Of a DNA stretch of 34,669 bases, positions 1 to 34,669 are shown piece after piece. The stretch's first letter is position 1. Every line of letters starts with the position of its first letter. A program made the translations under genes and the position numbers. The notes beneath the pieces are model-generated. The model worked only from the letters and a program-made list of their open reading frames with translations, did no database searches and was not told where the DNA came from. The DNA lies in contig CALRAI010000009.1 of NCBI GenBank assembly GCA_943350635.1, forward strand, positions 1-34,669, read 5' to 3'. Source of the DNA: Candidatus Uhrbacteria bacterium (GTDB taxonomy: Bacteria; Patescibacteriota; Patescibacteriia; UBA9934).

Positions 1-122
1 GCAAGAACCCAACCGCCTTCCGGCGCACGAACCTTTGCAAGGCTTTCAAACAGTACATCGAGCTCTGCCTCAATTCCCTCCGTGCGATACGTAATAATCT
101 GTACGATAACTCTTGGAGGCAT
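1..122 (-). CDS. Glycosyltransferase, N-terminal fragment (cut by window edge)
   Basis: Forty codons are visible from an ATG at 122 running off the left edge. The protein begins MPPRVIVQIITYRTEG and continues to a VRAPEGGWVL stretch. A short beta strand of the type VxVQIITYR at the extreme N terminus followed by a helix is how GT-A family 2 glycosyltransferases start, and the three genes upstream are all of that family, so a fourth GT2 is the likely reading. It starts 9 nt after the stop of the preceding glycosyltransferase, so it belongs to the same operon. The nucleotide-sugar motifs lie outside the window; the family call is therefore inference from a short stretch plus context. Confidence 0.6.
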   Translation of the reverse strand, partial: MPPRVIVQIITYRTEGIEAELDVLFESLAKVRAPEGGWVL

Positions 123-131
123 ACACGAGTA

Positions 132-965
132 TTAGGAATGTGTCGTTACCGCTCTTCCAGAAAAAGGTCGCCACTTCCACGTGTACCGAATCCAGCTCAT
201 AATATGCGCACGCAATGGCCGATTTGTGAAAAGATTTTTCACATACCCTCCAGGAGTTGCCGATGCTTTTCCATACGCATGATGTAATACCACGTCAGGA
301 TAATAATACACTGGTCGACGACGCTCCCATGCACGTCGGCACAAATCGATGTCCTCAAAATACATCCAAAACCGGTCATCAAAACCATCAAGCTCCTTAT
401 ACAGCGCTGAGGAAATAAACATCGCAGATCCCTGTACCCAATCAACCAGCCGTCTATCACGAAGCACACGCTCCCGCATCAAAAAGCGATCGGCATATTT
501 TCTCCCAAACACAGAATTCGCAATCATCGTTCGCTGCACAATTGGCATGTACCATTTTGGAAATCGACGATGCGTTTCCTGAAGCTCACCCGTCATGTGA
601 TGAATGCGCGGCGCAACAATTCCCGTCCACGGCTTTTCTCGCATAAACGCATGCATCCTATCGAGAATGGTATCGTCCACAAGAACGGTGTCGGGATTGA
701 GAAGAAAATAAAACTCTGCATCAACTTCTTGCACAGCACGATTACACGAATTTCCAAAACCATAATTCTGGTCACGCAGAATCACCACCGCATCAGGAAG
801 ATGTTCCTTCACAAATTCATGTGCACGAAGATCTGGAGATCCATTATCAACGAGCACGAAACCGATCCTCAGCGAAGACGCAGCAATAGCGCGCTTCACC
901 GACGGTAAACATTCTTCGACAATCTTGTTGTACGACACCATGATAATAGCAATATCGTATGTCAT
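132..965 (-). CDS. GT2 family glycosyltransferase (rhamnosyltransferase-like)
   Basis: A GT-A fold transferase of 277 residues. The N-terminal strand IAIIMVSYNK, the VLVDNGSPD loop, the QNYGFGNSCNRA helix and the LLNPDT metal/nucleotide motif are the usual order in GT2 rhamnosyltransferase-type enzymes; the acceptor side shows GFDDRFWMYFEDIDLCRRA, which carries the ED catalytic region. I chose the ATG at 965, not the upstream one at 1046, because it forms an ATGA overlap with the stop of the preceding gene and the protein then begins directly with the first Rossmann strand. It probably adds one sugar to a lipid- or protein-bound glycan on the cytoplasmic face. The dTDP-rhamnose genes just upstream make rhamnose a plausible donor, but the donor cannot be read from the sequence. 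Confidence 0.9.
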   Translation of the reverse strand: MTYDIAIIMVSYNKIVEECLPSVKRAIAASSLRIGFVLVDNGSPDLRAHEFVKEHLPDAVVILRDQNYGFGNSCNRAVQEVDAEFYFLLNPDTVLVDDTILDRMHAFMREKPWTGIVAPRIHHMTGELQETHRRFPKWYMPIVQRTMIANSVFGRKYADRFLMRERVLRDRRLVDWVQGSAMFISSALYKELDGFDDRFWMYFEDIDLCRRAWERRRPVYYYPDVVLHHAYGKASATPGGYVKNLFTNRPLRAHIMSWIRYTWKWRPFSGRAVTTHS

Positions 966-1864
966 ACGCGCTTTAAAAAAATTCTGCGCCATGTCCGCCA
1001 CAAAATCATGGGGTTCGTACACAGAAAAAACCCAATTTTCGCGCATTCAAACGGAACAATCGCCCACCCATCAAACAGCCAATCGCGCCAAGAAAGATGT
1101 TTCCGCAAATTTCGAAGATGATTACGATACGACAATTCCTGAAATCGCGTGCTCACTCCGCGATGGAGAATCGATTGCTGGAATCCTCGAAAATGATACG
1201 CGATCGTTCCCGAAACTCGTACAGATCGGAAACCAAGTTTTTGTATCCTATACGCAACGTCGACGTCCTCTTTGTACATTGTGTACATCCTGTCAAAAAG
1301 TATCGCACCAAGAGTTGATCGACGGTACATTGGCAAGCATCCTGAAATTCCAAATATGGGAACGCACTGTGCAGTACAATGTTCAAGAGAAATTCCAGAA
1401 GCAATATCGTAAACCTTATGCGATCGCGTTTTGGCTAAACCGATCGAATCAATAATGTTCGTCAATCGAGAAACGTGGTTCGTATCCCAATTCCATCGAA
1501 GAATCGTTCCTGCTGCTGCAGCTACATCGGAATGCTCTTCCATATATCGACGAACAGTCGCGATATACGCTGGTGTAAATATCACATCTTGGTTCACGAG
1601 CAGCACAAGCTCTTCATCGTGAGCCACATACATCTCTTGATGCGATGCCGCGAATCCAATATTCACTCCCCCAACAAAATCAATCCTTCGATGTTCCGCA
1701 TGAACACCAATAATGGCTCGTGTCTTCGCAAGTTCTTCCACATTCGATCCATCATCACGAATCCGCAACACCCAATCCTGATCCGTCTGCGCATCAAGCG
1801 ACGCAAATAGCTCTGGCAGAAACTCAGATCCGTTGTACGTGGAAAGATGGAGAGCAAGACGCAT
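962..1864 (-). CDS. GT2 family glycosyltransferase
   Basis: A 300-residue GT-A enzyme starting MRLALHLSTYNGSEFLPELFASL, with RIRDDGSN as the nucleotide loop, a NIGFAASHQ helix and LVNQDVIF in the position of the DxD-like motif. The acceptor-side segment has MYKEDVDVAYRIQKLGFR, matching the ED motif of its neighbours. The C terminus is basic and aromatic (WRTWRRIFLKRV) and may lie against the membrane. It ends in an ATGA overlap with the next gene and starts 3 nt after the stop of the previous one, so translation of the three GT2 genes is probably coupled. The donor and acceptor are unknown. Confidence 0.88.
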   Translation of the reverse strand: MRLALHLSTYNGSEFLPELFASLDAQTDQDWVLRIRDDGSNVEELAKTRAIIGVHAEHRRIDFVGGVNIGFAASHQEMYVAHDEELVLLVNQDVIFTPAYIATVRRYMEEHSDVAAAAGTILRWNWDTNHVSRLTNIIDSIGLAKTRSHKVYDIASGISLEHCTAQCVPIFGISGCLPMYRRSTLGAILFDRMYTMYKEDVDVAYRIQKLGFRSVRVSGTIAYHFRGFQQSILHRGVSTRFQELSYRNHLRNLRKHLSWRDWLFDGWAIVPFECAKIGFFLCTNPMILWRTWRRIFLKRV

Positions 1865-1867
1865 AGG

Positions 1868-2638
1868 CTAACAGTTACGAATTCCCCACTTCCAAAAAAA
1901 CTTCCACGCACTCGTAAAAAACATACGCTGCTTTTTCCACACGGAAACCTGCGCAAAACTTTTCCCCACAAAATCCGTACAGATCACGTCCGCACAATAC
2001 CGAATACGGAACCCAAATCCACGAACACGTTTGCAAAAATCCACCTCCTCAAACCAAATGAAGTACCGTTCGTCGAACATACCAACATGCTGAATGAGTT
2101 CACGACGAAACGCGAAATACGATCCACGAATCTGCTCAACATCTTGAGAAATCGTGTAATCAAAGTCCTTCGCAAGATACCGATCGTTCAGCGCCGGAAA
2201 AAATCGCGGAAGCTTCAAAAGCGTTACCAATTGATCGCGAAGTCTCGGATCTCGCCGTACCGATCGAACAACATCACCTTTCTCGTCGATAAGCCGCACA
2301 CCGAGCACGCCAATATCATGATGTTCGATCAGTTCTTGATGTGTTCGTTCAAGCGTCCCTGCCTCAACGCGATTATCTGGATTCAACAACAGAATCACCT
2401 CACCTTTCGCCATCCGAATCGCCTGATTACATGCTTTTGCAAAACCCGCATTATAGTCATTCTGTACCAAATGCACCCAGGAAAATTCGTCACGAACCAT
2501 TCTTACAGATCCGTCCTTTGAACCATTATCCACCACGAACACTTCGAACAAAAAATCCTCACGTCGCAATATCAAAAGCTGTGCAAGATTTTGCCGAAGC
2601 AATTCCTTGACGTTCCAGCTGACGATAATAATCGACAT
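1868..2638 (-). CDS. GT2 family glycosyltransferase (rhamnosyltransferase-like)
   Basis: The protein begins MSIIIVSWNVKELL, followed by EVFVVDNGSKDGS, QNDYNAGFAKACNQAI and LLLNPDNR, the ordered motifs of WcaA/rhamnosyltransferase-type GT2 enzymes; GMFDERYFIWFEEVDFCKRV supplies the acidic acceptor-side motif. The start at 2638 is preferred to 2683 because the longer form only adds a low-complexity serine run overlapping the end of rmlA, while 2638 leaves a normal 13-nt gap. Length is 256 residues, standard for a single GT-A domain without a membrane tail. It directly follows the dTDP-rhamnose genes, which supports but does not prove use of dTDP-rhamnose. Confidence 0.88.
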   Translation of the reverse strand: MSIIIVSWNVKELLRQNLAQLLILRREDFLFEVFVVDNGSKDGSVRMVRDEFSWVHLVQNDYNAGFAKACNQAIRMAKGEVILLLNPDNRVEAGTLERTHQELIEHHDIGVLGVRLIDEKGDVVRSVRRDPRLRDQLVTLLKLPRFFPALNDRYLAKDFDYTISQDVEQIRGSYFAFRRELIQHVGMFDERYFIWFEEVDFCKRVRGFGFRIRYCADVICTDFVGKSFAQVSVWKKQRMFFTSAWKFFWKWGIRNC

Positions 2639-2651
2639 CTTCAACACAGCG

Positions 2652-3725
2652 CTAGAGCTCGATCGCTGAATTATCGCCCACAATCAATCGATGCCCACGT
2701 GGTGGATACGCCGCTGCCTTCGTAATAGTCGCATTTTGACCAAGTAAACTATCGACGATATGACAGTCCTTCACCGTTACTCCAGAAAACACAATCGTAT
2801 TCTCAAGCGTTGCTCCATGAATCTTCGCGTCATTTCCGATCGATGAATACGGACCAATATAGCAGTCCTCAAGAACAACATTCTCACCAATTGCCACCGG
2901 GCCGCGAACAATCACATTTTTTCCAACGATCGTGTTCTTTCCGATCGAAACATCTCCACGAATCACCGCCGTACCATCAACGATTCCTTCGTTCCGAATC
3001 TGCCACGCTTGCCGATCGTTCAATAACAATGCATTTCCTTCAAGCAGATCCTTTGGTGTTCCCGTGTCCTTCCACCACCCCGTAATCTCTTCAAATCCAA
3101 CGCGAGCACCATGATCAATCATCCAGGTATGCGCATCAGAAATTTCATATTCACCACGCGCTGCTGGAGCAATGGATTCTACCGCATCAAAGATTTTACT
3201 GGTATACAAATAAATTCCCGTCACCGCAAAGTCCGAAACAAATTCCTTTGGCTTCTCGATAACCTTAACAATTCGACCGTTCTCAATAACCGGTACACCG
3301 AATCGCTGCGGATCAGGCACACGAGACAACGCAAGCAACATATCAAGATCGCCCTTCTCGAAACGCTCAATAAATCGGCGAAGGCTCCCAAGAATAATAT
3401 TGTCGCCAAGGTAAAACACGAATGATTCGCTTCCCAAAAACGATTTTGCGTTCTTTACGATGTGCGCCAGTCCGAGCGGTCCACCCTGCTGCTCAAGATA
3501 CGTAATGGTCGCACCGTATGTCGAACCATCGCCAAACACCGCCGCAATCTCCGTATCACCCGGATTGATGTTGATACCAATCTCCGTGATTCCCGCATCC
3601 ACCAGTTTTTCAATAGCATTCGCCAACATCGGCTTATTCGCCAACGGAATCAAATGCTTATTTCGCGTCCACGTAATAGGCCTCAACCGCGTTGCCCTCC
3701 CCCCAGCAGCAATAAGAGCTTTCAT
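2652..3725 (-). CDS. rmlA: Glucose-1-phosphate thymidylyltransferase, long form with left-handed beta-helix tail
   Basis: The enzyme couples glucose-1-phosphate and dTTP to dTDP-glucose, the first step of dTDP-rhamnose synthesis. Residues 1-230 are the nucleotidyltransferase domain: AAGGRATRLRPIT at 6-18 is the phosphate/metal loop, GGPLGLAHIV at 81-90 binds the base, and YLGDN at 105-109 carries the metal aspartate. Residues 245-357 show hexapeptide turns (VIRGDVSIGKNTIVGKN and similar) of a left-handed beta-helix, so this is the long form known from Archaea, Actinobacteria and many uncultured groups, not the short RmlA of enterobacteria. I chose MKALIAAGG at 3725 over the ATG at 3743 because it begins at the first strand. 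It sits 18 nt after the fused rmlD-rmlC gene. Confidence 0.92.
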   Translation of the reverse strand: MKALIAAGGRATRLRPITWTRNKHLIPLANKPMLANAIEKLVDAGITEIGININPGDTEIAAVFGDGSTYGATITYLEQQGGPLGLAHIVKNAKSFLGSESFVFYLGDNIILGSLRRFIERFEKGDLDMLLALSRVPDPQRFGVPVIENGRIVKVIEKPKEFVSDFAVTGIYLYTSKIFDAVESIAPAARGEYEISDAHTWMIDHGARVGFEEITGWWKDTGTPKDLLEGNALLLNDRQAWQIRNEGIVDGTAVIRGDVSIGKNTIVGKNVIVRGPVAIGENVVLEDCYIGPYSSIGNDAKIHGATLENTIVFSGVTVKDCHIVDSLLGQNATITKAAAYPPRGHRLIVGDNSAIEL

Positions 3726-3743
3726 ATGAATGCAGGGTATCAA

Positions 3744-5177
3744 TTACAACGCATCTGTAAATGGCGTAGAGAACTCAGAAAATACGGGCCACGAAGCGTC
3801 GCGAGTATTAGCGGAAATTTGCACACCAAGGTCTGGCCACACAATATTCAAGCTTGGATCGTCGAATCGTAAACCGCCTTCAGACGATTTTTCCCAGGTC
3901 GAGCCAAAAACGTGATATCGGATACGCGAACCGTCTTCCAGTGCCATCATTCCATGTGCAAATCCTTCTGGGATGTAGAGTGCCTTGCCATTTAATGCAC
4001 TCAATTCGATCGAAAAATGTTTCCCATACGTTGGCGACGTTTTTCGAACGTCTACCGCAACATCGTAAATGGACCCTGCGGTACACGACACAATTTTTGC
4101 CTGCGCAAATGGTGGGGCTTGAAAATGAAGGCCGCGAAGAATCCCTTTCGTGGACTGTCCTTCATTAATCTGCGCAAGATCGGTTCGGAATCCCAAGTTT
4201 CGAAGCGCAACCAAACTCAACACTTCCGAGAACCATCCACGCTCGTCACCGAATCTAGTGGGGGTAAAAGCAAACAGCCCAGGAATTCCTGTTTGTTCAA
4301 TTTTCATTCCACCCTTCAAAGTCCCGAGGAGAAATCGTGTGAGTGCATCTCGACGTGACGGCAACTTCGGTCCGCGAGTATTCTTCATCATCGTAGACAA
4401 TGCGCGCTTGGCTGGTCGCTTGAATGTCGCACCGTCAACGGTTAATCGCATTGGATTGATTCCGAGCACTGCAAAAATCTCTTCCGCAAACCCATGCCAC
4501 GTAACTCCATCGTCTTCATTCACAAGATGATACGTTCCCGATGGATACGATTCATCGAACAATGTTCGAACAGCAACGGCGAGATCGGCGGTATATGTTG
4601 GACACGCGAACTCTTCATCAACAAGCGTGATTGACGGCTTTGTGAGCGCGCGTTGAACAATCAATGTCACAAAACTCGGCTTACAGTCAGGAGATGCGCC
4701 CTGTTGCCCGAACAATCGAGATGTTCGAACAATGTACGCCGAATCATGCTCGCTCCGAACCGAAACCTCACCAGCGAGCTTGCTTTCACCATACACATTC
4801 GCTGGTACAGGAATGGCGTCTTCGTCACCCATCGATGTCGCATCACCGGAAAGTACGTAGTCCGATGAAAAGTGGAGGAACTTTGCGCCGATCCTTTTTG
4901 CCTCACGAGCCAAAACTCCCGGAGCCTCGCCATTCAGTTTCATGGCCACCGACCGCGCAGGCTCAGTCTCCGCAAGATCGACCGCGTTATACGCCGTTGC
5001 ATTGATAACGATATCGGCAGGATGTGCAACAAGAAACTTTTCAACATTTTCGGCAATCGTCACATCACAATCAGTTCGCGTAACGGAAATTACCACATCC
5101 CCAACACGTGTGAATTCCTTCACAAGATCGGAACCGAGATTCCCATTTCCACCAAATATAACGATACGACGATGCAT
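3744..5177 (-). CDS. rmlD-rmlC: Fused dTDP-4-dehydrorhamnose reductase / 3,5-epimerase (RmlD-RmlC)
   Basis: One 477-residue protein carries the last two steps of dTDP-L-rhamnose synthesis. Residues 1-287 are RmlD: GGNGNLG at 9-15 binds NAD(P)H, HFSSDYVLSG at 102-111 gives the serine region, and Y129-x3-K133 (YGESK) is the short-chain dehydrogenase pair. Residues 291-477 are RmlC, a cupin: LRGLHFQ with His351 and Lys361, spaced ten residues apart as in the Salmonella enzyme (His63/Lys73), followed by YIPEGFAHG. The RmlC part starts with its own Met291, as if two genes had lost the stop between them. Order in the polypeptide is the reverse of the reaction order. In the tail the usual double-tyrosine after the epimerase strand reads GSTWE instead. 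The gene lies between rmlB and rmlA with short gaps. Confidence 0.92.
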   Translation of the reverse strand: MHRRIVIFGGNGNLGSDLVKEFTRVGDVVISVTRTDCDVTIAENVEKFLVAHPADIVINATAYNAVDLAETEPARSVAMKLNGEAPGVLAREAKRIGAKFLHFSSDYVLSGDATSMGDEDAIPVPANVYGESKLAGEVSVRSEHDSAYIVRTSRLFGQQGASPDCKPSFVTLIVQRALTKPSITLVDEEFACPTYTADLAVAVRTLFDESYPSGTYHLVNEDDGVTWHGFAEEIFAVLGINPMRLTVDGATFKRPAKRALSTMMKNTRGPKLPSRRDALTRFLLGTLKGGMKIEQTGIPGLFAFTPTRFGDERGWFSEVLSLVALRNLGFRTDLAQINEGQSTKGILRGLHFQAPPFAQAKIVSCTAGSIYDVAVDVRKTSPTYGKHFSIELSALNGKALYIPEGFAHGMMALEDGSRIRYHVFGSTWEKSSEGGLRFDDPSLNIVWPDLGVQISANTRDASWPVFSEFSTPFTDAL

Positions 5178-5194
5178 ACACGCAAGGAAAAGAA

Positions 5195-6217
5195 TTACAG
5201 TTTTCCCAATTTATCCTGGTAATACATGTCGTAGTACTCCTGATACGCGCCACTCTTACATCGGGTCCACCATTCTGGGTTGTCGCGATACCACAAAATT
5301 GTTTCGCGAATACCTTGATCAAAGGGAATCTCCGCTTTCCATCCGAGTTCGCGTTCGATCTTTGTTGGATCGAGAAGATACCGTTTGTCGTGTTGCAATC
5401 GATCCGGCACGGTTGTTTTTAAACTTGATGGCTTTCCCAAGGTTTCAAGAACGAGGTTCGCGATCTCTTCCACCGATTTTTCAACACGAGTTCCAACATT
5501 ATATGCCTCACCAACCTTCCCTTTCTGAAGAATAAGATCGATCGCGCGAGCATGGTCGTCCACATGAATCCACTCGCGACGATTCTGACTCGTTTTAAAA
5601 ACAGGCAACGGCTTATCTTCGAGTGCGTTTGTAGCAAACACTGGAATCACCTTTTCCGGAAACTGATACGGCCCATAATTGTTTGCACAATGGCTAATCG
5701 TGATAGGCATTTTAAACGTATGGAAATACGACATCACGACGTGATTCGCTGCAGCTTTCGATGCGTTGTATGGTGTCTTTGGCAGATATGCATCGTTTTC
5801 CTTAAACATCCTTTCCTCATCGAGCTCAAGCTCACCAAACACTTCGCATGTGGAAATATGATGGAATCGAGAAACATTCGCATCTTTTGCCGCAGCTAAA
5901 AGAATTTGCGTCCCAAGAACATTAGTGCGAAGAAAAATACCCGGATCAAGAATGCCTCGATCGTTATGCGACTCCGCAGCAAAGTTCACCACCACATCCA
6001 CGCCTTCCAATGCAGCACGCGCAACGGCATAATCGCCGATATCGCCTTTGACGAATCGATAGTGCGGATTATTTTCTACGTCACGCAAATTTTCTAAATT
6101 CCCAGCATACGTTAATGCATCGTACGCAATCACCGAATCCTCCGGATGCGTCTTCAACCAATATCGTACAAAATTCGACCCAATAAATCCCGCACCTCCG
6201 GTGACAAAAATGGTCAT
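5195..6217 (-). CDS. rmlB: dTDP-glucose 4,6-dehydratase
   Basis: An extended short-chain dehydrogenase of 340 residues that converts dTDP-glucose to dTDP-4-keto-6-deoxyglucose using bound NAD. TGGAGFIGS at residues 6-14 is the NAD loop, YDALTYAGN follows, AAESHNDR is the family motif, TPYNASKAAANH holds the Tyr-x3-Lys pair and ANNYGPYQFPEKVIP is characteristic of RmlB. The catalytic segment that usually reads STDEVYG is STCEVFG here: the acid aspartate is Cys and the tyrosine is Phe. I recall STCEVYG in a branch of annotated RmlB proteins, so the call stands. ATG 6217 is used because the ORF extension to 6271 overlaps the HIT gene and lacks homology. The fused rmlD-rmlC gene follows after 17 nt. 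Confidence 0.92.
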   Translation of the reverse strand: MTIFVTGGAGFIGSNFVRYWLKTHPEDSVIAYDALTYAGNLENLRDVENNPHYRFVKGDIGDYAVARAALEGVDVVVNFAAESHNDRGILDPGIFLRTNVLGTQILLAAAKDANVSRFHHISTCEVFGELELDEERMFKENDAYLPKTPYNASKAAANHVVMSYFHTFKMPITISHCANNYGPYQFPEKVIPVFATNALEDKPLPVFKTSQNRREWIHVDDHARAIDLILQKGKVGEAYNVGTRVEKSVEEIANLVLETLGKPSSLKTTVPDRLQHDKRYLLDPTKIERELGWKAEIPFDQGIRETILWYRDNPEWWTRCKSGAYQEYYDMYYQDKLGKL

Positions 6218-6260
6218 AGTACTGGATATTCTACGATTTTCACGTTCACCTGGCAATCTT

Positions 6261-6683
6261 TTAAGTAACATTAGCCAAATTTTGAAGTTCGGCTCGAATC
6301 TTCTCCGCCGTAGCAGTCAGCTCTTCCATCGAGGGGTGCGTTTTCGTAAACGATCGAGAGACGCCGTTTTTTCTGGGCATAATGTGGAGATGCGTGTGCA
6401 TGACGTCTTGCCCAGCGCATTCGCCGTGATTCATACCAAGATTGTAGCCATCGGCACCAACGGCCTTCATGATCGAAGGAGCGATACGATACACCGCTGC
6501 CATCAAAGCCTCAGCATCAGGCGCAGAACCCGCTTGAAGATTTTCTGCATGTACTTTTGGCACCACAAGCGTGTGCCCTTCGCTTACTGGGCCAATATCG
6601 AGAAATGCAAAAACAGATTCATCCTCATAAATTTTAGAACACGGAATATCACCAGCGACGATGGAACAGAAGAGACAGGACAT
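6261..6683 (-). CDS. HIT family nucleotide hydrolase
   Basis: A 140-residue HIT domain protein. The signature HTHLHI at residues 96-101 holds the three histidines of the alpha-phosphate site; CLFCSIVAGDIP at the N terminus is the classic start of Hint-branch proteins, with Cys3 and Cys6 able to join a zinc site, and EGHTLVVPKVH lies at 35-45. Hint enzymes cleave phosphoramidate or adenylated lysine nucleotides in the cytoplasm; the physiological substrate is not known. It lies 5 nt after dinD and 43 nt before rmlB, so it is part of the long minus-strand operon although its job is probably housekeeping. Confidence 0.93.
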   Translation of the reverse strand: MSCLFCSIVAGDIPCSKIYEDESVFAFLDIGPVSEGHTLVVPKVHAENLQAGSAPDAEALMAAVYRIAPSIMKAVGADGYNLGMNHGECAGQDVMHTHLHIMPRKNGVSRSFTKTHPSMEELTATAEKIRAELQNLANVT

Positions 6684-6688
6684 AGGGG

Positions 6689-7501
6689 TTATTTCAAAAA
6701 GTTCTGACCATTCACAACGCTTTTTCCCGTTTGCGATTCAAGCTCTTTCCGTGCATTTTTCGCAACCCTTCCTCCTTTCTTTGCGGGAATCGTATTGCGT
6801 TCTAATCCGACCGCATTCATGTTTTCCGCGATCTGACGAGTGGAAAGCTCTGCAAGCGCAGTAAGAATAAGCTCCGCCTCATTCATGTGATCACGAAGAT
6901 TATTCGATCGAGAAAGCTTCTTGAGAGCCTTATGTTTCTGCACGCTTACATCTGCCCATTCCTGATGAATAATATTCGTAAGGATTGCATATTCATCTCC
7001 TTCTTTTACATCGTGATCCTTCCAATAATCCGTAAGTTTGTTTCTCGTTTCCTGTCCCATCATGCGTTGCTGGATCCATTTCTCACTCCGACCATGTTTT
7101 TTCCAAAGCGCTCGAGCACGATCAATCCCTTGTGCCGGATCCTGAATCTCTGCAATCCGCTCTGATCCGACCTTGGCAAGCCAGAGCTTTAATGGCTCAG
7201 CTTTTGGCGACGGAACGGACTGAATAAGTCGTAACACTGTTTCTGTATTCGCCACGTCGGTTCTGTACATTTTTTTATCGGCAGATTGCATCTTCAGTTG
7301 GTCACAATTTGTGACCAACTGACTTCCTTCCTTTTTTAAACGACCTTTCAAGGTTGTCCAATAGCTTTTTGCCTTCTTGAAATTTCGTTGCTCCGTTAAA
7401 ATCGCAATGATGTCAATAATTGAAAAATACCATTCATTGTTGTGCCAAATCTTACGAACATCACCATGTTCGAATGAAACAATGTTTTTCGTATTTCTCA
7501 T
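6689..7501 (-). CDS. dinD: DinD-like DNA-damage-inducible protein / BRO-type protein
   Basis: The protein matches the DinD family over its whole length (270 residues). The first 100 residues form a BRO-N-like domain (VRKIWHNNEWYFSIIDIIAILT, then SYWTTLKGRL), followed by the family hallmark LIQSVPSPKAEPLKLWLAKVGSERI and a helical C-terminal half ending in RVAKNARKELESQTGKSV. In Escherichia coli dinD is an SOS gene whose product acts on RecA filaments; whether this homologue does so is unknown. I prefer ATG 7501 to 7510 because AGAGG (7511-7515 on the complementary strand) then sits 9 nt upstream. No LexA-box palindrome is evident near the start. A 29-nt perfect palindrome lies inside the coding region at 7294-7322. 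Its place in a sugar operon is odd. Confidence 0.88.
   Translation of the reverse strand: MRNTKNIVSFEHGDVRKIWHNNEWYFSIIDIIAILTEQRNFKKAKSYWTTLKGRLKKEGSQLVTNCDQLKMQSADKKMYRTDVANTETVLRLIQSVPSPKAEPLKLWLAKVGSERIAEIQDPAQGIDRARALWKKHGRSEKWIQQRMMGQETRNKLTDYWKDHDVKEGDEYAILTNIIHQEWADVSVQKHKALKKLSRSNNLRDHMNEAELILTALAELSTRQIAENMNAVGLERNTIPAKKGGRVAKNARKELESQTGKSVVNGQNFLK
7294..7322. repeat. 29-nt perfect palindrome inside dinD
   Basis: Two 14-bp arms, TCAGTTGGTCACAA and its exact complement, flank a single central T. It encodes the residues QLVTNCDQL of DinD, a segment I recall as conserved in the family, so part of the symmetry could come from the protein constraint. Confidence 0.8.
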
Positions 7502-7518
7502 AAAATACATCCTCTATT

Positions 7519-7857
7519 TTACTTCTCTTCATGAATCAAGAGTACAGAGGGCAGAATACCAACTGCTACAGCAAAGAACAATCGCATGTCACCAAAAGTG
7601 GCGCCAAGATTCCACACAATAAGCGCGAGCAACATTCCGATACAGGCCATTACGCTATATAAGAACAACGATGATATTTTTCGGTACTCATAGGCACGTT
7701 TCGTCGTCATTTCCCACACCACGCACCCCACAATACCAATCCACAACACATGAACATTCATTGCCGTGGAAACAAAACCTGGTCGAAGATACTCAGCACA
7801 AAGCAGCGCACAATACGCAGAGAACACAACCAACGCGCTGAATCGTGGAATCGACAT
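7519..7857 (-). CDS. Small integral membrane protein of unknown function
   Basis: A 112-residue hydrophobic protein I do not recognise. About four membrane segments are visible: roughly residues 6-22 (ALVVFSAYCALLCAEYL), 32-48 (AMNVHVLWIGIVGCVVW), 63-85 (SLFLYSVMACIGMLLALIVWNL) and 90-107 (MRLFFAVAVGILPSVLLI). It ends in the charged HEEK. The ATG at 7857 is 2 nt after the stop of the exported protein upstream and dinD follows closely, so it is co-transcribed. The pattern resembles small accessory membrane proteins found beside surface-sugar genes, but no function can be assigned. Confidence 0.72.
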   Translation of the reverse strand: MSIPRFSALVVFSAYCALLCAEYLRPGFVSTAMNVHVLWIGIVGCVVWEMTTKRAYEYRKISSLFLYSVMACIGMLLALIVWNLGATFGDMRLFFAVAVGILPSVLLIHEEK

Positions 7858-7859
7858 AG

Positions 7860-9350
7860 CTAGAATATTCGATCGCGAAGCGCGTTACGCCAACGACGAA
7901 GCTCCTGGATTCCTGCTGTTAAAACCGAAATCGATGGCTTCCGGAACGTTACGGTAAGCGCATGAACATCAATCGTTTGCTCATCTGCTGCAAAGCCCGG
8001 CAGCGATATCGCGAATTTATACGCTCCAAGCTCCTGCACAAGCGACGATAGTGAAAACGATGCCGTTGCCACACGCCAACCATCAGCATTCGTCACCTCC
8101 GGAGGAAGATTCGCATACACATACCGAATAGCAGGATCCGCAAGATTGGTCTGTGCAGTCAGTGGCCTAGGATCCGGATCAAAAAATGCCATATCGGACG
8201 GAGCAAATTTTCCCTCCCCCGTCATTTTAATATCACCGGCATCTGTTCTTCCCTCAACCACTCCAGCATCGTCCACCGTGGCGTACGTATGCATATGACT
8301 TTTTGGAATTGCAACGGAAGTTTTTCCAAGATTCACCTGTTGCGCAGAATCCGCATGAAATGTTTCAAATACGAGTGATTTACTATTCGTCACAAACGTT
8401 GTTGATCGATCCTTCACGAAATATCCAACGTCGTCACCAACATACATGCGATTTTTAAATGCCATGTATCGCTGTTTCGTAACCAATTGCCGCATCATAA
8501 TGTCCGACGTTCCCGAAATCTCTACGCGATACACACCCTCCGGCCAACCTGAACCATCAAGCACGGCAGTGTGCGAAGAATACATTTGATCCTCTGTAGT
8601 ATTCCCGTCATCGCTCAGTATTTCCTCGATCTTCACCGTTCCGTGCTCATCGTACACGCGAATATATCCATCATCTGCTCCAAACGTTCGATTAATATCT
8701 TGATACTGCACCACAAGATGAAATGGCTCGTTCTTGATATACGTTACGTATTCATGACTCCCTCGCAAGGAAAGTGAAAATACCTGATCGCGTCCTAGTG
8801 AAACATACGACGGCTCACGATACACACCAGGCAACGTTGCACGATACGTTACCACCGTATTTCTTGGAGGAAGATGCGCAACAAAATCCTCAATCGATGC
8901 TTTTACATCGTCTTTTGCAAACGCCATTAATGCAGTATCCGACGCCAAACTCGGCAACGCATGCCACGCCAATCGCTCAAGCACCGAATTGGAAAGCGCG
9001 TGAAAATCAAACGCATATGCTGCAATATTCGTCATGCCACCAAGCTCCACCGCAAATGCACCATGCGAATCAAACGCCAACTGCACATCGACGCTCGTAA
9101 AATCATCAGACGGTGGAAACACAGCAAAATACACGGGCTCCTGCTCAACAGTCACAAAATCTCCACGACCAGAATTCTGTACATCCGAAACACGTTCCGC
9201 AGGAAGTGGTGACTGCACAAATGGGGACGAAACTCCTGGCTGCCATACAACAACACGCTCACCACCAGGCGCCGCAGAAAGCCACGAAAGCCAAAAAAAT
9301 GGAACAAGCGTAACCAGGACAATAGAAATTTTTTTTATGACTACTTTCAC
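7860..9350 (-). CDS. Exported protein of unknown function, beta-rich
   Basis: A 496-residue protein with a clear signal or anchor sequence: KKISIVLVTLVPFFWLSWLSAAPGG at residues 6-30, after which the chain is hydrophilic and rich in alternating hydrophobic/polar beta strands. There is no obvious cysteine, repeat or catalytic motif. The middle (about 190-300) holds Ig-like strand patterns such as EGVYRVEISG and PFHLVVQYQD; the end is basic (ELRRWRNALRDRIF). I do not recognise the family. The start overlaps the stop of the GT-C gene by ATGA, implying translational coupling and a role outside the membrane with that transferase, possibly handling the glycan product or a carrier. That role is inference from context only. 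Confidence 0.75.
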   Translation of the reverse strand: MKVVIKKISIVLVTLVPFFWLSWLSAAPGGERVVVWQPGVSSPFVQSPLPAERVSDVQNSGRGDFVTVEQEPVYFAVFPPSDDFTSVDVQLAFDSHGAFAVELGGMTNIAAYAFDFHALSNSVLERLAWHALPSLASDTALMAFAKDDVKASIEDFVAHLPPRNTVVTYRATLPGVYREPSYVSLGRDQVFSLSLRGSHEYVTYIKNEPFHLVVQYQDINRTFGADDGYIRVYDEHGTVKIEEILSDDGNTTEDQMYSSHTAVLDGSGWPEGVYRVEISGTSDIMMRQLVTKQRYMAFKNRMYVGDDVGYFVKDRSTTFVTNSKSLVFETFHADSAQQVNLGKTSVAIPKSHMHTYATVDDAGVVEGRTDAGDIKMTGEGKFAPSDMAFFDPDPRPLTAQTNLADPAIRYVYANLPPEVTNADGWRVATASFSLSSLVQELGAYKFAISLPGFAADEQTIDVHALTVTFRKPSISVLTAGIQELRRWRNALRDRIF

Positions 9351-10951
9351 AACGCAATGCGAGAAATTTGATACAACGTCTCGTTATCAATGGTGACAAT
9401 CGGCGTAATGGATAATCCCATCAGCAACAACTTCTCCTCATTCAAATACGCAAGATCGATTTCCGGAAATGTAATCCCAAAATAGTATAACGGAACATGC
9501 TGTACCAATGTTGGCATCGCAGCATACGTCGAGTCATCACGAAGCGGGACAATCACACGTCGTGCCGGAAAAAAATACTTATCAGCACGGTCGACGATAA
9601 TAACCGCATCAGACTCAGTATATTCAAGCACCGCATCGCGCTTTCCTTCGGACACTACCGCTGCCGCCCGTGCAGCAATCAATCCGTCATCACCACGAAA
9701 AACCGCAGTCCAGTTCTGCAAGAGAAGCACACCAACCATCACGCCTATACTCCATGGGGATCGTCGAAGACCACGATGTACAGGCAACATTTCGCGCAAC
9801 CACTGAACACAAAGGAGCGCCACAAGCACACTGGAAGCCGCAAACAATGGCAACCAGTACCGCACATGAGAATTCCCAATCGTAATTGCCTTCGGATCCG
9901 GATTGTCCGCAATCGTCCAACTACCGTACACCGCGATCAACCACACAGAAGCAACAACAACACAAAGTACAAACGTTCGCCACGCCTTCTGGTGCGTCTT
10001 CATACGCCACGCAATTCCTGTTCCAACCACCGCCAGCGTCGATGACAAAGGGAACAACCACCATCCATACCAAAACGCATTCACAAGCATCGCCTTCGGA
10101 TGAATCCCGAACGGAATCACCATGTGACCGATCGTGGTAAATATCGAGGTTGAAGAAACTTCCTGCGGAGTCAACGCAATTGCGGGAATCGTGTATCCCG
10201 TCGTCATCACCGATCCATACATATCTGCGTTCATCGCAAGATACGCCACAAGAATACCGAGGCCGCCAAATATCGCACCAAACAATACACGCCAGGATAC
10301 CGATCGGTAATGCCGGATGAGCACAATACCTGCGACAACACACAGAATAGGCGCTTCAACAAGACGCGTGGACAGTCCTAGTCCAACAATCAAACCCGCA
10401 CACAGTCCAAATACCATCGACTTCTTGTCGCACGCCTTCACAAAACACACAACACCAAGAATCAATAACGACACAAAAGCAACATTCGGCATCATCACTC
10501 GTGCGCCGTAGTACCAAAACGCGGGATGCGTTAAGAGAAAAAGCGACGCAAGGTCCGCAAAGAGCTCATCCTTCACGTATCGTTTCACCACCCACCACAG
10601 TGCAATCACCGCGCTAATTGCGAGCATTGGCGTAAAGACAAATTCACCAAACGTACCAAATACATATCGCATGGCACCCGTCAGGATAGGAAATCCCAGA
10701 AAACTCGCAGGAAGAATTGACGTACCAGGAGCGACCATGGAACGCGGATGAATAATTCCCCCAACAAATTCGTTCAATGGTTCGCTCGCGATCAACACTC
10801 CTGTTTCTGCAAATGTTTGAGCAAAGAACGCATTTGCACTTTCATCTGGCGACGGAAATATCGGCCCAATCCCAAGAGTAAGCCAGCCCATACTCAAAAA
10901 CACCGCAACCAGCATGAATATCCGCAAACCCCATCGCCAATGAATCGCCAT
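9347..10951 (-). CDS. Polytopic GT-C glycosyltransferase (GT39/ArnT-like)
   Basis: A 534-residue membrane protein. After the first membrane helix (residues 9-30) the luminal loop contains FPSPDESANAFFAQTF, in which the aspartate-glutamate pair fits the catalytic loop of GT-C enzymes that use polyprenol-phosphate sugars. About ten further membrane segments follow (for example FADLASLFLLTHPAFWYYGARVMMP and GLCAGLIVGLGLSTRLVEAPILCVVAGIVL), ending in a soluble C-terminal part with DAVIIVDRADKYFFPARRV. Such enzymes transfer sugars on the outer face of the membrane to lipids or proteins. A donor could come from the polyprenol-phosphate transferase at 16195-16869. It starts 3 nt after the CDP-alcohol phosphatidyltransferase gene. 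Confidence 0.8.
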   Translation of the reverse strand: MAIHWRWGLRIFMLVAVFLSMGWLTLGIGPIFPSPDESANAFFAQTFAETGVLIASEPLNEFVGGIIHPRSMVAPGTSILPASFLGFPILTGAMRYVFGTFGEFVFTPMLAISAVIALWWVVKRYVKDELFADLASLFLLTHPAFWYYGARVMMPNVAFVSLLILGVVCFVKACDKKSMVFGLCAGLIVGLGLSTRLVEAPILCVVAGIVLIRHYRSVSWRVLFGAIFGGLGILVAYLAMNADMYGSVMTTGYTIPAIALTPQEVSSTSIFTTIGHMVIPFGIHPKAMLVNAFWYGWWLFPLSSTLAVVGTGIAWRMKTHQKAWRTFVLCVVVASVWLIAVYGSWTIADNPDPKAITIGNSHVRYWLPLFAASSVLVALLCVQWLREMLPVHRGLRRSPWSIGVMVGVLLLQNWTAVFRGDDGLIAARAAAVVSEGKRDAVLEYTESDAVIIVDRADKYFFPARRVIVPLRDDSTYAAMPTLVQHVPLYYFGITFPEIDLAYLNEEKLLLMGLSITPIVTIDNETLYQISRIAL

Positions 10952-10954
10952 ACC

Positions 10955-11536
10955 TTATAAGGAATACGTCACTGCGGCGAGAAGTGCAAATAGCAACGAA
11001 ACGCCAAGAACTCCCTCCCCCACAACTACAAACGTTTCTGATCCCATAGCAATCCCAAATAATAACGAGGTCAAAGCCAAAAATTGCAACACCATTTTTG
11101 CTTTTCCCCACACATTTGCGGACATCATATTGCTCCCCGGATTTTTTTGGGACAAAAACACAATCGCCGGTAACAAGTCCAAACCAATCGCAACAAAGAC
11201 CAAAATAGGATGAAAGTATTGGAGCGCGACCGTGAGCGCAACGCCACCAACAAGCAGCTTATCTGCAACGGGATCAAAGAAAATTCCCCAAGGCGTAATT
11301 TGCTTTCGAATACGCGCCACTGATCCATCAAGCACATCGGTAAATGCTGCAAGTACAAACAACGGAATACCCAACGCATAGTCACCTAAAAACAGCACCC
11401 AAATCACAAACGGCGTCAGAATCATCCGAAAAATCGTAATATGATTCGGTGTCATCCACCGCGGAACCAATGGAACAAACGTGTATCGCATCACGTAATC
11501 GTGCGGATACCACTTTGCAAAACCTCTCTGGGACAT
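10955..11536 (-). CDS. CDP-alcohol phosphatidyltransferase
   Basis: A 193-residue membrane enzyme with the complete family signature at about residues 68-93: D-VL-DG-SV-AR, then eight residues, G-IFF-D-PVA-D. The last two aspartates hold the metals and the catalytic base. Six membrane segments fit the length. Members join a CDP-activated alcohol (usually CDP-diacylglycerol) to glycerol-3-phosphate, inositol phosphate or similar; PgsA-type phosphatidylglycerophosphate synthase is most common in bacteria, but the substrate cannot be read here. I start at ATG 11536 (MSQRGFAKWYPHDY) because the longer ORF would run into the divergent gene. The 48-nt gap to the divergent gene at 11585 must hold both promoters. 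Confidence 0.88.
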   Translation of the reverse strand: MSQRGFAKWYPHDYVMRYTFVPLVPRWMTPNHITIFRMILTPFVIWVLFLGDYALGIPLFVLAAFTDVLDGSVARIRKQITPWGIFFDPVADKLLVGGVALTVALQYFHPILVFVAIGLDLLPAIVFLSQKNPGSNMMSANVWGKAKMVLQFLALTSLLFGIAMGSETFVVVGEGVLGVSLLFALLAAVTYSL

Positions 11537-11584
11537 AGGCGAAGAAACGTGTACTATGAAGAACAATTGATTGCAGTATACGCT

Positions 11585-13576
11585 ATGACGCTCTTTTTCT
11601 TCAGTGCAATGGCCGTGGCAGGACTTTTTACTGTACTTGGGAACAGACTTGGAAGAACATACTTTCCGGAAGAATCTCGCGGCATTGCTACAGCAATTGG
11701 CGCAATGCTGGCCATTGCATGCTTCTCACTATCCGGTGCAGCGGTATATTACACCACCACGGTAAACACGATAACTCTAGGCATCGCTGCCATATTCACT
11801 ATAAGCGCAATTCTTTTTGGAACACAACAACGATATCGTCGTCATGCAATCGCCACTGAATTCAATACAGAACAGAACAATCACAGCGTGTCGTCGCTCC
11901 TTCTTTTCGGAATAGGAATACTCTCCGTTGCTGCATGGTGGCAAGCAATACTCTCTGCACCAATCCTCGACGCCGTACGAACACCCTGGAGCGTACTTTT
12001 ACCCATTGCAATTCTTGCTCCTGCTGTAGCACTATTTGCAAGTTTCATTCTCCTCCATCGTGGATACAAACTCCTTGGTACAATCGCGCTCTTTACAACA
12101 CTCTTCTCCATTTTTACTTCAGCAACTATTCTCTTCCCGCTTGGATACGGATTCGATCCATTTCTTCATCGTGCTACCGTGGCACATATTATCGAGCACG
12201 GCACCATTACCCCAAAACCGCTCTACTATATTGGCGAATATGCACTCGAATTGTATGGAAATATTCTTGTAAAAATTCCATTATTCTCGCTCAATATACT
12301 GCTCGTCCCACTGCTTGCGGCAATAACCCTCACCAGTATTGCACGCCGAATTCCTGTGAGCATCGCTATCCTTCTCATCGGTTTCGCGAATTGGATTTCC
12401 ACTACACCACAATCCCTCGCCTATCTTTTTACGGTACTCGCTATCATCAGTATTCCAAAATCCATCACCCTACGTCAGCAACTTGTCGCTCCATCGCTCT
12501 TCGCGCTTGCTGCACTCATTACGCACCCCATTGCCGGAGTTCCTGCATGTTTCTTTGTTGCACTCTCAGCAACCCATCTCCAACACCAATCACGCGCACG
12601 ATCGATACTTCAATGGATACTCGGCATTCTTGCCGCACTCGCGCTCCCTGCAATGTTCGCAATACAAGCAATTATCAGCCACGCGTCCGTTTCATTTACC
12701 CCTGAGCGACTGTGGCGACTTCACGAGCTCCCACTCTCTGGCTTTCTCTTTTCACACGGAAATACGTGGCTCGATGCGCTGTATCTTTTTTCGGAAAACG
12801 CATCGATACTCATCCTGATTCTTGCGGGAATCGGATTCTTCATTCAACAAAAAACCAACAATCATCGACCTGACCCCATCATCGCATTGGCACTCCTAGG
12901 ATCCTTCATCATCGTTTCGCTTGGCATCGATTTCTCGTATCTTATCGCCTACGAACGACAAGACTTTGCTCTACGGTTATTTTTCCTTGCAACGCTCTTC
13001 GCGCTCCCATCCGCGAGTGACGCACTCAAATATTTCGGCGATCACTTTCGCGCAAAGTCGTTCTTCCGTCCTCCTTTCCTCTTCCTTGGTTTTATTGCCT
13101 GCTGCGCAACAGTCTACGGCATGTATCCGCGAAACGACGGCTATGCGCGTTCAGCAGCATTCAACGTGAGCGATGCAGATTTCAACACTGTATACGCAAT
13201 CCATAATCGCGAATCCAAGGATGCAGACTACATTGTGCTTTCAAATCAAGCCACCGCTGCAGCAGCATTACAAGAATTTGGATTCAGAAAGTATTATCAC
13301 AACGATATCTTTTATTATCCAATTCCTACCGGCGGACCGCTCTATCAATCGTACCTATCGATGGTAGAGAACGAGCCAACACAGGCAACAATAACCAAGG
13401 CCATGGAACTTGCCGGCGTTCACAAAGCGTATTTTGTCGTAAGCGATTATTGGTGGAAAAGCGATGCAATTATTGAAAACACCAAGCAAATTATTGATAC
13501 ATGGTTTGCCGTAGATGGAGGCAAAACGACGGTATTCATCTTTACCGACGAGAATATCGAGCAATCGTCTCTGTAA
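11585..13576 (+). CDS. Large polytopic membrane protein, probable GT-C type glycosyltransferase
   Basis: A 663-residue plus-strand protein with around a dozen hydrophobic helices in the first 520 residues and a soluble C-terminal domain (about 535-663) with DADFNTVYAIHNRESKDADYIVLSNQ. The loop GYGFDPFLHRATVAHIIEHG at about residues 190-209, with Asp and His close together after a membrane helix, resembles the donor loop of GT-C enzymes, and the overall plan (helices, then a globular extracellular part) fits oligosaccharyl- or mannosyltransferase-like proteins. No exact family is recognised. The ATG at 11585 starts directly with the first membrane helix (MTLFFFSAMAVAGLF). It is divergent from the CDP-alcohol gene and its last 35 nt overlap the converging GT4 gene. 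Confidence 0.78.
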   Translation: MTLFFFSAMAVAGLFTVLGNRLGRTYFPEESRGIATAIGAMLAIACFSLSGAAVYYTTTVNTITLGIAAIFTISAILFGTQQRYRRHAIATEFNTEQNNHSVSSLLLFGIGILSVAAWWQAILSAPILDAVRTPWSVLLPIAILAPAVALFASFILLHRGYKLLGTIALFTTLFSIFTSATILFPLGYGFDPFLHRATVAHIIEHGTITPKPLYYIGEYALELYGNILVKIPLFSLNILLVPLLAAITLTSIARRIPVSIAILLIGFANWISTTPQSLAYLFTVLAIISIPKSITLRQQLVAPSLFALAALITHPIAGVPACFFVALSATHLQHQSRARSILQWILGILAALALPAMFAIQAIISHASVSFTPERLWRLHELPLSGFLFSHGNTWLDALYLFSENASILILILAGIGFFIQQKTNNHRPDPIIALALLGSFIIVSLGIDFSYLIAYERQDFALRLFFLATLFALPSASDALKYFGDHFRAKSFFRPPFLFLGFIACCATVYGMYPRNDGYARSAAFNVSDADFNTVYAIHNRESKDADYIVLSNQATAAAALQEFGFRKYYHNDIFYYPIPTGGPLYQSYLSMVENEPTQATITKAMELAGVHKAYFVVSDYWWKSDAIIENTKQIIDTWFAVDGGKTTVFIFTDENIEQSSL

Positions 13577-14756
13577 GCAACGCAACAAGCCGTTCGGTAT
13601 ATTTCGTAATCTCATACGGCGCCACTGTTCCACGAATATGCGCTGAACGCGTAGCAAAGTCGTCTTTCTGCGCGTCGAGCACCTGTAACACGCGAAGAAA
13701 ATCCTGTTCGTCGCCGGGAGTAAATAAGAAACCCGTTTTTTCATGCTGAATGAGTTCTCCCACACCACCAATACGAGAAGCGACCAACGGAACACCAACA
13801 GAAAGCGATTCGTAAATAACCGTGGGCGAATTTTCATAACAGAGACTCGGAACCACCACAGCGTCCACCGCAATCATGCACTTCGCAAGCTCTTCTGGCG
13901 GCGTGTATCCCAAGTACACAATACGCTTGTCGTGCGCTACGCGTTCTTCCACCATTGCACGCATTTGTCCACCACCAGCAATATGCAAGCGGATATCACC
14001 ATCAAATTTTGCAAAGGCATTCAACAGAAATGCGATTCCCTTATGCAAAGCTAATTGACCAACAAACAACAATCGTAATGGCCCCGATCGATGACTATCG
14101 CGAAAAACCGTTATTGCAGAAGGCGACGGATTCGGCATACATCGAACATCTGTATGCTGAAAAAAACCTGCTCGCTGATACTCGTCTAACAAATATTGAG
14201 ATGGCGAAAGGACCAGCGACGGCTTTCCCATACGAGCACGACAGATCATCCGATAAGCAATATGCACAGGCTTTGTAAACCATCGTTCCTTCTCGTAGCC
14301 AAACATACGAAGCCCAGAAGGAGTAACCAGTTGCAAGTCGTGCAAAATATGCACATGAGGAATATGCATTGCTTGAATAACTTCAGGAATGCGCAGCCCA
14401 ATTCCTTTTAAATTATTCGTGAGAACGATGTCTGGCTTTTCGTCCGCAAGAATCTGCGCAACAGCATTGCTCCCCGAACGAGAAAACGCATCAGTCACGT
14501 GCCATAATAATCGAAATGGCCAGGAGTATCGATAATCATCGAGTGTAAAATAAATATTTTTTGGAAAGAACCGGTAAATACGCTCAATGCTCGTCGTCCC
14601 GATTTCTACCGCAACACCTTTTGCCTTGGGCTGACCCGTCACCACGAAAACATCATGGCCCATGGCAAGCAATTGCTCGACAATACGAACAATAACGTTC
14701 TCTGCCCCTCCGCGAGCATGAGGTGGATATAAGTTTGTAACAATACCAATCTTCAT
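13542..14756 (-). CDS. GT4 family glycosyltransferase
   Basis: A GT-B enzyme of 404 residues. The N-terminal domain opens MKIGIVTNLYPPHARGGAENVI with the glycine-rich acceptor loop; DIVLTNNLKGIGL and HVHILHDLQLVTP mark later strands. The C-terminal donor domain starts near RLLFVGQLALHKGI (about residue 225) and contains the E-x7-E motif ENSPTVIYE with its retaining-enzyme context SLSVGVPLVAS. It overlaps the upstream GT4 by ATGA and the convergent membrane gene by 35 nt at the 3' ends. It is likely soluble or membrane-associated and adds a sugar to the growing glycan; specificity is unknown. Confidence 0.92.
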   Translation of the reverse strand: MKIGIVTNLYPPHARGGAENVIVRIVEQLLAMGHDVFVVTGQPKAKGVAVEIGTTSIERIYRFFPKNIYFTLDDYRYSWPFRLLWHVTDAFSRSGSNAVAQILADEKPDIVLTNNLKGIGLRIPEVIQAMHIPHVHILHDLQLVTPSGLRMFGYEKERWFTKPVHIAYRMICRARMGKPSLVLSPSQYLLDEYQRAGFFQHTDVRCMPNPSPSAITVFRDSHRSGPLRLLFVGQLALHKGIAFLLNAFAKFDGDIRLHIAGGGQMRAMVEERVAHDKRIVYLGYTPPEELAKCMIAVDAVVVPSLCYENSPTVIYESLSVGVPLVASRIGGVGELIQHEKTGFLFTPGDEQDFLRVLQVLDAQKDDFATRSAHIRGTVAPYEITKYTERLVALLTETIARYSRR

Positions 14757-15859
14757 ACCAATCCGTTGTACACCGCAACGAGATGTTTTGCGAGTGTTCG
14801 TTCATCATACACCGCAAGCGATCGTACTCTCGCGCTTCCTCCGCAATACTTCGCGAAATTTTCGTCCGCACAGTATCGATCAAGGATCTCTGCAAGTTTT
14901 GCGGCATTCGACGGCTCCACCAACGCACCCGTCTCTCCTTCAATAATCAACGACCGTACACCGGGCAAATCGGAAACAACACTTGGCACTCCGCACGCCA
15001 TAGCCTCCAGCGTAACAATACCGAACGCTTCAGAACGATCAATCGACGGCAATACGTGAACGTCAGCGGCCTGATACGCCATCGGCAACGCCTCAAACGG
15101 AATCGATCCTACAAAATGTACGCAACCCGCAATGCCAAGACTCTTCGCCAACGCTTCGAACGTTTTCCGATTATTCCCATCGCCAACAACAAGCAACTGC
15201 CACGGCGATTTCATTCTCGAACATGCCGTCAATAATACATCAACGCCTTTAAAATAGTGCGCACGGTCAAGGCCACCAACAAAAACAATCGTAGGAATTT
15301 CTTCTGCAATCCCAAAATGTCTTCGCGCGGCGGCACGATCTCCAGGAGCAAATCGATTCGTATCAACGCCAAAAGGATGCTCGACGATGTTCGAATGATG
15401 AACGTTCTGCGCTCGAGCATAATCTTTCGAGCTCACAAGAAGCACTTTCGCCGATCGAAAAACGAATCGCTCAAGCACAAATCGATACGCACGAAACGTG
15501 AAACCAAGAATCCCCGTCGCTTTCGGCTTCATATGATACGTGAGCACCAGCGGAATATTCCAGAGCTTCGCAGCAAATGCCGCAATCACATCACTTCCAA
15601 AAAAAGGATAATGGAGATGAGTCACATCGAATTCCCGAAGCTTCGTAACCAAATTCAACAACACCGCAGCATTTCCCCACGCATAAAATGGTTGCAGTCG
15701 AGTAATTCCCTGCTGAGCTTTTGATGGAGTTTTATACTGCGGCGTAAACACTTCAACCGTAAATCCAAGTTCACGCAAGCATCGCGCATCGTGATCCGCA
15801 ACAGTTCCAATGCCGCCACGATACGGCGGAAATACTGGTGTTACGATAGCGATCCGCAT
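14753..15859 (-). CDS. GT4 family glycosyltransferase
   Basis: A 368-residue GT-B enzyme. It opens MRIAIVTPVFPPYRGGIGTVADHDARCL, with FDVTHLHYPFFGSD and PLVLTYHMKP in the acceptor domain; the donor domain begins at TIVFVGGLDRAHYFKGVDVLL and carries EAFGIVTLEAMACGVP, in which two glutamates seven residues apart bind the donor. This matches PimB/WcaL-like mannosyl- and glucosyltransferases in general layout. The gene starts 4 nt after DUF2304 and ends in an ATGA overlap with the next GT4, so the pair is translated together. Confidence 0.93.
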   Translation of the reverse strand: MRIAIVTPVFPPYRGGIGTVADHDARCLRELGFTVEVFTPQYKTPSKAQQGITRLQPFYAWGNAAVLLNLVTKLREFDVTHLHYPFFGSDVIAAFAAKLWNIPLVLTYHMKPKATGILGFTFRAYRFVLERFVFRSAKVLLVSSKDYARAQNVHHSNIVEHPFGVDTNRFAPGDRAAARRHFGIAEEIPTIVFVGGLDRAHYFKGVDVLLTACSRMKSPWQLLVVGDGNNRKTFEALAKSLGIAGCVHFVGSIPFEALPMAYQAADVHVLPSIDRSEAFGIVTLEAMACGVPSVVSDLPGVRSLIIEGETGALVEPSNAAKLAEILDRYCADENFAKYCGGSARVRSLAVYDERTLAKHLVAVYNGLV

Positions 15860-15863
15860 ACCA

Positions 15864-16193
15864 CTATTTCTTTTCTGGATGGTCTACCGCAATCTTGCGC
15901 ACAAGTTCGGTAATCTCTTCACTCATTTTCTGCTGACGCGTCATCAACCGAAGCACGGCATACAAAAGAAATGTCACCGCAAGATACACCAATAAATCTG
16001 CACCACGGCCAACTCCCACAAACGCAGCAACGCGATCCGTTGCTTGCGGCATAAGCGCAACACCCATAACCACAAACCAAAGCACCGACCACACTACAAT
16101 CCAATACTTCGAAACCTGTTTTCGAGAATATTGTTTGAACGATCTGCCGATTGCATACGCAGAAAAGAGGATAAGAAAGAATTGAAACATCAT
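15864..16193 (-). CDS. DUF2304 small membrane protein
   Basis: About 109 residues with three membrane segments (FQFFLILFSAYAIG, YWIVVWSVLWFVVMGVAL, DLLVYLAVTFLLYAVLRLM) and a charged C-terminal tail (EEITELVRKIAVDHPEKK). The pattern with R-x4-Y after helix 1, W-x6-W in helix 2 and the GVGRGADLLVYL loop is that of DUF2304, a family typically encoded next to polyprenol-phosphate glycosyltransferases, exactly as here. It probably assists or anchors that enzyme, though its biochemical role is not established. ATG 16193 begins 1 nt after the stop of the transferase; ATG 16190 is equally possible. Confidence 0.85.
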   Translation of the reverse strand: MMFQFFLILFSAYAIGRSFKQYSRKQVSKYWIVVWSVLWFVVMGVALMPQATDRVAAFVGVGRGADLLVYLAVTFLLYAVLRLMTRQQKMSEEITELVRKIAVDHPEKK

Positions 16194-16194
16194 A

Positions 16195-16869
16195 TTAGCC
16201 AACAACTTTTTTCTTAAGAATATCTTTTGCGGTCAACAATGCCTTTATGGTTGACTGGCCTTTGCGCAATGTTTCTGCCGAATACGTAATAGTTACTGGC
16301 CGTTCAACGAATCGGAATCGCTTCGTTTTCACCAGATCGATGATTTCCGACGCATGCGCCATCCGATCGAGCGAAATACGAATATCTCCTGCTGCCTTCC
16401 GGGAAAATGCACGAAACCCGTTATGCGTATCGGTTACGCGAATACCCGACAACACCATAGTAAACACAGTGCCAAGTCGAACTAATATTTTTCGAATCAC
16501 TGGCATATCCTTTGCTGGGGATCCTAAAAATCGGGATCCAAGCACAACATCTGCATCACCATCCACAATCGGCTTCACCATCATCGGAATTTCATCGCCA
16601 CGCATTTGCCCGTCCGCATCAAAGTGCACCACAACATCTGCGCCAAGCGCTTGCAATGCAAAATCCATTCCTGTTTGTAGTGCCGCGCCCTGACCACGAT
16701 TAATCACGTGCCGAAGTACCGTTGCACCAGCAGTCTTTGCAACGTGCGCTGTTTCGTCCGTTGAACAATCATCAACCACAACAATGTGATCCGAAAAACA
16801 TGCAGCATCTCCTACAGCAGCAGCAACACGGGTGGATTCATTGTATGCCGGAATCACCACAACAATCAT
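16195..16869 (-). CDS. Polyprenol-phosphate glycosyltransferase (DPM/DPG synthase-like GT2)
   Basis: A 224-residue GT-A protein. IVVVIPAYNES, HIVVVDDCSTDETA, INRGQGAALQTGMDFAL and HFDADGQM (with the DAD metal motif) are the ordered motifs of dolichol/undecaprenyl-phosphate mannose or glucose synthases; VTDTHNGFRAFSRKA and SEIIDLVKTKRFRFVERPVTI are typical of the branch without C-terminal membrane helices. The enzyme would load a sugar onto undecaprenyl phosphate at the inner leaflet, giving donors for the GT-C enzymes in this window. DUF2304 follows immediately and could provide the missing membrane anchor. Confidence 0.9.
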   Translation of the reverse strand: MIVVVIPAYNESTRVAAAVGDAACFSDHIVVVDDCSTDETAHVAKTAGATVLRHVINRGQGAALQTGMDFALQALGADVVVHFDADGQMRGDEIPMMVKPIVDGDADVVLGSRFLGSPAKDMPVIRKILVRLGTVFTMVLSGIRVTDTHNGFRAFSRKAAGDIRISLDRMAHASEIIDLVKTKRFRFVERPVTITYSAETLRKGQSTIKALLTAKDILKKKVVG

Positions 16870-16888
16870 ACAACGATATCGTGACGTT

Positions 16889-17899
16889 CTACTCTCCGTT
16901 CGTCAAGAGAAGCTTATTTGCACGAACATAATCAATCGTTTTCGCCAAACCATCTTCCAAACGGACCAACGGAATCCAGCTTAAACCATTTCGAGCCTTT
17001 GTTAAATCCGGCAGTCCCATTTGTGTCAGAAAGAGTGGAGCAGCTTCATACACAATTTCCGAAGAACTTTCTGCAATTTTGATAATCTGCCCAGCAACGT
17101 CTCTCATTGGCAACTCAACATCACTTCCAATATTCACTGGACCAATAGTCGGCTCCGCACGCATCAGACGAATTAAACCATCAACAACATCCGAAACATA
17201 CACCAACGACGTTGTAGTTGCTTGATCGCCTGAAATCGCCAACGGTTTATTGTCGAGTGCAGACAAAACAAAATCAGGAATCTGATGCCCTTGGAACAAC
17301 GGCATTCGTGGACCAAACGTTCGGAAAATACGCGCAATCTTTGCGTCCAGCGTATGGACTGACGCGTAGGTATTCACCATGGTTTCTGCAAATCGTTTTC
17401 CCTCATTATACGCAGCGCGTGGCGTAAGATGATTCACAATACCTTGATACTCCTCCGCAAATAACTTCGATTCTGCGGTGCGATTTCCATATACCACCGC
17501 ACTCGATGCCAACAAAAACTTTGCCTTGTATTTCACCGCAATATCGAGCATGTTTCGTGTACCCACACTATTCGTGAGTAGCGTAGCGATACGATATTCC
17601 TCAAATCCCTTCGACACCGTGGGCATAGCCAAGTGATACACCTCGTGTACACCAATAAATTTCACCTTGAATGCCTCAAGCTCCGCAAAGGAACCAAGAT
17701 CGAACGATTCATTCACGTCGATACGAAGAAATTGAAAATCTGGATTTCGCAACAACGTTTCAATATTCCGAACATGACCAGTGGAAAAATTATCAATACA
17801 AATAACGCGATGACCATCGTTGAGCAATGCTTCGCAAAGAAACGAGCCAATAAACCCCGCACCTCCAGTAACGACGGATGTTTTTTGTTCTAACGACAT
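16889..17899 (-). CDS. NAD-dependent nucleotide-sugar epimerase/decarboxylase (UDP-xylose synthase-like)
   Basis: An extended short-chain dehydrogenase of 336 residues. TGGAGFIGSFLCEALL at 11-26 binds NAD, DNFSTG at 36-41 recognises its ribose, SSAVVYG at 132-138 is the serine/threonine catalytic strand, and Y164-NEG-K168 is the catalytic pair. The sequence YNEGKRFAE is close to the YDEGKR signature of UDP-glucuronate decarboxylases, and RIFRTFGPRMPLFQGHQIPDFVLSAL also fits that family better than GalE. It would make UDP-xylose or a related UDP-sugar in the cytoplasm. GalE-like epimerase activity remains possible. The start lies only nine bases after the base of the large structured element that fills the upstream gap; no Shine-Dalgarno site is visible. 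Confidence 0.87.
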   Translation of the reverse strand: MSLEQKTSVVTGGAGFIGSFLCEALLNDGHRVICIDNFSTGHVRNIETLLRNPDFQFLRIDVNESFDLGSFAELEAFKVKFIGVHEVYHLAMPTVSKGFEEYRIATLLTNSVGTRNMLDIAVKYKAKFLLASSAVVYGNRTAESKLFAEEYQGIVNHLTPRAAYNEGKRFAETMVNTYASVHTLDAKIARIFRTFGPRMPLFQGHQIPDFVLSALDNKPLAISGDQATTTSLVYVSDVVDGLIRLMRAEPTIGPVNIGSDVELPMRDVAGQIIKIAESSSEIVYEAAPLFLTQMGLPDLTKARNGLSWIPLVRLEDGLAKTIDYVRANKLLLTNGE

Positions 17900-17907
17900 A
17901 GATATTT

Positions 17908-18031
17908 TGAGACGCCCTCATTTGGCCTCTTTTCAACTTGTCGCGGCGTCGACTCACTCAACGTACAATGAGTACGTCTCGCGAGCTCTCCTTGCTCCGC
18001 GTTGAAAATAGTCCCAAATGAGAACGTCTCA
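17908..18031 (-). ncRNA. Candidate structured RNA, copy A
   Basis: The 137-nt gap between the subtilisin and UDP-sugar genes is nearly filled by one fold. On the minus strand the outer stem pairs 18014-18031 with 17908-17925, 18 pairs of which two are G-U. A second stem pairs 18001-18008 with 17930-17937 (core CAAC/GTTG). An apical hairpin pairs 17972-17985 with 17953-17966 around a five-base loop and contains a tandem GA/AG mismatch. The internal loop on the 5' side holds AAGGAG (17988-17993). The same core and fold occur at 33195-33319 with different stem sequences. Function is unknown; it could be the leader of the downstream gene, the end of the peptidase mRNA, or an independent RNA. Confidence 0.65.
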
Positions 18032-18036
18032 TGATA

Positions 18037-20160
18037 TTACCACCCTGCAAAAAATGCACCGGTCTTTGCGCCAAACGTTGGCGCATTCCATGAACCGAGC
18101 GACGTTTTTCCATCGGACGACATCATGGATACCAAACCACTATCCACATTTTCACTCACCATCATATCATCTCTTCCATCCAGATCGAGATCGATACCAA
18201 CAACACGGTCTCCGCTGAGCGCCTGCGCAGAAAATGTTACCGCACCACGAACCGCACCAATCTTCGTAACCTCGTTCACCACATTTCCCGATCCCAAATT
18301 CGCAACAAATATATCCTCAATATTATCGCCATCACGATCCCCACCAGAAACGCTCACCATCGATGCTCCTACAAACGGCACAAAGTCGACGAGATATTTT
18401 CCGTCGTTGTCGTACACTGCAACGTGTACAGCTCCGTCGATGATTCCCGTTACTGCAACTTCGCGAGCGGCGTCGTCGTCAATATCCACCGTAGAGACAG
18501 AAAGCGCAGAAGATGCGGGAAAGACGGAAGCGGCAAAGCGAAATATTTCAGAACCCTTCTCGCTCCACACAACAATATCCTGGCTTACATTGGATCCGAC
18601 CGCAGTAACAATATCGTCCTCACCGTCTCCATTCACGTCTCCCGTTACAAGAGAAACACCATGGCTCGATGTTTTGTCGTACGCAAAGAATTCGGAGAAC
18701 AAGGCGCCAAATGCCTTAAACACTCGAACATGTGGACCGCCAGATTCACCGGCGCCCGTGACAATCTCAGGAATTGTGTCATGGTCATTATTGATGGTAG
18801 CAACATGCACACCACCATGAAAATTGCTGGAATACGCTGCAAAAGTGGCATATTCCGAGCCATCAGCCCTACGCACATCCACCATTGGCGCAACACCTTC
18901 TGGCGCACCAAACACAGCAAACGAATACTTCAAAACATCATCCGTTGTCGCAACCACATCGGATTTCGTAGACGTATCAGACGTTACATCGTCAGAATTC
19001 GTCGTTGTCGTGGTTGATGGTGTAGTTGTCGTCGTAGTCGACGGCGTTGATTCTGCAGAGTCCTCAACCGCCGGAACATAGGAGACTGCTAATGCCAATG
19101 CACGATCCACATTCAATCGCCCCGCACCAAGCTCCCCGGTAAGATATCCACGAATACTCACTGGATCCACCGAAAGCTTAATAATATTTCGAACATCAGT
19201 CGCGGTAAGCGTTGGATATCGGGAAAATAACAACGCCGCAGTACCAGCCACCAGTGGAGATGCCATAGAAGTACCGCTCCATCCCCCAAGATATTTATCA
19301 TTGTAGCCCTGAGCAGGGCCATGATACGAAAGACCGTAAATATTTGTGCCTGGCGCAGCAACGTCCGCACAAATCGTGCCGTAGTTGGTAAACGATGCAC
19401 CACGATCGCTACTATCCGTAGCCGTTACACCAATCACCCAATCATCGTCCGTTGTGCGCAAACATGCGGGATACACCGGATTCATGTTTGTGTCTCGATT
19501 ATCATTTCCCATTGCCGCCACAATCACCACACCATTTGTAAACGCATCCTTCACAGCACTCTTTAGCGACGAATGTGCTTCGTCCCCCGCAAAGCTTAAG
19601 TTGATTACCTTGGCGCCATTCTTCCTGGCATACGTAATGGCGCTCGCCGCATCAAACTCTGTACCACTACCCTGATCGTCCAACATGCGCACCGGCATGA
19701 TTTTTACATTCCACGCCACGCCAGACACGCCAAGATGATTATCGCCAACTGCACCAATCTCTCCTGCAATAAGCGTGCCATGGTCGATAGCCTCCGACGA
19801 CGACGTGCTTACCGGACTTGGCGAAGGATCGTTATCGTTCCCAATAAAATCCCAACCATGAACGTCATCGATATACCCGTTCCCATCATCGTCCTTCCCA
19901 TTATCTGCAATTTCCCCAGCATTCGTCCAAAGATTATCAACAATATCCTCATGATCAAGATCGAGTCCCGTATCCAGCACAGCCACAATAACCGTGGAAG
20001 ATCCTGTAGTGGTATCCCAGGCATTCGGTGCCTGAATACGATCAAGATACCATTGCTCGTTGTACTTTGGATCGCTGGGAGTTTGCGCAAGCACAAGGGA
20101 AGGCAGAAGCACACACAACATTCCAACACAAAAACCACGAGACAATAGACGATGGGACAT
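18037..20160 (-). CDS. Secreted subtilisin-like serine peptidase (S8) with C-terminal FG-GAP/VCBS-like repeats
   Basis: A 707-residue exported protease. Residues 1-26 are a signal peptide (FCVGMLCVLLPSLVLAQ). The catalytic triad is visible: Asp63 in AVLDTGLD, His127 in DHGTLIAG and Ser298 in SGTSMASP, with oxyanion Asn219 in MGND. DNGKDDDGNGYIDD at 86-99 is a calcium-type loop. A threonine-rich linker (about 368-400) leads to a beta-propeller-like region with repeats such as TINNDHDTIPEIVTGAG and TGDVNGDGEDDIVTAVG. I start at ATG 20160 rather than the GTG at 20181 because the signal peptide then has normal form. A TGAGATACT sequence 11 nt upstream could be an extended -10, giving a very short leader. 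Probable role: processing surface proteins such as the neighbouring S-layer-like protein. Confidence 0.92.
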   Translation of the reverse strand: MSHRLLSRGFCVGMLCVLLPSLVLAQTPSDPKYNEQWYLDRIQAPNAWDTTTGSSTVIVAVLDTGLDLDHEDIVDNLWTNAGEIADNGKDDDGNGYIDDVHGWDFIGNDNDPSPSPVSTSSSEAIDHGTLIAGEIGAVGDNHLGVSGVAWNVKIMPVRMLDDQGSGTEFDAASAITYARKNGAKVINLSFAGDEAHSSLKSAVKDAFTNGVVIVAAMGNDNRDTNMNPVYPACLRTTDDDWVIGVTATDSSDRGASFTNYGTICADVAAPGTNIYGLSYHGPAQGYNDKYLGGWSGTSMASPLVAGTAALLFSRYPTLTATDVRNIIKLSVDPVSIRGYLTGELGAGRLNVDRALALAVSYVPAVEDSAESTPSTTTTTTPSTTTTTNSDDVTSDTSTKSDVVATTDDVLKYSFAVFGAPEGVAPMVDVRRADGSEYATFAAYSSNFHGGVHVATINNDHDTIPEIVTGAGESGGPHVRVFKAFGALFSEFFAYDKTSSHGVSLVTGDVNGDGEDDIVTAVGSNVSQDIVVWSEKGSEIFRFAASVFPASSALSVSTVDIDDDAAREVAVTGIIDGAVHVAVYDNDGKYLVDFVPFVGASMVSVSGGDRDGDNIEDIFVANLGSGNVVNEVTKIGAVRGAVTFSAQALSGDRVVGIDLDLDGRDDMMVSENVDSGLVSMMSSDGKTSLGSWNAPTFGAKTGAFFAGW

Positions 20161-20190
20161 AGATTGGTTCCAGTATCTCACTGAAAATCC

Positions 20191-20224
20191 GCAAACAAAA
20201 GAACAGTACCCACAGGCACTGTTC
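20191..20224 (-). terminator. Rho-independent terminator after the TPR gene
   Basis: On the minus strand a 10-bp stem (20215-20224 with 20201-20210, one G-U pair) closes a TGTG loop and is followed by TTTTGTTTGC. It lies just after the TPR stop at 20233 and before the peptidase start, so the peptidase needs its own promoter. Confidence 0.8.
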
Positions 20225-20232
20225 GTTTGGCT

Positions 20233-20943
20233 CTATCGAGGTTGTTTACAAACCTCAAGTTTTTCTGCTTGGTCACGCTCGATACTTGCAGCATTATCTG
20301 GAGACAGCGAAACCGCAACATCATAATGCGCCTTTCCTTGATCGCATTCCCCTGTTTTAAAGAACCAATCTCCAAGCGCAATCATGAGCCATGGCGTTTG
20401 ATGAAAACTTACAAATGCTTCATCGAGAATTGCTTTCTCGTCAGCAATTCGGTCAGGATAATGCGTTCTCAAAAATTCTGCATAGTCTTGATACGATCCC
20501 TCAATAGCTACGATAGATAATGACTTTTTAAACGCGTCTTCCGCGGCAGGAAAATCCTTCATCAGTTCCAAAAGCTTTGCATACGAATTCCACACAAGAT
20601 ACGACGAATCATTCGTCCTGAGATATGTTTCATACATAAGACGCGACGAGACTAAATCACCCAACATTTTCTCATTTTCTGCAATAGTAACGTACAGCGC
20701 TGTATCAATCTCCGTACCAGACTCTTCCTGCGCAGCAAGTGATGCCTCTGCAGTAGCAACTCTTTGCTGCACTAATGCTCGCGTCGCCTCATCCATTTGC
20801 ACATCAATGCTCGTAACAAGCCCGTTGTATGGATCAAAAAAATAGTTCCCCTCTTTAATCCAGAACGCATACGCCCCAAGCAAAAACACCACAAGAACCG
20901 AAGCGATAATTACCACCTGTTTTCGTGAGAGCGATTTCTTCAT
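20233..20943 (-). CDS. Membrane-anchored TPR-like protein
   Basis: A 236-residue protein with one N-terminal membrane helix (residues 9-29, VVIIASVLVVFLLGAYAFWI after the basic start MKKSLSRKQ) and an extracytoplasmic helical domain. Helical pairs of TPR type are visible around GDLVSSRLMYETYLRTNDSSYLVWNSYAKLLELMKDFPAAEDAFKKSLSI split over several helices, and again at WLMIALGDWFFKTGECDQGKAHYDVAVSLSPDN. Two cysteines lie near the C terminus (GECDQ and EVCKQ). It probably serves as a protein-binding scaffold at the cell surface. It sits between two terminators, between the S-layer-like gene and the peptidase. ATG 20943 is used because the longer ORF extends into the upstream terminator. Confidence 0.8.
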   Translation of the reverse strand: MKKSLSRKQVVIIASVLVVFLLGAYAFWIKEGNYFFDPYNGLVTSIDVQMDEATRALVQQRVATAEASLAAQEESGTEIDTALYVTIAENEKMLGDLVSSRLMYETYLRTNDSSYLVWNSYAKLLELMKDFPAAEDAFKKSLSIVAIEGSYQDYAEFLRTHYPDRIADEKAILDEAFVSFHQTPWLMIALGDWFFKTGECDQGKAHYDVAVSLSPDNAASIERDQAEKLEVCKQPR

Positions 20944-20969
20944 ATGGAGAAATAGTAGTGGAAATATCA

Positions 20970-21004
20970 CAAAAAGCCAAACACCCCCGCCGAAGCGAGG
21001 GTGT
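20970..21004 (-). terminator. Rho-independent terminator of the S-layer-like gene
   Basis: Minus-strand stem ACACCCTCGC pairing with GCGGGGGTGT (one T-G pair) around a TTCG loop closed by C-G, the most stable tetraloop type, followed by TTTGGCTTTTTG. It lies 45 nt after the S-layer stop codon. Confidence 0.92.
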
Positions 21005-21048
21005 GTTGGTCGTAACAGTTCCGAATCGCGAGAACCAGTTCCCGTGGA

Positions 21049-24000
21049 TTAGAACGAGAGGCTGTTTCCGCTGATTGGAAGACTGTCGACGAGGTGTGCG
21101 CCGTAGTACTCCTTGAGTACTCCGTAGCCAGTTGCGGTACTTGCAGTAGAAGAAGTTCCGTCGTCCTGCCAAAGAAGTGCACTTGGCAAACGCTGAAGGT
21201 CGTCGGTGACTTCGTATTCATTGCCAGAACCAATGTCAGCAGCCGCAACAGTTGATCCGAGGTATCCACGGATAACAGTCAAAGCGTTTGAGGTAATTGC
21301 AACGACGAGCATTTTTTCTTCGCCCGAATCTGCAACTTCGCTGTCATCCAAGTCCATGTTGATCACATCACCCACGGCAAATGCAGAACCAGAATCCACG
21401 TTAACCGTTGTAGCGGTCATTGCGATATCTGCATCATTTGCAGCGTTAGATACGTTGATGTAGGTCGAAGTGATTGGATCACTTGCAAGACCAAACTGTA
21501 TGGAGTCATCGTTTACTGCAGAAGCACCAGTGGAGTCAAAGTACAGCGCATAGGCGTACGAGGTTCCTGCTGGAACGATTTCTGGAGTAGCAAGTACCAA
21601 CTTCACGAACGAAACCTGTGCGGCAGAACACGTTGCACCTGTACTTGCCAACAAGGTCCACTCAGTTGATGCAGCGTCCAAAGACGTTGCAGTTCCGAGC
21701 TTGTTCATGTTGTAGATGTGGAAGTCTGTTGCAGCAACCTGAGCACCAGATGATGCTGCACAGTTTCTCCAAAGGGTCGTTGCGTTATCCGATGCGCTCA
21801 TGCTGAAGATGATGTTGTTCAACACCACGTCCTCACCAGAAGCAGCGGTAACATTGAAACGCAATACTTCCTGGTTACCAACAACCTTCGAGCCAGATGG
21901 GCTAGAAGAGCTGAGGGCAATGGTTGGATACGTTTCACGAACCACGAACTTTGCCATGGTTGTACCAGCGGCATCAACAGTAGTAACAGAGCTGTCAGAA
22001 AGTGTCTGACCAGAACCCTGACCTACTGCGCGAAGTTCGCCAGTACCATCGTCGAGCACCAAACGTACGCGTTCGTTCGATGTGGAAGAGCCACCAGAAC
22101 GCTCTGAACTTGGGACGTCAATCTTCACCGTTACTTCTGCATGGCTATCCTTAGCAACGTAGAACGTAAGGCTGTTGAATGTAATTCCGTTGTTCGTAAG
22201 AGCACCAGAATCAGTCTGAGTAGCGCCAGCAGAATCTGGGTAGCTAATTGTCACGAGCGATACGTTATTTGCGTATGCAGTCGAATCAGTAGATCCGGTG
22301 TCTGCAGCAGCTTGCTGTTCCTCAACACGGAGACGATCAACCACAAAGGCTTCAGACGTTGCATCGAAGCGGAACTTCGATACGGATGTGCTGGACGAAC
22401 CAGTCACAACAAAGTCTGCAATTGGGGTGTCGGATGCTGCGGTTACTGCAAGGGAACCAGAGTTCACCACCTTTACGATTGCCGTAGGGACATTCGATAC
22501 AAGGTTAACGGTGGTCAAGGTTACCGTTGCAGAGTCGCCATCAGTATCCAATGCTACCACGTCTGCTGCCAATGGGATTCCCACTGCGTACTGGTTGGAG
22601 CTTGAGCTACCACCCTGTGCAACGTTTGCAATGTTACAGAGAACACTCAAAGTCTGTGTTGTTCCTGCGGCAACAGAGTATGAGAAGTCAGCAAAGTTCA
22701 CTACACCAGTCGTTGCTGAAGCAATCGATTCTGGACCAGCAATCAATGTAGATCCCTCGTACAATGAACATGAGGTGATGTTATCAGTGGAATTAACATA
22801 TGTTCCATCCGCTGATGCATCTTCTTCGTCCTCACGACCAGCAGCGAAGTCTGTGTCGTAGCTGTTTTCGTTCACAGCAACAATCGGGCTGAAATCCGTT
22901 ACTTCAATGTCGCCGCCGTTTGCAGCAGCAAAGTTGAAGGAAGCGAATGTTACACCTGATGTACCACGAACGTAGGTCTTGGTTCCTGTTGGAGTTGAAG
23001 CCAACGTAACCGTAAGACCAGAAGCCACAACGGTCTGAGCGTTACCTGCCAAGTCTGCATTTGGAACAATGTCAGAGATTGCATCTCCTTCAGAGTCTTC
23101 TGCAGTAAGGCCAGATGCGGAGCTCAAAGAGAATGTAAACGTATCGCCTGCTTCAGAAGCATTGTTTGGCGTCGTCGAATCAGACTCCATGTCTGCGGTT
23201 ACCATGAAGTTCAAAACTTCACCAGCATCCATGTCAAAGTCATCGGTAAAGGTCAATGTTTCTGGTTCGCCAGAATCACTATCAGCAACAGTTGATGCAA
23301 GATCCAAAGGACCCATCAAGAGCGCACCAGTGTCTGCATTAACAATGCGAATATCCGAGATTGGATCTTCTTCAAGACCAGTTGCATCATCATTTGTCAT
23401 GGTGACAACAATTGGCATCGTTGTGATGGTCATTGCACGTTCCGCAACCAATGAACCTTCCCAGAAGGAAACGTTTTCAGCGGTATTACTCACGTCGGTT
23501 GCGGAAGGACCGCTGAACGACACGCTCAATTCGCCACCTTCAATGGTAACAGTGGACAAATCTCCGCTGCCTCCATCAAAACCAGTGCGAGTAACGGTTA
23601 CACCAAATCCGAAGTCGTCGCCAACAGCATAGAGGTCTGCGCTGTTGTCCAAGTACGTCGTGATGGTTTCTGCGGCATCGCCACCGATGTCTGCAGTTAC
23701 AGTAAAGGTGCGATCAGATCCCTTGTCGATTCCAAAGGAATCAGCAAGTTCGAACATAACAAGCTTGTTGCCAATGCTCTCACCTTCTGCCAACCAAGTA
23801 TCACCTTGGTAGAGCTGGAAGTCACTGTGATCACTTTCGTCACTAATCTTAAGCGTGATGTGCTCAAGAGAAATGTCTTCTGTGCTACCAGCAGTCAACT
23901 TGAACTCGGAAATTGTTGCGTTCTGAGCACCAACAACTGGGTTCGTGAGGGATCCAGTGTCAACGATCGTAACGCTACCAACGGAAGAGTTCACAATGCT

Positions 24001-25149
24001 CATGGAGTTTCCAGAGAGTGGGAACGATCCAGAAACATCACCGCCTACTTCAATGTCGTCAGAACCTTCGATTCCAACAGCAAATGAAGTGGTTACACCT
24101 GCATTAGCCAAATCAACCTTTACTGTGATGTAGCGAGTTTCGCCAGCAGCAAAGTCGAGGTTAAGGGAACTAAATGTTGCCTGACGTGTGGAAGAGTTGA
24201 AGCTCTTACCATCCGTAAGACGATCTGCACCTTCGTAAAGGTACACACCAGACGATGCAAAATCAGAAGTTGCAGCAAGGCCCATCAATGCAACGTTCAT
24301 CACGTCGATTGTTGCGGCATCACCTGCAGTAATCTTGAATGTTGCAACGCTCACACCGGAAGCTGCATCTGGCACTGTTGCAGATGCAGCAGTGGAAGAA
24401 TCAAGCGAGATGCTCACGCCACCTGTTGCTGCTTCCTCGTCGGCTACTGTTTGTGCAGCATCCATGAGAGAAGAAACACCAGAAGCGATTTCCGATCCAG
24501 CAGAAAGATCGCTGTCGTCAATTCCGGATCCTGAGAGGAAGAAACCAGCCTGAAGGCCGTTTGCAGAACGACCAGCAGAGCTGACCATTCGCTTCTCACC
24601 AGCCCAAGAAATGTAGTAGTCACCACCATCCATGTACAACATTCCGTCAAATGCAGAAGCGGTCATGAGTGAGGATCCTACGGTGTAATCAGTAAAGAAG
24701 ACATCTGGAACGTCTTGAATGCCGCTAGCCCATGAGGAACCAGCGTAGTCTACTGCAACGTCTTCAGATTCAATCCAGTGAATGCTTCCGTCTGTGGACA
24801 CTGCGTATACCTTGTCATCGGACTGAACCTTTACCCAGTATGAACCTGGGCGGTATACCACATTGCCTGCAAGAGAAAGATCCGCAAGCGCACTGTCAGA
24901 GATCGTGCTGACGTCGTCGAAGTTCTCGTACCACGTCATGTACGTCTTTTCATTTGGGAACGTGTAGCGCATGCCATCGTAACCGTAGTAGTACACAGTT
25001 GAGAGGGATGTGCCCTTGATCAAGTCACCAGCAGATGCTGCTGCTGCAACCGAAGGCTGCAAGAGACCAGCACCGACAGAGAAGAGCATGGTTGCTGCAG
25101 CGACTGCTACAGACAACGCACGTTTCCCAGTTTGAAGAACGTTTGTCAT
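21049..25149 (-). CDS. S-layer-like surface protein of Patescibacteria type
   Basis: The largest gene, 1366 residues. Residues 1-38 form a signal peptide ending AVAAAASAG. Residues 40-165 carry a module (GDLIKGTSLSTVYYYGYDG, RYTFPNEKTYMTWY, VVYRPGSYWVKVQSDDKVYAV, DVPDVFFTDYTVGSSL) that I know from S-layer-like proteins of uncultured Patescibacteria. The remainder is a series of beta-sandwich-like domains, acidic and rich in Ser, Thr, Ala, Val and Asp, with recurring patterns such as ATFKITAGDAATIDVMNVAL and FAAGETRYITVKVDL. Only a few cysteines occur, in the C-terminal half (ITSCSLYEG, VLCNIAN, WRNCAASSG, ATCSAAQ). A strong terminator and a branched leader suggest high, regulated expression. 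It likely coats the cell and may be the glycan acceptor; the assembly role is inference. Confidence 0.88.
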   Translation of the reverse strand: MTNVLQTGKRALSVAVAAATMLFSVGAGLLQPSVAAAASAGDLIKGTSLSTVYYYGYDGMRYTFPNEKTYMTWYENFDDVSTISDSALADLSLAGNVVYRPGSYWVKVQSDDKVYAVSTDGSIHWIESEDVAVDYAGSSWASGIQDVPDVFFTDYTVGSSLMTASAFDGMLYMDGGDYYISWAGEKRMVSSAGRSANGLQAGFFLSGSGIDDSDLSAGSEIASGVSSLMDAAQTVADEEAATGGVSISLDSSTAASATVPDAASGVSVATFKITAGDAATIDVMNVALMGLAATSDFASSGVYLYEGADRLTDGKSFNSSTRQATFSSLNLDFAAGETRYITVKVDLANAGVTTSFAVGIEGSDDIEVGGDVSGSFPLSGNSMSIVNSSVGSVTIVDTGSLTNPVVGAQNATISEFKLTAGSTEDISLEHITLKISDESDHSDFQLYQGDTWLAEGESIGNKLVMFELADSFGIDKGSDRTFTVTADIGGDAAETITTYLDNSADLYAVGDDFGFGVTVTRTGFDGGSGDLSTVTIEGGELSVSFSGPSATDVSNTAENVSFWEGSLVAERAMTITTMPIVVTMTNDDATGLEEDPISDIRIVNADTGALLMGPLDLASTVADSDSGEPETLTFTDDFDMDAGEVLNFMVTADMESDSTTPNNASEAGDTFTFSLSSASGLTAEDSEGDAISDIVPNADLAGNAQTVVASGLTVTLASTPTGTKTYVRGTSGVTFASFNFAAANGGDIEVTDFSPIVAVNENSYDTDFAAGREDEEDASADGTYVNSTDNITSCSLYEGSTLIAGPESIASATTGVVNFADFSYSVAAGTTQTLSVLCNIANVAQGGSSSSNQYAVGIPLAADVVALDTDGDSATVTLTTVNLVSNVPTAIVKVVNSGSLAVTAASDTPIADFVVTGSSSTSVSKFRFDATSEAFVVDRLRVEEQQAAADTGSTDSTAYANNVSLVTISYPDSAGATQTDSGALTNNGITFNSLTFYVAKDSHAEVTVKIDVPSSERSGGSSTSNERVRLVLDDGTGELRAVGQGSGQTLSDSSVTTVDAAGTTMAKFVVRETYPTIALSSSSPSGSKVVGNQEVLRFNVTAASGEDVVLNNIIFSMSASDNATTLWRNCAASSGAQVAATDFHIYNMNKLGTATSLDAASTEWTLLASTGATCSAAQVSFVKLVLATPEIVPAGTSYAYALYFDSTGASAVNDDSIQFGLASDPITSTYINVSNAANDADIAMTATTVNVDSGSAFAVGDVINMDLDDSEVADSGEEKMLVVAITSNALTVIRGYLGSTVAAADIGSGNEYEVTDDLQRLPSALLWQDDGTSSTASTATGYGVLKEYYGAHLVDSLPISGNSLSF

Positions 25150-25191
25150 AATTTTCTGAAGTCTTTTTTTCCCAAAAGCAGGAAAAGAATT

Positions 25192-25255
25192 CTGATAGAC
25201 ATGACCGTGCGGTCTCGACCTTTAAGAGAGCGGACTCTCTTACAATGGCTATCAG
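25192..25255 (-). promoter_or_regulatory. Branched 5' leader structure upstream of the S-layer-like gene
   Basis: On the minus strand CTGATAG (25249-25255) pairs perfectly with CTATCAG (25192-25198) and encloses two hairpins: AAGAGAG-TCCG-CTCTCTT (25224-25241, a UNCG-type loop) and GACCG/CGGTC (25203-25214). The result is a three-way junction ending 43 nt before the start codon. It could stabilise the mRNA or sense something; no known riboswitch is recognised. Confidence 0.55.
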
Positions 25256-25263
25256 GTGCGGGA

Positions 25264-25279
25264 ATTGTGTCTTCACAAT
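25264..25279. promoter_or_regulatory. Operator-like dyad upstream of the S-layer-like gene
   Basis: ATTGTG and CACAAT lie 4 nt apart (extended by one partly matching base on each side) just upstream of the branched leader. This may be a protein-binding site or a small hairpin. No convincing -35/-10 pair could be fixed around it. Confidence 0.35.
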
Positions 25280-25342
25280 CCCTTGTGCATCGATCTCGTG
25301 AGGAGGTCGACGCTGAAGGAAGTGCGACGGAAAACGTGAGGA

Positions 25343-26422
25343 CTATTGTACAGGATCGGGAGGAGCACTCATGAGCGCAGCAGTAATACCTATTTCTACA
25401 TCAGCAATCGTTGCCTCAATACCGCGAAGCAAAGATTCCGCATGCGCCAGTGCCTCAAATGCTGATTGATAATTCCCAAGAGCAAACGTATCCATAGCCG
25501 GCGCAACATCGGCAATGGCAATATTGATACTTCGTTCAAGACGACGCAAATCAGTATCCGTAATAATGCTCAGTGCCCCCAACGTTTCTGGATGCAATTC
25601 AAGCGATGCGCGAATCACAGAGAGACGATGCATGTCGAATGTTTTTCGTGTGCCGATTGCGGCAAACTGACGAAGAAACATATCGTTCAATTCTCGAGTG
25701 GACTGTTCGGACGTTGCGTCTTGATGTGCTTGCACCGCAACACTCACCGAAGCATCTTGTGCAACCTGTGTGGTGGATTGCGCAGAGGAAACCGCAACCG
25801 ATTCTGCTTCCGACGATGCCGGCGCCACAGAATTCGTCATGGTTGAATCCAACGCAACAAGATTTTGCTGCACCGCATTTGCCGTAGCAACAGTAGTAAC
25901 ATCACCCGATGCTTGCAGGTCACGAAGGTTTTGATTTGCAGAGGCGACCTCCTGCGTGTACGCATCGATGGTTTGCGCAACAAGATCGGTATCGTGACTC
26001 GATGCGTTCAACTGGAGCTTCGACACCTCATTCAAACGTTCCTCTGCAAACTCGGTATGGAGCACCGCCTTACGATCGAGCGACGCAAGCTGCAAACGCG
26101 CACGCTCATTAATGAGTTTTACGGTGTACAACATATCCCCTGGAACGCTTTGCTGTGCAGCGCTCACCGTGGTCATGAGTCCGCTTACCGCAAGCACCAC
26201 TGCAGCAACGCCTACAACTAATGGACGGGAAACGAACGACTGCGAAAGCCAGAAGATATAGCGTGTCTTCAAATTAACGACCGGCTCAGCAGAAGGTTGA
26301 GAAATATCCGCACCAATCGCTAACATGAGCGATCGTTTTGCTGCAGCATGTCGTTCAACAGAAAAACCGCCGGCAGATGGTCGGTTTTTTGCGGAACGAA
26401 GTTGTGCAGCAATGTTGTTCAC
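25343..26422 (-). CDS. DUF5667 membrane protein, probable partner of the adjacent sigma factor
   Basis: A 359-residue single-pass protein. A cytoplasmic N-terminal stretch (NNIAAQLRSAKNRPSAGGFSV and onward) leads to a membrane helix at about 67-88 (RPLVVGVAAVVLAVSGLMTTVSA), then the DUF5667 motif SVPGDMLYTVKLINERARLQLAS and a long helical, Ala/Gln/Ser/Thr-rich extracytoplasmic region with probable coiled coils (EEVASANQ-type segments, ending in AHAESLLRGIEATIADVEI). Genes of this type commonly follow ECF-like sigma factors, as here, and may act as membrane-bound anti-sigma proteins, although a canonical zinc anti-sigma motif is not seen. The start is most likely GTG 26422, 10 nt after the sigma stop; the ORF to 26485 would lie inside the sigma gene. 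Confidence 0.78.
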   Translation of the reverse strand: MNNIAAQLRSAKNRPSAGGFSVERHAAAKRSLMLAIGADISQPSAEPVVNLKTRYIFWLSQSFVSRPLVVGVAAVVLAVSGLMTTVSAAQQSVPGDMLYTVKLINERARLQLASLDRKAVLHTEFAEERLNEVSKLQLNASSHDTDLVAQTIDAYTQEVASANQNLRDLQASGDVTTVATANAVQQNLVALDSTMTNSVAPASSEAESVAVSSAQSTTQVAQDASVSVAVQAHQDATSEQSTRELNDMFLRQFAAIGTRKTFDMHRLSVIRASLELHPETLGALSIITDTDLRRLERSINIAIADVAPAMDTFALGNYQSAFEALAHAESLLRGIEATIADVEIGITAALMSAPPDPVQ

Positions 26423-26432
26423 AAGAGTTGAA

Positions 26433-26963
26433 TTATTTTTGCACCTTTTCTTGTAATGCCTTCTTTGCTCTGTGGAGCAGCACACGTACTCCGTTGGACG
26501 TCTTCTCTAATGCAGACGCAATTTCCCCCACTTCCATTTCACTGAGGTATCGCATCACGAGCACTTCACGATATTCATCCTTCAATCCTTTGAGTGATTC
26601 AATGAGCTCATCGCTTTCAAGTTTCGTGGCAATTTCCTCGCTTACGGATACTCCGTCACTCTTCATCGACGCTGCATCGAGCTCCTCAGTAACCTTGTAC
26701 TTCCGATAAAAATCGGCCACCAAGTTTCGAGCAATGCGGAAGAAGAACGCGTTAAGGTTATTCACGGCACCGCTGGTCATATACTCCCAGCCTCGAAGAA
26801 ACACCTCACTCGCTAGCTCATCCGCATCCTCATTGCGTGGCAGTTTAAACGCCAGAAATCGGCGAATTCTGTCGGCAAAAAGGTCGTAGATTTCACCGTA
26901 TGCTGTCGCGTCTTGATAGCGATGCACACGATACGCTAAGAATTTTTCGCGGAGTGTTGACAT
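26433..26963 (-). CDS. RNA polymerase sigma factor, ECF-like sigma-70 family
   Basis: A 176-residue protein with only regions 2 and 4. Region 2 covers about 20-95: YGEIYDLFADRIRRFLAFKLPRN, then DADELASEVFLRGWEYM and FFFRIARNLVADFYRK. Region 4 covers about 120-172: LKGLKDEYREVLVMRYLSEM, then EVGEIASALEKTSNGVRVLLHRAKKAL as the helix-turn-helix that reads the -35 element. It directs RNA polymerase to a small gene set, plausibly including the S-layer-like gene immediately downstream. I use ATG 26963 (MSTLREKF) because the preceding ten codons lack homology. It is divergent from the HTH/DUF1704 pair over a 182-nt gap. Confidence 0.93.
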   Translation of the reverse strand: MSTLREKFLAYRVHRYQDATAYGEIYDLFADRIRRFLAFKLPRNEDADELASEVFLRGWEYMTSGAVNNLNAFFFRIARNLVADFYRKYKVTEELDAASMKSDGVSVSEEIATKLESDELIESLKGLKDEYREVLVMRYLSEMEVGEIASALEKTSNGVRVLLHRAKKALQEKVQK

Positions 26964-27041
26964 GTATATAGTCGTAAGAGGAAGCCTGATCATTACAGTT
27001 GAGCGCTTTTCCTAAGAAAACCGCAAGTTTTAGCACCAATC

Positions 27042-27071
27042 TTAGCAGGATTTTCGGGAATTGTATATAAT
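27042..27071 (+). promoter_or_regulatory. Possible promoter for the HTH/DUF1704 pair
   Basis: A perfect TATAAT at 27066-27071 is preceded by TTAGCA (27042-27047) at 18 nt. The -35 is weak (4 of 6). Upstream, CTAAGA (27012-27017) and TCTTAG (27040-27045) form an inverted repeat that overlaps the -35, a possible operator. The leader would be about 70 nt. Confidence 0.45.
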
Positions 27072-27145
27072 TGACGGTATTCATATCCGTCATTGCGAGC
27101 AAAATAGTTCCAAAACGGAAATATTGGCTAATATTAGCGATTGCT

Positions 27146-27394
27146 ATGGAGGAAACCACTATTCGTCTCTCCGTTTCCGAAGCCGCAAAGTTCTTTGGCG
27201 TCTCCCCCCGAACCATCCGCCGAGCGGTTACGGACGGCGTAGTGGAATTCATCGTTGTCCAGAATCGGTACAAAATCGACCTCTCCTCCCTTTTGGACTG
27301 GGCCGACAAAACAACGACCGTTCGTCACAAGCTCGCCAAAGACGGCATTGGCCAGTTCGTCGAGGCATGGAAAATCCCCAAAGATCGCTCATAA
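27146..27394 (+). CDS. Small helix-turn-helix DNA-binding protein (MerR/excisionase-like)
   Basis: An 82-residue protein. Residues 9-28 (SVSEAAKFFGVSPRTIRRAV) form a typical winged-helix turn as in excisionase/MerR N-terminal domains, followed by the wing FIVVQNRYKIDLSSLLDWA. A short basic tail follows (VRHKLAKDG, WKIPKDRS). It probably binds DNA as a small regulator. The ATG at 27146 is used since the ORF extension to 27071 has no homology and overlaps the probable promoter. Its stop is 2 nt from the DUF1704 start, so the two are co-translated and the regulator may control its own operon. Confidence 0.82.
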   Translation: MEETTIRLSVSEAAKFFGVSPRTIRRAVTDGVVEFIVVQNRYKIDLSSLLDWADKTTTVRHKLAKDGIGQFVEAWKIPKDRS

Positions 27395-27396
27395 GT

Positions 27397-28611
27397 ATGG
27401 AGCCAATCGATCTCCCCCTCTATAAGACGTTACAAACCCTTCCAGCATTTCCATTTGCAAATATTGTTCGTCAAAGTGCAAAAAGTACGCGCGTTGCTCG
27501 AGAACGCTTTCTTCTCGACCGCACACCACCGTCGTTCGCATTTCATCAACTCGATCGGTTCGACGCCGCCGCGTATCTCACCGCACTCAAGTCAGTTCAC
27601 GATCGTATTGCATCGCTGCCAGCAGAAGAAGATATTCGATCGCTCTATCTGGAAAAACTTTCCGAACTTTCCACGCGACTCAATATCGTCAACGCAATGA
27701 AACGCAAAGACGACGCTGCCGTGAGCACATTTGCGGATCATCTTTTTGGCGCGCCATTACAAACTGCCCAAGAACTCTCTAGTGAATTCGATTCGCTCCT
27801 CGCACGAAGTCATGAATTGCATACGCATCAAGATCGTGTGAACGCAGAAAGTTTCGAGCGTATGGTTCGCGCAACACTCGATTATTATGATTTGCATCAC
27901 TGGAACATTCGATTCACCAATCATCCAAGTATTTCCATTGCTCACGGCGACGACGGAGTAAAAATCCCCACGGTAAAAATTCCAAAAAAATTTCTTTCTT
28001 CTCGTGCTCGTGCAGCGCGTCTCCTCACTCATGAAATTGAAGTACATGGATTACGCACCGCAAACGGCATGACATCACAGATACTTCTTCTCGGCCGTGG
28101 ACTCGCAAACTACATCACGACAGACGAAGGACTCGCCGTTGCCATGCAACAAAGATTGAAGACGGAAGAATCAACAGATCCCGGATTTTGGGACGCATGG
28201 ACGGCCGCATTATCGAAGGAGCTCGATTTTCGCGGTTGTTTTGAAACAATTTTTACTGCACGAAAAAAACTCAATGTCGCGCTACACATCGAAAACGCGA
28301 ACGAAGAAGCACTCGATACCGCATGGCGACTATGCCTTCGTGTTTCACGAGGAATACACCATCCGAATGTTCCAGGCTTCGGATTTCGTCGCGATCATCT
28401 GTACCGATCCGGACTACTTCACATCCGAAAAGTCTTCGACGTGTACGGTGAAAAGAATATTCTCCCCACACTCTTCGCTGGTCATGCAAGCGTTAATCAC
28501 ATTCCCTTCCTCCAATCCCGCAATATTATCGGTCGCATACCAGACTTTGTGGGAACAAGAATAGTAAAAGAAATTTTACGCTCAGAAAAAAATCGAACCG
28601 CTCAGCAATGA
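27397..28611 (+). CDS. DUF1704 / tyrosine carboxypeptidase (MATCAP)-like zinc peptidase
   Basis: A 404-residue protein that matches DUF1704, the family now known in animals as the tubulin tyrosine carboxypeptidases MATCAP. The zinc motif is HEIEVH (His212, Glu213, His217: HExxxH, with three residues between, not two), followed by TTDEGLA with Glu244 as the likely third ligand. The N-terminal half is helical (RSLYLEKLSELSTRLNIVN), then a strand region WNIRFTNHPSISI leads into the active site. No signal peptide is seen, so it should act in the cytoplasm. The bacterial substrate is unknown; tubulin is absent. The start is ATG 27397, two bases after the HTH stop. Its stop codon lies inside the terminator hairpin. 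Confidence 0.9.
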   Translation: MEPIDLPLYKTLQTLPAFPFANIVRQSAKSTRVARERFLLDRTPPSFAFHQLDRFDAAAYLTALKSVHDRIASLPAEEDIRSLYLEKLSELSTRLNIVNAMKRKDDAAVSTFADHLFGAPLQTAQELSSEFDSLLARSHELHTHQDRVNAESFERMVRATLDYYDLHHWNIRFTNHPSISIAHGDDGVKIPTVKIPKKFLSSRARAARLLTHEIEVHGLRTANGMTSQILLLGRGLANYITTDEGLAVAMQQRLKTEESTDPGFWDAWTAALSKELDFRGCFETIFTARKKLNVALHIENANEEALDTAWRLCLRVSRGIHHPNVPGFGFRRDHLYRSGLLHIRKVFDVYGEKNILPTLFAGHASVNHIPFLQSRNIIGRIPDFVGTRIVKEILRSEKNRTAQQ

Positions 28612-28627
28612 GCGGTTCGATTTTTTT
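28586..28627. terminator. Bidirectional Rho-independent terminator
   Basis: A perfect 19-bp stem (core ATCGAACCGCTCA) closes a GCAA loop, with A7 on the left and T7 on the right, so it works for the DUF1704 operon on plus and the GT4 gene on minus. The DUF1704 stop codon (28609-28611) begins right after the loop. Confidence 0.95.
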
Positions 28628-28636
28628 GTTTCAATA

Positions 28637-29797
28637 TTATCGTACTGCGAATACGCCCTGGCGAACCATAGCATGACGCCGATAGAGCGAAGCAGTTTCC
28701 TGTGCGATGTCGTCCCAATGATATTCGTCTTCTACAAACGTACGCGCGGCGTGGCCAATGGCCGCAGCCTGCATTGGCTCTGCAGCAAGCTCGATAATAG
28801 CATCGGCAAGCGCATCAACATTCCCTTGCGGAAACGGCACACCATACTCTGCAACGACTTCCATCGTTTCAGGAATGTCTGCAGCAATCACCGCTTTTCC
28901 ATGACTCATTTCTTCCAGCACCGCAATCGGCAATCCTTCACTCGTAGAAGGATGCACCATGAATCGTGCGCCAGAAAATAACGCCGTAAGCGTGTCGCTC
29001 CGTTGGAAACCCGTAAACACGATCGAATCATCGAATGCGGCCATGGCATGAAGTTTTCGTACATATGCATCCGTAAACGCACTTCCACCAATAATCGCGA
29101 GCTTAATATTCTCCATGATCTTTGGCGATCGTGAATGCGCAATCTTCCATGCAGCAATTAACGTGTGAGCTCCTTTATGCGGAACTAATCGGGCAATCAT
29201 CGCAACATAGTGAAAAGGCTCCAATCCAAACGGCGCCAACAATAATGGATCAACTGCCGTACGAACTGGTGTAATACCGTTCGGAATATACGTGGCACGT
29301 CGGCCATATTCCTGCTCGCCGTATTTCGTAAGCGTTTTACTCACCGTAATGGTTTCGTCTGCAAACGCAAACGCCGCACGCTCACCAAAGCGCAACATAA
29401 GGCGCGAAAACCATCCCCATTTTTCATGAGTTCGATCTACAGAATGGAATGTGGTCACCACGGTTGCTCGCGGCGCAAGCATTCGAGGAATCCACGCCAA
29501 GAGCGAAGGACCAACACCATGAAAGTGATACACATCAGGGCGCACAAACATCGCCGCATGAAGGACGGCAAAAAGCGATGCCGAGATGGTATCGAGATGT
29601 TTTGTATGGATGCTCGGCAAGCGAACAACACGAACGCTATTCACGCGATCGGTGCCCTTGGGAACATACCAAGAACGACCGTACACCGTGACCGAATGGC
29701 CAAGGCGAGTAAGGCGCGTGGCAAGCTCAAGAACGTGGGTCTCTACACCCCCGAACTGCGCAGGAATCCCCTTTTGTCCGATCATGGTAATTTTCAT
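28637..29797 (-). CDS. GT4 family glycosyltransferase
   Basis: A 386-residue GT-B enzyme. It opens MKITMIGQKGIPAQFGGVETHVLELA, the pattern of DUF1972/RfaB-type rhamnosyltransferases and related enzymes, with DVYHFHGVGPSLLAW and ATVVTTFHSVDRTHEKWGW in the acceptor domain. The donor domain begins at YVAMIARLVPHKGAHTLI and has STSEGLPIAVLEEMSHGKAV, with glutamates seven residues apart. I start at 29797 (MKITMIGQ) since the longer ORF adds 33 unrelated residues that cross the promoter. A near-consensus promoter lies just upstream and the terminator shared with DUF1704 follows, so it is a single-gene unit. Confidence 0.92.
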   Translation of the reverse strand: MKITMIGQKGIPAQFGGVETHVLELATRLTRLGHSVTVYGRSWYVPKGTDRVNSVRVVRLPSIHTKHLDTISASLFAVLHAAMFVRPDVYHFHGVGPSLLAWIPRMLAPRATVVTTFHSVDRTHEKWGWFSRLMLRFGERAAFAFADETITVSKTLTKYGEQEYGRRATYIPNGITPVRTAVDPLLLAPFGLEPFHYVAMIARLVPHKGAHTLIAAWKIAHSRSPKIMENIKLAIIGGSAFTDAYVRKLHAMAAFDDSIVFTGFQRSDTLTALFSGARFMVHPSTSEGLPIAVLEEMSHGKAVIAADIPETMEVVAEYGVPFPQGNVDALADAIIELAAEPMQAAAIGHAARTFVEDEYHWDDIAQETASLYRRHAMVRQGVFAVR

Positions 29798-29807
29798 AAG
29801 ACCGAGT

Positions 29808-29836
29808 ACTATAGCATTTTTGACGGTTTTGGTCAA
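29808..29836 (-). promoter_or_regulatory. Near-consensus promoter with extended -10 for the GT4 gene at 29797
   Basis: On the minus strand TTGACC (29831-29836) and TATAGT (29808-29813) are separated by exactly 17 nt, and TGC precedes the -10 (extended form). The start codon is 10 nt past the -10, predicting a leader of only about 3-4 nt. Confidence 0.8.
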
Positions 29837-29854
29837 CGAAACACCCATGCCGTA

Positions 29855-29889
29855 TAAACAAAAAATATCGCTAGTATTAGCGATATTTT
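29855..29889 (-). terminator. Rho-independent terminator of the GT4 gene at 29906
   Basis: Perfect 12-bp arms (29862-29873 with 29878-29889) around a four-base loop, followed on the minus strand by a T-rich run TTTTTGTTT. It ends the ligase/GIY-YIG/GT4 unit just after the stop at 29906. Confidence 0.85.
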
Positions 29890-29905
29890 CCATCATTATT
29901 TCGAT

Positions 29906-31141
29906 TTATCCACACCAGGAGTACACATCCATAATTCTGGCAAGATGCACCTGTGGATTTCCTATATCCCTTGCCCTATCCGCCGCCGCCTTTCCCATGA
30001 GCTTCGCACGATCGGGGTGGTCGATTATCGATACAATGGCTTTTGCTAGCGCTTTTGAGTCACTTGCCGGCACCACAACGCCAGCATCACTACCGCCGAC
30101 CACCTCGGGAAGCCCTCCGCTCTTTGCCACAATAATCGGCGTTTCTTGGCACATCGCCTCCAGCGCAACCAATCCATACACCTCTTGCCAAATGGACGGA
30201 ACAACCACCACCGATGCCTGCGCCATCATGTTCCACAACTCTTTCCCCGGAACAAATCCCAAAAACTCAACACGATCATCTTTCCCCGCCATGGCCTTCA
30301 ACCGCGCCTCATCCGGCCCAACTCCTACAATCGTTATCTGCATGGTCGACGGTAAGTATTTCAACGCTTCGATAAGTACATGGACGCCCTTATACGATTC
30401 AAGACGACCAGCATAGAGAACACCCCCTCCTAACTCCCCCTTGGCAGGGGGAGGGCTATCACGTTCCACCATCAACGGCTCCGCAAACGGATGCATCACC
30501 GAAATCTTTCGCACATCAAAGCCGTTGTGCACCATGGCATCCTTCACAAATTGCGAATATGTCACGTACTGATCAATAACGCCGTCGTACATTCTCAATA
30601 CATGATGCAATTTCAAAATCATTTCCAACACCAACGTCGCCGCAAACGATCCTTTAATATATTTCGACTTCGCCGTTGAAAGAACACCAATATCATTCAT
30701 CGCCATCGACCGCATCCTCTTCTCGTCCCACAGCGAATAATTCGCACTAAGCAACGCATAATCATGCACCGTCATTACCATTGGAATTCCCCGCTTCTTT
30801 GCTTCATGCAAAATGGACGGTGAAAGATGCGTATAGATGTTATGTACATGAACGATGTCAGGCTTAAACACGTCGCAAAGCTTTCCAAACTTTTTCGCGG
30901 CCTCGATCGACCATAACGCACGACCAAGCTGTTTGATCGCAGAAAAACCAAATGCAAAATGCTTCGTTTCTAAATTCGATACAAAATATTCACTCCACGG
31001 TGTTGGCTCGTTTCTCTCGTCATGCATCGCAAACGGTGCCACCACGTGCCCCGCCTCCTCCTGCAACCGCATCAATCCGCGTTCATAGCGGCTGGCCCCG
31101 TCACGGGAATGAAAGTATTTATGAGCGTGAAGTATGCGCAT
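29906..31141 (-). CDS. GT4 family glycosyltransferase with an in-frame palindromic repeat insertion
   Basis: A 411-residue GT-B enzyme. MRILHAHKYFHSRDGASRYERGL opens the acceptor domain; DIVHVHNIYTHLSPSIL and MVMTVHDYALLS are its inner strands. The donor domain begins at VLYAGRLESYKGVHVLI and contains QEVYGLVALEAMCQETP, the E-x7-E motif. Residues 228-240 (DSPPPAKGELGGG), exactly in the linker between the two domains, are encoded by a GC-rich palindromic repeat (30422-30457) that I know as an intergenic repeat of several bacterial groups. AAAGG about 9 nt before ATG 31141 is a normal ribosome binding site. The enzyme probably remains active because the linker tolerates insertions. Confidence 0.9.
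   Translation of the reverse strand: MRILHAHKYFHSRDGASRYERGLMRLQEEAGHVVAPFAMHDERNEPTPWSEYFVSNLETKHFAFGFSAIKQLGRALWSIEAAKKFGKLCDVFKPDIVHVHNIYTHLSPSILHEAKKRGIPMVMTVHDYALLSANYSLWDEKRMRSMAMNDIGVLSTAKSKYIKGSFAATLVLEMILKLHHVLRMYDGVIDQYVTYSQFVKDAMVHNGFDVRKISVMHPFAEPLMVERDSPPPAKGELGGGVLYAGRLESYKGVHVLIEALKYLPSTMQITIVGVGPDEARLKAMAGKDDRVEFLGFVPGKELWNMMAQASVVVVPSIWQEVYGLVALEAMCQETPIIVAKSGGLPEVVGGSDAGVVVPASDSKALAKAIVSIIDHPDRAKLMGKAAADRARDIGNPQVHLARIMDVYSWCG
30422..30457. repeat. Palindromic GC-rich repeat inside a glycosyltransferase gene
   Basis: CCCTCC, TAA, then CTCCCCC-TTGGCA-GGGGGAG-like arms form a hairpin of 7 bp; the sequence is of the CCCTCCTAACTCCCCCTTGG type known from many bacterial intergenic regions, here read in frame as SPPPAKGELGGG. 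Confidence 0.75.
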
Positions 31142-31166
31142 AGTGTATTTCCTTTACTCAAGTTGT

Positions 31167-31270
31167 CCTAGATTACCGCATCGTGATTACCCTCTTCGCA
31201 AAGACGAAAGGATCGACTCCTACACCAGTCATTGCGAGGAGAATGTAATCATTCGACGTGGCAATCTAGG
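31167..31270. repeat. REP-like inverted repeat pair at the 3' end of the GIY-YIG gene
   Basis: Left arm 31167-31204 (CCTAGATTACCGCATCGTGA...) and right arm 31228-31270 (...CGACGTGGCAATCTAGG) form a long imperfect hairpin. The right arm also supplies the TAG stop of the GIY-YIG gene and is the inverted partner of the copy at 31563-31602. It fills most of the gap between this gene and the GT4 gene. Confidence 0.8.
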
Positions 31271-31559
31271 CTAAATCATGTAGTAAATCCTTCCAGGTTG
31301 GATTCAGAGCAGCAATCAATACCTCCTTCTTTTTCCTCGAACCGGCCTTCAATTGTTTTTCCCGAGTGATTGCATCATACGCCGTTTCGAAAACTTCGTA
31401 ATACACAAGCTTATAACAATGATATTTCTTCGTAAAACTCGCCACCGATCCTGATTTGTGTTCTTCGATTCTTCTTGAGATATTATTCGTAACTCCAATA
31501 TACAACACTGCATTTGAAATGTTTGTCAGAATATAAACGAAGTATTGCCGATCGAGCAT
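31266..31559 (-). CDS. GIY-YIG endonuclease domain protein
   Basis: A 97-residue single-domain protein of the UPF0213/YhbQ type. FVYILTN at 7-13 and LYIGVTNN at 19-26 are the two halves of the GIY-YIG motif, SRRIEEHK holds the arginine and helix that complete the active site, and REKQLKAGSRKKKEVLIAALNP is the conserved distal region, with the helical REK motif. It cuts or nicks DNA by family; the target is unknown. I reject the ORF start at 31637: its first 26 residues (with VIARSVIATWQSRF) are a translation of the repeat that flanks the gene. ATG 31559 is 3 nt after the repeat. The stop lies within the opposite repeat arm, so gene and repeats form one unit. Confidence 0.9.
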   Translation of the reverse strand: MLDRQYFVYILTNISNAVLYIGVTNNISRRIEEHKSGSVASFTKKYHCYKLVYYEVFETAYDAITREKQLKAGSRKKKEVLIAALNPTWKDLLHDLA

Positions 31560-31562
31560 AAA

Positions 31563-31602
31563 CCTAGATTGCCACGTCGCGATTACGCTCCTCGCAATGA
31601 CG
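31563..31602. repeat. REP-like repeat at the 5' end of the GIY-YIG gene
   Basis: CCTAGATTGCCACGTCGCGA followed by TTACGCTCCTCGCAATGAC. It is the inverted copy of 31228-31270 and together they bracket the GIY-YIG gene with about 40-bp inverted termini. Confidence 0.85.
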
Positions 31603-31629
31603 GAAAGAACGGAAAGATCGGTTCGTACA

Positions 31630-33162
31630 TCATACAATCCCCTCCTTCTTCCCCATCCCCACTACCGCTCCCCCCATAATCCATAAGTACGGAGCAAGGG
31701 TTCGCGCTTCAAGGAACGTGGCGAGTAATGCGTTCACTGCAACGGCCAGCATAGTGGCAGCAACACCAAGCGCAAGGGCACGAATTTCGGGATCGGAACT
31801 TTCACGATAGATCCGCATGCACGCTGCAAACAAACTCAGATACATCACAAGGTACGCACCAAGTCCGAGCGTTCCAAGCTCGCCCCACATACTAAACCAA
31901 TTGTTGTCGATATACCCCTCTGTGCCATACACACCAAACGGCAAACCAAGGCGGTCGTACACCTCCGTATTCCCAAGCGCGGCAACAGCTCCCCCGCCAT
32001 ACGTTCCCGGACCATGACCAAACAATGGCGCAGCAGGCACCACACTATATGCCGTTTGCACCAACCAATACACACGACCTAAACCATAATATTCCCCTTG
32101 CCAACGGGCATACGAAAACGCTTCAAAAAAACGATCAGTGAACGACTGGCTTCGCGAATCAATAAGTTGGTTAACAACAAGTCCTGTAACCGACAAATAC
32201 CCAAAAATCATGAGTGCACCAATTCCTGTAGCCAAAAACACGCGCTTGTCGCGTTTCACCCACAGCGCAATAAAAAAGAACGCAAACGCAAAACCAAACC
32301 AGGCCGATCGGGAATACGCCAAACCGACCACAGGAATAGAAAAGAAAAGAATAAGCCACGCTGGAAGCTCCCGATGCTTCTCAATCACCCGTTCGTACAG
32401 CAATGCAACCAAAAGAATTAAGAAAAATGCCATGAATGTGCCAAGCTGATCGTATCTGCCAAGCGTACCGAACACCCGTTCACCAGGATCCCAAAATTGC
32501 GTGGTGCCCGATGTAAGTTGTAGCGAACCCAATGTGTGTTGCGACGACGGAATCAAAAACAAATCCAACGGCTCGCCAATAACCCGTTGTGCATAACCAA
32601 GACCAGCCTGGATAGCAACAATCACGAACATAATCGTGAGCAGCTTTTTAATCACCGCCTTACTTGGTGCCAAATATGCCACAACAAAAAAAAGCAGAAC
32701 AAAACGGAAAATTTGCCGCAGACCAAGAATGGCAAACCACGGATTTACCGTATTCACCACACAAGAAACCAGCGCAAGAAACACCACCACACAAAACGCA
32801 ATATCGAGTGGCGTTCGTTGAAATTTGATGGATCCGGAAAACATGCGCCACATCACCACCGAGAGAAGAAGATACACAACGAGTTCGGATCCGTATCGTG
32901 CAAACACATACACGTCATCCGGAATCCACTTCAGTAAAAACGGTTCAAAAGGAAGATACGCCGCAAAAGCAACCAACGTCCACGTAGGCTTCGCGAAGGT
33001 AAAAACAATACCGATAATCACAAGCACCGCGGCAACAACGAGCGTTGATGAGAAAAAGATTGTCCCAAGAAATCCCAAACCCAAAAGCACTGTTAAACCA
33101 ATAAAGGCCAACCGCGCCTGCTCTTCAGAAGCACGATACAACGAACGAAAATTGGGAATCAT
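31630..33162 (-). CDS. O-antigen ligase/polymerase family membrane protein (WaaL/Wzy-like)
   Basis: A 510-residue protein with about 11-12 membrane segments. The large extracytoplasmic loop at about 350-420 contains RWQGEYYGLGRVYWLVQTAYSV and FGHGPGTYGGG, followed by IDNNWFSMWGELGTLGLGAYL: the H-G-P-G-T-x and D-N-x-W-F/E-x-G-x-x-G motifs are characteristic of the Wzy_C/WaaL family, whose members join or polymerise lipid-linked glycans on the outer face. ATG 33162 is chosen over 33189 because a TG-T-TATACT extended -10 lies 6 nt upstream, so the longer ORF would overlap the promoter. It may attach the glycan made by the neighbouring enzymes to a surface protein or lipid; the acceptor is unknown. 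Confidence 0.88.
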   Translation of the reverse strand: MIPNFRSLYRASEEQARLAFIGLTVLLGLGFLGTIFFSSTLVVAAVLVIIGIVFTFAKPTWTLVAFAAYLPFEPFLLKWIPDDVYVFARYGSELVVYLLLSVVMWRMFSGSIKFQRTPLDIAFCVVVFLALVSCVVNTVNPWFAILGLRQIFRFVLLFFVVAYLAPSKAVIKKLLTIMFVIVAIQAGLGYAQRVIGEPLDLFLIPSSQHTLGSLQLTSGTTQFWDPGERVFGTLGRYDQLGTFMAFFLILLVALLYERVIEKHRELPAWLILFFSIPVVGLAYSRSAWFGFAFAFFFIALWVKRDKRVFLATGIGALMIFGYLSVTGLVVNQLIDSRSQSFTDRFFEAFSYARWQGEYYGLGRVYWLVQTAYSVVPAAPLFGHGPGTYGGGAVAALGNTEVYDRLGLPFGVYGTEGYIDNNWFSMWGELGTLGLGAYLVMYLSLFAACMRIYRESSDPEIRALALGVAATMLAVAVNALLATFLEARTLAPYLWIMGGAVVGMGKKEGIV

Positions 33163-33168
33163 GCGAAC

Positions 33169-33177
33169 AGTATAACA
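33169..33177 (-). promoter_or_regulatory. Extended -10 promoter of the ligase gene, predicting a leaderless mRNA
   Basis: On the minus strand TGT precedes TATACT (33169-33174), which ends 6 nt before ATG 33162, so transcription should begin at or next to the start codon. No good -35 hexamer was found, as expected for an extended -10. Confidence 0.6.
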
Positions 33178-33194
33178 TTCGAATATCACCAGAC

Positions 33195-33319
33195 TCGAAT
33201 GGTTTTATTTTAGACCAGTTTCGGTGCGCAAGGAGCAAAGTTCGTGAAACGTACTTCTTGGTACGTTGAACGAATTTGCGAAACAGCAAGCCGAAAATGG
33301 ACAAAATAAAATCATTCGA
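33195..33319 (+). ncRNA. Candidate structured RNA, copy B
   Basis: On the plus strand 33195-33211 pairs with 33303-33319 (17 pairs, one G-U). A second stem pairs 33215-33225 with 33290-33300 (core CGGT/GCCG, one mismatch). The apical hairpin runs from 33235-33254 to 33261-33279 around a six-base loop, with the same tandem GA/AG mismatch as copy A (G246-A247 against G268-A269). AAGGAG lies at 33230-33235. It lies upstream of the ligase gene but is read away from it, so it is not that gene's leader. The fold and core match 17908-18031; the stems differ in sequence yet still pair. Confidence 0.65.
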
Positions 33320-33327
33320 AATGCGAA

Positions 33328-33365
33328 GATCCCCCCGACTCAGCTTTCGCCAAATCGAGGGGACC
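33328..33365 (-). terminator. Possible terminator hairpin after the MopE-type gene
   Basis: GATCCCCCCGA (33328-33338) pairs with TCGAGGGGACC (33355-33365), one mismatch and one pair that is G-U on the minus strand. It lies 30-70 nt after the MopE-type stop but lacks a T run, so it is only a weak terminator candidate. Confidence 0.45.
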
Positions 33366-33397
33366 CCGTGCGTTCGTATCGTACCCGAACCCTCAGA

Positions 33398-34669
33398 TCA
33401 GTCGATGACGCTATCGCAGTCGTTATCGATTCCATCCACGACTTCCGTCGCATCCGGGTTGATCGCTGCATCGGTGTCATCGCAGTCGGCGTCACCTTCG
33501 ACGTACCCGTAGGTCTCGTAGATTGCCGTCTCCAAACACGACATCGGATCCGTGCACCGCGTGGGATCACCGAAGGTGTCCCCGTCACCATCGACACACA
33601 TGAGAACCAGATCCTCATCGACACTGCCATCGCAGTCATCGTCTGCGCTGTCGCACGTCTCCGGTGCGCCAGGATACACGCTCATACTCGTGTCATCGCA
33701 ATCCGTGTCGTCCACCACGTATCCAGCCGGAGCCGAACACGCATCGTCCGTCACGGAAGCATCGCCGTAGCCATCGCCGTCGTTGTCCAGGTAGAACGTG
33801 AGCTCTACGCCTTCATCCGTAGCGCCGTCGCAGTCGTCGTCCATGCTGTTGCACGCCTCGGTCGCTCCGGGGTAAACCGAACCGCTCGAGTCGTCACAGT
33901 CCGTGGAGTCAACCACGTGCCCAGCCGGTACTCCGCTGCAGGTACTGGTCGAGCTTGCGCTGTTCCCGTACCCATCGCCGTCGTCGTCCAGGTAGTAAGT
34001 GACGCTGAGGCCGTCGTCCACCACGCCATCGCAGTCGTTGTCGTCGCCGTCGCAAACCTCGGGTTCGCCAGGATTCAAACTGGCATCACCGTCATCGCAA
34101 TCATCGCAGACCTCGTAGCCATCGGCATCGTAGTCGCCGTCGTCCGAGGCGCCCGAACAGTCGTTGTCCTTCCCGTCGCACCATTCGATGTTCCCGGGGT
34201 AGATGTCGTTGTCCGAGTCGTCACAGTCCGTGGCGTCTGCCGTGTAGCCCGAAGGCTCCGTGCAGTAGGCGATGCTGATGGATGCGTTGCCGTAGCCATC
34301 GTTGTCCGCATCACGGTACCAATCCAGCGCATCCACGGCACTGTCGTCCACGCTGCCATTGCAGTCGTCGTCCACGCTGTTGCAGATCTCGAACTCGCCC
34401 GGGTTGACGCCCGAGTCGCTGTCGTCGCAGTCCGTGTTGTCCGCCGTGGTACCCGAAGGCGCCCCGTCGCACGTGCTGCTCGACACGGTCGAATCCCCGT
34501 ACCCGTCGCTATCCGCGTCCGCGTAGTAGCTCGTGAAGGCCAACCCTTCGTCCGTGCTGCCGTCGCAGTTGTCGTCCACATCGTTGCAGCTTTCGCTTTC
34601 CGACGGGTTGACGTTCGCGTTGCTGTCATCGCAGTCCGAGGAGTCGGTGCTGTAGCCGGCACCGGGATC
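33398..34669 (-). CDS. MopE-type aspartate/cysteine-rich repeat protein, C-terminal fragment
   Basis: The reading frame is open to the right edge and ends at 33398, giving 423 residues of about eight imperfect repeats of 45-60 residues. Each has the form TDCDD..(5)..VNPG/YPG-x-x-E-x-C-N/D-x2-D-D-D/N-C-D-G-x2-DEG, then YY-x-D-x-DGYG, the pattern of the putative metal-binding MopE repeat (known from Myxococcota and other bacteria with high-GC genomes). Paired cysteines and calcium-type DxDxDG loops suggest an extracellular protein. The visible GTG at 34579 is internal; the true start is outside the window. GC is clearly higher (roughly 60% or more by eye) than the about 45-50% elsewhere, and codon choice is quite different. 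The fragment may not belong to this genome. Confidence 0.88.
   Translation of the reverse strand, partial: DPGAGYSTDSSDCDDSNANVNPSESESCNDVDDNCDGSTDEGLAFTSYYADADSDGYGDSTVSSSTCDGAPSGTTADNTDCDDSDSGVNPGEFEICNSVDDDCNGSVDDSAVDALDWYRDADNDGYGNASISIAYCTEPSGYTADATDCDDSDNDIYPGNIEWCDGKDNDCSGASDDGDYDADGYEVCDDCDDGDASLNPGEPEVCDGDDNDCDGVVDDGLSVTYYLDDDGDGYGNSASSTSTCSGVPAGHVVDSTDCDDSSGSVYPGATEACNSMDDDCDGATDEGVELTFYLDNDGDGYGDASVTDDACSAPAGYVVDDTDCDDTSMSVYPGAPETCDSADDDCDGSVDEDLVLMCVDGDGDTFGDPTRCTDPMSCLETAIYETYGYVEGDADCDDTDAAINPDATEVVDGIDNDCDSVID

Follow-up and report, generated by a model that had tools for sequence, protein, structure and literature searches.

Two hairpin elements in the window

The window, the whole stretch of 34,669 nucleotides of Candidatus Uhrbacteria DNA analyzed here, contains two intergenic gaps that are each occupied by a long hairpin. 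The first gap is bounded by the stop codon of a subtilase-like gene (18037-20181, minus strand) and the ATG (17899) of a gene for a NAD-dependent epimerase (16889-17899, minus strand), and the second gap extends from a MopE-like gene (33398-34579, minus strand) to an O-antigen-ligase-like gene (31630 to about 33162, minus strand), the neighbors having been assigned with Pfam. The second hairpin, copy B, is antisense to both of its neighbor genes. The features of the two copies are the following.

17908-18031, minus strand: copy A, hairpin element of 124 nt (match to covariance model R1 of 106.8 bits, partly circular because the copy is in the model; MFE z -9.0)
18015-18031, minus strand: 5' arm of the outer stem (17 bp) of copy A, from the fold; the stem ends as in most copies
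17908-17924, minus strand: 3' arm of the outer stem (17 bp) of copy A, from the fold
17960-17978, minus strand: apical hairpin of copy A, GACGTAC-loop-GTACGTT, with a tandem G.A motif at its flank, from the fold (tandem G.A in 113-121 of 121 copies)
18033-18038, minus strand: AATATC, 5' copy of a possible target-site duplication, 1 nt off copy A; a single case that could be chance
17901-17906, minus strand: AATATC, 3' copy of the same possible target-site duplication, 1 nt off copy A; a single case that could be chance
33195-33319, plus strand: copy B, hairpin element of 125 nt (R1 match of 140.3 bits, partly circular for the same reason; MFE z -9.3)
33195-33211, plus strand: 5' arm of the outer stem of copy B, from the fold
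33303-33319, plus strand: 3' arm of the outer stem of copy B, from the fold
33248-33267, plus strand: apical hairpin of copy B, AACGTAC-loop-GTACGTT, from the fold

Both hairpins are present where an earlier, sequence-only reading of this DNA had placed them, and they fold about nine standard deviations better than shuffled sequences: the MFE of copy A on the minus strand is -64.1 kcal/mol against -34.0 kcal/mol for the shuffles, and that of copy B on the plus strand is -55.5 kcal/mol against -24.9 kcal/mol, with no shuffle as stable in either case. The core and the order of the stems that this reading had described are indeed common to A and B. Its statement that the outer stems of A and B have no sequence in common requires qualification, given the weak consensus RRRAC...GTYYY / ATTTG...CAAAT that is found across the family, and the 17-18 bp that it gave for the outer stem come down to 17 bp, after which the stem ends in most copies, with 0-2 bp more by chance. 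The absence of a corresponding Rfam family was borne out: the window has no match in Rfam 15 at or above the gathering threshold, and at a relaxed E-value there is no match over the elements in five loci, copies A and B included. Between minus-strand genes, the window contains another stable hairpin of ~102 nt (31168-31269, z -6.0), half of the sequence of which is repeated in a genome of the same genus (G004) and in a genome of genus g18 (G031); it is an unrelated dispersed repeat.

A dispersed family in Candidatus Uhrbacteria and related genomes

Candidatus Uhrbacteria (Patescibacteria) are known from freshwater metagenome assemblies, and the window's own genome, denoted here G000, comprises 949 kb. 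The pattern derived from the core, with which the family was first found, occurs at 12 places in this genome, compared to none for the reversed control, and an alignment of 12 copies, A and B among them, was used to build the covariance model R1. In G000, this model detects ~41 core copies, in both orientations and on many contigs, and besides these, weak antisense matches and a related second subclass. The family has relatives in the majority of genomes of the order; copies were found in 45 of 60 relatives, including all four genomes of the same genus (G001-G004), one of which, G004, has 63 sites in 784 kb. In genomes of other families of the order, there are hairpins that share the plan and the length of 121-130 nt but differ greatly in sequence. 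Across the phylum, 286 other genomes were sampled, and five of them gave matches below 1e-7 whose plan is similar; these distant matches may be homologous or convergent. The exact core pattern is absent from IMG/VR, so carriage by phages is not supported, the element has no match in plasmids, and our search of the literature found no description of it.

The second subclass combines the same apical hairpin with a CTAGGAG/CGACAAC core and an outer stem of greater length, the ends of which resemble tRNA terminators (A-tract, GC stem, T-tract). In G000, it is represented at L083 1544-1665, L084 1581-1703, L085 1660-1781 and, twice, L073 (1085-1207 and 1262-1384), and similar elements are present in G004 (L094, L100, L123 and L087). 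The members of this subclass adjoin tRNA genes or the 3' end of tmRNA, with a distance of 0 nt in L084.

Conservation of a one-strand fold

The length of the element is nearly fixed, at 121-130 nt. The middle stem opens with an invariant TTT/AAA and is followed by an internal loop in which GCGCNNGGAG stands opposite GACGCNGCAAG; then come the inner stem, a tandem G.A step and the 7-bp apical hairpin (RCGTAC...GTACGTY). A sequence-blind scan of G004 for hairpins with 16-bp outer arms produced a sharp peak at 124-127 nt, with 15 loci in the 125-129 bin compared to 0-2 in the neighboring bins. Tandem G.A steps at 39-40/86-87 and 52-53/74-75 are present in 113-121 of the 121 copies, and G32.A95 is present in 120 of them. 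The position adjoining the latter pair, 33.94, is never a standard pair but occurs in two states, C.A in 87 and A.G in 34 of the 121 copies, with a third state absent and about three joint changes on the tree. One copy (L082 1517-1669) carries an extra 28-nt palindrome inside its 3' half, with a CAAGCC duplication and the rod fold intact.

Covariation is observed throughout the stems. Among 12 copies, 96.3% of the cells in the alignment are paired and changes on both sides are found at 29 of the 47 pairs, and when the partner is slid by 1-3 columns, pairing falls to ~32-42%. Among 125 copies, 95.8% of the cells are paired, double changes are found at 40 of the 47 pairs, and there are 1010 doubly changed cells compared to 280 in shuffles. 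This alignment had been fitted to the structure, and the test was therefore repeated on a MAFFT alignment made from sequence alone, against a tree-aware null in which the substitutions of each column were placed on a FastTree tree. With the cut-off of E<=0.05, 27 column pairs were significant, all 27 of them in the predicted helical register, and the non-canonical pair 33.94 was among these. At ten loci that are syntenic between G000 and G004, we counted 45 compensated double changes and 25 one-sided changes kept as wobble, along with 16 broken pairs and 4 broken on both sides. The compensatory changes that had been noticed between A and B alone are thus real and become far stronger with more copies.

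The two strands of the element are not equivalent. The MFE of the sense strand is lower than that of the antisense strand in 108 of 109 copies (means of -61.8 and -48.1 kcal/mol, respectively), and at the model pairs of 121 distinct copies, G-T outnumbers A-C by 380 to 53, or by 130 to 51 when three conserved wobble sites are excluded. The argument from G-U pairs that had been made for the two copies accordingly holds for the family, and because the sense strand folds better and G-T exceeds A-C, it is a single strand that is selected rather than a symmetric DNA cruciform. Taken together, these data support a structured family not described before, which shows genuine covariation, has a preferred strand, and is under selection for the fold of that strand, double compensations at syntenic loci included. 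The recurrence at fixed positions of tandem G.A pairs, of G.U wobble pairs and of a non-canonical pair with two states implies that it is the folded single strand, probably in the form of RNA, that is selected. An exchange between C.A and A.G fits the trans Hoogsteen/sugar-edge isostericity of RNA. The changes at 33.94 therefore fit RNA, single-stranded DNA being possible as well, and we infer that selection acts on RNA and not on single-stranded DNA.

Mobility of the element

Among the five genomes of the genus, copy A is present only in G000 and is absent at the same site in G001-G004; in G003, the gap reads TGGTAATTCACATCTATG. The locus of copy B exists in three states: G002-G004 have no element there and show a leaderless-type promoter; G001 carries a different copy, inverted relative to copy B, which lies in sense and separates the -10 box from the start codon; and G000 has copy B itself, antisense and located upstream of the promoter. 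At the sister loci of window position 33162 (L178, L179 and L181), the leaderless-type promoter, with a TATAAT-like box 7-8 nt before the ATG, is kept in the genus. Further sites that are occupied in G000 lack the element in G004.

Recent copying is apparent in G031, where copies that are 97-100% identical, the outer stem included, are found at unrelated sites. When direct repeats within 4 nt of the element ends were counted in this genome, repeats of at least 5 nt were found to flank 8 of 32 copies, compared to 1.07 expected, and none of 500 shuffles reached 8. In the window's genus, there is no excess of target duplications, repeats of at least 5 nt flanking 3 of 109 copies compared to 2.2 expected, which is the expected outcome if the copies are older; in copy A, AATATC is found 1 nt from each end, which may be chance. 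Orphan half elements are absent from G004 but for one remnant, and the empty sites of core copies contain no palindrome from which the outer arms could stem. These observations establish dispersal, recent copying in one genus, and gain and loss at syntenic sites. The possibility, raised together with the sequence-only reading, that A and B are copies of a simple mobile repeat therefore stands in part: the family is dispersed, mobile and multicopy, but the label of a simple mobile repeat does not apply, since conservation concerns the fold rather than the end sequences. The suggestion of a single-locus intergenic sRNA is not supported for such a repeat.

Given this combination of features, copies A and B probably represent an ERIC/MITE-like, non-autonomous, dispersed mobile element in which the fold, not the end sequence, is conserved. 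Under this scenario, an element of ~125 bp would insert into intergenic gaps by an event of the staggered-cut type, with a target duplication of ~5 nt, and would be moved in trans by separate machinery. Its sense strand would fold as one long rod that consists of a 17-bp outer stem of free sequence, the middle stem, an asymmetric internal loop, the inner stem and the 7-bp apical hairpin, and in which the tandem G.A pairs occupy constant positions. The fold may be kept both because the mobilizing machinery or a protein partner reads the shape and because copies inside tRNA and mRNA transcripts must form a closed rod that leaves the neighbors undisturbed. More tentatively, and with considerable doubt, one could envisage a new class of mobile element that is recognized as a folded RNA of fixed size, the shape of which, not the sequence, is conserved across an order or more of the Patescibacteria, and that either is moved in trans or doubles as a host-selected RNA at many tRNA and mRNA boundaries.

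Small mobile repeats normally are recognized by conserved end sequences, whereas the sequence of this element drifts almost freely while its length, the one-strand fold, the tandem G.A and even a non-canonical pair are kept, in genomes of ~1 Mb that have little spare DNA. The unusual trait is that shape is kept rather than sequence, with RNA-type detail. If the selected form is RNA, a mobile repeat would be linked to an RNA partner, and the biochemical question becomes which partner binds a rod of 125 nt whose G.A steps are fixed. For the genomics of Patescibacteria, a ready covariance model becomes available, and many unannotated hairpins beside tRNA and protein genes are explained.

Position relative to genes

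The elements could also be host-beneficial structured RNAs (a site for an RNA-binding protein, a processing or stabilizing leader, or an sRNA) that multiply and turn over, each copy being selected in place. We consider this explanation unlikely, although several lines of evidence are compatible with it, starting with the compensatory changes at syntenic loci. In five of the ten syntenic pairs of G000 and G004, conservation of the element clearly exceeds that of the 5' flank, e.g. 94% vs 50%, and in four it is lower, and part of this pattern could reflect replacement of one copy by another. The five pairs, together with the near absence of decayed copies, suggest a function in place beyond that of a selfish repeat. 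Furthermore, in G004, with gene boundaries taken from a simple longest-ORF caller, a boundary lies at most 9 nt from the 3' end in 30 of the 63 copies and from the 5' end in 4 (P 1.7e-7), and 19 of the 63 copies abut the end of a tRNA or the tmRNA (P 2.8e-10). In G031, however, the trend at the 3' end is weak (13 vs 6, P 0.1), and no tRNA bias is seen. The orientation of the copies also speaks against selection of a host RNA: the 63 copies of G004 include 23 antisense, 19 sense, 15 divergent and 6 convergent ones, so that the 42 copies between co-directional genes are almost evenly divided, 19 sense to 23 antisense, and such a distribution argues against a general function as leader or terminator. 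In addition, there is no promoter logo at a fixed distance upstream of the copies, only AT-richness, and copy A and many others are absent from sister genomes. The consistent sense orientation upstream of genes that would characterize a cis-regulatory leader is not observed, and the proposal that copy A is a cis leader for the UDP-sugar gene is not supported in view of the 19 sense and 23 antisense copies and of the absence of copy A at this site in G001-G004.

Known repeat systems and the search for a mobilizing enzyme

The closest parallels to the mobile element that we favor come from known bacterial repeats. ERIC (RU-1) and YPAL (RU-2), with 127 bp, are long imperfect hairpins, non-coding and dispersed between genes, for which the mechanism of transfer is unknown (PMC2759123); the Uhrbacteria element is of similar length, also forms a stable stem-loop, and is likewise intergenic, dispersed and non-coding. 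ERIC, however, was found by sequence and is reported to have TA ends and TA target duplications (PMC2759123), whereas the ends of the Uhrbacteria element vary freely yet stay paired, its duplications are ~5 nt where visible (G031) and undetectable in the window's genus, its fold shows RNA-type covariation, and copy B has no similarity to any of 5,426 E. coli genomes. Membership in ERIC thus fails on ends, duplication length and sequence. With MITEs, the element shares the small size, the absence of coding capacity, inverted ends, target duplications, and presence or absence between strains; however, the ends of MITEs match an autonomous transposon, whereas no convincing partner with the ends of the Uhrbacteria element was found in 965 kb of G031, and it is the whole element, a conserved rod with internal non-canonical motifs, that is retained, not the ends alone. 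Like REP and REPIN sequences, which are accompanied by RAYT (Y1) genes, the copies are strand-specific hairpins dispersed between genes, but REP sequences, short and given as 20-40 bp in one account (PMC3733652), have a conserved tetranucleotide, and Y1 genes do not track with the Uhrbacteria element. Integron attC sites similarly combine variable sequence with a conserved one-strand fold; their ends, RYYYAAC...GTTRRRY, do not match those of the element, NRRRAC...GTYYYN, and they are found in cassette arrays whereas the copies of the element are dispersed.

The attC sites, IS200/IS605 and REP hairpins are precedents for a DNA-level element in which a folded single strand of DNA is recognized and RNA is irrelevant. 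Strand-specific folding and conserved mismatches would suit a single-stranded DNA substrate as well, the element is mobile, and Y1 transposases are encoded in 10 of the 15 genomes tested; nevertheless, we regard this possibility as quite improbable. Y1 genes are absent from G001, G008, G011, G045 and G059, all of which carry copies, and the Y1 genes of G000 and G004 are not near copies by coordinates, so a Y1 transposase that does not track with the element was rejected as its mover. Insertion of the IS200/IS605 type makes no target duplication, unlike the insertions in G031, the attC end motifs are unmatched, and the C.A to A.G exchange fits the isostericity of RNA.

Movement as a retroposon by a reverse transcriptase was rejected, too, because RVT_1 is missing from G001, G008, G011, G021 and G047, which carry copies; G001, G008 and G011 lack both Y1 and RVT_1. 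In two genomes (G031 C3 52171-53130 and G000 C31 4546-5812), a copy is found downstream of a reverse transcriptase gene, at a distance of a few hundred bases, which may be chance given the density of copies. No transposase or autonomous parent was found, the 965 kb of G031 containing neither convincing orphan ends nor a full-length parent, and no transposase flanked by a pair of copies was seen; an autonomous parent could exist elsewhere or have been lost. The idea that the outer arms serve as guides was dismissed, given that 1 of 126 arms had 15-nt matches at other places in the genome compared to 0 in the control.

It is highly implausible that the structure is under no selection at all and that template switching (quasi-palindrome correction) in replication maintains the complementarity of the arms: such a process would account for outer arms that vary freely yet remain complementary, but it would remove the G.A mismatches and the three wobble positions, all of them conserved, that are kept in most or all of the 121 copies, and the strand asymmetry contradicts it as well. 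Intrinsic transcription terminators, which might be suspected in stable hairpins located in gaps and in a second subclass with A/T-tract outer ends beside tRNA genes, can be practically dismissed considering that only 6 of the 63 copies in G004 lie in convergent gaps, compared to 15 in divergent gaps and 19 directly upstream in sense, that the core copies lack a following U-tract, and that the sense copy of G001 is located between the -10 box and the start codon.

The missing palindrome at empty sites has one exception, in the second subclass. At L073 1262-1384, G000 has a second-subclass element, and the corresponding place in G004 (C3, about 62,573) is occupied by a short hairpin in which the outer arms of this element enclose a GCAA loop, an arrangement that looks like the outcome of insertion of the element into a terminator loop or of its deletion from there.
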